64,000 nucleotides of DNA from Polytrichum commune (taxonomy: Eukaryota; Streptophyta; Polytrichopsida; Polytrichales; Polytrichaceae): contig OX485805.1 of NCBI GenBank assembly GCA_950295325.1, positions 43,796,758-43,860,757 on the forward strand, given 5' to 3'. Position 1 is the stretch's first letter, and each line of letters starts with the position of its first letter. The notes under the pieces were generated by a model. It ran no database searches and was not told where the DNA came from. It saw only the letters and a program-made list of their open reading frames with translations. Shown here one piece after another: positions 1-64,000 of the stretch. The position numbers were made by a program, and so were the translations under genes.

Positions 1-562
1 GTGCTATTTACATACTTAATATAAAAATGAAGCATTTAATCAAGCATATGGTACAACTTAGGCTATGGGTTAGTCTAATAAGACAACAATTAGTATAAAT
101 ATGATAGCATTAGACTAATAACACAACAATTAAGGTGTTAATCATACACTTAAGACAAAAATGAAAATTTAAATCGTTAATCAAGAATATGGTGTGCCTC
201 CTAAATCATCGGTTAATCCATTGAACATGGTAGATAAATTTATAGGAGCATTTTGACTCCGGAATAGATTCAAAGTACCCAATTTAGTCTAGTGGGACCC
301 AATTTCAATTCATTAATCACAACCCTATAGATGTCATCCCCATAGTATTAAGTGTCGTGAAACTTAATTGTCGAGAACACCGAACATTGACCATGGTAAT
401 TTCTACGAAACTTAACCCTCAAGACCATCGGGCCCTAGAATCGGGCCTCACCACTTTACATGTGACAAGGTTGGGCCCCAAAAAAGTTCATAAAGTGGGG
501 CCGGATTGAGGGCTTCATCAGGCAGGTGCTCCGGCCGGCCCCAGGCCGTGTATAAAGCCGCC
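1..562. other. Intergenic, no gene seen
   Basis: This stretch is AT-rich and has no credible ORF. From about 430 to 560 it becomes GC-rich with several GGGCC/GGCCC-type words, which may be the decayed end of a transposon, but no paired terminal repeats were found. The duplicated kinase-locus sequence begins at about 563. Confidence 0.6.
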
Positions 563-719
563 CTTAGTTATTCTTTCTAGGAGTATGTACCAATGATACT
601 ACGGTTCTAATTTGAAAAATAAGTGTTTGAGATGGTATATTATTATGCAATGCTCACTAATTTGGAGCTGAAGTTGGTGGGAATTCTGATGTTAAGATAA
701 TATGTAACAGATTATGCAG

Positions 720-1190
720 GTACTTTGGGATTGATAAGTTCATATGAGACTTTTGCCCAAGAGTTTATTGTCCATGACCTTGACCCTAAATTGGGTGAAT
801 CAGATCGGATTTTGCTGGGGCCGAAGCGGGCAGGGAATCGTTATAAAAAGGCAAGTGAAGGCATCATGCTTATGGCCTGGTGAATGTGTTTCTCCTTTGC
901 AGTTTCCTGTCAAGGACAGAATTTGTTGTCCAGTTCTTGTGGCTCATGGGGGGAGACCGGGGAAATGTGCAGGTTCTTAAAATGAGACAGCTGGATCGAA
1001 ATGAATCCCAAGGCTATCAAGAACCTCTTGTAGAAGCCTTGCTGCAAAGTCTGTCGTATCATAAGGATCATGAGAATTTAGTTGGATATTGTGCCCATAA
1101 CAACCAACTTTTCTTGTTGTACAATTTGACCCCTCTGCGGAGTCACCTCCTAAGCAAGTTACTAGCTTGGGGATGGTCTTGAATTTGCTG
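720..1190 (+). pseudogene. RLCK-VII-like kinase N-lobe fragment (copy A)
   Basis: Two exon-like blocks follow AG acceptors (after 719 and after about 901). The second reads KMRQLDRNESQGYQEPLVEA followed by LLQSLSYHKDHENLVGYCAHNN. This matches subdomains II-V of receptor-like cytoplasmic kinases of the PBS1/PBL group (family pattern VAVKQLDRNGLQGxxEFLVEV then LxHPNLVxLIGYCAD). The K of the VAVK motif is kept as K in KMRQ. The reading ends soon after subdomain V; no HRD, DFG or APE follows. It is a truncated, non-catalytic fragment, and its paralogue lies at 19830-20345. Alternative: the last exon of a larger upstream gene that was cut off when the duplication formed. Confidence 0.75.
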
Positions 1191-1989
1191 TCTAATTTGC
1201 GAATCATTAGACTTGTCAGGAAGCTGTGGAATGTTTCAAGAGATGCCTACCATGTGAGGTTGAGAGATGATGCGGGTTCAGCACAAAAGAGGAGACTCTT
1301 AAATTTAAGCCTTGCAAAATGCATTGACAGCAGATGTTATTACGCATTAGTGAACTCGCAATGTAATTGATTATCGAGATGTCCAAGGATGATTCAACAC
1401 AAGATTGATGACTATGCAGCTCGTGATTTGAACTGTTGTCGTTTCATTATTCCTACGTATACTCATTCCTATAAGCCTTTCAAAGCATTTCAAGTGCTCC
1501 TCTACCTAGAGGGAGCAGACCCGGTGGGAAAGAAGGGCAGGAAGAGTTGAAGATTGTTTGAATACGGTATGTGGGTGTTAGTTGGTCAATTGTTTTTGTT
1601 CTCCATCTTCTACTGGTCATATTTTACGTCTTCAAATTTGTGTTGCAATAGCAAATGTATGATGAATCACCAAAAAAATTAGGATTTCCCTTGATTTAGT
1701 TACATAAATTATGGGCAGTGCATATGAGTTACTTCCTCGTTGAATGAACACATAGATTCCTCTAATTGTGTTGAGTATTGAGTATACTAGAGTAGTTAAT
1801 ACAATTTGAAGTTGGAGTCCAATTTCTTTTAAACGTGTGTTTTATGATGTTTGTAGGTTCTTAGATCCACACCTAACCACACATTCATCAATTATAATTG
1901 TCCAATTAAGAAATAAAATTGGATGGCACTTGCATACCTTACTAACATGTTGAAATATTGTAAGAAACATGGTTTTCAAGTGAAACTTC

Positions 1990-1992
1990 ATA

Positions 1993-2028
<36 letters not shown>

Positions 2029-2070
2029 TGTATGTATGTATATGTATGTGTGTATGTGTATGTGTATATG
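1990..2070. repeat. (TATG)n / (TA)n microsatellite
   Basis: Tandem TATA then about ten TATG/TGTA units. The matching place in the second copy (about 21160-21205) is mainly (TA)n with few TATG units, so the array diverged after duplication. Confidence 0.95.
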
Positions 2071-2476
2071 TATATTTTGAAGAATTCTTGCTAAAAATTG
2101 TACTTGTGAGAATTTATTCGATTAGAGCACATAATTTTAGAATTATATTATTAGAATAAAGTCTATAGTTGGTTTTGAATAATTCAAATATGGATGCTAT
2201 AGTTTATGGTTCTCATTCATTGTCATAAAACAAGAAAATAATTCAAAATGTAGTCTACGAGTAGTCTATGAGACATATATGAGAAATTTGAGCTTAACTT
2301 GGTCAACATCCTTACTTCTTTATTTTCAATCAGTTATTCATTGAAGTACTATGGTTATTCTTTGTAGTATTACTCAACTTAGATTTCTTTTCTTTCATAG
2401 TATGGTACACTTGATTTCCTAGAGTTTTGATTTTGAATTGGTGATTTGGGAAAATCAACCTGCACATTTATAACTA

Positions 2477-2829
2477 CACCAAATATGATATTTAGTGTCA
2501 TGTGGCATTTTATGTCACCATGGTAAGTTTATGGATGACACTTCTTATGAATAAGTGAACAACTACTATCATGGATGATGGATGAGTTCATCCATTGGCC
2601 AAAACTCTATCTTCTCTTGCCAGCAACTTGCGATGCAATATTGTCATGGGTGATTGAAATTTGGATGAATGATCACTTGGTAAGTGACATTAATTGCAAC
2701 ACTGTAAATCTATACTCCCCAAAATCTTTTACAAGGAATGACAAATAATGTTGGGTTAACATACCTTGGTCTACAATTAGTATTGAGCAAAGAAAGAAGA
2801 ATTGGTGACAGAGAATATCATATTTAGTG
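2477..2829. mobile_element. TA-flanked MITE, CACTAAATATG family, copy 1
   Basis: The ends are CACCAAATATGATATTTAGTG on the left and a matching CATATTTAGTG on the right, each flanked by TA (2475-2476 and 2830-2831), as expected for Tc1/mariner (Stowaway-like) MITEs. It is about 353 bp with no ORF. Related copies lie at 8986-9358, 21622-21974, 28350-28713 and 50185-50555. The terminal repeat is itself palindromic (ACTAAATATgATATTTAGT). Confidence 0.85.
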
Positions 2830-2870
2830 TAGCTACTACATTAAATATGATATTCTCTGTCACCAATTCT
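2799..2870. repeat. Long hairpin at the MITE right end
   Basis: The right end of the MITE is followed directly by an inverted copy of itself. The arm GAATTGGTGACAGAGAATAT and onwards pairs with ATATTCTCTGTCACCAATTC, giving about 30-bp arms around a loop of a few bases. The same hairpin sits at 21945-22015 and 50524-50597, so it predates the locus duplications. It probably marks a second element inserted head to head and then lost except for its end. Confidence 0.85.
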
Positions 2871-3031
2871 AGTGGTCTGGTGCATGACGTTGGATATTAT
2901 AAGGCAGGCAGGGATATATTGAGTGCTTTTTGTACCCGCTGTTATAGTATAAATGCCTAGTGTTGTATGAGACTTATTGGTTTTTATTGATTGTTTCTGT
3001 CTTGTTGTATAGAGAACACAAGGGCAGCTTA

Positions 3032-4317
3032 GGGGGACGTTAAATACCCCCCCACGAACTTTTCGGACTGTCAGATCCGGGCTGGGGCAGCCGCCCGTCC
3101 AGAAAATCTGGATTTTCTGGACCCGCCCGAAAACTGCTGCCCGCCCGCCCGATTTCGAAAAAACCATTGCCCTTGCATTCTTGAAGGCCACTTACTCACA
3201 AATCCCATATTGAGTGCACTACACCTTCAAGGGCCAAAATCCAATATATATGTTCACTTCCAATTGAGTAAATAAGCAATTGACTGGGGTTTCATTATCA
3301 AAGTGAAACCGTCAATAAAACATGTAATTAACTTAGAAGTCAAAAATATTACAAAACCCTCACTAGCACTGAGGTTATAATTTTTGTGACTCACAATTTG
3401 AAATTGTCTTTGTCATTCTAAAATGACACTTAAATTTAGTGTGCTGATTTAGTATGTGTATTTTATAATATTTTAGGTAATGCCGTCTACTTTCACAAGT
3501 ATTCATACGCATTCATTAATCAATTATTAGAATTAATTCATTGGACTTGATTATTAGAATTAATTCACTGGAATTGATTCCAGAAATTAATTATTATAAT
3601 TAATTCACTAGAATTAAATTCCAGATATTAATTATTAGAATTAATTCACTGGAATTAAATTCCAGATATTAATTATTATAATTAAATCACTGGAATTGAT
3701 TCCAGAAATTAATTATTAGAATTAACTCACTGGAATTAATTCCAATAATTAATTAATTACAGTAAGTACATTTTATAATCAATTAGCTTTACTTAATTTT
3801 GTAAGCATAATTTCTGATTTATTTGGGATTAATGAATGCGTATGAATACTTGTGAAAGTAGACGGCATTACCTAAAATATTATAAAATACACATACTAAA
3901 TCAGCACACTAAATTTAAGTGTCATTTTAGAATGACAAAGACAATTTCAAATTGTGAGTCACAAAAATTATAACCTCAGTGCTAGTGAGGGTTTTGTAAT
4001 ATTTTTTATTTCTAAGTTAATTACATGTTTTATTGACGGTTTCACTTTGATAATGAAACCCCAGTCAATTGCTTATTTACTCAATTGGAAGTGAACATAT
4101 ATATTGGATTTTGGCCCTTGAAGGTGAAGTGCACTCAGTATGGGATTTGTGAGTAAGTGGCCTTCAAGAATGCAAGGACAATGGTTTTTTTCGAAATCGG
4201 GCGGGCGGGCAGCAGTTTTCGGGCGGGTCCAGAAAATCCAGATTTTCTGGACGGGCGGCTGCCCCAGCCCGGATCTGACAGTCCGAAAAGTTCGTGGGGG
4301 GGTATTTAACGTCCCCC
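3032..4317. mobile_element. Mutator-like foldback element, copy 1
   Basis: A 1,286-bp element with inverted arms of about 490 bp (3032-3521 and 3827-4317). The termini are GGGGGACGTTAAATAC and its exact complement. It is flanked by a perfect 9-bp target duplication GGCAGCTTA (3023-3031, 4318-4326), the hallmark of Mutator-like (MULE) transposition. The arms carry a GC-rich outer part (GCCCGCCCG runs) and an AT-rich inner part. It encodes no transposase, so it is non-autonomous. A relative lies at 22353-23742. Confidence 0.95.
3530..3765. repeat. AT-rich tandem repeat in the foldback centre
   Basis: Several units built on TTATTAGAATTAATTCACTG followed by GAATT(A/G)ATTCCAGA, about 35-50 bp long. 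Each unit is partly palindromic (GGAATTNNATTCC). The array fills the space between the two long arms. The related element at 22353-23742 has a completely different tandem array in the same place. Confidence 0.85.
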
Positions 4318-4326
4318 GGCAGCTTA

Positions 4327-7300
4327 TCCTATAGAGTTCATCCCCAACGTCAAGTTGCCTTGCGTGGTGCTTTTATTTATTTTAATAAAACTAAAAGATA
4401 TATCAACGAAATGAAAAATGCTAATGAAAAATCTCAATGAAATTTGTTAGTTCAGTTGAGAAAAGTGAAAAAAAATTACTAAGTTTTTTTTATTGAAAAT
4501 TTTCAATTGATTTTTTCAATTATTTTTTTTCATTCACAAATTAATCTACAATCATGGATTAAGAGTATTGCTTAACTTTTTACTTTGACATCTTTAATTA
4601 TGATTTAGTAGGTGAGTTTGTCTTTGAATAAAGAGACCGTAGCACATAACTCGCAAAATTTAATAATTTTTTTATAAGTATGTGGAACATTGAGTCATGT
4701 TTCAAATAAGAATTGGTAATTTTTTTAATATGCAATTGGTAGACAATATGATTTTGGGGCGGAATGATAATTACAAAGGTTAAAGCCAATTGAATTAGTT
4801 ACCTTGTTACTTTCCCCAAGTAATAAATTTTGTGACAAAGACTGTTTGTGGGTTCCAAACACTTCAAGGTCCATATCTTGGAGACGAATACACATGCTTA
4901 TCTTGACCAAGAACCTATACTTGAATGGTATGTGACTAAGGGCTCTTGAAACGGTCACCAAAACAACATGTCTTCAAAAATACCGGACTACATGCTCAAA
5001 ATATGATAACCAATATAGGCTCAAATTATAATCCCCTTAGTTTTTTTTAGTTTTTTTAATGAGGTTATTGATTAACCCTTTAATGAGCACGAGAATCTCA
5101 GTTTTGATCATGATTAAGATCTTCATGTGGGCTTTGAAAAATTATGAAGAAAGTGACTTACGGCCTTATTTGGATTTGCAAACCATCTCGTTCTAATTGC
5201 GTGTTTCTTATCCTAAAAGAAGTGAGCTAGTAAAAATCTAAAAAAATTCTACACCCATCTATCTTACACCATTTTGCTCTAGATGACAAAGGACTCAATT
5301 TGCCTTTCAAAAATGCTTGAAACTAGTATTTGCAATAACTTCTTAGGCATTTACGGGTTATATTACCCCCGAGCCTTGCAAGTTGGGCAATCAAACATGA
5401 CATTATCGGAAACAAGGACCCTCCGAGAATGGTACTAGTCTAAATTTTTGCACGCAAGTCCATGTTGTTCTCAGAATGAAAAGGCTTGAGGTGAAGTAAT
5501 TTAAAAATGAGCTTTAGTGCCTCACTCATGTTGATTTTCAGATCACAAAGTCTTGTTCCAATTAATGGTGCCAACGTTGATGATAGAAAGCTCCTGAAAT
5601 TGGGTATTCAACTTTCCAGAACTTTAAGTGAAGTTAAACAATGATCGCAATTAATTAGCAGTTATATAGGAAGGCGGAGTTCCTGCCAATGTACGGGGAC
5701 TACCGACATTTAGTTACGAGCTAGCCGAAATTTTTTGGAGATTTCCAAATGAGTTCGAATGTGTGATTCGGATGAGGTACCGTTGGAAAATTGTCTAGGT
5801 CAGAAATCAATTGGTTCAAGGAAGAATAGGCCAACAATATGGCCGGTTGAGGTATCATAGTTCGGGATATTTACCAAGTTAATTTCTTAATTTTAGGCAA
5901 GTAGCCGAATGGATTAGGGATAGGGCGGAAATGTTACTAGGGTGATACTAGAGTCATCACTCATAAGGTTAAAAAGCATGGGGGCTAATTTATGGTTGGT
6001 TCCGTTGTCATTAGGCCGATTAGGGTTTTGAGGCTCTAAGCAGCCAGGGACCCTCTCTCACAAGTATAAGAAGAGTTTGAGCCCCTTGGGCAAAGTACCT
6101 CGCTCCTCCGTTACGGTTTTCTCTCTACCCCATTCCTGCTCTAAGCTTCCGCCTTTGCTCTTGTATTTTCAATTGATGTTTTCAAGCTCCATGTTTGGCT
6201 TCAAGCTTAGTGGGTGGTTTCCGATCTTGCACCACTTGTCAATCTCGTTCAAGGGTACATTGAATTAAGTGCTAAAATGCTAGTTTTTTTTTCTTCTCAT
6301 CTTTTCTTTTTGTTTTGCAATTGTGGGTAATAGTAGTTATGATAATTGTGGCCATGTCTTGACAATAGATCGATTGTAGGTCGAGTGATGATGTTTACAA
6401 ATGCATGGAGGTTTGAGGAACATTTATGCTGGATTTTCATGTTGGTGGGTTGTTAACTTGTTGTAAGTTGTGGGTGCTTATGTTGGTTTGGGGGATCAAA
6501 TTTTGTTGTCGGTTGTGAGTGATTCAAGGCCCGCTGGGTTGGAAGCAAAAATTTGGAAGCCATTCTTAGAATTGCTTGGGAGGGGTCAGATGAGAACTTT
6601 GATAATATCATTGAAGAGGCAATTCCTTTGTGGAAAAATGGAACTAAGTACTGGTTCCTATATGCCAACCATTCTCGTTATATGTCTTTTGCAAGTGACG
6701 TTTTTGGTTCAATTACTTCAATTATGTTCCCAATTCTAAGGATGTCAATTAGTTTCAAGGTTGCATGTATTGTTGTACTAACCAACCTCTAAAAAAATGT
6801 ATGCACCCTCTTTGGATCCATACATTTTTCAGAGGTTACATTCTTGGCCCCCAAATAGTGGGGACTTGACAAGGTTCAACTCCTTCCAGGGATACTTGGG
6901 ATTTCTTTCAACACAAATTCACTCCCTTAAAAGCATTACACCAATTTTATTTTATATAAAAAAATCCGACTTAATATACTTAACTTCGGAAATATGCCGA
7001 AGTAAAATCTAGAAACTAGGAAAATTGCCGAATGGTAAAGGTAAATCTCGGAATTTAACCGAGAAAAAAAAAGTGGCTTTCGGTAGCTTCCGAGTGAAAA
7101 GAAAAAAATCCGAACCATTTCATAAAAGGTAGGAAATGTACCGCCGGACTGTGGTTCCTGCAAATTGCTTTGGAAGTCAGCAAGTCAACATTATATAATT
7201 TGCAATAAGCTAATCCGAAGAGTGAGATTTTAACACAATGAAATGTTGTAGATCGGTTTTCAGTTCAAAGACTAATTGATTTGGAAGTGGTTTGGAGCTC

Positions 7301-8985
7301 AATGTTGCTACTATGATGTGCAATTAATAATAAAAGAAAAGTAATGTCGGGGTTTGGTTTAGGAACCGACATGAATGGGAGCCCATTCCTTTATATTGTG
7401 TTCATGTTTGACCAAGCGTCACTTTAAGGGTACTCCCTCGCTCTCGGAAGGTGGGCTTCTATAGTTTCCAAGAAAAACACGGTACGTAACATCTAGTTGG
7501 GGGGGGGGGTCTACAGGAGGTTGTTTGTTGTCTAACTTCCTTTTGTTTAGTATTAGGTATGTGAGGTATTTAATGGCAATTTGGTGTAGATGTTTCACAA
7601 GTATTTTGATCTCGTTTGTATAACATTTGGTGAGGTTGGCATTAGGTGGGGGGGGGGGGGGTGGCTATCTGTGGGAGCACCTAGTACGCATAGTATCTCC
7701 GGATCAAGTATGGATAGGCATGTGCATGGTATAGTGGGGCATGTGCATTACAATAGCCATTGTGGGACTATGTTGTCTTGTGGTCTAGAGTTTTGGTTGC
7801 TTGCATTTATGAGTGTGTAGTATCTCATGTGTTTATTTGATTGTAGCGTATGTGCAATTTGGTGGACTGCTTTATCATGGAGTGGTATACGCAGTCCCTT
7901 TATGTGTACCTTTGAACATGTAGAGGGTAGGTGTGGCCATGTGTCTATGGTATTTGGGGCATAGTGTACAGTTTGGGTTTGCGTACAAGTTAGGCTAGAA
8001 GATATTTTTATGGTGCTTACCCATATATTGGGCATATCGGAATTTTAGAGTATGTGTGACTTGGGTGTCTGTAGTCCTGGGGTTTTTCCCAAAGTAGTTG
8101 GAGAGTTCGTGGTTGATTTGGTCATTGGATGTCTATTTGTCTATGTATGTGAATTTGGATTGGACTACTCTTAGTTCTTGGTTCTTGTGTTCCTTGTTGA
8201 TGTATGTTTGCAAGTTGCGTATAGCACCCGTGTGGGAACTTGTTGGGACCCCATTGAGACAATATCGCGTAGTATGGGCCGTATGTATCCCCGGGGTGTT
8301 GGTGGGTTTGTCTAGGAGGACTCCATCAATTGCTAGTTGATCCATGATTTCATTGCTTATTATGCATGTGTGTTCTTTGAGTTTTTCAATTGTGATTTTT
8401 GTGTGTGGACCAGGTAATATGGTTGACTATAGCGGCGATGAATAATTTATCCAGGTGGTTGTGTTGGGATGATGAGTGTCGTATGTGGTTATGTATTAGG
8501 TATATACTATTAATATAATATATATATAACAGATATATTCTTATTATATGGGCCATTTCATCCAAGCAATAATAATCTCAAATAATCCTGATTTCATGAT
8601 TATATAGATAGATAGTGGTTTAATAGATTTCTGACAATGATCTCCTTGTGCACAAGATTCGAGGTATGTTTTTCCATTTTCTTTTTACTTCATGTTTATG
8701 TTGAGATAGGATGACATTGGATGAAAACATGTTTATAATTGTTTCATGTACTCAAACAAATATTGGATATCGAATACCAAAATGGGTCTCTTATGGATAA
8801 AGTAAATCCATATCTACAGTATATATATATAGACACACAAACTAACTCTTATCCTATACGAATACATTTATGTATGTTAAATATAAATTAATGGATAAGA
8901 TTTCCTCAATTTTGCACTCTTCGAATGAAATATGTTATTTATTCATGATAAGATTTCTTCTAGATTATGGCTCTACGGTTAACTA
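4327..8985. other. Gene-poor intergenic region
   Basis: No gene was recognised. Short ORFs (at most 95 codons) show no family motif. Points seen: poly-A/poly-T runs near 4470-4540 and 5040; a short imperfect hairpin at about 6784-6838; G homopolymers at 7498-7510 and 7649-7660; and an AT-rich simple stretch at 8500-8560. The 5640-6270 and 7500-8340 parts are less AT-biased and may be old transposon sequence, but no terminal repeats or target duplications could be paired. Confidence 0.5.
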
Positions 8986-9358
8986 TATTAAATATGATAT
9001 TTCATTTCATATGGTATTTAACATCACTGTGGTAATTTTGCAGATGACGCTTCTAATGAATAAGTGAACAAATATGGTCATGGATGATGGATGAGTTCAT
9101 CCATTGGCCAAGACCTTGCCCTCTCTTATCAACAACTTGTGATGAAATATTGTCATGGGTGATTGAAATTTGGATGAAAAATCACTTGGTAAGTGACAAT
9201 AATTGCAAGACTATAGATCTATAATCCTCCCACAAAATTTACAAGGAATGACAAATTACGTTGGGTTAACATTTAGTGTTGGTGACACTATACCGTTGTC
9301 CAAAATTAGTATTGAGAAAGAAAATTTGAACTGGTGCCACTAAATATCATATTTAGTG
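8986..9358. mobile_element. TA-flanked MITE, CACTAAATATG family, copy 2
   Basis: Same family as 2477-2829. It shares the internal block with GATGGATGAGTTCATCCATTGGCCA and the right end CATATTTAGTG followed by TA. The left end is diverged (TATTAAATATG). This copy lacks the extra hairpin at its right end and lies outside the segmental duplications, so it is an independent insertion. Confidence 0.8.
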
Positions 9359-10950
9359 TAGTCGCCCAATGTAGAATCTTTTAGCATCCACACTTGCAAT
9401 GATTGAATTCAACTTGTGGTTGTGAGCCATATAGGATAACTTGCATTTTGCTATATTGTTTATATAATACAAGAAGAAGTGAAGGTTGGCAATCATGAGG
9501 TAAAAATAACTTGGAGTTATTTGCAAAATTCATAAGGTTCACGTACCATCCGAAGATCTAGTGCTCCCAAAAAGGTGCAATGCACATCAAATCTTTAATA
9601 CATAACATAAGATTTTACATCTGGATCCTTTAACTTTATATATTAATTGACATAGTCTCTTTGTGGGCTAGGTATGCCCTTAACCAATATTTCTCCCACT
9701 TGAAGGTTATCAAGTTATTTAGAGTCTTGAAATCCATGAATTTGCTCTTCATCATTTTGAGAGGAATCACTTGAACTTTCTCTTTGCGTAAAAATCTACT
9801 AAGGCCCATTTTGGTCAACACTACATCTTTAAAAAGAGGAGAAATTCTTGCTCCTTTGAATCCAACCCTTATATTTATTGTTATTGGTTTTAGGGTTTGT
9901 AGAGGTTTAAGCTCACCCATTGAGCCAAATCCTCCTTCCTAATCTTTAGTACTTACATTGACCCTTCTCCAAATGTCTGTATATATTCTAAATGCAGTCT
10001 TGAATGGGTTGAAGTAGGAGATGTTAAGGGATTGCAATTCATGTGGGGTGGGTGAGGGAAGACTCAACATATCAATGCTAAATTTGTGTGTTTTCTTAAG
10101 AACCTTTATAGAGACATGATTTTTATGCCATAAAAAATTAGCAACAATCTTCTAGAAATTCCAACCTTTTATTTCTTCTTATGGCATTTAATGAAGTAGT
10201 ATATTTGCTTGATTTTTTATGGTCCATATAGTCATTCACTTGCATGGCAATGCATGTTCCATTCTTAGAAAGTGTAATGGACATTTGTCTGGGTTATCTT
10301 TTCCTTTTAAAATATATATTAAGCCCACAAAAATATTTCATTTAAAAAGTATTACAAAGGCATGTCTCTCCCATGGTATCCTTCTTTTTCCTACCAGATC
10401 ACATTTCTTGCATCTCTGATCGCAAAATCCGTTGGACCATGTCAATATATTTGTTAGGCCTTATAAATTGTATTTTGGGGACCGCGTCCTGAATGGTCTC
10501 TCTGCCATATTTTCTTAAACCCAATGGTCCCGAGACGAGTTCAGCAGCCAATCAGCGCTCTTACAGCGACCTTTTCCTACTTCCTGGTGCATAGTGTAAA
10601 CGGGTCCTAAATACCATAAACGGTGTAGAACTCGAAAGGCAGGCTTATAGAACAGGAACACGTGGCACCAGCGGCCGTGATGGAATTCTTCAAAGGCAGC
10701 CGCGGACGAAGCAACAACGAGGAAGCAAGAACGACAATCCTCCGATGTTGCCACTGACGTGATTTTATGAGGTTGATGGTGATTCTAAAGCGTCGAGGAA
10801 AATGGAGCGAGAGAAAGATTGGAGGGGACTATAAGAAGACTTGTGAAGGCTTAAGAAAACGCGGTGACGAGAGATATGGTTCGATCTCGTCTTCCAGTTG
10901 TGTTCAAAGTACGAAGAGGCGAGAAAGACAGGACATACCTGGAGGTATGA
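9359..10950. other. Intergenic with a short dispersed repeat
   Basis: No gene was recognised. The 9636-9870 part is about 75-80% identical by eye to 26555-26770. On the minus strand it keeps an open frame of up to 94 codons containing SPLFKDVVLTKMGL, which matches no family I know; it may be a fragment of a dispersed element. From about 10440 the base composition rises in GC towards the kinase-unit head. Confidence 0.5.
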
Positions 10951-10959
10951 GGATGCTCC

Positions 10960-11327
10960 GCCTTCTCCCCTCTCCGATTCTCCTCCTCCGCCTATGGAGG
11001 CACCCATATGTATATAGCAGCTGAGATGGAAACGCAAATTCATATGGGACTCATCAGTGGCGGGCAGCAGCAGGTACTGTAGTCGAAGAAAGACTCTTTC
11101 CCAAGAGTCGGGCGAAGGCAAATGGTTTTGAGTTGGCTGCAGGAGGGGACTCACGGGAAGCAGTTGGGGAGGGCCTGGGCAGCCTGGCCTTTGAGCTTGG
11201 AACAACGCTGGCACCCACGAGGCAGAGCTCGTTGGCGAGTGCTTAACAACTTACGGGCCCTTCAACCTCCTGCCGGTAAATCCTGGACATGGTCGGGCTG
11301 CAATAAGTTAGAGAATTCATACTTCGC

Positions 11328-11371
<44 letters not shown>

Positions 11372-13579
11372 CTGCAATTGTGGTTGTGGATGTGCAGCGG
11401 TAAAGGGAAGGACGAGCGGGTGGAAGAAGATGGCCCTCGTATACAGATTTCTCTCAGGTTATGCTCATCCCCGCCTGTGTCTCCTTTTGTCGGTGTAGGA
11501 ACATCTTGCTTTCGCCCGACAGAGATGCCAACCTTGGTAGGAATAGGCTATGAACTCTATAATTCGATCATGTATTCTGTTTGGCTGCACATGTTAAAAA
11601 TCCTCATTGCATCGGTGAGTGGAATCCTGCAAAGACTGATCGTGGAGCTGAGCATTCAAGTTTCAGAAGCGGAGTTGAGACGCAAAAGTTATAGGAGGTC
11701 TAAGTGAAGAGTCCTTTACATTTAGAAAATCTGGTCCCGTAGCCGTTTCGTGAGAGTGGATCCCCATTTCTTCGAGGCCTTTTGTAGCAAAAAGTACGAG
11801 ATAATGGTCACAAGGATCAAGACGTGTACCAGAAATACAATGAGATTCCGCACTCTCTGGATGATCGATAGCCTGATCTCTGTGCCCGCTCTCTGTGATA
11901 GAGTTTCATCGATCCTCTTTCTTGTCTCTTGATTCAAGCTTATGTAGAAACAGACCAAGCATTCCATGTCTTATGCATGTTGTTAAATCTGGATATCACC
12001 TGTATACACTCAATCCTCTGTCATGCTAGCCGTAGGGAACTGGTTTAAGAATCAACATATCCATTTGTCATAATTTGACTATATGCACCCATGAGTCTCT
12101 TCAGAAGGTGTTCGTTCACAGAACTTCGGTTTGTAATTGCGCTCTCAATTTACTTCCCGTGGAACTTTTGTTCATAGTGGATTTGTAGACATACCGCATG
12201 CACATATGCATGTACCCATCCGATCATTGCGGACTTACCGTGTCATTTCTGCAGTATATGTTCCTGTTATTAAGTGGGACGTCAAACTGGGGCGCATCTC
12301 TAGATTGATAATTGGTCATTGTGCTCTGCAGATCTGTGTTCCAAGCTGCAGGAACCCTTTCTCAGGGACGTCGTAAGACTTCTGGTTCTTGTGTAACACA
12401 CGGTACTATGAAGAAAAATCTTGTGTAGGTAATTGAATACCTTTCGAAAGGTCCATGTTGTTGACATATTAATTCAGAGAACAGGAATCCTTGTGTAATA
12501 TAGGTTGTTATATTTTCATCATTATATAATGGCATGGAGTCTGCATCGTTTGGATTAGGAACATGTGGTACTACTGGAACTGGCCAACAAATAATGTTGT
12601 GCATCAAATTCTTGATAGCGTTTTTACCAGAGGCGATTTCTTCTCAATGCAGGTCTCCGCAAAGATTGGCCTTAAGGGGAAACCTTTCGAAGATATGGAT
12701 AAAGTTGTTTAAAAGAGGTGCATTAAGTGAAAAAAAAAAATTGATATTAAAATTCCAGGGAGCTCAAAGGGTTATAGGACTAGAAGTACATCAAGGTGGT
12801 GTATAAAGAATAATATTGTGTGGGGATGGAAATTCTTCCAAGTATATTCTTCTAGGTCAATTGCGGAAGATTTTGGTCTTGTAGATATTATGCGGGATTC
12901 CATATTATTTACGAAGTAATGAAAGGCCAGAAAGGAAGTAGGAAGACCACATTGGTATTGGTATTGTAATTGCCATCTCCTTGAAGATGTTGGCCATCTA
13001 CACGGGACATATACACATGGACATTTACATGGGCAAGATATGCATCTCCAGAGAGAATAACTTGTTACCACCTATCGTGAGGAAGTGTTCCTTGTGAAGA
13101 TCTTTGTTGGGGGATCACAACGTGCATTGCAAGGGCAGTTCTTGGGTATTAAGTATATCAATGAAGGGCGAGAACTGGCTACTACTTACAGTTCAACTGG
13201 TTCGTTTTCCCTAATTTCGGGTTTAAAATTCAAACTCTAGGAAATGAACCAAACTACATTTTGGGAAAATTTTACTACTTTAAGTTATAATACAATGAAA
13301 AACCGAACCGTTTCAATGAATAAGCGGTTGACAATGAAGAAGTAAAGATAGTGACCGAGTTAGCTCAAATTTCTCCTCGTTCACTGAAGTATATCCACGG
13401 TGTTGATTAAACTAATTCCAGAACTCCGGTGAATGTTGAAGGATGCTTCCGCCCATCCTCAGATAATCTTTTATGTGTTATCTTTCTTTCTTGGTCAAGG
13501 TGTGTTTTGTGTGGTCATGTAAGTGAACTAATTTTCACCTCGAGGTAATCTTCTTGTCATCTCTTCCTCTTGCGTGCAG
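10960..13579 (+). promoter_or_regulatory. Conserved upstream region of the kinase gene
   Basis: About 2.6 kb upstream of the kinase start is conserved between this unit and 58765-61704, but its short ORFs differ in frame and length between the copies. That argues for promoter, 5'UTR and intron rather than coding sequence. An AG acceptor at 13579 (tgcgtgcag before GAACTTGAG) probably begins the exon carrying the start codon, so at least one upstream non-coding exon is likely. No core promoter could be fixed. Confidence 0.45.
11329..11371. repeat. (TAG)n trinucleotide array
   Basis: About fourteen tandem TAG units. The same position in the other copy (about 59120-59132) holds only a few imperfect units, so the array expanded after the duplication. 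Confidence 0.97.
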
Positions 13580-13625
13580 GAACTTGAGACCAGGGCGCAC
13601 TGTGCACTTCCTGATAAGGCAGGAT

Positions 13626-13649
13626 ATGGTCGCTGACACCAATGGCTAA
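13626..13649 (+). promoter_or_regulatory. Overlapping upstream ORF (MVADTNG-stop)
   Basis: ATGGTCGCTGACACCAATGG then CTAA encodes seven codons in another frame and straddles the kinase start codon at 13642. The paralogue keeps the same layout (61752-61775, MLADTNG-stop). A ribosome starting here would terminate just past the main ATG, a layout that usually lowers main-frame translation. Alternatively this ATG is skipped by leaky scanning. Confidence 0.6.
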
Positions 13650-15993
13650 TTATTTGGAATTTGCTGGAGCTCTCCTAGATGAAATTGAGAGTGGTTTGTC
13701 GACCAGGAGGATCATCTTGCAATTGAACGACGCACAGTGCAGTCGCCTCCTTGGAAATCTTAGAAACACTCGTGATCATTTTTACCCGAGCCTATTGTTC
13801 CCAACACGTACACTACGTCAAAAATGTCTTCCATTTCATAAGGAGTTCTATCGCATTGTGGAGCATACAGAAGCAATCGTGAAGGAGTGCAGTAAGCCGG
13901 ATTGGCTGGAAGCAGCCATCATGCAAGCGGGCAACCAAGAGGTATTTATACAGATGTCCCGGAAGCTCCATTTCTGCATCAATGGGTTTACTAAGACCGT
14001 TAAAGCTGTTGAAGGTGTTCTTGACATCTGCAGTGAAATTGCGTTCACTGCTCCAAGTGTAACAGTGGAGCAACATAAGGAGGACTTCCGTCAAGATTCT
14101 TTGAAATTTATGGAACGACTTAAGGAGGTCGTGAACCAACAGGTTTCAGAGGACACCATCCTAGATCCTAGGAAACACCAACTCGCAGAATACCTCATTG
14201 AACGCGAGAATTACGTGCCGTCCACAAACCTTGACTTGTATACATCTCTCCCACAATTCTACGTTGCAAAGCGTGAGTACCCAAGAGTTGGGGAACCCAT
14301 TGGGTCAGGCGCAGCTGGATCAGTTCTGAAGGTGCGCTGGTTGGGGCTAGAATGTGCTAAAAAATACTTTGCTACTAATCCTGATGAGAGTAACTCACCA
14401 CGGAAGTTGGAGCTAATGAAGGAGGTGAGCGCCCTGGTGCATTTAAGCCATCCACATATTGTAAAGCTGCTCTGTGTGAGTATGGAACGTGAGGCTTCTT
14501 TTTTGATGGAGCTCATGCCGATGAGCCTCCATAATTTCATCAAGAAACGATGGAAGGGGCAGAAATACGTCCCCTTTACATTGGCAGCTGCCACTGACAT
14601 TATGTTGCAGATTGCCCTAGGTATGGAATATCTTCATGGCAAAAGAGTGGTCCATCGCGACTTGAAATCCCAGAATATCCTTGTCACCCCTTCAGCTTGT
14701 GAAGGACTCTCTGATGAGGGCTATGGAGACATTAAGGTGACAGATTTTGGGTTGTCTAAGACACTGACTCATGAGTTAACTGAGCCTACTGGGATATTAG
14801 GAACTACTCGTTGGATGGCACCCGAGCTGTTAAGATTGAAAGAAGGCTTGAAACCAAAAATTGATTGGAGAAAAGCCGACACTTGCAGCTTTGCAATGAC
14901 GTGTTCGGAGATACTCACAGGGGCTATACCTTTCTCTGAAAGTGATTGCAGAATAGCTATGCTGTATGAAAGGATCACCAAGGGTGGAGAAAGACCAGAG
15001 CTGCCTTTGGCATGTCCAAAATTTCTAGCATCTTTGTTGACACAATGCTGGGATACAAATCCAGCTCTCCGTCCCAGTTTCACCGAGATCTGCAACATGC
15101 TTCAACTCCTCCAAGGTTACCTAATCAGAGGCTCTGAACTGATCCACAAGAGCTGGTCAATAGTAGAAACTTCGAGTATGGATCAAACGAGTGCACTCAG
15201 ATGTGCAACAACGCCAGAGCAGGACATACTAGTTAAAGTAGGCTTATCCTCGTTGAAGCAGTCCATATTTGACACGTTCTTCAGGTCCTCCAAGATCTTG
15301 ATGTCGCAGTTGATAAATCCCCAGTGTGATGGGGAGGCTCTGTCATCTATCTTCTTCATGGGGAATTTCCCACAACCAGTGGGTTTACGGGGAGTCCAGG
15401 TATTTGAATTTAATTCCTCTCTAAACTATGAGTCAAGGAAGGAATTGGATTTGAGGACGATGGCAAAGTGTAGATATTTTGTAGAGGGGATGAAGGCATT
15501 GACTGACAATCCTCGGAACCATCTGGTGAAATTGCAATACTGGCATTACGCTTCTTTCAAACACTCAGAACATAAGAGACTTTATGCTGTATATGACGCT
15601 TGGTCAAGCACTCTTTACGAGCATCTCAGTGGATTAAAGAATACGCTCCCTTGGAATACACGGTTACATATATTAACTGGATTTATGGCATGTGTTGTGT
15701 ACTTCATGGAGCTGATTGAGCTCAATGTGATTAGCTCCATTTCTCTCAGCACCAAAAGCGTCCTCCTGGACAAGAGCTACAACTTACAATTTACTGATGT
15801 AAGTTTGGTGCACGACGCTCGACATGTTCAGGCAACCAATGGGGATAATCTGAAAGGCATGGTTTACGAGATTGGAATTTTCATAATGGAGGTTCTAGGT
15901 GGAATCAGGGAGGACCATATTGGTACCTCAGATCGATATGCAGCAGTAGTGAAACTTATCTTAGATCCACAGTGGGAGCAAGGCTTCAATTGA
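13642..15993 (+). CDS. TKL/Raf-like kinase with C-terminal pseudokinase domain
   Basis: A single-exon frame of 783 codons. Residues about 1-200 form a helical N-terminal region whose pattern (LNDAQCSRLL, KEFYRI, KPDWLEAAI, then KLHFCINGF) resembles DUF1221, found in front of plant TKL kinases; this assignment is inference. Kinase domain, residues about 211-490: glycine loop GSGAAGSV, lysine at 240/241 (CAKKYF), HRD 338-340 in VVHRDLKSQNIL, DFG 368-370, APE 393-395, and Arg477 in RPSFTEI. All catalytic residues are present. Residues about 540-783 look like a second kinase fold without HRD or DFG (NVISSISLSTKSVLLD in place of the catalytic loop), so a pseudokinase. An in-frame TAA upstream fixes the ATG at 13642. 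The frame closes at 15993, but the homology continues in another frame, so the protein is truncated or the gene is decaying. Confidence 0.88.
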   Translation: MANYLEFAGALLDEIESGLSTRRIILQLNDAQCSRLLGNLRNTRDHFYPSLLFPTRTLRQKCLPFHKEFYRIVEHTEAIVKECSKPDWLEAAIMQAGNQEVFIQMSRKLHFCINGFTKTVKAVEGVLDICSEIAFTAPSVTVEQHKEDFRQDSLKFMERLKEVVNQQVSEDTILDPRKHQLAEYLIERENYVPSTNLDLYTSLPQFYVAKREYPRVGEPIGSGAAGSVLKVRWLGLECAKKYFATNPDESNSPRKLELMKEVSALVHLSHPHIVKLLCVSMEREASFLMELMPMSLHNFIKKRWKGQKYVPFTLAAATDIMLQIALGMEYLHGKRVVHRDLKSQNILVTPSACEGLSDEGYGDIKVTDFGLSKTLTHELTEPTGILGTTRWMAPELLRLKEGLKPKIDWRKADTCSFAMTCSEILTGAIPFSESDCRIAMLYERITKGGERPELPLACPKFLASLLTQCWDTNPALRPSFTEICNMLQLLQGYLIRGSELIHKSWSIVETSSMDQTSALRCATTPEQDILVKVGLSSLKQSIFDTFFRSSKILMSQLINPQCDGEALSSIFFMGNFPQPVGLRGVQVFEFNSSLNYESRKELDLRTMAKCRYFVEGMKALTDNPRNHLVKLQYWHYASFKHSEHKRLYAVYDAWSSTLYEHLSGLKNTLPWNTRLHILTGFMACVVYFMELIELNVISSISLSTKSVLLDKSYNLQFTDVSLVHDARHVQATNGDNLKGMVYEIGIFIMEVLGGIREDHIGTSDRYAAVVKLILDPQWEQGFN

Positions 15994-18900
15994 CCCCTAA
16001 GCTAGAAACTCATTACCATGCAGACCAAGCTCGTACTCTCGTGACCCTCAGTCTCATGTGTACACATCCTTATGAGCATGCGAGGCCAACCATTTGGTCA
16101 GCTCTGGATATAATTAAATCAACTGCGGATATGGCAACAAATTTGACTCGTTCTCGAGTCCACCAGCAATTTTCAGAATTTGGTTTCCTCGAGCTTCTGA
16201 GTACAAATGTGAAGAAGTGAGAGATATGACTAGCAATTTCTCGACGCCCAAACGATATGGGAAGTACCTCGGGACATTGTCAAATGGAGAGAAAGTACTG
16301 GTGGACCAGTTGCATCCTAGTTCTGCATCTCCGAAAGAGTTTATCGATCAGGTACATTATCTAATGAAATAATTGTGGATGGAACACAACCACCGCATTT
16401 CCTCATTTCAATAGCTCTCAGATTATGGTATTTATATGGTATGAAGTGACCAGACCTGGTGTGAAGAATTTGAGATTGCACTCAGGAGGTATGCAAGTTC
16501 GTTTCAGTGCCTCACAAGGCCATTTTATGCACTTCGAGAAACAATTGAGAGGTTTGATAAGAATTTGGGAACTAGAGTATTATCTCAACTGAGGTGCCTG
16601 GTTCTAATGTTTCAATTTGTGTAGACCAATGTTGGTTTGGTATATTGGTGAATGCATGGTATCAATAATCAACATCCGTGATGGTATGGAAGAACCACCC
16701 GTGGGTGTCAGAATTGTACACCAGTCAAATATTGATATTTGGTTGGTATGTCAAGGTGAGAATATTTGTAGAGCCGAATTACTATTTGGGTTAGTACCAT
16801 TCGAATCCATATTGATATTGGGGAGTTTTTTCCTAGGTATGAAGGTTCTTGCAATGTGGATAGACCCGAATTGTATCGAAAACAAAAGTACCGTCAACTA
16901 TCTATACCCTACTGGTCTAAAGAAATGTGAAATCCTCATCATAGATACTCAGTGGGTATGAGAAGAAGACGATACGAGACCAACACTGGTCTAAACTATA
17001 TTGAGAGATTTGATTTCTTTGTTCTAGGTCAAGATGTACACAAAACTGCCAACTTGGGGTTTGGTCATGAACCCAATTGGCTTCTGCGTGGAGGAGGGTG
17101 AGAAAATACTCATATACGGGGATATGGAGACAATGCCTGCACAAGTATATCTAGGTGAGTCACAGTAGTTTTGTAGGAATTTGATTCTACGATATTCAAA
17201 TTTGTGCAGTGATTGATGCGATTGTTGCCCTTTTGTGCAGTTGTATCTCGTGTATGTTGATGTATTGAGGATAGAATTATGGTTTTTGGCACAGGGGTTC
17301 TTGCAAAGGTTTCTCTAATTACATCCAAACAACACTCAAAAGCATTGCAGGGCGGAAGTGTAAGGAGGTTCTTAAACCATTACCACTTAATTTCCAGAAT
17401 CATTGTCAGAAGGACAATCATTGTTCTTAGAATGCCATCCGTAGATTGTGCACATTTAGGGCAATATATATGCATTGATTATGAGATACTTTGACACTTC
17501 ATTCCCAAATGTTTAATGAAGCATGTGGTTATAGACCAGAGGGATATGGAGACAATGCCTCGAAAAGTATATCTGGGCAAGTCGCACTAATGTCCTAGGA
17601 ATCTGATCCTATCAGATTCAATCTTGCCGTGATAGTTATGTTTGATTTTTTCAGTTGTATCTAGTGTATGTTGATGTTTTGAAGATAGAAATATGTTCTT
17701 TGGCAGAGCATAATGCAAAGGTTTCCGTAATTACAGCCAACCCACACTCGATAGCATTGCAAATCGCAAGTGGTAAATTGACTTTTCAACCATCACCACT
17801 TCATTTTGCAAAATCATTCAGTCGCACAACCATTGTTCTTAGAGTGCCATCCTTGGCTTTTCAAGCAATATTATATATGAGATACTTTGACACCTTCATC
17901 CCCAGATGTTTCATGAAGCATGTGGTTGTGCACGAAATAGGCTTGATTTCGTTATGCAACATGGGCATCGTCCTCCACAACACAACTGTTGATAATATTT
18001 ATGTGACAAGAAATGGAGATGTGATGTTTGGATTACAATTTGAGGAAGAAAACAGCTTGACGAAGTCTGAGTAAGGACTATATTTCTCACTAGCTCTGAA
18101 GTCTTGATTTTTAGATAGGCTATGTGTGTCACCATCACGTTGTGCTTGTATAGTTAATCGTTGGCCTAGTGAACTTGATTATCCTTGTGATCTACTGGTA
18201 GGATTCATGTCAAACTTTAAAGTCCAGGTATTTCATCCCCCATGATCTTGGTTATGCAGGAAATTGTCAAAGCAAATGGAAGATTTTGGTACCATATTGG
18301 GGAAGCTTGTATGCGGGCCAAAATGGCAGTCATCTTTTGGTACACCTATGCACTTGAAGAATATGGTAATATTGTCCCTTTTAAATCATGAAATTTCTTG
18401 CATTAGCCTTGTGAACTACAAGAATCAGTTGGGCTCATCACATGCTCCAAGCAGGTGATGATTGCGTCCAATGTCATGACACATCCGCAACTTTTCTTAT
18501 CTATCTATCTATGCACTGGATTGGGACTATTTTTAATTCGTCTTTCATAAATTCGAAATTCAACTTCCACGAATAAAACTTATTATTCTCAAGAATCATG
18601 AGATGAATATTGCAGTTGTGATGTTCATGGGTCATGAATTAAGTAAGGTGGAGCATGCTAAACCATTACCCCACCCAAAACCGACACCCTAAAATCTTCC
18701 ACAATAAGTACATCTTGATTTTGAGAATGTTCACCAGCTTAACATCAACCTCCCGAGTCCCCTGATGCATTTGGATCATGTACCAACAAAACTTTGAATC
18801 CTTGTAACTATTGCACACGGCATTGGGATAAGGCATAATGTGATGCATTGGAATCCCTTTCAATTGCAAATGAGAAACATTAGGCATTTGTCCATCTAAT

Positions 18901-19410
18901 ATATGTAGATATACTAAGGGTTTTTTACAACGGTTTTAGCATTGTCTACTTTATGTGGCCACTTCAACAACTTTGTCAATTCACTTTGAGGCATAAATGA
19001 CTATGTTAATTCAACGTTCAACAAGAAGAATTTGTTATTTTACACAAAAGGCTAAAGGAGTATCTGCAAGTTTAATAAGTGGAATAGGCTTAGATATTTG
19101 TGTACATAACAAGCCATGAATATCAAGAGTTTTGCTTTTGAATGTCTCACTTTATAGATAACAAAAAAAACTAGAAACTAAGACAAATATTGCAGGCAAT
19201 TCATATTGAGCAGTTTGTGGATCCTGGGTTTCGCAAATTCAACAACTTGGCGATGTCACAACTTGCAATTCTAGCATCGTTGTGCCTAGAAGAGGGGCAT
19301 GCAAGATTGAGTATGGTTGACGTCATTCAAGAGCTAGAAGGAGTGGCGCAATCATGGAGAGGTATGGAAGTTCAGGTTTCAGTTGTGGTTCTTACAGATA
19401 GACCTATTTC
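15970..19410 (+). pseudogene. Decayed continuation: end of pseudokinase plus RLK-like kinase
   Basis: Beyond the stop, the pseudokinase C-lobe continues in the next frame (QARTLVTLSLMCTHPYEHARPTI, 16023-16100). A third frame then gives EYKCEEVRDMTSNFSTPKRY followed by GKYLGTLSNGEKVLVDQLHP (to 16351), a typical receptor-like-kinase N-lobe. Its VAVK lysine is replaced by Asp. Further exon-like blocks are 17028-17154 (NPIGFCVEEGEKILIY, subdomain V), about 17940-18074 (GIVLHNTTVDNIYVTRNGDV, where HRD and DFG are lost) and 19196-19362 (EQFVDPGFRKFNNLAMSQLA, then LCLEEGHARLSMVDVIQELE, subdomain XI). Two frame changes and loss of every catalytic motif indicate a dead domain. If spliced, it would be a scaffold-like pseudokinase. 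Confidence 0.72.
17121..17937 (+). repeat. Intragenic tandem duplication, ~420-bp unit
   Basis: GATATGGAGACAATGCCT recurs at 17121 and 17543, followed by the same intron-exon arrangement (cagTTGTATCT.GTGTATGTTG, later AAGCATGTGGTTAT or TTGT). The two units (17121-17542, 17543-about 17937) are clearly diverged. They duplicated one exon and its flanking introns within the RLK-like domain, which would itself disturb the kinase fold. Confidence 0.85.
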
Positions 19411-19829
19411 CTTGTCATTTTTATGAACGTCTACCACCTCAATGGTAGTTGAATTGGTTAGAATGTTTAGCTTGGAATAGATGTCAAACATGGAGCCAAC
19501 AACTTGAGTAGCTGGGATACATCTTCATCAGTGATATAGGTGCGATTCAGATCTTCGCCAAATCACGCTACTGGTGCCCATTGTAATTCACCCACCAATT
19601 CGAAGGTCACCGGATCAATCGGTCATCTTAGAAATTGTGGACACTGAGGGGCTTAGCGAACTTAGTTATACTTTCTAGGAGTATGTACCAATGATTCTAT
19701 GGTGCTGATGAGATGGAACTTATTAGAAAAATAAGTCGTTGAGATGGTATATTATTATACAACCTTCACTAATTTTGAGGTGAAGCTGATGGAAATTCTG
19801 ATGTTAAGATGATATGTAACAGATAATGC

Positions 19830-20345
19830 AGGTACTTTGGGATTGACAAGTTCATATGAGACTATTGCCCGGGAGTTTGCTCTCCATGAGCTTGATGCCA
19901 CTCATGAAAACTTCGCTCTGGAGCATCTACCTGGCGAGTGTGAATCAGGTTGTCATCTGCTGGAGATGATCCTGGAAAGGTCTCATCAGGCAAGTGAAGG
20001 CATCATGTTTTATGGCCTGGTGAATGTGTTTCACCTTTGCAGTTTCCTGTCAAAATTTGTCGTCCAGTTCTTGTAAGGATACTAGATACTATAGGTTCTT
20101 GTGGCTCATGGGGGGGAGACCAGGAAAATGTGCAGGTTCTTCTAATGAAACAGCTGGATCGAAATAGGCTCCAAGGCTATCAAGAACCTCTTGTACAAGT
20201 CTTGCTGCAAAGTCTGTCGTATCATCGGAATTTTGTGAATTTAATTGGATATTGTGCCCATAACAACCGACTTTTCTTGGTGTGCATTGTGCCCCCTCCG
20301 CGTTCTTTCTTGATGATCTCGATATTACATAGGGTAAGCTTTTGA
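19830..20345 (+). pseudogene. RLCK-VII-like kinase N-lobe fragment (copy B)
   Basis: The first block, after the acceptor tgcag at about 19830, reads REFALHELDATHENFALEHL then PGECESGC. This resembles the RLCK/RLK entry motif FxLxELxxATxNFxxENLLGEGGFG. The second block reads LLMKQLDRNRLQGYQEPLVQ followed by VNLIGYCAHNNRLFLV. This is subdomains I-V of a PBS1/PBL-type kinase. The glycine loop is degraded (GECESGC) and no C-lobe follows. With the domains upstream it would be the fourth kinase-related segment of one locus. Confidence 0.75.
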
Positions 20346-21159
20346 ATTTGCTGTCTTAGTTGCGAATCATTAGACTAGTCAGGAAGTTGTGGAATGTTTC
20401 AGGAGATGCCTACCATGTGAGGTGATGCAGTTGTTGTTTGCAGATGGAGGTTCGGCGCAAAAGAGGAGACTTTAAAAATCGAGCCTTGCGATAAGCATTG
20501 ACGGCAAATGTCATTACACATTAGTAAACTTGCAATGTAATTGATTATCGAGATGTCCAAGGATGATTCAACACAAGATTGATGACTATGCAGCTCGTGA
20601 TTTGAACTGTTGTCGTTTCATTATTCCTATAAGCCTTTCAAAGCATTTCAAGAGCTCCTCTACCTAGAGGGAGGAGACCCGGTGGGAAAGAATGGAAGGG
20701 AAGTGTTGCGGATTGTTTGAATGCGGTTTGTGGGTGTTAGTTGGTCAATTGTTTTTGTTCTCCATCTTCTACTGGTCATATATTACGTCTTCAAATTTGT
20801 ATTGCGATAGCAAATGTATGATGAATCACCAAAAAAATTAGGATTTCCCTTGATTTAGTTACATAAATTATGGGCAATGCATATGAGTTACTTCATCGTC
20901 GAATGAGCACATAGAGGTTCCTCTAATTATGTTGAGTATCAAGTATACTAGAGTAGTTAATACAACTTGAAGTTGGAGTCCAATTTCTTTTAAACGTGTG
21001 TTTTATGATGTTTGTATGTTCTTAGATCCATACCTAACCACACATTAATCAATTATAATTGTCCAATTAAGAAATAAAATTGAATAGCACTTGCATGCCT
21101 TACTAACATGTTGAAATATTGTAAGAAACATGGTTTTCAAGTGAAACTTCAAAAATAAA

Positions 21160-21210
21160 ATTTTATATATATATATATATATATATATGTAGGTATGTAT
21201 GTATGTATAT
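21160..21210. repeat. (TA)n / (TATG)n microsatellite
   Basis: TATA dinucleotide run followed by a few GTATGTATG units; positional counterpart of the array at 1990-2070. Confidence 0.93.
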
Positions 21211-21621
21211 AGATGTATATTTTTAAGAATTTTTGCTAAAAATTGTACTTGTGAGAATTTATTCAATTAGATCATAGAATTTTAGCATTATATTATCATA
21301 ATAAAAACTATGGTTGGTTTTGAATAATTCAAATATGGATACTATAGTTTAAGGTTCTCATTCGTTGTCATAAAACAAGAAAATAATTCAAAATGTCGTC
21401 TACGAGTAGTCTATGAGACATATATGAGAAATTCGAGCTTAACTTGGTCAATATTCTTACTTCTTTATTTTCAATCAGTTATTCATTGAAGTACTATGGT
21501 TATTCTTTGTAGTAATACTCAACTTAGATTTCTTTTCTTTCAGAGTATGGTACACTTGATTTCCTAGAGTTTTGATTTTGAATTGGTGATTTGGGAAAAT
21601 CAACCTACACATTTATAACTA

Positions 21622-21974
21622 CACCAAATATGATGTTTAGTGTCATGTGGCATTTTATGTCACCATGGTAAGTTTACGGATGACACTTCTTATGAATAAG
21701 TGAACAACATGGATGATGGATGATGGATGAGTTCGTCCATTGGCCAAAACTCTATCTTCTCTTGCCAGCAACTTGCAATGAAATATTATCATGGGTGATT
21801 GAAATTTGGATGAATGATCACTTGGTAAGTGACATTAATTGCAACATTATAAATCTATACTCCCCAAAATCTTTTACAAGGAATGACAAATAATGTTGGG
21901 TTAACATACCTTGGTCTACAATTAGTATTAAGCAAAGAAAGTAGAATTGGTGACAGTGAATATCATATTTACTG
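21622..21974. mobile_element. TA-flanked MITE, CACTAAATATG family, copy 3
   Basis: Duplicate of the element at 2477-2829, carried along by the segmental duplication, with the same TA flanks (21620-21621, 21975-21976) and the same extra hairpin (to about 22015). The hairpin end here reads TACTGTAG in place of TTAGTGTAG, a post-duplication change. Confidence 0.88.
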
Positions 21975-22062
21975 TAGCTATTACATTAAATATGATATTT
22001 ACTGTCACCAATTCTAGTGGTTGGGTGCATGACGCTGGATATTATAAGGCAAGCAGGGATAT

Positions 22063-22352
22063 TTGGAAAGGCATGGTTAAATCAAAGTGCTTTCGTCGAA
22101 TTGCTTTGCACAATGGCGTCGATTTATTGTCGAAAAAGAAATCAATTATCATTGTATAGGTCCAGCTGTCGACACAGTATTGGCACATAGAGAAAACAAT
22201 CCTGGACATTTTGGGATAGTCTTACGAATGGGGCCAAGACAGGTGGCACCATTCGTAAAAGATAAATTGGGCGAATTCAGTAGTGCAACTATAGATGAGG
22301 TGTAAATAATTAATCATGTTAATTTACATCTATGAAAGTACCCCACTGAAAC
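22063..22352 (+). other. Short unrecognised coding-like stretch
   Basis: Two overlapping short frames (21947-22159 and 22087-22305) contain KCFRRIALHNGVDLLSKKKS and HFGIVLRMGPRQVAPFV. They match no family I recognise. The sequence lies between the duplication end and a Mutator-like insertion and could be a captured gene fragment. Confidence 0.3.
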
Positions 22353-23742
22353 GGGGGACACTAAAGTACCCCCATCGAACTTATAGGGGAGGCAGATTCG
22401 GGCAGGGGCAGCCGCCCGCCCAAAAAAATTTAATATTTTGGATCCGACCGAAAGTTGCTGCCCGCCCGCCCGACTTCAAAAAAATCATTGCCCTTGCATT
22501 CTTGAAGACCACTTATCCACAAATCCCATATTGAGTGCATTTCACCTTCAAGGTCCAATATCCAATATATATGTTCACTTCCATTGAGTAAATAAGCGAT
22601 TGACTCGGATTTCATTTTCAAAATGAAATCGTCAATAAAGCATGTAAATAACTAGGAAGTCAAAAATATTATAAAACCCTCATTAGCACCGAGGTTATGA
22701 TTTTTGTGACTTGCCATTGCTAGGGTCTTTGTCATTCTAAAATGGAACTAAAATTAGTGGTTTTATTTTTAGTATGTTCAGTATTATAGTATTTTAGTTA
22801 ATACCTTCTACTTTCACAAAGTTTCCATACACATTTAAACTAATTAAGTGTGATTCAATGTAACCTTATCCATATTTACAAATGTGTCATGCACAAGATC
22901 TAGATTTACAAATATGTCATGCGTCATATTCATATTCACAAATGTGTCATGTGTCATATTCAAATGTGTCATGCACTTGATCTAGATTTACAAATATGTC
23001 ATGCATCATATTCACATTTACGAATGTGTCATGCGTCATATTCAAATGTGTCATGCACTTGATCTAGATTTGTGAATGTGTCATACATCATATTCAAATT
23101 TACAAATGTGCTATGCACTACATCAAGGTTTGTGAATGTATCAAGCACTAGATCCACATTTTGAAAAATGTGTTATGCGCTCAATCCATATTTGCAAATA
23201 CATGTGTTATGCTAGAATTAACTAGACTTAATTACATTGAATCACACTTAATTAGTTTAAATGTGTATGGAAACTTTGTGAAAGTAGAAGGTATAAAATA
23301 AAATATTATAATACTAAAAATACTAAAAATAAAACCACTAATTTTAGTTCCATTTTAGAATGACAAAGACCCTTGCAATGGCAAATCACAAAAATCATAA
23401 CCTCGGTGCTAATGAGGGTTTTATAATATTTTTGACTTCCCAGTTATTTACATGTTTTATTGGCGATTTCATTTTGAAAATGAAATCCGAGTCAATCGCT
23501 TATTTACTCAATGGAAGTGAACATATATATTGGATTTTGGACCTTGAAGGTGAAATGCACTCAATATGGGATTTGTGGATAAGTGGTCTTCCAGAATGCA
23601 AGGGCAATGATTTTTTTGAAGTCGGGCGGGCGGGCAGCAGTTTTCGGTCGGATCCAAAATATTTTAAAATTTTGGGCGCGCGGCCGCCCCTGTCCAAATC
23701 TGCCTCCCCTATAAGTTCAATGGAGGTATTTTAGCGTCCCCT
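22353..23742. mobile_element. Mutator-like foldback element, copy 2
   Basis: A 1,390-bp element with long inverted arms (about 500 bp each). The left end is GGGGGACACTAAAG and the right end TTTTAGCGTCCCCT. It has a perfect 9-bp target duplication CACTGAAAC (22344-22352, 23743-23751). The GC-rich outer arm (GCCCGCCCGCCCGA) and the block near TGGGATTTGTG match the element at 3032-4317, so they are one family. It has no transposase. Its arms are less similar to each other than those of copy 1, so it is probably older. Confidence 0.95.
22870..23215. repeat. Tandem repeat in the centre of the second foldback
   Basis: About ten diverged units of TTTACAAATGTGTCATGC followed by ACTAGATCTAGA or CATATTCA variants, 30-45 bp each. 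Unlike the ATTAATTC-based array in the centre of copy 1. Confidence 0.88.
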
Positions 23743-23755
23743 CACTGAAACTTAA

Positions 23756-24171
23756 GGGCATCCCCACCAGATTGGGTATACGTCAAATAGAGTATATAAT
23801 ATTTTATACCTTTGGGGAGCCCTCCATCTTGGGCAGGGCAGCTCATCTTGAGTCAAAACCCACCAAAGCCTAGGCATACCCCCAGTATGATTAGGAAGCA
23901 ATCAACAAGACAACGACACTTATTATCTTACATGAGATAAAGTAGGATATCGGAGTATCTGATATTAAAGTAATCTCTTGGCGGGCCGAAGGAGTTCCGT
24001 TATATGAACCATTTATGGCAGGGGAAGGTCTTTACTATACCCGGACCGGTTCTAAATTATGGGGGACCGGGCATTGGGGGGGCTCAATTTATGCCAGTAC
24101 CGCCACCTAAGAACCCGGGATGCCCCATTTTTGGCATTGCATGCCCCATGCCTGGTATGATGGGGACGCTC
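23756..24171. mobile_element. Short inverted-repeat MITE candidate
   Basis: The ends GGGCATCCCCACCA and TGATGGGGACGCTC are imperfect inverted repeats (11 of 14 match), and the interior is GC-rich with no ORF. The flanks are TAA and TGA, so a 3-bp duplication is only approximate. The terminus style resembles PIF/Harbinger- or hAT-type MITEs; the superfamily is not settled. Confidence 0.5.
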
Positions 24172-25480
24172 TGAATAACTGATCCCAACCAAGCCATGGA
24201 GCAATGTGTCAAAACGGACATGCCAATTTCTTTGGGATTTGAATTCCTAGACACTTTTGTAAAATGTCATGGTGGAGGCCTTCCTAAACATAATGTCTAA
24301 AAATTGTCATGAAACAGACATTAGCACATCAACATCTCGATTGCCGATGCAGTGTGAGGGCCATTGTTATTGGTCCTCAGTTGTTGGTGCCCTTCATACT
24401 AAACTTGCATTATCTTTGGTGATGTAGTTGCTCAAATTCATCTCCAAAGAAGGTCATAACTCGATCTTCTGATTCACACAAATATTGCACGGTGAATCTT
24501 TCTTCAACATAAATTGAAATATAGGAGGTGTGAGCACCTTGGTCATGACCCTTTTTGATCTTGCACATTTGGCAATTTGTTGGTTTGTGCCAAGGATTTC
24601 ACATGAGTGCCTGCAACATCTTGTGATGGTGATGTGGTGTTAGACCCAAACATGTTATCTGACAAGGAGGTTGGTCTGACACTTTACCCAAGGGCAAATT
24701 GACGCAGTCAACCCCTGGTCAATGGTTTGGTCGACTAACAAGTCGACTACTACACTAAACAATCCTATTACTGTGGGTGGAAAATTAGCATGGAAGTATT
24801 TAGCATGGGCCACGCTAATTTTCTATTCAAGGCAAAATTACTATGGGTTCAAGACCCCAAGTTTTCCCCCTAAATCTTCATGAAGACTTCCGACCAACAC
24901 CTTACATAAAACAAAATAGTCACCTTACATCAAAAGTAGCATAAAAACAAATAATCATCCGCATTAATGTTTTAGAAAAAGAATTATTGTGGCCCACACT
25001 AATTTTGCACTAGAACTTTAGCATGGCTTAAAATTTGATGTGGCCCACATTAATTCTCATAATGAGCACTAGCACATTAATTTTTCAATGTTAAACAATT
25101 AACAAGGCCCCAGTAAGAGGACTATTGTACTTTGCAATTGACATGACACACCACTGCAAAATAGCAGTTAATATCGCAGTCGATTGCAAAAGGAAGAAAA
25201 ACCAAAAATAGATTGGATCGTTTGATATTGTTGGCTACAAGATCTAATAGTCCATAAATGTTTTTTTATATTTTTTAAGGAGTCAACTGCTCCAAATTGA
25301 CTACTACAAATTGACCAAATGTAGTCAAATTAGAGTAGTCGGTTGGCTGGTCAACTACTATTAGGGAGCTACTAGCAGTTGACTTCTAGGAAAACAATAC
25401 ATAAAATAAAAAATACCAAAAAAATTCTTGCACCACTAGATCCCAAAAAATTGGAATTCTTAGAAGTCCTAATTCTTATT
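24172..25480. other. Gene-poor intergenic region
   Basis: No gene was recognised. Repeated words such as GGCCCACA.TAATT (near 24990 and 25050) and several GTTGACTA/TAGTCGAC motifs (24690-24760, 25290-25390) suggest old non-autonomous elements, but no complete termini were found. Confidence 0.45.
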
Positions 25481-25489
25481 TTTAGAATT

Positions 25490-26400
25490 CAATTGCTAGT
25501 AGCAGTTGACTAAAAAAAGAAAACAAAATTCATAACCATGGTAAAAAGGACTTACAACATCACATTGTTTGTTACATGACGTGACGTGTCAACCAAGAGT
25601 TGCATCATGTCCATATGCATATCCTTGGGTTTTGCTGCAAAGAAGGAGAAATTGACGCCGATTACCAACGTTTGGTTCAATATTTGGAACAAAAGTGAAG
25701 AGTGCATCTATAATTTGGAGCAATGCAACAAATTGTTCTCGTTTCAAAGGGCTATTTTCCATGGATGTTTATGGGAACGACTTTTATTGTTTCCTTCTAA
25801 CCATGTCCTATATCCAAGTTCGAGCCTATAGAGAATCAAAATGAGAATGTTGTTAGGACCTTCAATATATCAAAATTTTATGCATATCAAGTTGAGAGAG
25901 AAACTTGTGATAAAATCCATAGCGATACTCATGATGGACTTGAGAAATCCAAGGTCATCAATTTTGATACTTGAAAGGGGATGTGTTTGAATTACTATGT
26001 TCTTCACTATAATAAGTTGAATGAGTAGGACATACACACGTTGTTTTGTTTATTTTGGGCACAAATTGATAACATGCACATGTTGATATCAATAGTTTGT
26101 ACATTTGTAGCTAGAATACTACATCTTAGTGAACACTTTCATAATCAACAACACCACCACTTCCCAATTGTGGTGGAGAATTTGCCCACATAAACTGGAT
26201 GAAAAAAAAAATGATATGTTGAGAGGCTCATTGCACATGTGTGTACACTACATGAAAAGGTATGCAACCATACAAAACGCAATTTCAAAATACATAGATG
26301 TTTCATATGTCGGTACCCTCGACTTAATCTAATACTACTTGTAGAATTTCTAACCAATACGGTCGCGATTTGTTCGAATGATCTTTGAAGGCCAACACCT
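25490..26400. repeat. Dispersed duplicated segment (copy 1)
   Basis: Its first 390 bp (to about 25885) match 51110-51500, and the following 510 bp (from about 25890) match 53464-53925. The second locus is therefore the same segment split by about 1.96 kb of other DNA. Small frames such as 25586-25831 are not conserved between copies, so nothing here is convincingly coding. Confidence 0.8.
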
Positions 26401-26554
26401 AATGTTGATCATATGTTACTAGACATCAATGTAGGAATACTTCTTTTTTTTCATGACACTCTAGGAAAGTTACTAAATGGTTATGATGACGAAGATTTAG
26501 CCAATGTGGAATCATTTGAAAGAGAGGGGTTATCACCCTTTATGTTTATATATT

Positions 26555-26770
26555 GCTAGACATAATCTCTTTGTGGACTAGGTATGCCCCCAACCAATAT
26601 TTCATCCGCTCGAACGCTATCAAGTTTTTTAGAGTCTTGAAATTCATAAACTTGCTCTTCTTCATTTTGAGAGGAATCACTTGAACGTCCTCTTTGTAGA
26701 AAAATCTTACCAGGGCCCACTTTGGCCAACATTACATCTTTAACAAGAGGATAAATTCTTGCAAATAATT
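26555..26770. repeat. Dispersed repeat, relative of 9636-9870
   Basis: Shares CTCTTTGTGG.CTAGGTATGCCC and GAGAGGAATCACTTGAAC with 9650-9790. The minus-strand frame contains KDVMLAKVGPGKIF, against KDVVLTKMGLSRF in the other copy. The family is unknown, possibly part of a larger transposon. Confidence 0.7.
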
Positions 26771-26979
26771 CATCTTTCTACCTACAATACCTACTAAATA
26801 ACATCTCATGTGCAATTATCTTTGAATTGCTTTACATATTACATCCTATATATATGATATTGTGCATAATTTATTTTATTTCATGTACAAATAGATATAT
26901 ATTAGAAATTTGCTAGTGAGAGGAATTGACCCTCTTCAACCCCCATACAAGCACTAGTTCTTACCTAACCCCCCGCCCT

Positions 26980-28260
26980 TATGTAGTAAGCATTTAAATA
27001 TAATTTGTGACTATTTCGCATGCCATGTCACAAAACATTGACCTAGGCAAAGTACTTGGTAGTCACATGTAGGGCAATAATACTGTTGTTTTTTTACTGC
27101 AGGTTCCACATTTTCTTCTTTTCCCTTCTTTATGCCCGCTCCACATCATGCTATAATGAAGCATGTGTGCATTTCCAACTCCACTCTCCGTCGTGCATGT
27201 AGCTGCAAGCCGTTTAGCAAACAATGTTAGTTTCTTTGCTATTGCATAATTGAATTCCCTATGGGATAAATCTTTTTTTTTCACCCTCTTCTTGCATATT
27301 ACTTCTATACATGACCCATGAGCTTACCAATGATGTGTCAAGATTGTGCATAAATAGACGACGCCACCACTTGTGGTCTTTGTTTTGAACCGTGTGGTAG
27401 CCTTGAAGTTGATCCGCCACATCCACACCTCTCATGTGAGCTCGATAATGAACTAGAATTGGGATGGACTTCTCTACAATCTTATGCCACCATTTCACAA
27501 ACACAACATCATTCATGTCAATAGGTGAGAACGCCATGCTCAACAAATTAACAGACTTATTGTCATACCAAATTATTGTTGCTAGTAAATTAGATGCGCG
27601 CATTCTCCAATGTCTGTCTCCCCTCTCCGGACCCTCTTTAGCCAAAGTCAATGCTTGTGGCCATCCCTTTCTATTGGTCTTGGTAGTACCCGTTACACCT
27701 ATCCCTTTCAACATCAATTCCCAAAACAATTTAGGTGAGGTAGAAAATTGTCACATGTTACAATATGGCCTTTATTTTCCAACCCTTCTAGAAGACGCAT
27801 TACGACTTTGTAGCCAATCAGTGCTTCATCCTTTGCATTCAATGACTCTTCTTTTCCACAATAAACCTCTAACTTTTGTACAAACTTGGATTTGGCATTG
27901 GCTAATGCCCAACACTTGAGCCCATACCGGCATGTTTGTTTTTCAAGTATTGTCTTATCTGAGACCTCTTCCCCATATACCTAACCATCATCTCATCGAC
28001 AATTAGGTTTTGCTCCAGATGCCAATATTATGTGTATAAAGAGTTATGGTCATTCTATCTTGGCTATCGAACTATACCCAAGTTGGGTTTTGTTAGTCAC
28101 AACCAAGTCATTGTCAACCAAATGCAGCACTTAACTATTGCTTCATATCGTTTTCTTGTCATTGCCCTAGTAATTTCCGGTGTTCTCCATAAGATTTTTT
28201 TGGACCAATGCAAACGGTATGAGGATAGTTTCTTCAATCCCATCATGATACAAACTCCCA
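26980..28260 (-). pseudogene. piggyBac-type transposase, degenerate
   Basis: The minus strand carries the DDE_Tnp_1_7 (piggyBac) core in order. IMMGLKKLSSYRLHWS (about 28240) and NLIVDEMMVRYMGKRSQIRQ (about 28010-27950) come first. VTCDNF (first catalytic Asp) is near 27750, then WELMLKGIGVTGTTKTNRKG. WYDNKSVNLLSMAF (second Asp) and RGVDVADQLQGYH (third Asp region) lie in the long frame 27729-27259. A Cys-rich tail KRRKCGTCSKK ... CPTCDYQVLCLGQC follows (27130-27000). The frame changes at least three times, so it is dead. No TTAA-flanked termini were located. piggyBac copies are unusual in land plants, which makes this notable. The N-terminal region is missing or unrecognisable. Confidence 0.85.
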
Positions 28261-28261
28261 A

Positions 28262-28346
28262 AAATACTTTCATTTCTCGACACCCAAACGATATGGGAAG
28301 TACCTCGGGAAATTGTCAAGTGGAGAGAAAGTACTGGTGGAGCCGT
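28262..28346 (+). pseudogene. Stray kinase-exon fragment
   Basis: TTTCTCGAC.CCCAAACGAT and the next ~55 bases match the RLK-like exon at 16238-16310 with only a few differences. The fragment abuts the end of the piggyBac relic on one side and a MITE on the other. It is too short to encode a domain. It shows that a piece of the kinase locus was copied 12 kb away, perhaps by a further duplication later eroded. Confidence 0.88.
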
Positions 28347-28349
28347 TGC

Positions 28350-28713
28350 TTGATGTCTGTGATGTTAATATGGTATTTGATGTCACTATGGTAGCTTTTT
28401 GGATGATACTTCTTATGAATGAGTGAACAAATAGTGTCATGGATGATAGATGAGTTCATCCATTGGCCAAAATCCTACCTTCTCTTGTCAGTAACTTGTG
28501 AAAAAATATTGTCATGGATGATTGAAATTGGATGAAGATTACTTGGTAATTGACAATAATTGTAACACTATAAATCTATAATCCCAACTTTTTTTACAAT
28601 GAATGGCAAATAATGTTGGGTTAACATTTAGTGTTGGTGACACTATACCTTGGTTTACATTCAGTATTGAGCAAGACAATTAGAATTGACGACACTAAAT
28701 ATCATATTTAGCG
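28350..28713. mobile_element. TA-flanked MITE, CACTAAATATG family, copy 4
   Basis: Keeps the family interior (GATGAGTTCATCCATTGGCC, TGTTGGGTTAACATTTAGTG) and a right end CATATTTAGCG before TA. The left terminus is eroded where it meets the kinase-exon fragment. Confidence 0.78.
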
Positions 28714-29139
28714 TAGTAGTCTTGGCTTTTGTTGATAAATTCTAGAATGGAGCGGCTCATTGTAGTTGTTATGATCAAACAAAAACATAAATATTAAAGT
28801 TCCCATCACATTTGAAAATTTAGCCCTAGGGAGCCTCAAGTCTTTCTTTCAATTAGGCCATCAGATTGATAGGCTACCGAACTTTGCCACTCTAGAGAAT
28901 TAATTAGTTTGAAACCATTATGATGTCCTTCAATCCCATTCACCTTTTTGGCTTCGTAGACTTTAAAATGATTTTCATTTCATTCAATTCATAAACCTAA
29001 AATGAAACCTAAACATAAGTATAATTATAATCATAAACAAGAAAAGGAAATTTTCCAAAACAGAAGACAACACCTACGAAGCTAGCCTAGTGAAAATAAG
29101 ACCCTTTAAGGTAAGTGCCTATTTTAGGGGTTAACTTAC
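28714..29139. other. Intergenic, nothing recognised
   Basis: AT-rich, with no credible ORF and no paired repeats. Confidence 0.5.
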
Positions 29140-29142
29140 TTA

Positions 29143-29664
29143 TGCCCCCTTCCCACTTGACTTTAGCTAAGACTAAAAGTTGGTTCTAAAAACCCGGCCT
29201 TCACACCATCGACATTATCTAGTGCCGAGCCTAGTTGGCAAATAATGTGACATGGCTTAAAAGTGGAGGTTTTAAGCCCCAAGCACCGACCCTCCCATCG
29301 GTACCTAAACAAGAGGCAAGAATATAGGACCTTTAAAAGTGTCGCGCTCCCGCCCTTGTGATTGGTTGCTATTTAGTCTTAGCTATGAGGGCACGAGGAG
29401 CTCCATTAACAAAAACCGATGGTAAGATAGGTGAGTAGTAAGGCATTTGAGGATGGAACAAAAACTACCCAACATGTCATTGCTTGGTAGATAAAACAAT
29501 GAACATGTGTGAAAGCTACTTAACTAAAACCTACTTGAAAATCTCTGGAGCAAGTTCTTGTAGGTGCATTGGGATAGCTGGATGCCTCCGCTATAACCAA
29601 GGGAGCTTTACCCAGTTTTTAGGAAATACTTTGGTTCTTAGCTAAAGTCAGGTGGGAAGGGGCA
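29143..29664. mobile_element. PIF/Harbinger-like MITE
   Basis: 522 bp. The ends TGCCCCCTTCCCACTTGACT and AGTCAGGTGGGAAGGGGCA are near-perfect inverted repeats that extend inward (TTTAGCTAAGA / TCTTAGCTAAA), giving roughly 30-bp arms. The flanking 3-bp duplication TTA (29140-29142, 29665-29667) fits the TWA preference of PIF/Harbinger. No transposase. Confidence 0.88.
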
Positions 29665-30199
29665 TTAGGTGCGGGAATGAATTCTTGACACTTGATTTCA
29701 CTAAGAGTTTTGTTTGCGAATCTTTAGGGTTTGTTCGTTTTTCTGTCTGCGTTACAATGCGAGGCACTTCACGATTCGTCATGGTCACCAATTTCTCAAC
29801 TTCTCAATGACCTCCAAGCTTCCGGATACCGCTGCTACTTCTCCAACTTGCACAATCTGACAATCTGCCAACCCCACTCCCCAGGTCGCTCCACCATCGA
29901 TGTCTTTTCATTTTCCATTGCTTGTATTTGATTGTCTTGTAGGCTCTCTGCTACTGGTTGTGAAGTTGCAATCCGGATTGGAAACATGTTGGTGCATGCT
30001 TGTGATATACTTTGCTGTGGGAGTGGAAATTGCCCCCCACAATTGGGTTTTGGGTTGCAGTTTTCGTTTCTTGAGTGTTCCACTGCCTGTAATTAGGTAT
30101 GTTGAAGTGAAGAGAATCATTCCGCGAGAATGTTTCGGTTCCTGCTCTACTTGTACTGTTTCTTACTCTGCCGACAATGATTTGCAATTCCTCAAATTG

Positions 30200-30525
30200 T
30201 TGTTCTGAACTGCTTTTTTGTTTTATGAAAATTATTTAGCCTTGAAGAATCGAACCTTTTAGGCATGGTTCGTCACACCTACCTGCTCCTGTAGACACAG
30301 AAATATGCATAAAATCTTGTTGCTTGTACTGTCCAAACAAAATTTCCACAGGTTTGTAAAGTTCTTTCGTTTTGAAGTTTGTTTATGTCAGAATTAATTT
30401 AGCCTTGAAAAGTTGAACCTCGTAGGCATGGTTGGTCACACCTACCTTCTCCTGCAGCCACAAAGAATGTGCATAATTTTGATGCTTGTAATGTTGTAAA
30501 TTGACACTTTCCACAGGTTTCTGAA
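30200..30525 (+). repeat. Direct tandem duplication, ~163-bp period
   Basis: AGCCTTGAA.A.T.GAACCT, then GGCATGGTT.GTCACACCTA, and finally TTTCCACAGGTTT occur in both halves (30238-30355 and 30401-30518). Both halves end in an acceptor-like TTTCCACAG, so an exon boundary of the neighbouring UBX-type pseudogene may have been duplicated. Confidence 0.85.
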
Positions 30526-30552
30526 GATCTCACTGGAGACAATTGACACACT

Positions 30553-31060
30553 ATGGCAAACAATGGAATGGATCACCTAAGGCTCGCCTACTTCCAAGAA
30601 GTCACGGGCGTAAAAGACTCGTCCCTTGCACACCAAATTTTGGATGCGTGTGGTTGAGATTTAGATGCAGCTGTACAAGCTATGGTGGACAAGGATACAC
30701 CTGAGATTCCTGAGTACCAAGAAAGTATGCAGGAGGCCACAGGGGGCAGCAACTCAGAGACGATTTTGACGAGTTCGTAAACTTTACTTGGAAATGCTAT
30801 AATTGAGAGCACAACAACACCTATCAATGACCATGGCCACGCGGATGAGCGGAGTATTTTTGAACGAATCGGAGATGGGGGTAATTGGTATGGACCTACA
30901 GTAGGTATGGAAGAAGACCCAAATGCTGCAAATGTTGTTTGGAGGGTTGTAACATCACCTTTCGTGCTTCCGCGAAGAAGTTGGAAGCTCATATTTGGTG
31001 CGGTTGGCCTTGGCGTTTGGGTGGCAGGTGGGATACTGAATGCGGGCTTAGGGGTGTGCA
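30553..31060 (+). pseudogene. PUX10/FAF2-like UBA-UBX protein, broken 5' part
   Basis: One frame from ATG 30553 reads LRLAYFQEVTGVKDSSLAHQ, a UBA domain of the kind that opens plant PUX10 and animal FAF2/UBXD8. Later comes a hydrophobic hairpin-like segment (LIFGAVGLGVWVAGGILNAG) matching the membrane/lipid-droplet insertion region of that family. Two in-frame stops interrupt it (TGA where the UBA domain should have Trp, about 30655, and TAA at about 30780). The homology stops at about 31060, before any UAS or UBX domain. Active relatives recruit CDC48/p97 to ER or lipid-droplet clients. This copy cannot, unless it makes a short peptide. It lies just upstream of the helicase gene in the same orientation. 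Confidence 0.75.
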
Positions 31061-31073
31061 CAATTTATCCTTG

Positions 31074-31096
31074 CCCTAACCCTAACCCTAACCCTA
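31074..31096 (-). promoter_or_regulatory. Telobox / interstitial telomere-type repeat
   Basis: Three CCCTAA units plus CCCTA, 84 bp upstream of the helicase ATG. Single AAACCCTAA teloboxes are a known promoter element of plant ribosome-biogenesis and translation genes, which suits a Has1-type helicase. The run length and its position at the break of the UBX pseudogene also allow a double-strand-break repair scar. Confidence 0.75.
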
Positions 31097-31179
31097 GGAA
31101 GGGACGTGGCCGCCTCAGAGGGCGGCATTTCCGGAAAGGACAATAAGCCTCTCCTCGAAAAATCCAAGATTTTTGAGAG

Positions 31180-34100
31180 ATGGCAGGAGGTGAGGGGGAT
31201 GCAATCGATATGGCGGAGCGGGGAGACGTTCCAGCGGCGGTGGAGAATGGCGAGAATAGGAAGAAGAGGAAGAAAACGAAGTTTGACATTGAGATGCTAG
31301 GAGGGGAGGGGGATGCACCCGATATGGCGGAGCGGGGAGACGCTACCGCGGCGGTGGAGAATGGCGAGAAGAGGAAGAAGAGGAAGAAAACGAAGATTGA
31401 CATTGAGATGCTAGGAGGGGAGGGGGATGCACCCGATATGGCGGAGCAGGGAGACGCTCCCGCGGCGGTGGAGAATGGCGAGAATAGGAAGAAGAGGAAG
31501 AAAACGAAGTTTGACATTGAGATGCTAGGAGGGGGAGTTGCGGAGGTCAGCGGGATTATGAGTAACACCGCCTTCGACACCTTACCGGTGTCGGAGCCAA
31601 CTAAAAACGCTCTTCGTGACACCGGGTTTACTCACATGACTGAGGTATGTGTCTTAGTCAGGAGGCATTCTCGTTTTCAATTTTACATTGATGGTCTTGT
31701 GTAATGTCCTTGGTTGTGATCGCGGTACTGAGAATTCACCCCTCTGATGTTTGCCTGCTTGTGCGCACATGCGGTGTACATCAAATTTCTACAAGGGGAC
31801 TAAATGTATTTGTCATAGGGGATCAAAATTTCAGACCATAATTGTGCATGAGGGGAGTGGTGCAGATTCAAGCAAGGTCAATACCTCAGCTTTTGACTGG
31901 ACGCGATGTCCTTGGAGCTGCGCGGACAGGGTCTGGAAAAACCCTTGCATTTGTGGTCCCAGCAGCTGAGCTGCTTTTTCATGGGAATTTTATGCCGCGG
32001 AGTGGCACTGGTGTGATCGTCATCTCTCCCACACGAGAGCTTGCCATGCAGGTACTATTGAATATCATCACTCTTCAGGTTTTAAGAGTACTGACATTCG
32101 CTAGGCTGCAACCTTCCTACATTTTGCCCTTCAAAGTAGAATTACAGGCATACGACCAGCTTAGTCACAGCCTCCCAGTCCTCCGCACAAGTCCAGCTCG
32201 GTGTAGGGTGGACAGTGGGCTGAGTTTTTAAACACCTGCTGCAGATTTACGGAGTCGCAAGGGATATTTTAAAGTATCATAAGCAAACACACGGCATTGT
32301 CATGGGGGGAGCAAACAGGCGAACAGAGGCTGAGAAACTAGCCAAGGGTGTGAACTTCGTGGTCGCTACTCCAGGGCGTCTACTGGATCATCTTCAGAAT
32401 ACCAAGGGTTTCCTATTCAAGAATTTGAAGGTTGGCGACTTTTCTTCTTACAAAAGCTCATACTCCTCTTCTGTGATGCTAAAGACATGGGAGGTACTGT
32501 TGACGAGGATGTCAAAATAAGCTATGGTCATTATGTCATTAATGATGGTTTTGTGGAGTTCAATGGTCAACTGTAGCAATTCAAGGGCCTGGCAGCTGGT
32601 GTGTCGCTTGAATTACTAGTGATGAGTGCATGCCCGCAAGTAATCCCCACGTGCAAAATTTTCTGGATGATGCAGTGCCTAGTGATAGATGAAGCTGATC
32701 GAATTTTGGAGATAGGTTTTGAGGAGGAAATGAAGCAAATTATCAAGCTCCTACCGAAGGTCTGTGCACTTGCAAACTCTTTTCTAGTACAGTGCTCACT
32801 TGGTGTCTATTTAATATGCTGCATCCTATGATCTGATAGCAGTGCAGCAGGTGGCGCTGATATCTGATGTCCTACTTAACTTCCAGTGGTTGTCTCAAAT
32901 GTCATAGCTTTCAAGTTTGTTGATATGTTTAATTTAAATTTTTTTTGTTGATTGTTCAGGAACGACAGACTGTCCTCTTTTCTGCCACTCAGACAACTAA
33001 GGTTTGTCAATTGCTTCTACTCTCTTCATGATAATCAGATTTTTGCTGCATTGTACTTGGAGGTGGTTGTGATGCTTTGTTGTAAGGACTGCAATGGAAG
33101 TTCTGTTGAATAGTTACATGTTTTAGTTTGTCTTGAGTCAAACTGACTGCTCCTATACCACAGGTGGAAGACTTGGCACGTGTGTCATTCAAGAGGGCTC
33201 CTTTGTACATTGGTGTAGACGACGGTAGAGCAAAGGTATGTAAGAATGCAAAAGAAGGAAATGTAAAGATGCATTTATTACTCTGTTGTTCCTGTAATTT
33301 CTGTTGCTTCGATCCTTAATCTACATTTTGTCTTTGGCTGTTTGGCAGGCGACAGTGGAAGGGTTAGAGCAAGGGTATTGTGTAGTTTCAAGTACACAAC
33401 GGTTTCTGCTCCTCTTTACATTCTTGAAAAAAAATATAAAGAAAAAGGTACTACTCTGCGTTTCTTATGAGCAGTCTTGTCGATGATGTTTATATTGCTG
33501 AGGTTCTCATATTCAGATATCTTCAAGCACCAGTGTCAAGTTATTGAACATATTACTCGAATATCAAGACTTTTGCATTTGTAAGCAATGTAAATATGCT
33601 TCAAACTTGCAAGTGGTGATTGCTGCCAGAAAGATCTCTAAATTTTGCTATTGGTGAAAGGTGGGGATCAGGAAGTCTATGTAGGTTTTTAAGATTTGGC
33701 TCCTTTTGCACTCAAATTCCTGTGTGTTTGTGGATTTCTTTACAGATAATGGTCTTCTTTTCATCTTGTAACTCTGTCAAGTTTCATAGTGAGCTGCTTA
33801 ATTACATCGACATCCCTTGTCTCGACATTCACGGCAAACAGAAGCAACAGAAGAGAACATCAACTTACTTTGAGTTCTGCAATGCTGAGAAGGGCATCCT
33901 CCTCTGTACAGATGTTGCTGCTCGTGGTTTGGACATCCCAGCAGTGGTATGTTTTCTTACAAACCTTTATCAATAGAATGCCAATGTGAGTACTGAAATC
34001 ATGGAGATCTTTATTTATACATGTTTCTGGAAGAATGTATTTGCATCACAATCTGTTCTTTTATTAGACATTAGGATGTTTTGAGCAGTGTTTAGATACC

Positions 34101-35287
34101 ACTTTCAAAATCTCATACCTTATTGGTGGTTTTGTTTTGGTTTCAGGATTGGATTATACAGTATGATCCCCCAGATGACCCAAGGGTATGTATCTAGTAG
34201 TCACAAGAAACTCTTACCAATTTTGGAGCTTTATGGCAAGACTGTAACTAAGCATGCTTATTTGTCTCAATGTACCTTGTAAATGGTGTTTCAGGAATAC
34301 ATCCACAGAGTGGGTCGTACAGCAAGAGGAGAAGGTGCCCAAGGGCGGGCTCTCTTGTTCCTTATACCAGAAGAGTTGGGCTTTCTTCGCTACTTGAAGG
34401 TCTCTTCACTGTAAAACTTTTAATTTTGAATACATCTTGGATAATCATGGAGAATATTTCTACCTATGAAATACTTACTTCGGTGCACTTCAATCTATGT
34501 AGATGTTATATGTTTCAATTGCTGATGTTTCTCAGTTTTATTAAGTTGCTTTAAAATGCTGCTCTAAACTCCAATTGAATTGTAGGGGGCTAAAGTTCCT
34601 CTCAATGAGTACGACTTTCCAGCAAACAAGATTGCCAATGTCCAATCACAGCTGGTACTGGATCTATTTTCATCTCTTCGAAGATTTTTTTCAATGAGTT
34701 CATCATGTGTGATTCTGTATTCTATTTGTGGCTCTATTTGTCCACAGCAAAATTTGTTGTATTTAAAATTTTAAATCTATGTATAGTAGGCTGGGGTATA
34801 TGTTCTTGAGCAGGTTTTGAGATGTTCATGTTTATTATGTTTGATTCACAGGAAAAGTTAGTGGAGAAAAATTATTATCTACATCAGTCAGCTCGTGATG
34901 CCTATCGATCATACTTGTTGGCATATAACTCTCATGCAATGAAGGACATCTTCAATGTGCATCGACTAGATTTACAGGTATACAGTTTTTAATTGCTAAC
35001 TTCCAATCAAATTTGTCAGAATCTTGTATTTGTCCAATTTTAAGTCACTCTTGAAAGTGGACTGAATTCCCCATCTACTGCAGGCTGTGGCAGCTTCATT
35101 TGGGTTTAGTTGCCCTCCCAAGGTCACTCTAAACCTCGACAGCAGTGCTGCCAAATTCAGGAAAAAGAATCCAGCTGGTAGGAGTGGTGGCAAACCGGAG
35201 GGTCGGGGAAGTGGCCATGGATTCAGTGCAAACAATCCCTATGGCAAGAAGGCAGCTGGAGATAAGCGCCAATTCACCAGATTGTAG
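31180..35287 (+). CDS. DEAD-box RNA helicase, RH27/RH51 (Has1/DDX18) group
   Basis: Thirteen exons, all GT-AG and in phase: 31180-31644, 31866-32051, 32245-32430, 32676-32759, 32960-33001, 33164-33235, 33349-33447, 33746-33946, 34147-34185, 34295-34399, 34586-34654, 34852-34977, 35084-35287. They give 625 residues. Motifs: Q-motif region [23 protein letters not shown] 174-181, Ia PTRELAMQ 210-217, TPGR from 259, DEAD 284-287, SAT 315-317, [12 protein letters not shown] from 433, [11 protein letters not shown] from 462. The C-terminus has the family's DUF4217-type region ([15 protein letters not shown]) and a Lys/Gly-rich tail. The family acts in the nucleolus in 60S pre-rRNA processing. An in-frame TGA two codons upstream fixes the ATG. 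Three 38-residue repeats precede the helicase core, which is unusual. All core motifs are intact. Confidence 0.96.
31186..31527 (+). repeat. Three 114-bp coding repeats in helicase exon 1
   Basis: Three in-frame 38-codon units (31186-31299, 31300-31413, 31414-31527) that are nearly identical at DNA level. Each encodes GGEGDA(I/P)DMAE(R/Q)GD ... AAVENGE then RKKRKKTK(F/I)DIEML. Each contains a basic cluster, RKKRKKTK, resembling a nuclear or nucleolar localisation signal between acidic patches. The near identity points to recent amplification. Confidence 0.97.
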
Positions 35288-38200
35288 TCATAGTATGAAC
35301 CTCTTTTGAGAGGTTAATTGAAAGAGAAGTTTTGACCCTTACAAATTGTCTTAGAAATTTTCAAGGCAAGCCTGAGTTTATATTATGATGAGAAATATGA
35401 TAATTGCATGAGCTTACAATTTCCCGAATTCAGCTGCCGTAAGGAGCTATGCGCTTTTGCTTCTATCCAATATCTTTTGAAAAGGGTTGTAGTCATCTAA
35501 CCATAGCTGCTATATGTAATTGTCCTAATACATACAGGCTAAGTCTGTAAGGGCTTCTGACTAGCATGATCTTTTGTCATCATATTATCTAGATGGTTAT
35601 GCTGTAACCATGGATGAACACGTCAAATTTGTGCCTGACAATCCATATTTGTCATCTTCCATCAAAATCATGTGCACTTGTGACTAAGAAAGGGTGCTGA
35701 GAAGCTCTCCTCATTGCGTGCACACACGCACACATTTGCACATATGTTACAAGTTACATGGAACCAATTTATCTATAAAACCCATCAATGAGGAATGCTA
35801 GTATGGGATTTATTGCATGAGTAGCTCCCCAGCCCCATAGGAGCGTATTGATTGATTGGTGGCAGTGTCATCAAGGTAATTCAATTTTGATGTCCAAGGA
35901 CAAAAGATAAAAATCAAGCTTAGTGATATCTTTAGCGGTTGGTTAGATTTGCTAGATGATGAGATGGATTTAAAGGGGCAGGATTGGGGAATTGAACAAG
36001 AGGCACACCTCAATCCCGAAGTATTTTCTGTTTACTGGGCTTGCCATGAAGTACTTGAACGCTCGATTTCATTGGCATCTTAGGCTCATAACTTTGTCTC
36101 TGAATGAATAGGTCCATTTGTATGGACGAACTTGTCTTGCACGTATCAAGTGACTTTATAATTAGAATATTGTCATCTCAAATTCTGTCTTACTAATGCA
36201 TGTGGAAATCCACCCTATTAAATGGATGGGTCACGAAAAAGGGCCAAATACTCTATATATCTATGGAATTAAAAATTGGGTGATACGTACAAGTATAACA
36301 ATTCCAATAAGTTATCCTTGTGTTCATATCACATTAGAGTTATTTTTTAAAAGTCGGGCGAAACCATATGGTGTTTGGAGGTGCATCTAGTCTTTAGTAT
36401 GTTAGTTGGTAAGTCTCCAGTTCCAACAAATATTCCGGATGGGTATAGACATGGCTAGGCTCACTTGCCATTCCCAATCTCAATGTACTTGTTGCAAATT
36501 CCCAAACTCAATTTACTCATCGCCAAGAAAAAATGAACAAGCTCAAGTCTAAACTCCAATGAGGTTGAGAAAAAGAGGCAAAAACCTTCCAACCTTATGT
36601 AACTTTATAGATCGGAACATGAAAGAAGCAAGTTATACCATATTAGAAATAAGGTAGATGGGTCTTAATCGGCTCAAGTTCTTCATCAAACCCCTAGATT
36701 TGATTGGTTTGTGGGTTCAGTGAGGATCAAAGAGCAAACATCATAAAGACACATGTTTAAGAAAGACATGACTATGTATTTGAATAGTAGTAACTACTCT
36801 ACACTCAATAATGAACACAGTTGGGAGGACCCATGTATCTGGTTAAGAAATCAACAAATATGCAACTTTGATAACCATAACTAAATTGGGGGAGGTCCAA
36901 TCTTCAATCCAATTTTAAAATATGCTTCATTATAGATTTGTTAATGCAAAACAAGTTTTGATCTATAAATCTAATGGGTAGAAGTTGGAGAACATGAAAA
37001 ACAAACCAAGTAACATCCACACATCTTACCTTGAAACTTGAGATTTTTTATGTTCCACCTTGTATTCCGACCTTTTAAGTATATGTCTACTACCTAACTC
37101 ATAACTATAGAAGCTTTGTTTCAAAATGTATTACTAGGTAGTTTCTCAAATCTTTCTTCCAATTGGACCACCAAGTTGATAGTATCCTCTATCTTATTGA
37201 GGCCACTACGTATCACTCTAGGAAATTAGGGCTTCTTTACACTAAAGGCATTAAACCATAGGCATTAGGTATTATGACCATGGTACCTTGCTTTTTGGAT
37301 GAGAGCAGAGAGAAGTCTATGGGCCAAATATTTATGGAAGTCACAACCCTTGATGTAAACCTAAATGGGATAACAAAAAAGACCTCACAATATATTAATT
37401 AGATATGAGAATACATCATGGAGGGGAGAAGAGAAGAAAGAAAATGTTTGCAAAATTATTTGTGTATTGGTGTTTGTACATGTTAATTCAACAAGTTCTA
37501 AGCAATAAAACTTTATTTATAGGGTCAAATTAGAATAATAAGCTTTGTTTATTGCACAATAGAAATATTATTGCATAGTAGTTTCATAGTAAAGCAACCT
37601 TCTATAGTAGTAATGTAGCTCCAACAATGACATTTTGTTTTACACATGAATTGTAGTAGAAAGTGAATTTTAACAAGTTGTCATGGGTTCTCCAACATGT
37701 CCCGCTGCACATTCTTCTAGATCTACCTTCAAGAGTTGTCCCAAAAAATTCATGTACAATCTTGACCAACATTACTTATGTTTGTCATGTGAAATTCCAT
37801 GTATATTTTACTAAGTGATATTGGGGTTTTGATTAATTAAAAGGAGGGGCGGGGGGGAGATTTGAGGTACCCCAAAAAGTAATCACTAGAAAGAAAATAA
37901 AAAAGAAAAACACATCATGAAGCCATAGGCCTAAATACTTTATTCACAAGAGGAAAAATTACACAACTAGCCATAAAAAGGCCTCTTCTCCACTATAGTC
38001 TTCAATATGCCTTGTGGGTATGTACAAAAGGATCCGAGTATCAAACTATGCAGAGTTGGTTGTGGAGTCAACGGGCGCGGACCAGGGGGAGGATGGCGGA
38101 TTGTGGAGGCAACACATAGCGGCGACAAATAGTGGCTCGGGGAGCTCAATACCATATAATGTGAACCATGGTGTTGATGAGTAGCCCGAGGGCATTGGCG

Positions 38201-38468
38201 TGCAACAATACAATGTCGAAGTCCATGTCTTTCTATCTAAACATGATCTTTGTGCAGCCACCTCTCGCGGAGCTCCATGGTGTTGGAATCCAAGCCTATA
38301 GCTACATCTTCACAAAGCTCTCAATTAATTTCTTGTTCCTCATCTCCATGTTGAGGTGCTAGTTCTTGCGACTTAAAATACCTCATGTTTGAGACCCCCT
38401 GACACGGTATCAAAGAAGACGTTGGAAATGTCTTCCATCTCGATATCATGGGGACTCATCATGATCCT
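35288..38468. other. Helicase 3' flank and intergenic region
   Basis: The first few hundred bases probably hold the helicase 3'UTR (no poly-A signal could be fixed). Beyond about 36100 there is AT-rich sequence with no gene or paired repeats recognised. From about 37850 the region runs towards the Rep-like fossil and may belong to the same mobile element on the minus strand. Confidence 0.5.
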
Positions 38469-39033
38469 TCATATAGAAACCAATGTCATAACATCCATAC
38501 TAGTGGACCTTAATGGAATAATCCATGTAAGTTTGGGGTAGAATTGCCACTTTTGCACATGTGAAAGAGCATCATGACAAGAGTAACACCCAAATACTGC
38601 TTCATATGAAAATGTGCCCATTGATGAGCCCTTTGCAATATAACTATTGGAGCTTATCTTCCCAAACTTTGCATACTCCATTTTCCCTTCATTCATGTCA
38701 TTAGCTGACACGGTGCACAAACTCAAAATGCTCCTCCCCGTTATCTTTCATACAATACTCAACCATACCCTTGAAGGTATGCTAACCCTCATCCCTCAAC
38801 CTCTTGAATGAAACTACATGACCGGTGGGAGGACTTCCATCCCACCCCAAACAAACCTTAATTTTCTTGTTCAACACCGGTAGACTAGTAAAAATCCCCT
38901 TAACAATCATTTGAAAGTGTTTGTATGTCAATGCTCCACCACGCTCCATGGAGCACCTGCCATGCATTCCTTTGCAAATGAATTTCCTCAATTTCACAAG
39001 AAGTGCAATGTCAATATTCATGCCACCCACCAC
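38469..39033 (-). pseudogene. Possible HUH/Rep-like endonuclease fossil
   Basis: Minus-strand frames (38782-39033, 38469-38726) carry MERGGALTYKHFQ and, between them, a YCxKD-type motif, followed by SANDMNEGKMEYAKFG. A hydrophobic-H-x-Q motif followed by YxxK is the layout of motifs II and III of rolling-circle Rep endonucleases (CRESS-type viruses; Helitron- and Replitron-type transposons use related folds). The copy is broken and incomplete, and motif I and any helicase domain were not found. It is old, judging by its decay. Assignment rests on short motifs only; it could be another uncharacterised mobile-element protein. Confidence 0.35.
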
Positions 39034-40065
39034 AATCGTGACAATGTTTCAAAGTACTTTAAGGACGAATGGGTCCGCGCTCTTGAGCTTGAGATCAAGC
39101 AAGCGCTCTCATCTTGGAGCCATTGCAAGGCAACTTAAACTCGTAAATGCAATAAGAGGTGAGAAGTTGCAAATCATAAGCCAATTGAACCACACTAATA
39201 TTGTTGTGTGCATGCGGCAACCATTGCTGCTTTCTTCAACATATAGCTCGCTTGTGTGTTGTTATAAGGACCCACAACACCGGCTACCACATTAGAAATT
39301 TTGGAAAACTTAGTTCTCCATCCACCATCTAATTAGAACGTTGGCTCTAACATTATGTGTCTAGCGTGGGCCCCCCTCTTTCCCCCCAATGCAGTGCAAC
39401 ACAACCCATTGAAATGATATAGATTATAGTCCAAAATTGCCCTCATCTATACCTAAAGTGGGGGCCTGTGACACTCTCAATCAATGAGAATTCAAGAATT
39501 CTCAAAAATGATGGCCTAATGACTTTTGTGTAAACATGCCCGGAGCCTTTTTCACACCATATTGATGCACTTCTAACCCATAAGCCTTTTGGTTTCTTGG
39601 ACTTTACTCAAATCAATTTCATTTTTTTCATTTATTCAATTAATCTATTCCTTCCTTCTTCCGGTTTCTAGGGCAACTGACGGATTCAATTTCCTCCCAA
39701 TTACCTGCCCTTCAATCTGGTCGGACACCGTGACGGGTGCCGACGGGTCCATCGTGGGCCAGATATCCTGAAACCACATGCGGACGCACAATGAACATCA
39801 ATGTAGAGCGAGAGAGGAAGCGGATGCAGAACATTTGATGTGGTGATGTGATTTAGAGATCAATAAAGAACAGAATCTCCTTGCATGGTTTAATTGATTG
39901 TTTTATCAATCCATTTAATCTCGAGTAACTTCGGAGGCGAGGAGCAGCAACTAGCACGAAGGAGGAGGAGGAGGAGAGATACAATCGGGTGGCAGGTTGT
40001 GAAATGTAGCAACCTACCTCTTTCGCATCGTATAGTAAGTTAGTGAAGGAAGAGTTGAGGACAGG
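39034..40065 (+). other. Region upstream of PIG-S, including its promoter and 5'UTR
   Basis: 39034-39300 may be the upstream part of the Rep-like element. The roughly 300 bp before 40066 are purine-rich (GAGGAGGAGGAGGAG near 39962) and likely contain the PIG-S 5'UTR. An in-frame TAA 30 bp upstream of the ATG supports the chosen start. No TATA box could be assigned with confidence. Confidence 0.45.
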
Positions 40066-43000
40066 ATGGAAGAGACAAGTGAAGATGCACAGAGCCAGAG
40101 CAGCAGGAGCGAGGATTTTCGAGAGGCAGATGTCTCAACTGCTGCTGGAGCTTCCGAAGGGGGGAGGGGAATAGAGGAGCAAGGTGGGGGAGAAAGGAAG
40201 GAGGAGGAGAAAGAAGCAACAGTGGGAGGGGAAACTCGCAGTTCGAAGCCCGGATGCAAGCGCTTGCTCATTACTCTCTCGGTTGTCTTCTCTTTCCTTC
40301 TCGGTGGGTTTTTCTCGTCTTCACTTGTTCCTGAACCAAGCTTGCAATTACTTATCACATACAAGTGGGAACTCTAGAAGTTCGATAGATGGCAATACAG
40401 AGCGGAGGACCTGAATTTTCTTTCTATGTGCTCTTTCACCTCTTTTAAACCCTAATTCGGGATGCTATGGCAGCCTATTGCCCACTTCTTCCCATTAGGC
40501 CGTTGCAGCTGAAGAATCAAAATTAGTTTGATCATGATTCAGGATCCATCTCTTGCCCAAATCGACTCTTCGCTAAATCCAGAACCAAGCTTGCAACTCA
40601 TCACAAGATTGTGGAACGCCCAGCAGTTGGATAGATGGCAATGCGGAGCGGAGGACCTGAATTTGTTCCTATGTGCTCACTCACCTTTTTAAAACCCTCA
40701 TGTGGAATGGTTCTGCGACCTTTTGACTTCTTCTTCCTCCCATTAGGCCCTTTAGCTCTGGTGAGTGATGCAGCTGAAGAATCAAAGTTTTAGGTTGATA
40801 TTGATTCAGGATTCATCTCTTCGCTAATTCTTGAACCAAGCTTGCAACTCATCTCCTACATATGCCCACGCATTAACCTATCGCTGTCGGACGTTTTCTA
40901 ATGTGAACTTGGACCTTATACCTCTCCCAGCTTGTCCCTGCATTTACCTAGCAAACATAGCAATGCATTCAGTTTTTTGGTTTCAATTTCTGTGGTGCTG
41001 GAAAATTGAACAACTTAACTTCTTTGTTGGAGGGAGGGTTCATTGAAGTGTCTGAGACCCTTTTTTCTCAATCCTTGATCTTCCTTTGATGTGCTCCCTG
41101 TTGCTTATTTTTGTGTAAGCTCTTACAGCATCGAAAGTTGGTTTGTCAGCCATACCAGGACTGTCTATCATGGTTCTTCCCAGCTTTTGGAATGCAATAA
41201 ACTTGTTGAAAGTTAGCATGAATTCCAGAGGTCTCAGTTTGTTGGTGTTCATATAATGCAGGAGTTCCAGGCTGGTGGAAATCCACAGAAGTATATCGTG
41301 CACCACTTCCTTTTTCTGCTATCGAAGAGCACGCAATTGACCTTGCTTCTTCAGCTTTTGCTCTCCCCTGCCACTTGCACATTATATTTGCTGTCAACCC
41401 ATCAGTACACACTCAACAACTAGGTTTAATGAGTGAGAAGTCTTTATATAAAGTTGCGAATTCCTTTCAACAACACATTGACAAGGTTGTGCGTGGAACG
41501 CAATCAAATCACTCTGAAGGATGCTTTTCCAACTTTAGAGTTTTGGTTACTTTGGATGCAGCCAATTCATGTGTTAACACAGGAAATGAGAACGGGTTTG
41601 AACAATGGCCCTGTGGACTGGCTAAATCTGGTCTTCATGAGATTGTTCAGCTCTTGGATGATAAGGGCATTGATGATTTTCTTTGGAGTTTTTCTAAAGG
41701 AGGAAGTTCTAGTACAGGGGGACGCTACACAGTCGTGGTCATTGGAAAAGGACCAAACGAGGAGATTATAGAAGGCACTACTGGGAAAAAACTAGCTGGT
41801 GGTACAGGTTCAATTGACAGGACCGTAGTGGGAACACATAGGCATGCCTGGATGACAGGTGTTGATTTCTCAGTTTCTGGTTTTGAGGAAGAGATTGCCT
41901 CTCATATAGCACAGGTGGCTGTCACCTATTTTAGAAATGGAGGAAACAAAAGAGGAAACCCAGAGGTGGATCATGTGGCGAGCTTGCCTCTTTCAGCCGA
42001 TGGGGAGGCAATTTTATCCTTCTCACTGTTAAATGCGAATCCTGAAGACTGGATCTTTGACTGGTAATCTATTTTGAAGTGCTCAATTGATATGCATGTC
42101 AGTGTTTCAATTTCTCTTGTTTCACAGATTTTTGTCTATGGCCCCTGAAAATGATTTGCCTCCATTTGGCTATGGCTGCATCCTTGTTCTCTTTTCATTC
42201 ATTGTTTGTCTTCTCTTACTTCCCTTCACTGCTTTTTATTTGAGTATGTAATTCTTGGATCTCTGGATTGGGTATGTCTCAAATAATGATTACGTACTTG
42301 AATAAAAAGCAGTTCCAATAGTTACTTTAGGTGATACTCTCATATTATAAGATAGTTTAACCCAGTTTGATAGTGGTCAAACAGAGTGTCAGCTTAGAGT
42401 TTCCGTATAGAGGTTTTCCTTGTTTTTTGGTAGTCCTCCAACCTGCACTATCCTAGTGCATGCTTAGGGTTTAAACAACTGCAGGTGTTTGGTGTTGCTG
42501 TTGTCTGGTACTTTGAAAAGAGATTATGGGTGCGCTCTCAATTGTGTTCAATGCCATGAAAACCAGGGATATTGAAGAGATGGAGGAGCGCTATCTAAAG
42601 CCACTCATAGCAGTCATGGAACCTGTTGCTCGCCTCTCTGTGGAGAGCCAGGTCAGTAACCTTTATATGAGGTTCGATATGAGTTTCCATTATAGGTTGC
42701 AGAGGAACTGCTTGTGATTACTTATGCTAAGAGCAGCTCATATGGTCACTGTAGAATGATTCTCTCAAGATTTGGCTTTGAAGTATTGCGGGCCAATGCT
42801 GCATGCTCATCTCACACATAAGAGTTCATATATATTATCAATCCGCATTGCCCACCGATCATTGAAAGAGAGATGGACCTCTAAAATCCTTTTGACTGTC
42901 AATTCTTGAGGTTGGGAAGGGTTTAGAGGGTTGTCTCTCATTCATTAATCAGTTGGCAATAAGAATTTGGAAAGGGTGGAATGAGCATGCAGTCTTGCTC

Positions 43001-46000
43001 TTCAAAAACCACTGAAGCTAATTATTGAGATTTTTTTTTTCCAGTGACATAGGAGTTGCTCTAAAAGTGTGGGGCAACACAGGTTCACTCGAAGCCCCAA
43101 TTGTGGTCTGCAGTTTTGTCCATGTATCTTCAGTAAGAGAAGGATGAGAATACATATCATGAAATAGAACAATTAAGTCCTAAATTGTGAGGATAGATTT
43201 TGATTGTCTGGTTACATTGTTGTTGTATCTGAGTTGCTGTAATCCTACTCTGAGTCAAGCTGTACTCACATTTTAAATGTGTGTCAAGCTGTTGAAATAA
43301 TAGAACACTATCAGAAGAAAGAGGAGGAGCATTGGCCAATCTATATATAGTTTCTTGTGAACCTTAACAAGAGCTAAATCTTGGAGATTTGTGGTTGAAA
43401 ATGATCAAGGGTGGGAGGGGAGCTCTGGTAGGTGCTATATTACACTCCAAAAGCAATTCCGTCACATTGGAATGGTGGACTGAAGGCGCATGTGGTGCCC
43501 TTTAAGCAGCTCCCATTTTTTGTAAGCTCTATTTTTGTAATCAGTTAATGTTTATGTCTTCCAGAATTTCCTTCTTTCTTGCTCAATATACCTGAATAAT
43601 AATTGATCACTGATTCGAGAAAGTGTAGCTCTTTTCCTTGAAGTATGTGTAATATTGAGAAAATCTTTTATGGTTGTTTTAAACAGTTCTCATGTCATGT
43701 AGGTGAACTCCAATGAATGGCATCTTGACACATCAAGTGCAGCTACTGGACGTTCCAAGCTCCTCAACTTTGCAATGTAAACACAAAGCCCTTATGATGA
43801 TACATACTAGAATGTTACATTTTTTTCCCCAATACATTTCCTTTCATGGTGATATATTGTTACGAGTATACATGTCATGGAGTATCTTATAGTTATGAAT
43901 CAAGATTAGTGTTGACTTATCAGGTGTTTCTCATGCCTCCGTAGATATGTGCCAGCAGGTAATGAGTGCCCTCTGCACATTCAGTTATCAAGTGCTCGCC
44001 TCTCTCCTACCAACGGATTCACGTCCCCCGTAAGGATTGGCTATATTTGTCTTCCCTTATGTCTTGTGTTATGAGTCAGGGTTTAGGACAATTGACAGTG
44101 TGTATTGTGTTTAGACTTGGCTATGAAGTTGGTGTGAGCATCTTATGTCTTGGACTTGCTATCAAAGCTTACTCTCAAGGACGATCCTGGTTCCAAACAA
44201 GAAAAACGTTTCTGCTTCATGTATAACTAGCCTTTATGAGGATATAGCATTTCCATTTCCAGCTGGGTCTGTCTTGGAAGGTGCATGTCTGAGTGGCATT
44301 TCTTTACCTTATCATTCCTTTAAAAAGATTTTGGGTATTGCAGGGATGGGGTGGAGTAATCATATATAACCCTCCGGGCTGTGGTTATCTTGTTACCAAC
44401 AGATCTGATAGCCATCGGCTTTCCACAAAGGTGATCTTGCTGTGACATATTCTCATTGTACAGCCAGTGGTGATTCCTTAAGCTTCAACAAGTTTATATT
44501 GAACTTACAGTATCACAATGGCCTGACAGGAGCAACGTATTTGCTTACTTCATGGTCTCATCATCTATATTGAATTTGACCAACACATAGTAGTGTCTGT
44601 TCGCAGTTGTACTTGCCGCTGCCTTTTAGTTGCCACAACTGCATGTCTAAACTTGAGTACAATGAGCAATATCCTGGGTTACACAGCTCAACCTTTGTTT
44701 GACAGGAATTGGAGCCTGCCATAGGTGTGATAGTTGCACAAATCCGAGCACTATTTGGGCTCCCACCAACTTTTATGGAGGATACTAAAACAAGGACTTA
44801 TGGTGTGCCTGCTGGTGTTACAGGCATCGCTGACTGGTGAGCTTCTTAACAAGTGACATCATTTTGTTACTGGTGAGGATACTTTGGATTGTGCTTAATT
44901 GTGTAACTGAACTGTGTACAAGGCCTTATTGAGATTTACAAATGCAATTATGTAAACTATCTGCAGGGAAGTGGATGTTTTGCTGCGCAGACGAGCAGCC
45001 ATGGATGTCAATGCATCAGCATCTACTCTAGCCTCCCTTTCTCGCCTGGTAAAGCTTTGTACATTTCTTATAACAGAAAAATGCTTAGTAGTGTCAAATC
45101 TAGGTTAACAAAATTTTGATGATTTTTCAAATAGGGGGTTTCAATTGTCTTTTAAATAATATTACAATTAAACACTATGTTCAGTCGAGGGCTGGAATGT
45201 ATTTCAACCACAGTATTATCTATACAGGGTAGTGAATTGCACTGAGTTTCATTCTATGAATGCAGGTCAGCTCACTGCCCAACATGGTCGTCAAAGATGA
45301 AATTGGTGATCAGGTTAGTAATTTGTAGCTCATACTTATGTTCAGATTCACATGTATTTTTGCTTGAAACTATCTGCCTGGTGCCTAGAGCTCCCAGGTT
45401 CTTAAGTGTCTCGTGGATTCATTAGATTTATTTCTGTAGAATGATGTAAGATGTATTTATGTGAACTTGACACTGGTACTTGATGTGGAACTCCATGTCA
45501 AATAGATCATTATATTGAAACTGGTAAACTTCATGAAGTAGATACCTGGCTTCTGACTTACCATTTTCTGGAAATGTTTTATGCCAGGTCCGAAGTTCAC
45601 TTGCTCAAGCAAAAGCAGCACAGAAGCATTCTTCGGCTGGAGCTTACCATGCTGCAGCAGGTAACTCAGAGATTTGTTGCTGTCAAGTTAAATTACATTA
45701 TTGCCGTCTTTGATCTGCCTGTTTGTTGAGGGTTGGATTGGCCATTCAATGTTTGATGCACATATGAAGTGGTCCCAATTATGTTCAGCAGGACAGTCTG
45801 AATCACCTAAGTGCAAACAGATGTGATAAAGTTGCAGAGGGGTCAACAACATATCAAGCGCAAAGGGTATTAAATAATATATTGTTCCATCCAAGACCTG
45901 AATGCCGTGTGTGAAATTTCTCAAACTTGCTTGATGTCTTTTTGGAATGAATAGGTGCATGTCAAGTATTTAACATTCTTGTTCCCAATCTCTTCAACTT

Positions 46001-46923
46001 ATTTTTACAGAGGCAGCTAGGAAGGCAAGGTCGTTGGCTGAAGCAGCCTTTTTCCAGCCATCCATAATGTCGCTCCTGTACTTCCCTGCTGAGCATCAGC
46101 TCGCCATCTATACGGTAAGTGCATCAATGCTAATGTTGCTAATTTCTTTCAAGAGAAAGGTTATCACCAGATGTGGTGTAGCATGGTCACGGTGTCAAAA
46201 AGCTATCCATTCATGTCATTCCAAAATGTTTCATAATTGTAGTTCTCATCAACTGGATTGGCTCTGTAGTTGGTCTCATCAGTAGAAGCCATGTCATGTC
46301 ATAAATCAATCTACAGTAAAGCATGTTCATCTGCATGATCGATAAAAATTCCTGCATGGTAATCCTTGTTTTGCAACTCTGGGTTTTAGTTTGTTGCTAT
46401 GTAATGAACAAAACTGATGAAAGTATCTGGTGCTTTGGTTTCACCTTCTTTTGATACCACTCGGTTATATTTGATGAGGATTTTACATTTTTTTGATACT
46501 GGTAGGGTACAAGTAGGTCTTTAAACAATATTTTGTTTTCTGATACCTTTTGGGTCTACACCATCTAAGAACCTTCATATTTAGGTAAAATTATCTTAGA
46601 CCAACACAGTAATACGTTCGTAATATTGACTTGGGTGTAAGAAAACCCTCTCATCTTGTGACACCTGTCAAGTATCTGTATCAGGTGGATATTACAATTT
46701 TGATACCATGCGTTCAACTATATTCTAGTACATTTTTGGTCTTGAGGTTGCAGACTTGGCATTCATGAAATTGTAGTATCTGTAATACTAACAGGTTGGT
46801 TTGAAACTGTGACAGCCATTCTTTGTCCCAGTACTCCTTCACATGCTTGTTGCTGTGCTGAAGGAGGGTTCACGATACAGGCGGGAGTGGAAAAAGTATC
46901 AAAGGTTTCTCCAGAAACAGTAG
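40066..46923 (+). CDS. PIGS: GPI transamidase subunit PIG-S
   Basis: Thirteen exons with GT-AG borders and consistent phase: 40066-40303, 41262-42063, 42567-42651, 43432-43521, 43703-43776, 43945-44029, 44344-44430, 44706-44836, 44967-45048, 45266-45313, 45588-45660, 46011-46114, 46816-46923. They give 668 residues. PIG-S is a subunit of the ER-membrane GPI transamidase, which swaps the C-terminal signal of proteins for a GPI anchor. Family signatures: N-terminal membrane anchor (about 66-80) followed by GWWKSTEVYRAPLPF; NPEDWIFDW; NSNEWHLDTS; TNGFTSPGWGGVIIYNPP; VIVAQIRALFGLP; VSSLPNMVVKDEIGDQV; AFFQPSIMSLLYFPAEHQLA; and a C-terminal membrane segment (about 627-650) with a short basic tail. 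The N-terminal ~60 residues are acidic, low-complexity and poorly conserved in the family. No defects were seen. Confidence 0.96.
40333..40870 (+). repeat. ~250-bp direct repeats inside PIG-S intron 1
   Basis: GAACCAAGCTTGCAA recurs at 40333, 40582 and 40834, a spacing of 249 and 252 bp. GATAGATGGCAAT.C.GAGC, GGAGGACCTGAATTT, CCCATTAGGCC and GCAGCTGAAGAATCAAA recur in the same order. There are two full units and the start of a third. The first unit begins inside the frame read through exon 1, so the repeat lies right after the donor site. Confidence 0.92.
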
Positions 46924-49718
46924 AGGTCAGAAAGCCCAAATCAAATCCTACAAGTACAGAGCAGTAGAATCCTGAATTATTTGGCCGAAGACCAGACAAG
47001 CTTTCTGATTGAGAGCTCCTTGCAAATATCATGTCTCCTTTGGCCAAAGGAGTGAATGTCACAGGTAGTTATGTTTATTTGAGATGATTTGTCTACACAC
47101 AGGAATAGCTTGCCCATTCATTCATAGCTAAAATATTGTTTGAGATAGCTAACCTTGAGGTGAGCATTTTACCTCCAATTCACGGAACAAATGCTTTCAA
47201 ATTTACACTTGCTTGATTTAGAGTATCTCACAATGGTGGTGATATATTTCGCAACTTCTCTTAGTTGTATTCAAGAATGTGGCTCAATTCCACTCCAAGT
47301 CCTGTCTGCTGATGTAGTCATTTCAGAATGTGCTTTTGAGCATATCCTGGTCATAGTTGATGTCAAACTTTATTTGTGATCCTATTGCATCCTATTTGTG
47401 ATCAGACTTATCTTTGTTGGCAAATCAAAGCTTGGACTTGAATCAACCACACTACATGCTACCCTATTATTGTCAGGATGGTAGGGTTTGAAAGGAAGCC
47501 CTATTCCATCTGTCCAAATATATCAACAAGTGCTGGACGTTGTGAATGCCCACTTTGCTCCATCTATAGCACAAAAGCATGGAACTTGGAATTGAAATGT
47601 GTCTCTTTAGTTCTTCCTCCCCTCTGCCAAGATGATATGATACCCGTGCCTGTCACAAGCAACATCAAATTGCAGCCTTGTTAGAACAACAATTTTTCAC
47701 CTAAACCCTAAACCAAGGTGCACAATATGTTTTTAGGAGAATAGAGCCACCTAGTTCTGACCTTCATGCAGAGCCCTTGGACTGTTTAGATGTTGACGAG
47801 AGACCTCCACCTGTTGTGAAATTGGCATATGCTCAACATTGTGCTCAATTGTGAGCTGCATTTTTATTTTTTATTTTTATGGACAACGCCTTAGACCTTA
47901 TTCTTGCATATGTAATGAAATTGCAGGCCATATAGGAGAAGCTCAATAAGATGTTTGATGCTCTTTCGAAAGTGACAACATCAACAAAATGTTGCTTCCT
48001 TCTTCAAATCCACGTAGAGTTCATGATTGAAATTTGCACATTTGTGAAGACATTTGAGAAAACATTTATTTTGTATACGTGGCAAAACATCTAATGTGTG
48101 CTTTCATGAAGTACCTCGTTATTGTGACAAAAGTGGTCAAATTTGTCATAGTATTGAATATACGACACCTCAATAGTAGAGTACTTGGTTTCCCAAACAT
48201 GTCATATTAAATAGGTAGGAGACTATTGGCAAAACCTCTTGTGCTTGATGGGTCCCATGTCCTTACTAACTTAAGATTAACTCAATATGTGAATGTGCAC
48301 CTTCCATGTGGACTAGGAGATGAAGTGGTCGTGTGATAGTAGAGTACCTTCAAATGTGTGTAGTTTTAAGCTTTTATGTAAACTAAAAGAAATGATCATG
48401 GTCACTAGTGTAAACATGCCCTCTTAAAACTCAACCTATTCAGGGAAATTCAATCCATAACATCAATTCATTCTCTATGCCAAAAATGCACAAATTGTGG
48501 TGATTTACGTCTAGCGGCCAATCTAACTTAAAGTAGACAACCTTTATTCAATTCATTGTCTTATTAGATACTTATATTTGAGTGATATGTGGTTTGATGT
48601 GTCACCAAGAATGGATACCAAAAAGGCATATGTTTGAAAGACATTGAATTATGTGCTCAAAATATGATAATTATTCTAGACTCAATAATTGATACAATCA
48701 GGAGACAGATTGTATGTGACCATGTAATAAACATGAGAATTTTCACTTTGATAACGAATGAGTTATTTATATGAGCTCCAAAAATTAGGAGAAAAGTGGC
48801 TACGACCCCAATTTGAATTTCCTAACCATCTCATTAATAAATTAACCTCGTAATAATCGCTCGTTTTATATGGAATCCTATGAGAAGCTTGCTAGTTGTA
48901 GAAAGTAACTATTTAAGAAGCATCCACCCTACAGTTTGTGTGCCTATGCCTCCCATGGGCCGGGGCTTAATCATGTTAGTATCCTAATATTAGAGTCAAG
49001 GCATAACTTGGCCCCCTCGTAAAAGGGAAAGAAGCATGTCAACAATCCCTTGGATAGTGTGAAAGTGGAGAAAGGGTTTGGGGTTTTATTTCCCACCTTT
49101 CCCCACTTATAGAGTGCGCCTTTGGGGGGGGGGGGAGTTGTCAATATCCTAGGGTTTCCAAGTCCAACTAGTCACATGTTGACATCTTTCGGTTTTTCAC
49201 ACGTCAAGTCATCTGGGACGTCCTGCAAAATTTTGGTAGGATTGAGTGGAAATAGACTCTCATGGATTTGGAAAAGGCCCTAGACATGGCATACCATGAT
49301 GTTCTTAAGGAATTCGATTCGACTTGGGGGGTCAAAGGTCCCATTGTGACTTAGAATAAGTTAGTGGTCAAATGGAACATCAGGCCCCAGATGGGTATTA
49401 TTTCTTGATTTCCCCTCGGTGTGCTTTGTTTCTCTCGAGGTGGTATTACTTTGGTTCCTTTCTTACAATTGACTTTTTAGTTTGTGCCCTAAAAATAAAA
49501 ATAAAAATAAAAATCGGGTTTTCCTTACTAATTTGAGGTGTATTCCATAGATTCCTCTAAAATGATGGGTAATTTTCTTGAAGTCTTAAATTTCAACCGG
49601 TTCATCTATAACTAGCAACCGGTTCTCCCTGTTCATTGTGTGGGAGGGGGGGGGGGTTGGCAATGCAACCCTTTGCAGGGTGGGCAACTTGTGAATGTTC
49701 TTCTTCATAACATTGTTT
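46924..49718. other. PIG-S 3' flank and intergenic region
   Basis: The PIG-S 3'UTR is presumably in the first few hundred bases. Beyond it no gene was recognised. A stretch at about 49255-49370 reads MDLEKALDMAYHDVLKEFDS in one frame but is short, interrupted and matches no family I know. G homopolymers lie at 49122-49135 and a short (AAAAT)n run at 49493-49515. Confidence 0.45.
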
Positions 49719-49837
49719 AGCTGATGAGTTGTGTTCATGGGTCCCATAGTAGATTTGAGAATAAAGCCTCTGGATGCCGGAACCCTAGTCTTCAGACAAA
49801 ATACGAAGTCAAGGTAGCTGAACACAACTCATCAGCT
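49719..49837. repeat. 19-bp perfect inverted repeat pair
   Basis: AGCTGATGAGTTGTGTTCA at 49719-49737 and its exact complement at 49819-49837, 81 bp apart. It lies immediately before the collapsed kinase-unit head. It may be the ends of a very small transposon or a cruciform-prone break site. Confidence 0.85.
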
Positions 49838-49864
49838 GAGTAATGTAATGTTCCGTAAATACAT

Positions 49865-50640
49865 TATCATGGGACTCATTAGTGGTAGGCAGTAGGGACA
49901 ATGGTTGGAGAAGAGATTCTTTTGAACAATCGGAGCAAGGTAGAAGAATTTTCTCACCAAATGATTTCTCGCCGGGGGCGATTCATGGGAACTGGTTTCT
50001 GAGGGCTAGGACTAAATGCCAATGAATGAGGAGAAATTCGAGCTAACTTGGTCGCTATCCTTACTTCTTTATTTTCAGTTGGAAGAATAACCAAAGTATT
50101 TCAATAAATATGGTACAGTTGATTTCTTAGAGTTTTGATTTTGAATTGGTGATTTGGGAAAATGAACTGGTTCATTTGTAACTACACCAAATATGATATT
50201 TATTGTCATATGGCATTTATTGTCACTATGGTAAGTTTGCGGATGACACTTCTTATGAATAAGTGAATAAGTATTGTCATGGATGATGGATGAGTTCATC
50301 CATTGGCCAAATTTCTACCTTCTCTTGCCAGCAAGTTGTGATGAAATATTGTCATGGATGGTTGAAATTTGGATGAATGATCACTTGGTAAGTGGCATTA
50401 ATTGCAAGACTGTAAATCTATAATCCCCTAATTCTTTTACAAGGAATGACAAAGATGTTGGGTTAACATCTAGTGTTGGCGACACTATACTGCGGTCTAC
50501 AATTAGTATTGAGCAAAGAAATTAGAATTGGTGACAATGAATATCATATTTAGTGTACCTACTACACTAAATATGATATTTACTGTCACCAATTCTAATT
50601 GTCTGGTGCACATAACATTAAGTAGCAAGCCCGGGTTGAC
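49865..50640 (+). pseudogene. Collapsed kinase-locus unit (head joined to tail)
   Basis: 49872-49960 resembles the unit head near 58838 (ATGGGACTCAT.AGTGG.AGGCAG and onward). From 50028 the sequence matches the unit tail near 2281 and 21425 (GAGAAATTCGAGCTAACTTG and on through the MITE). Everything between, including all kinase exons, is missing. This is a deleted fourth unit of the array. Confidence 0.7.
50185..50555. mobile_element. TA-flanked MITE, CACTAAATATG family, copy 5
   Basis: Left CACCAAATATGATATTTA, right CATATTTAGTG, flanked by TA (50183-50184, 50556-50557), with the same extra inverted half-end (50558-50597) as copies 1 and 3. It is the positional counterpart of those two in the collapsed unit. 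Confidence 0.85.
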
Positions 50641-51084
50641 CTTCTTGAAAGAGCATCAAACCGGCGCGTGCCGGTTTGATGCTTTTTCAAGAGCAAAGAT
50701 AGCATTAAGTTTGAGTTTTACTTGGGCTATTTTTAATTTATTTGGGTAGTTTCTTTCAATGTTTAGAATTAATTATGTTGGTTTCTAGGACAAAACTAAT
50801 GCCAAGTGGTGATAAAGGTTCTAATCTAGGCTAAATTACAATCTAAACAAATCTAAATAGCTATAAAGTAGCAGGAAAGTTGGTGAGGTCAAAAAGGTAG
50901 TTGCGCTTTTTGGAAAAGTCTCCCAACACCCGCATTGGAAACCTCTTTGACACCTTTTTGAAGCTTCTATATTTGATTAATTATCCATTCATTCACCCTT
51001 GCTTTGAAAACTTTTCCCTTCTTGTTGAGGTAAATTTGCGGGTACTCAAAGGGTACCCTCCTAGCATTGCTACTTAATGTTATG
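50611..51084. mobile_element. 474-bp element with 18-bp perfect inverted ends
   Basis: CATAACATTAAGTAGCAA on the left and its exact complement on the right. The related sequence at 22022 (GGGTGCATGACGCTGG) acts as the empty site, showing clean insertion within GGTGCATGA and a 2-3 bp duplication (CA or GCA, ambiguous). It contains a strong hairpin near its left end and no ORF. The superfamily is not assigned. Confidence 0.88.
50644..50691. repeat. 22-bp stem, 4-base loop hairpin
   Basis: The arms CTTGAAAGAGCATCAAACCG and onward (50644-50665) and 50670-50691 pair over 22 bp with one mismatch; the loop is GCGT. It lies within the 474-bp element and may be a subterminal secondary structure of that element. 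Confidence 0.88.
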
Positions 51085-51109
51085 CATGATGCTGGATATT
51101 AGAATTCTT

Positions 51110-51500
51110 AATTTTTAGAATTCAACTGCTAGTAGCAATTGACTAAAGAAAAGAAAAAAATTCCATAAACCATTGCTACTGTAAAAGGATTTACAACATC
51201 ACATCGTTTGTTACATGACATGCATGACGTCCATATGCACACCCTTGGGTTTCTCTGCAAAGCACAAGAAATTGACACTGGCTACCAACATTGGGTTTAA
51301 TTTCTGGAGCTAAAGTAAAGAGTGCTTCTACAATTTCGAGCAACGCAACAAATTGTTGCCATTTCCAAACGGCTCTTTTGCATAGATATTTATAAGAATG
51401 GCTTTTGTTGTTTCCTTCTAACCATGTCCGATGTCCAAGATCGAGTGCCTACAAAGAATCAACATGAAAATTTTGTTAGGACCTTCAATATATCAAACTT
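51110..51500. repeat. Dispersed duplicated segment (copy 2, left part)
   Basis: Matches 25490-25885 (for example TTGTTTCCTTCTAACCATGTCC and TTAGGACCTTCAATATATCAAA). The match then stops and resumes at 53464, so foreign DNA separates the two parts. Confidence 0.8.
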
Positions 51501-51752
51501 GTATCCATGTGGAAATATTGAATGCATCATCAAGATTGTGTTTGGGATGTGTAAAATATTGGATTAAGTTTGTGAGTGCTTGGCTCACCCTATCAAATTT
51601 GAAGACATGTTCCAAACAAATGGAGTTTGTCAAAATTTCTTCGAATAGAAGAAGAGATCAGACTTAGTGATGGTCCAATACCTCAACTTGAATGGTGATG
51701 AAGTATCACATCAACGAAGATGGCATCATGATGCATGTGGTCTTCATAGACA

Positions 51753-52607
51753 CACGGGTAGATCACTTAGTGCATTTTAAAAACGACGTGCGGCATAATA
51801 TAGAGAGGATTAAAATCATTTGAAATAAAAATTATAAAGGAATTCCAAATAATGAAGGGGCCATTAAATGTAGAAAATCCCATTATAAGTAAGTTAGATG
51901 GACATAAAACGTGGGCCATTATTTTTTTTGTAAAATGAATATAGGGGCTAAAGATAAGGATCCTAGAAGGAATGTTTAGTATGGACTCCTAAAATGTTGC
52001 CGTTCTTCCCGTTTTCTGATGAGTTTGGGTCAACATTTTGTAAACCGCATGTTGTGTTTGTGAGCAAACGGACACTTTTCCTCATTTTCCACCCTTACCC
52101 TATTTGTGGTGTACTTGGGGCTATTTTGTACACGTTGTAACATTGTGGACTCCACCCTAATTTGTAAATTCTATTTTGTACCCGCTTTACTATGCTTTGT
52201 GTTTTTGGTGACTTGCATTACAATGACCGCTATGGTATTTGTGTTGGCATCTTTTATGTGTATTCATCATAATAGTGTTTGCAATTTTATTACTTTGCTA
52301 TGGTCTCCTATGTGTTTTCTTCATAACTCTGTTTGCACCCTTCTTTGTTTCCATGCTTTCCCTCAACACTCGTCAATTGCGTTAGGAAGTAGATTAGGTT
52401 TTATTACTTAAAAGGAATATAGAGTACAAAAAATTGTAGTGACTTGGACAATATAAGTAATGGAAGGGTGCAAACAAATGGGCCATTTTTGAAATTTAAG
52501 TAATTATAGGGAGGCTTTAATTCAGCCCTTGAAGGTAAATAGCCCCCCCCAAAAAAACCCCCAGCCGCACGTGGTGCACAAAAATGCCTTAGAGTGATCT
52601 ACCCGTG
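51753..52607. mobile_element. hAT-like non-autonomous element
   Basis: 855 bp. The ends CACGGGTAGATCACTTAGTG and CACTCTAAG-type complement (AGAGTGATCTACCCGTG) are imperfect inverted repeats of about 40 bp. The flanking 8-bp duplication CATAGACA is perfect (51745-51752, 52608-52615), which fits the hAT superfamily. The inner ends carry GACGTGCGGC / GCCGCACGTG. There is a 101-codon plus-strand frame (52106-52411) with no transposase motif. Confidence 0.88.
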
Positions 52608-52615
52608 CATAGACA

Positions 52616-53463
52616 TAACCATCACACATCAAACACGTATGTTTCAAAGTTGGCATACCCTCACCTCATTGCTTACAAGAGTAGCAAGGCCCACACCGCC
52701 CATTTCACAACATGCTACTCCTCACAATTGAAGGGGTCTGGTGTTGTGTGTGATTCCCAATGAATTCAATTACATCGGCTACAAATTAATTCAAAGAATT
52801 TGAGTACAGTTCAAGTTCTGGTAGATTATGCCTCTCCCCAATATTATACAAGCTAGAAGGAAGTAATGGAATTGTGGAAAATGCCTTTATTTCCTCCCTC
52901 ATTCGATATAAAACATGCTGCTCCATCCAAAATGCGTATGTGTAGCCCATGGTCGTCGTTGTCTTGCCATCTTCTTTATATCAAAATCAAAGTTTTCATA
53001 CATCATTACACGAAGCATTCTAAAAGCATTTTTTGAAATTCATAATAATAAAAATAACTTTAAGTATCACTAAATTATTATCACTCCCTATCATTAAATA
53101 CTAATGCAAGCCGATATAGAAACAAAAATGCATGCTATCCTTTACAACTCCATTGTTTTTGTGGCCTCTTATATTCACTTCCACCAATGCCTAATCATAG
53201 CCATAATGGTAGTGATGAATACGAAGCCCTCTAGTTCATCCTCATGTAAGTTACCTTCACCAAATTTAAAAAATGGCATCCAAATTCATGAATCGTGTAA
53301 TTTGTACATAGTTTGGTACAATAATCTCTTTCCAATTGGTTCACCATCAACAAGAGGGTTTTGGACATTTGCATGTAGGACAAGAGCAAAACATGAGCTA
53401 AATGTCGTAGATTTGTCACGTCTTAAAGAAACGTTACATTTATTGGCATTATGCACATTATGT
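52616..53463. other. Intergenic with an unrecognised minus-strand frame
   Basis: Minus-strand reading of about 52680-52990 gives a fairly long interrupted frame (TTTTMGYTYAFWMEQHVLYR then MREEIKAFSTIPLLPSSLYN) of unknown family. It may be the remnant of a transposon gene. No other structure was recognised. Confidence 0.35.
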
Positions 53464-53925
53464 TGAGAGAGAAACTTGTGATAAAATCCATAGCCATACT
53501 CATGATTGACTTCAAAATTATGAGGTCATCAATTTTGGTAGTTGAAAGGCGATGTGTTTGAATTACTATGTTCTTCAATATAATAAGTTGTAATGAGTAT
53601 AACATGCACGTGCTGATATTAGTAGTTTGTACATTTATAGCTAGAATATTACATCTTAGTGAACACTTTGATAATTAATAACACCATCACTTCCGAATAG
53701 TGGTGGAAAATTCGCCCACATAAATGGGATGGTATTAAAATAATGATATGTTGAGTCATTGTATATGTCTTTACACTATATGAAAAGGTATGCAACCATA
53801 CAAAATGCAATTTCAAAATACATGGGTGTTCCATATGTTGGCACCCTTGACTTAATCTAATACTACTTGTAGAATTTTAAACCGATACAGTCGCGACTTG
53901 TTCGAATGATCTTTGAAGGCCAACA
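53464..53925. repeat. Dispersed duplicated segment (copy 2, right part)
   Basis: Matches 25890-26395, including TTGAGAGAGAAACTTGTGAT and the closing CTTGTTCGAATGATCTTTGA followed by AGGCCAACA. Confidence 0.82.
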
Positions 53926-54182
53926 ACTTTGAGTGCTCTAGTTAAGAGTTGAATCTTTGAATCGGTATTGGGTAGTGCACTAGTTAGACAAGCACTCTGC
54001 TAGAATCCAACTCAATGTAATATGCTCTTGGAAATGAAATGTTTGGCATGTTTGAAACCAAACATGAAGTTGGCAACTTTGCAAAACTTGACAACCATTG
54101 TTAAATGACACCTTCAAGAGTTCGCATAGAATAGTGGGATCAAAAATCTACCATGGTTGTTTGAATGAATAGGAGGGGGTGA
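53926..54182. other. Intergenic, nothing recognised
   Basis: Short AT-rich linker between the duplicated segment and a foldback transposon. No credible ORF. Confidence 0.5.
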
Positions 54183-54477
54183 TAAAAAAAGGGGATTGCT
54201 ATTTCCACACCTTTTTTGGCTAGATTCACACCTTTTTGCCGGTTCGGTTGCCGTGTCACTGAGGCGCTATATATGAGATTCTTCATGGTGCATCCGGACC
54301 GTTGATCCACCAAGGCCCATCCAAGGGCCTCAATGATCCTAGGTGGCGGTGGGGTGGGGGGCGGGGGTGGTGCTTGCCACCAAGGCGGGGTGAGGCCGTG
54401 GGCCTCATGTCTTTTTTGGGGAGGCCGGATTTAGGGTGGTGTCGGGCCTAGTGGCTAGGCGGGCCCAGTGGCTAGGC

Positions 54478-54606
54478 CTACTTATTATATAACTAGTTGG
54501 TTAGCCTTACTCTACTTACTAAATGACTAGTTGGTTACCCTTCCTCTACTTACTAAATGACTAGTTGGTTACCCTTACTCTACTTACTAAATAACTAGTT
54601 GGTAAG
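54478..54606. repeat. ~38-bp tandem repeats at the inner left arm
   Basis: Three to four units of ACTAGTTGGTTA(G/C)CCTT followed by (A/C)CTCTACTTACTAAAT. Only one unit is mirrored in the right arm, so the array grew on one side after the foldback formed. Confidence 0.9.
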
Positions 54607-54721
54607 CCTCTCCAATACTTTAACGCATCAAAGCTTAACTTCAAGACTTGCACATATACCACTCAAATATACATGTCCAATTAAGAAGAGTGACCATAAG
54701 TAGAGTAAGGCTAACCAACTA

Positions 54722-55042
54722 CACTAAATAGGTAGATTAGTGTTGGAAACACTAATAGTTGACGAAAACGCTAAATGTAAATTGTCTCTATAGTGTTAGA
54801 ACACTAAATGTCAACTCTAACACTATTTGTACCAAGTAGTAACTTTAAATATTTACATGAGCGCATTTAGTGTTAGATGATATTTTGTAAATCTTGGAAT
54901 GAAGAATTGAAGGAAGAAGAATATGAGAACCTCGTAAAAGGTATAATTTGTTCAAACCCTATTCAAACACTAATTGTAATATCAATTGAAAATTAGTGTT
55001 TTAGGTAACTATTGCATCTAACACTAATCTACCTATTTAGTG
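54722..55042. mobile_element. Nested TA-flanked MITE
   Basis: 321 bp. Ends CACTAAATAGGTAGATTAGT and exact complement; the symmetry including the flanking CTA/TAG is 26 bp and perfect. It is inserted in the foldback at ccaacTAgttatttag, with TA duplicated (54720-54721, 55043-55044). The empty site exists in complement at about 54583-54602 of the same element, which proves the 2-bp TA duplication and hence a Tc1/mariner-type (Stowaway-like) MITE. Confidence 0.93.
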
Positions 55043-55389
55043 TAGTTATTTAGTAAGTAGAGTAAGGCTAACCAACTAGTTATATAATAAGTAGGCCTAG
55101 CCACTGGGCCCGCCTAGCCACTAGGCCCGACACCACCCTAAATCCGGCCTCCCCAAAAAAGACATGAGGCCCACGGCCCCACCCCGCCTTGGTGGCAAGC
55201 ACCACCCCCGCCCCCCACCCCACCGCCACCTAGGATCATTGAGGCCCTTGGATGGGCCTTGGTGGATCAACGGTCCGGATGCACCATGAAGAATCTCATA
55301 TATAGCGCCTCAGTGACACGGCAACCGAACCGGCAAAAAGGTGTGAATCTAGCCAAAAAAGGTGTGGAAATAGCAATCCCCTAAAAAAA

Positions 55390-57379
55390 TTCCTTATATC
55401 TAACTTCCCACGCCCAATTACCCTCAAATATGCCTAAAAAATGTGACATCAATTTCAACGACCATAGTTGAAGAACTAAAGGTTTATTGACAGTATAGAT
55501 GTTTGCAAGTTAGAGGTGACTACTCATAGTCCAAATTTTAAACATTGAAGTTTTATTATGTAGGAGATTATGATAAGAGTGTCAATAGTGGTATTGAGGG
55601 GCAACAATTTATAAATTAAATTGGGGTTGGTTTTTTTTATCGGGCCTCTACCCAGATCATCTCCAAATGACAAAATGTTACTTGTAGCTAAAGTATGGAA
55701 AATATACATCCTCAAAACATCTAACAAATCTTGAAATCATTATTTTGTAATTTTTTGGGAAGCTTTGTAATGTGAGGTAGCGGTGCCACAATTGTGCACC
55801 TTCCACATGGATTTACACCCACCAACACATGTCCAACTCAAAATTCCATCAGTGGATGGCTAGGATAAGTTGCGTTTGAAAGTCACGCACATTTTTAGAT
55901 TAATGGAGAATCATTTGCACATAGAGATCAACAAAAAAAACATGTTAAGGATATCTTGCCTCTAAATGTGAGAAATGTCAAGCACGCATTCGTGGACCAA
56001 TTCCATTGCAAACCGGTCGAGGGCACAGTCCTGTAGTTTAATTAATCAAAAAATAGCCCACTCTGATGAATCAAAGTTATTCACATGGCAGGACATAACA
56101 AACCTGAACATGAACAAGAGGAGTAGTTGAAATAGTCCAAAAATTATTCAGATTGGTGTCAGAGCAAATTGTTCATGACCAAAGTATAGTCACATAAGAC
56201 ATTAGGAATTAAGGGTAAAAATAGACCAATTAGAGTGCCATATGTTGATCGGTTGTTTAGCCAAAAATACTGTAAAAAAAAAAACATTGGTTGACTGACT
56301 AGTTGACTACTCAAATTTGTAAACCACATTATGCCATGTCAACTTGACTAGTCGGTATCCTAATCAACATTCCCACAAAAACTAGAAGAATAATTAAAAG
56401 TTTGGGGAGAAAATCGTTTTTTGACCCGTTGACTTTATTTTCAAGCCAACCGGTCAATCAAATTGAATGATAAAGAAAATGCAATTTTTTCCGTCTCGTC
56501 ATGTCCTGTCAAATTGGACGGGACGGTCAATGGCAAAGTTGACCATCATGTCTCAATTGACAACCATAGTCAGAATTAAATTGACGAATATTTCGATATC
56601 ATTGGGATGTGGGTGTCGCATAGTACTTGTTGCACCATGGCATTGAAAGTGCATTTACAATAATAATCATCAACAATGTTAATGGTTAATGTCTCAATGG
56701 TTCATCATCTTCTTGAAATATGATTAACTAAATTATTCAATTTTTTTGGTAATCTCTACTATTATTTTAATATCATCTATGCACATTGATATTGATATGT
56801 TTTTAGTGATATTTGTTAGTAATCACCATCTAAGTTTAGGAGAAATACCATATGATGATGATAAAATGTTATAATATTTTGGATAACCTATACTAAAAAA
56901 AAATGGACTTTTGAGTGTAGCTCATCAATAATGTTATTTGATAAGTCTAATTTCATTTTGATATCATTTATGTATTCATTCATTTTACTTTGCACCCAAA
57001 AAATCATTACCCATGTATCACTTATTTTATATTATTTATATCATATCCTACTTCTTTCACTTTGGTCATCCTATAGACAGTTGAGATATGTACCAATTTC
57101 TTTGTAGCATTCCATTTCTTATGCTCATAATCCATGACACATTATCTTAGGTTACAACAAAAATCATCTTCTCCAATCATTTGACATATAAAATATAACA
57201 AATTGCTTTGTTTCATTTTTTAAAACCGTATTTTGTAGTAAATATATAAATATATTCATTTAAAGCACTTGTGCAACTTAAAACTTGTTTTCTTTTATCA
57301 ACATCCATACCTTATCTTGTGTCATTTCTCATTCTAAACTTATCACCACTAACACAAATGGGCTAGTAATCAATATTTT
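55390..57379. other. Gene-poor intergenic region
   Basis: Strongly AT-rich with no ORF worth naming. TTGACTAGTCGG-like words recur at 56290-56360, as they do in 24690-25390. The 3' part may contain the eroded remainder of the transposase-like sequence on the minus strand. Confidence 0.45.
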
Positions 57380-57800
57380 ACAAAATGAGTTGTATTATTA
57401 TTATGGATGTCTATGGATGAACCATTTAAGACAAGATTTTCTAGGTATTTCAGTTGTAAAATAGATCAACCTATTTTGAATTATTTCATCAAGTTTATCC
57501 TCTTTAGTTGAGAGGTATTTAGAAGGGTAGTCCAATCTCATCCATTTTTCCGTGTATCTTATGAGCTCTTCTTCTTCAGCCATAATGAAGATGACTTTTA
57601 GGAGCTATTTTTCTACTTTTTGGTTTTCTCATGATAGGGGCCTTCAAGATTAGTTCTAGGTGTCCCATATTTCTTGCAAATTTGCTTCAATTTGTATCTA
57701 TTATCAAGGGCGGCTATAGCTGATTATAAAACATGATCAATTCACAAACCATTTCTTAAAATTCTCCTTCAACCCTTATTTCTTACATGCTCTTCCAAAT
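57380..57800 (-). pseudogene. Possible HTH-psq (pogo/CENP-B-type) transposase N-terminus
   Basis: A minus-strand frame near 57725-57620 reads AIAALDNRYKLKQICKKYGT then PRTNL, like the HTH-psq DNA-binding motif (AIxAVxxGxxSxxxAAxxYGVPRSTL). A second frame (57583-57401) reads MAEEEELIRYTEKWMRLDYP, like the LTxEEExxLVxWIxxMxxxGYP segment that follows HTH-psq in pogo/Tigger-type transposases. The two lie in different frames and no DDE domain was found, so it is a dead remnant if the assignment is right. Confidence 0.4.
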
Positions 57801-57849
57801 TTGGAAATGGTGGCAGACCACTTCACTCCTGTACGAAGGAACATATGCC

Positions 57850-58245
57850 TCATACTGCAATGAGTAAGTTCATCATTGTAACTCCCACAATCTCTTCTCC
57901 CTTGCCACTTGCATATTCTCCATTATCTAATTTGGATGCTCTTCGATTGTGCATGATAACTGTGGGTGGATCTACCGTCCTCATATGATTGGCGGCACGA
58001 CTGCCTTGTTCCCAATAATCTTTGTCCCAACCAAAGCTATGAATTTCTTTGCCGTCATTGGATAGCGTTGCCGTGGTCTTCTCTCTCATTCTCCTCGGAA
58101 TAGCAACTTGCAAATCCAATTGGTGAAGTGGCATGCTCCTCGTACATCCTTTATCACCCAAGTTTGACTCATTATTATTGTTGGCACTATGGTACCAAGA
58201 ATTAAAGAAGATCCAAGCCATCTTCATAGTTGCAACATCCTCCAT
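57850..58245 (-). CDS. Hypothetical ORF, 131 codons
   Basis: An open minus-strand frame from ATG 58245. No recognised domain; it is rich in Asn and charged residues (YHSANNNNESNLGDKG). It lies just upstream, in the same orientation, of the HTH-psq-like remnant and may be part of the same element or a chance frame. No paralogue was seen in the window. Confidence 0.25.
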   Translation of the reverse strand: MEDVATMKMAWIFFNSWYHSANNNNESNLGDKGCTRSMPLHQLDLQVAIPRRMREKTTATLSNDGKEIHSFGWDKDYWEQGSRAANHMRTVDPPTVIMHNRRASKLDNGEYASGKGEEIVGVTMMNLLIAV

Positions 58246-60436
58246 ATCTTGTATATAGTCTCTGTCTAATTCGTCTCCACCATCCCATTCATGACATTGG
58301 GATTATTTTCGCTCCTTACAAATATTTCCGTCACTTTGATTGCCATTGGTGTCCATTCCTCTTAGTGAACACCTCTCCCACACTTGGAATTCACGTCCAT
58401 CATCATCCGCACTGGAGTTGCTCTTTCAAAGCCAACAACATTGCGATTCATTGTTCTTCTCCATATGCTAGATTAGCACAACAATAACCTCTAGTGATGT
58501 CCTCCCACACATGCTTCACTGCACCTTACTTGCAGGTTTTTAAAGTATAATCTAATGTCAATTCATTAAATATCTACAAATTGGATTCAGTTACTCCATG
58601 CAAGAAACAAAGAATAAGTGGCAATGAAGCTCACTAGGGAGTTAATTAACAACCGTGGCATGCAAGCATGCATCCGATGCATCTGAAAGATGCATGGCTG
58701 CCGAAATGCGAGTTTCGATAATGTTCTTCAGTAAGCGACCCACATCATGCTTAGCCATGCCGAATCCACTCTCCGATTCTCCTCCTCCGCCTTCGGAGGC
58801 ACCCATATGCAGCGGAGATGGAAACGCAAATTCATATGGGACTCATCAGTGGCAGGCAGCAGGAGGCACTGTAGTCGGAGAAGAGAATCTTTTCCAAGAG
58901 TCGGGCGAAGGCAAATGGTTTTGACCTGGCTGCAAGAGGGGACTCACGGGAAGCAGTTGGGGAGGGCCTGCGCAGGCTGGCCTTTGGGCTTGGAACAGCG
59001 CTGGCACCCCCGAGGCAGAGCTCGTTGGCGAGTGCTTCACAACTTACGGGCCCTTCAACCTCCTGTCGGTGAATACTGGCCATGGCCGGGCTGCACTAAG
59101 TTTGAGAATTCATACTTCGCGTAGGAGTCGTAGTCTGCAATTGTGGTCGTGGATGTGCAGCAGGAAAGGGAAGGACAAGCGGGTGGAAATACATGACCCT
59201 CGTATTCAAATTTTCTCAGGTTATGCTCATCCCCGCCTGTGTCTCCTTTTGTCGGTGTAGGAAAATCTTGCTTTCGCCCGACAAAGATGCCAACCTTGGT
59301 AAGAATAGGCTATGTACTCTATATTCGATCATGTATTCTGTTTGGTTGCACATGTTAGAAACCCTCATGGCTTCGGTGAGTGGAATCCTGCAAAGACTGA
59401 TCGCGGAGCTGAGCACTGAAGTTTCAGAAGCGGAGTTGAGATGCAAAAGTTATAGTAGGTCAAACTGAAGAGTCCTTAACATTTAGGAATCTGGTTCCGT
59501 AGCCGTTTCGAGATAGTGGATGGGCCTATCACAGAGAGAGGGCACGGAGATCAGGCTATCGATCATCTAGAGATTCCGGAATCTTATTGTATTTCTGGTA
59601 CACGTGCTCATCACTGTGATCCTTATCTCGTACTTCTTGCTACAAAAGTCCTCGGAGACATGGGACTCTTCGGTTATGGAGAAGCAGGATTTTCGGTTCG
59701 CTCTTTCGAGAACCTTGGATTTTGCAATTGTGCCACTAGGTTGTTCATAATAAAATTCCAACGGACATGATAGAGTTTCATCGATCCTGTTACTTGTCTC
59801 CTGATTCAAGCTTATGTAGAAACAGACCAAGGAGTCCATGTCTATGCATGTTGTTGAATCTAGATATCACCTGTATACACTCAATGCTCTGTCATGCTAG
59901 CCGTAGGGAATTGGTTTCACAATCAACAAATCCATCTGTCATAATTTGAGTATATGCACCAAGGAGTCTCTTCAGTACGTGTTCGTTTATAAAACTTCGG
60001 TTTGTAATTCGGCTCTCATTTTACTTCCGGTGGAGCTTTTATTCATAGTGGAATTGTAGACATACCGCATGCGCATATGCATATACCCATCCGATCATTG
60101 CGGACTTACCGTGTCATTTCTGCAGCATATGTTCCTGTAATTAAGTGATACGTCAACCTGGAGCTCATCTCTAGATTGATAATTAGACATTGTGCTCTGC
60201 AGATCTGTGCTTTAGGCTGCAAGAACCCTTTCTCAGGGACGTCGTAAGACTTCTGGTTATGTGAAGAGGAGGTACCCGTACCAGCATGCACGTCATCAAC
60301 ATTTTCTGTGGTATTGTTTTGCAAATTGTACACCTATATAACGAATATTTCAACTCAAACCTTTATAGGTCTTGAAAATACCTTTCTTCCTTGACATTCT
60401 GTTGTTTTCACAGTAGCTTTCAAGGAAATAAAGGTC

Positions 60437-60673
60437 TTGCTGGCCGACTTGAAAGATCCTAGAACTTTGCCGGACTTCCCACGATTAGTCACCTCGAGGA
60501 AATATTATTGTATAGAAACTAAGACACCGATTCCAGGTAACACGTGGTACTATGAAGATCAATCTTGTGTAGGTAATTCAATACCTTTCGAAGGCTCCAC
60601 GTGGTCGACATATTTATTCAGAGAACAGGAGTCCTTGTGTGATATTGGTTGTTATATTTTCATTATTATATAA
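60437..60673 (+). other. Frame unique to the right copy
   Basis: A 78-codon frame (LADLKDPRTLPDFPRLVTSR then KYYCIETKTPIPGNTWYYED) lies in the segment deleted from the other unit. No family was recognised. It could be an ancestral upstream exon or part of a 5' leader. Confidence 0.3.
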
Positions 60674-61751
60674 TGGCATGGAGTCTGCATCGTTTGGATT
60701 AGGAACATGTGGTACTACTGGAACTGGCCAACAAATAAGGTTGTGCATCAAATTCTTGATAGCGTTTTTACCAGAGGCGGTTTCTTCTCAATGCAGGTCT
60801 CCGCAAAGATTGGCCTTAGGGGAACCTTTCAAAGATATGGATAAAGTTCTTTAAAAGAGGTGTATGAAATCAAAAAAAGATAATAAAGTCCAGGTAGCCA
60901 AAAGGCTTATGGGACTTTAAGTACATAGAGACGGTGTATAAAGAATAATATTTCATGGGCATGGAAAATCTTCCAAGTATATTCTTCTAGGTCAATTGCG
61001 GAAGATTTTGGTCTTGTAGATATTATGCGGGATTCCATATTATTTACGAAGTAATGAAGGGCCAGAAAGGAATTAGAAAGACCACATTGGTATTGAAATT
61101 GCCATCGCTTTGAAGATGTTGGCCATCTACACGCGGACATCTACACATGGACATTTACGTGTGCAAGATGTGCATCTCCAGAGAGAATAACTTGTTACTA
61201 CTTATCATGAAGAAATGTTCTTTGTCCAGATCTTTGTTGTGCGGTCACAACGTGCATCGCAATGGCAATTCTTGGGTATTCAGTATATCAATGAAAGGGC
61301 AGAACTGGCTACTACTTACAGCTCAACTGGTTCGTCTTCCCTAATTTCGGGTTTAAAATTTGAACTCTAGGAAATGAACTGAACTACATTTTTGGGGAAG
61401 TTTACTACTTTAAGCTAAAATACAATGAACAACCGAAGCATTTCAATGAATAACCGGTTGACAATAAAGAAGTAAACATAATGACCGCGTTGGCTCAAAT
61501 TTCTCCCCGTCCACTGAGGTATATCCATGGTGTTGCTTAAACTAATTGCAGAACTCCGGTGAATGTTGAAGGGTCCTTCTGCCCATCCTCAGATAATCTT
61601 TTATGTGTTATCTTCCTCTCATGGTCAAGCTGTGTTTCTGTGGTCATGTAAGTGAACTAATTTTCACCTCGAAGTAATCTTGTCATCTATTGCTCCTGCG
61701 TGCAGGAACTTGAGACCAGGGCGCACTGTGCACTTCCTGATTAGGCAGGAT

Positions 61752-61775
61752 ATGCTCGCTGACACCAATGGCTAA
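61752..61775 (+). promoter_or_regulatory. Overlapping upstream ORF (MLADTNG-stop)
   Basis: Same layout as 13626-13649: a seven-codon frame overlapping the kinase ATG at 61768. Only the second codon differs (Leu for Val), so the overlap has survived duplication. Confidence 0.6.
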
Positions 61776-64000
61776 TTATTTGAGGTTTGCTGGAGCTGTC
61801 CTAGATGAAATTGAGAGTGGTTTGTCGACCAGAAGGATCATCTTGCAGTTGAACGACGCGCAGTGCAGTCGCCTCCTTGGAGATGTTAGAAAAACTCATG
61901 ATCATTTTTACCAGAGCCTATTGTTCCCAACACGTACACTACGTCAAAAATGTCTTCCATTTTATAAGGAGTTCTATCGCATTGTGGAGGATACAGAATC
62001 AATCGTGAAGGAGTGCAGTAAGCCGGATTGGCTGGAAGCAGCCATCATGCAAGCGGGCAACCAAGAGGTATTTATACAGATGTCACGGAAGCTCCATTTC
62101 TGCATCAATAGGTTTAATGAGACCGTTGAACCCGTTCTTCACATCTGCAGTAGCATTGAGTTCACTGCTCTAAGTGTAACAGTGGAGCAATATGAGAGGG
62201 ATGAGGACTTCTGTCGAGATTCTTTGAAATTTATGGAACGACTTATGGAGGTCGTGAACCAACAGGATTCAAATGACACCATTATAGATTCTCGGAAACA
62301 CCAACTCGCAGAATACCTCATTGAACGTGAGAATTACGTGTCATCCACAAATCTTGACTTGGATACATCTCTCCCACAATTCTATGTTGCAAAGCGTGAG
62401 TACCCAAGACTTGGGGAACCCATTGGGTCAGGATCAGCTGGATCGGTTCTGAAGGTGCACTGGTTGCGGCTAGAATGTGCTAAAAAACACTTTGCTACTA
62501 ATCCTGATGAGAGTAACTCACCACGGAAGTTGGAGCTAATGAAGGAAGTGAGCGCCCTGGTGCATTTAAGCCATCCACATATTGTAAAGCTTCTCTGTGT
62601 GAGTATGGAACGTGAGGTTTCATTTTTGATGGAGCTCATGCCGATGAGCCTCCATAACTTCATCAAGAAACGATGGAAGGGGCAGGAATACGTCCCCTTT
62701 ACATTGGCAGCTGCCACTGACATTATGTTGCAGATTGCCTTAGGCATGGACTACCTTCATGGCAAAGGAGTGGTTCATCGTGACTTGAAATCCCAGAATA
62801 TCCTTGTCACCCCTTCAGGTTGTAAAGGACTCTCTGATGAGGGCTATGGAAACATTAAGGTGACAGATTTTGGGTTGTCTAAGACACTGACTCATGAATT
62901 AACTGAGCCTACTGGGATATTAGGAACTCCTCGTTGGATGGCACCCGAGGTGTTAAGATTGAAAGAAGGATTAAAACCAAAAATTGATTGGAGGAAAGCC
63001 GACACTTACAGCTTTGCAATGACGTGTTCGGAGATACTCACTGGGGATACACCTTTCTCTGAAAGTGATTGCAGAATAGATATGTTGTATGAAAGGATCA
63101 CCAAGGGTGGAGAATTGAAAGACCAGAGCTGCCTTTGGCATGTCCAAAATTTCTAGCATCTTTGTTGACACAATGCTGGGATACAAATCCAGCTCTCCGT
63201 CCCAGTTTCACCGAGATCTGCAACATGCTTCAACTCCTCCAAGGTTTCCTATTCAGAGGCTCTGAACTGATCCACAGGAGCTGGTCATTAGCAGAAACTT
63301 CGAGTTTGGATCAAACGAGTGCACTCAGACGTGCAACAGGGCCAGAGCAGGTCATACTCTCTATAGTAGGCTTATCCTCGTTGAAGGAGATGAAGTTGGA
63401 CACGTTCCTCAGGTCCTCCAAGTTCTTCAGGTCGCAGTTAATAAGTCCCCAGTACTGTGATCGGGAGGTTTTGTCATCCATCCTCATGGGGAAATTCCCA
63501 CAACCAGTGGGTTTACGGGGAGTACAGGTATTTGAATTGAATTCCCCTCTGAACTACGACTCAAGGAAGGAATTGGAATTGAGGACGATGGCAAAGTGTA
63601 GATATTTTGTAGAGGGGATGAAGGCATTGACTGACAATCCTCGTAATCATCTGGTGAAATTGCAATACTGGCATTACACTCCTTCCTGGCTGTATAACAG
63701 GCTTTATGTTGTGTATGACGCTTGGTCAAGCACTCTTGACGAGCATCTCAGTGGATTAAAGAAGACGCTCCCGTGGAATACACGGTTACATATATTAACT
63801 GGATTCATGGCATGTGTTGTGTACTTCATGGAGCTGATTGAGCTCAATGTGATTAGCTCCATTTCGCTCAGCACCAAAAGCGTCCTTCTGGACAAGAGCT
63901 ACAACTTACACTTTACTGATGTAAGTCTGGTGCACGACGCTGGACATGTTAAGGCAACCAACGGGGAGAAAGGCATGGTTTACAAGATTGGAATTTTCAT
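61768..64000 (+). pseudogene. TKL kinase paralogue with 5-bp insertion, partial
   Basis: The main frame runs to 63156 (462 codons) and holds the helical N-terminus, glycine loop GSGSAGSV, CAKKHF lysine, HRD 337-339, DFG in VTDFGLSKTL and APE. Relative to the 13642 gene, five extra bases (TTGAA, about 63114-63118) after KGGE shift the frame and end it early, removing subdomains X-XI. Past that point the homology continues in another frame through RPSFTEICNM and the pseudokinase part (VKLQYWHYTPSW, ELNVISSISLST) to the window end. It could still make a C-terminally truncated kinase. An assembly or read error is the main alternative. Confidence 0.85.

What the first reader, a model, noticed from the sequence alone, without database searches (positions are those of the whole stretch)
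13642..20345. Multi-kinase locus: active TKL kinase followed by three decayed kinase-related domains
One transcription direction carries, in order, a DUF1221-like helical region, a complete TKL kinase, a pseudokinase (no HRD/DFG), an RLK-like N- and C-lobe with lysine, HRD and DFG lost, and an RLCK-VII-like N-lobe. Kinase-pseudokinase fusions are known plant immune receptors (tandem-kinase proteins such as WTK-type proteins). A helical domain plus (pseudo)kinase also recalls MLKL-type architecture. The combination with four kinase-related segments from three families is one I do not recognise as described.
Basis: partly seen in the sequence, partly recalled or inferred. Interest (0 to 1): 0.72.

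Follow-up and report, generated by a model that had tools for sequence, protein, structure and literature searches.

The report
Four-kinase gene family in a moss
A probable moss genome carries a small family of genes that seem to join a helical head and one working kinase to three dead copies of other plant kinases; the copy in this window is broken but sister copies are intact, and the design resembles known plant immune receptors.

Summary
In detail: window 13642-15993 is a 783-aa frame (helical head, complete TKL kinase, pseudokinase), followed on the same strand by two more kinase-derived segments.

The window copy W is damaged. The genome holds nine copies: eight within about 0.21 Mb and one on another contig. 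In 5 of 9, exon 1 runs open from head through kinase and pseudokinase into the third domain. W has a 2-nt insertion at 15989 and a 10-nt deletion near 16190, and no exons 8-9. In copies A and H a nine-exon model reads as one 1382- and 1392-aa frame holding four kinase domains. Exons 2-5 look coding. The pseudokinases resemble an L-type lectin RLK, a Pto-like RLK/RLCK (weakly) and PBS1-type RLCK-VII. The last shares its exon boundaries, including a GC-AG intron, with a PBS1-type gene. The head is DUF1221-like through a bridge sequence, and also caps kinase-NB-ARC-LRR genes.

Best reading: a kinase-fusion immune receptor, possibly a decoy array. Function is inferred; no RNA or second species was available. 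New variant of a known kind.

The parts
13642..14277 (+). Helical head of copy W, DUF1221-like through a bridge sequence
   Evidence: low-confidence all-helix model, pLDDT 43
14290..15102 (+). Catalytically complete TKL kinase (residues 217-487)
   Evidence: Pfam 3e-45; omega 0.44, LR 17.6 over nine copies for residues 211-427
15244..15993 (+). Pseudokinase 2, L-type lectin RLK-like, cut short in W by the frameshift
   Evidence: full in copies A, C, E, F, H
15989..15990 (+). 2-nt insertion in W relative to the eight other copies; causes the stop at 15993
16189..16190 (+). Place of a 10-nt deletion in W relative to copy C
16202..16351 (+). Start of the third kinase domain (N-lobe), end of exon 1
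16352..17027 (+). Inferred intron 1, with a MITE-like element at about 16622-16993
   Evidence: donor present in 7 of 9 copies, missing in B and G
17028..17154 (+). Inferred exon 2 (third domain)
   Evidence: 17028-17144 was the stretch tested
17941..18070 (+). Inferred exon 3 (third domain, decayed catalytic loop); 5' boundary uncertain
   Evidence: 17907-18068 was the stretch tested
18260..18365 (+). Inferred exon 4 (third domain)
19196..19361 (+). Inferred exon 5 (third domain, end of C-lobe)
19823..19989 (+). Inferred exon 6 (RLCK-VII-like fourth domain), followed by a GC donor
20136..20333 (+). Inferred exon 7 (fourth domain N-lobe); exons 8-9 are missing in W
   Evidence: 3' end by comparison with copy A
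713..1134 (+). Tail (partial exons 6 and 7) of the neighbouring copy F
61768..64000 (+). Head, kinase and part of pseudokinase 2 of copy G (frameshifted; runs off the window)

Best explanation
The locus is a damaged member of a nine-copy family encoding one multi-kinase protein: a DUF1221-like (plant MLKL-type) helical head, one catalytically complete TKL kinase, and three pseudokinases derived from other kinase families (L-type lectin RLK; a Pto-like RLK/RLCK, weakly assigned; PBS1-type RLCK-VII). Most likely it is an intracellular immune receptor of the kinase-fusion kind. The pseudokinases bind or mimic kinases that pathogen effectors attack and hold the working kinase in check; disturbance releases the kinase, which signals or frees the head to trigger cell death. 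Shown by sequence: domain order, one open frame through four domains in the spliced models of A and H, loss of catalytic motifs, frame maintenance of exons 2-5, exon structure shared with a PBS1-type gene, and the same head-kinase module on a kinase-NB-ARC-LRR gene. Inferred: one mRNA, sensing, restraint, cell death, immunity. W itself is probably a pseudogene or a truncated product.
For: Nine copies in order. Exon 1 open in 5 of 9. Exons 2-5 clean in 9 of 9 versus 16 of 2405, 0 of 2135, 27 of 2477 and 0 of 2117 control placements; joint omega 0.58, 1 of 200 control sets as low. A and H single frames of 1382 and 1392 aa; between them exons 1-8 have 1 indel, in frame, against 9 in introns. PBS1-type boundaries with the same GC-AG intron. 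Lectin-RLK origin of pseudokinase 2. Head-kinase module on NB-ARC-LRR gene L051 and at least 26 of 46 non-family head-kinase hits with NB-ARC within 3 kb. Tandem array with 4 of 9 exon-1 frames broken, as in birth-and-death families. Kinase fusions with resistance roles and a proposed decoy mechanism: passages of PMC6170490, PMC10260399, PMC11153570.
Against: No RNA; one genome; copies are recent duplicates, so shared order is partly shared descent. Only A and H keep the whole fourth domain; exons 8-9 were not found in the other six non-G copies, and exons 6-7 are degraded in several. A-H omega over the frame is 0.82 and 0.93 in kinase 1: loose constraint. With intact copies alone the kinase core is only p 0.029. 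The exon 2/3 join was chosen by me. Exon 9 differs by 16% between A and H, with two indels. Exon 1's donor is missing in B and G. No immune or cell-death evidence.
Confidence: 0.5

Rival explanations
1. The functional gene is exon 1 only: a head-kinase-pseudokinase protein of about 900 aa ending just inside intron 1. Later kinase pieces are relics of captured genes carried along by duplication.
For: In A, C, E, F and H exon 1 runs 903-919 codons to a stop just past the donor. Exons 8-9 found only in A, G, H; exons 6-7 degraded in several copies. Exon 2/3 join uncertain. In single-segment tests downstream exons do not exceed the largest non-coding control.
Against: Exons 2-5 clean in 9 of 9 copies, joint omega 0.58 with 1 of 200 controls as low; the exon-1 frame ends in the middle of a kinase N-lobe that continues in exon 2, and three own-genome kinase frames align straight across the join.
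Confidence: 0.2
2. A multi-kinase signalling protein with no immune role: the pseudokinases are allosteric regulators or scaffolds of the active kinase in growth or stress signalling.
For: Pseudokinases commonly regulate active kinases (established knowledge). There are no immune data here.
Against: Tandem array with broken copies, and a head-kinase module shared with NB-ARC-LRR genes, point towards immunity without proving it.
Confidence: 0.15
3. A dying family: the copies are mostly non-functional and the open frames of A and H are recent survivors without function.
For: 4 of 9 exon-1 frames broken; A-H omega 0.82; most segments do not differ from non-coding controls.
Against: Kinase core omega 0.44 with LR 17.6, above all 18 non-coding frames (largest 9.7). 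A-H exons 1-8 lack frame-breaking indels (0 against 7 in introns, P 0.009) and exons 2-8 change more slowly than introns (20 substitutions against 33 expected, P 0.009).
Confidence: 0.15

Closest known systems
Tandem kinase-pseudokinase proteins (WTK1/Yr15, RPG1) and kinase fusion proteins (Lr9/WTK6-vWA, Pm57)
   Same: Active kinase joined to pseudokinase(s) of other families; fusion origin; lectin-RLK and RLCK sources also occur among TKPs (PMC6170490, passages). That survey counts one TKP in Physcomitrella.
   Different: The 92 proteins of that survey have two kinase domains and no additional conserved domain; here up to four kinase domains plus a helical head, with a TKL kinase as the active one.
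PNL class of moss immune-receptor-like genes (protein kinase-NBS-LRR; PMC3352924, passages)
   Same: Same N-terminal head-kinase module in this genome: L051, and 26 of 46 hits with NB-ARC nearby.
   Different: No NB-ARC or LRR found in the family; pseudokinases stand in their place.
Plant MLKL / DUF1221-kinase proteins and Pm13 (PMC10951266, passages)
   Same: DUF1221-like helical head in front of a kinase; best PDB match 6lba, which I recall as an Arabidopsis MLKL.
   Different: Three extra pseudokinases; the head reaches the DUF1221 model only through a bridge. The Pm13 paper separates MLKL_NTD-kinase and DUF1221-kinase proteins into two clusters.
PBS1-type RLCK-VII kinase of the same genome (L058)
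   Same: 68% identity over exon 8 and matching exon boundaries, including a GC-AG intron.
   Different: L058 keeps lysine, YRD, DFG and a GDKTHVS stretch; in copy A these read R, CGN, GFR and a degenerate stretch.

Membership tests
Kinase fusion / tandem kinase protein, broad sense | Two or more kinase domains in one protein | tested here: met
   Exon 1 frame of A, C, E, F, H holds kinase and pseudokinase; four domains in spliced models of A and H. Not shown by RNA.
Kinase fusion / tandem kinase protein, broad sense | One domain with key catalytic residues, another without | tested here: met
   Kinase 1 complete; HRD and DFG absent from domains 2, 3 and 4
Tandem kinase-pseudokinase as surveyed in PMC6170490 | Two kinase domains and no additional conserved domain | tested here: not met
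   Up to four domains plus a DUF1221-like head
Kinase fusion / tandem kinase protein, broad sense | Role in disease resistance | not testable with these tools
   Needs mutants and infection
PNL (kinase-NBS-LRR) | N-terminal protein kinase | tested here: met
   Homologous head and kinase in L051
PNL (kinase-NBS-LRR) | NB-ARC and LRR | tested here: not met
   No such Pfam match in exon 1 of copies C and H or downstream exons of copy A
Plant MLKL / DUF1221-kinase | DUF1221 or MLKL_NTD helical bundle at the N-terminus | tested here: inconclusive
   E 0.036 directly, below cut-off; bridge L059 passes; model too poor; head profile found nothing in the PDB
Plant MLKL / DUF1221-kinase | Cell-death activity | not testable with these tools
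   Needs expression
RLCK-VII (fourth domain of copy A) | Closest to PBL/PBS1 kinases over the domain, with their exon structure | tested here: met
   PBL2 2.1e-49; boundaries. W has only exons 6-7.
L-type lectin RLK (pseudokinase 2) | Kinase domain closest to L-type lectin RLKs | tested here: met
   6cth 4.6e-7; L050 hhalign 98.1%, 32% identity. IRAK3 chains follow at 1e-6. No lectin domain in the family.
Pto/PTI1-like RLCK (third domain) | Kinase domain closest to that family | tested here: inconclusive
   Best hit 2qkw 5.8e-5, but 5xd6, SymRK and FERONIA lie at 1e-4 to 7e-4

The most novel reading that the evidence does not exclude
A new receptor design: the head-kinase module of moss kinase-NB-ARC-LRR receptors was re-used without NB-ARC and LRR and fitted instead with three captured pseudokinases from three kinase families. 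One chain would guard or mimic several defence kinases at once and execute cell death through an MLKL-type head. It would be convergent with, and more elaborate than, the cereal tandem kinases.
Probability: 0.35. Interest if true: 0.78.

Novelty: new variant of a known kind. Interest (0 to 1): 0.58.

Why it matters
Kinase fusion proteins are known as resistance genes mainly from cereals. A four-domain version in a probable moss, built on the same head-kinase module as its NB-ARC-LRR genes, would show that plants repeatedly build kinase-based receptors by capturing defence kinases. Copies A and H give a compact system in which the decoy idea can be tested domain by domain. The shared GC-AG intron suggests directly how one domain was gained: as genomic DNA of a PBS1-type gene, introns included.

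Tried and rejected
Structure prediction: pseudokinase 2 alone (1 sequence, pLDDT 34.2) and the head (2 sequences, pLDDT 42.8) were too poor, so no fold search was run. Head profile against the PDB: no hit up to E 10. DUF1221 model against the whole genome: one hit. Selection claims for single segments: not made for most, because non-coding controls from the same loci gave p<0.01 in 4 of 18 frames. The first fit of omega had not converged and is not used. That 15993 is the real gene end: rejected. That the fourth domain mimics a PBS1 cleavage site (recalled motif): not supported, since the GDKTHVS stretch of L058 is degenerate in copy A. Literature: nine searches, seen as listings with abstract starts; none listed a plant protein with four kinase domains. 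The Yr15 paper counts one two-domain TKP in Physcomitrella. I recall a later kingdom-wide TKP survey that these searches did not list; novelty is limited accordingly.
Full report
WHAT IS THERE. The frame 13642-15993 (783 aa) is real. Residues 217-487 are a protein kinase (Pfam 3e-45) with glycine loop, lysine, HRD, DFG and APE in the sequence. The best PDB match is 6lba (7.3e-43), which I recall as an Arabidopsis MLKL. The genome has 408 Mb in 64 contigs, seven of which hold about 406 Mb, and carries kinase-NB-ARC-LRR genes, a class described from mosses and not found in liverworts by its authors (PMC3352924, passages). I infer a moss.

NINE COPIES. The same genome holds nine copies: A-G and W (the window copy) on contig C3 between 43.65 and 43.87 Mb, and H on C1. 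Outside the family, head and kinase match 46 further rows at 32-38% identity (a scored subset of candidates). In A, C, E, F and H exon 1 is one open frame of 903-919 codons from head through kinase 1 and pseudokinase 2 into the third kinase's N-lobe. W has a 2-nt insertion at 15989, hence the stop at 15993, and a 10-nt deletion near 16190; B has a stop at codon 82; B, D and G carry frame-breaking indels.

DOWNSTREAM EXONS. Four stretches after exon 1 (17028-17144, 17907-18068, 18261-18365, 19196-19360) have no stop and no frame-breaking indel in 9 of 9 copies. Control placements in non-coding parts of the same alignment are equally clean in 16 of 2405, 0 of 2135, 27 of 2477 and 0 of 2117 cases for the four lengths. 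Joint omega is 0.58 over 183 codons; 1 of 200 control sets from flanks and introns is as low (median 1.11). Splice dinucleotides are kept in the copies shown, except that exon 1's donor is missing in B and G. The exon 1/2 join is supported by 2qkw (recalled as Pto; 5.8e-5) and by three own-genome kinase frames that align straight across it (E 7e-5 to 4e-3). The exon 2/3 join is uncertain: I chose a phase-compatible acceptor.

FOURTH DOMAIN. Copy A continues through exons 6-9 to a stop: a full RLCK-VII-like domain (PBL2 2.1e-49; Pfam kinase 8e-19) with lysine read as R, HRD as CGN and DFG as GFR. H and G also have exons 8-9, G with a stop in exon 9. In W, B, C, D, E and F no match to exons 8-9 was found in the stretches held. 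The spliced models of A and H are single frames of 1382 and 1392 aa. A PBS1-type gene of this genome (L058) is 68% identical over exon 8 and has matching boundaries: CAG|GCAAGTGA (a GC donor), GCAG| before exon 7, GCATGG|GTAGA after exon 8 and GCAG|GCACGACC before exon 9. So this domain was probably captured as genomic DNA, introns included.

ORIGINS. Pseudokinase 2 is closest to L-type lectin RLKs: PDB 6cth 4.6e-7 (IRAK3 chains follow at 1e-6); own-genome L050, which has a legume-lectin domain, hhalign 98.1% and 32% identity. Pseudokinase 3 is an RLK/RLCK; the Pto-like label rests on weak scores with SymRK and FERONIA close behind. The head is DUF1221-like through a bridge. The Pm13 paper calls the MLKL_NTD four-helix bundle also a DUF1221 domain, yet separates MLKL_NTD-kinase from DUF1221-kinase proteins as two clusters (PMC10951266, passages). 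The head-kinase module also stands at the N-terminus of a kinase-NB-ARC-LRR gene (L051); at least 26 of 46 non-family head-kinase hits have an NB-ARC within 3 kb downstream on the same strand (38 of 126 NB-ARC rows entered).

SELECTION. A codon model on nine copies gives omega: residues 1-145 1.86 (LR 6.5), 146-210 0.91 (0.1), kinase core 0.44 (17.6), end of kinase C-lobe 2.17 (5.4), linker and pseudokinase 2 N-lobe 1.65 (5.1), pseudokinase 2 middle 0.68 (2.2), pseudokinase 2 C-lobe and linker 2.05 (11.0), third N-lobe 0.55 (3.7). Eighteen non-coding control frames reached LR 9.7, with 4 at p<0.01. Only the kinase core is clear; the pseudokinase 2 C-lobe is suggestive of diversification. With the five intact copies alone the kinase core is 0.54 (p 0.029) and the pseudokinase 2 C-lobe 1.78 (p 0.053). 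Between A and H, exons 1-8 (3957 nt) hold 1 indel, in frame, against 9 in 4089 intron bases, 7 of them frame-breaking (P 0.012 and 0.009); exons 2-8 hold 20 substitutions against 33 expected (P 0.009). Against this, A-H omega is 0.82 overall and 0.93 in kinase 1, and exon 9, left out of these counts, differs by 16% with two indels.

HOW IT LIKELY WORKS. Shown by sequence: architecture, catalytic loss, shared modules, and a tandem array with intact and broken copies. From established knowledge: RLCK-VII kinases such as BIK1 are effector targets (stated in the Yr15 paper; PBS1, Pto and PBL2 recalled). Tandem kinases and kinase fusions give disease resistance in cereals, and a decoy role has been proposed (PMC6170490, PMC10260399, PMC11153570; passages). 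Inferred: the pseudokinases sense effectors and restrain kinase 1; release leads to kinase signalling and head-driven cell death.

COMPARISON AND NOVELTY. In the broad sense the intact copies are kinase fusion proteins. They do not fit the two-domain TKP description of 2018, and they are not PNL receptors, lacking NB-ARC and LRR. My nine literature searches listed no such architecture; a later kingdom-wide survey that I recall was not listed. I rate it a new variant of a known kind.

VERDICT. Whether the pieces belong together is answered, within this genome and by sequence alone, mostly in favour of one gene. The particular copy in the window is damaged.

Noticed in passing
16622-16993: MITE-like element with inverted ends (TAGACCARTGTTGG) inside intron 1; 26 dispersed copies at 78-80% identity were listed elsewhere in the genome, a capped list.
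   Followed up: partly
L056 (C1:10899800-10904500, minus strand): An open frame that joins the end of one HRD/DFG-bearing kinase, a second helical head and a second complete kinase: a head-kinase repeat protein.
   Followed up: partly
L048 (C2:62005782-62008955): A decayed relic of pseudokinase 2 with several stops, at a third chromosomal place.
   Followed up: partly
L020 (C1:72232667-72233191): A 525-base fragment, 91% identical to the intron 1 / exon 2 stretch of the family, away from any full copy.
   Followed up: no
L022 around C3:43658354 and L023 around C1:66112395: Downstream of copies A and H lies a second copy of the third domain's N-lobe exon with an 81-aa open frame.
   Followed up: no
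28271-28348: A 26-residue stretch 73% identical to the third domain's N-lobe (E 1e-4), a small relic inside the window.
   Followed up: no
17150-17900: A tandem duplication of about 0.4 kb inside the region between inferred exons 2 and 3, seen by eye in the sequence; it may explain why that part of the third domain is hard to read.
   Followed up: partly
31180-31704 and 41375-42067: Two other open frames in the window with no Pfam match over cut-off; identity unknown.
   Followed up: partly
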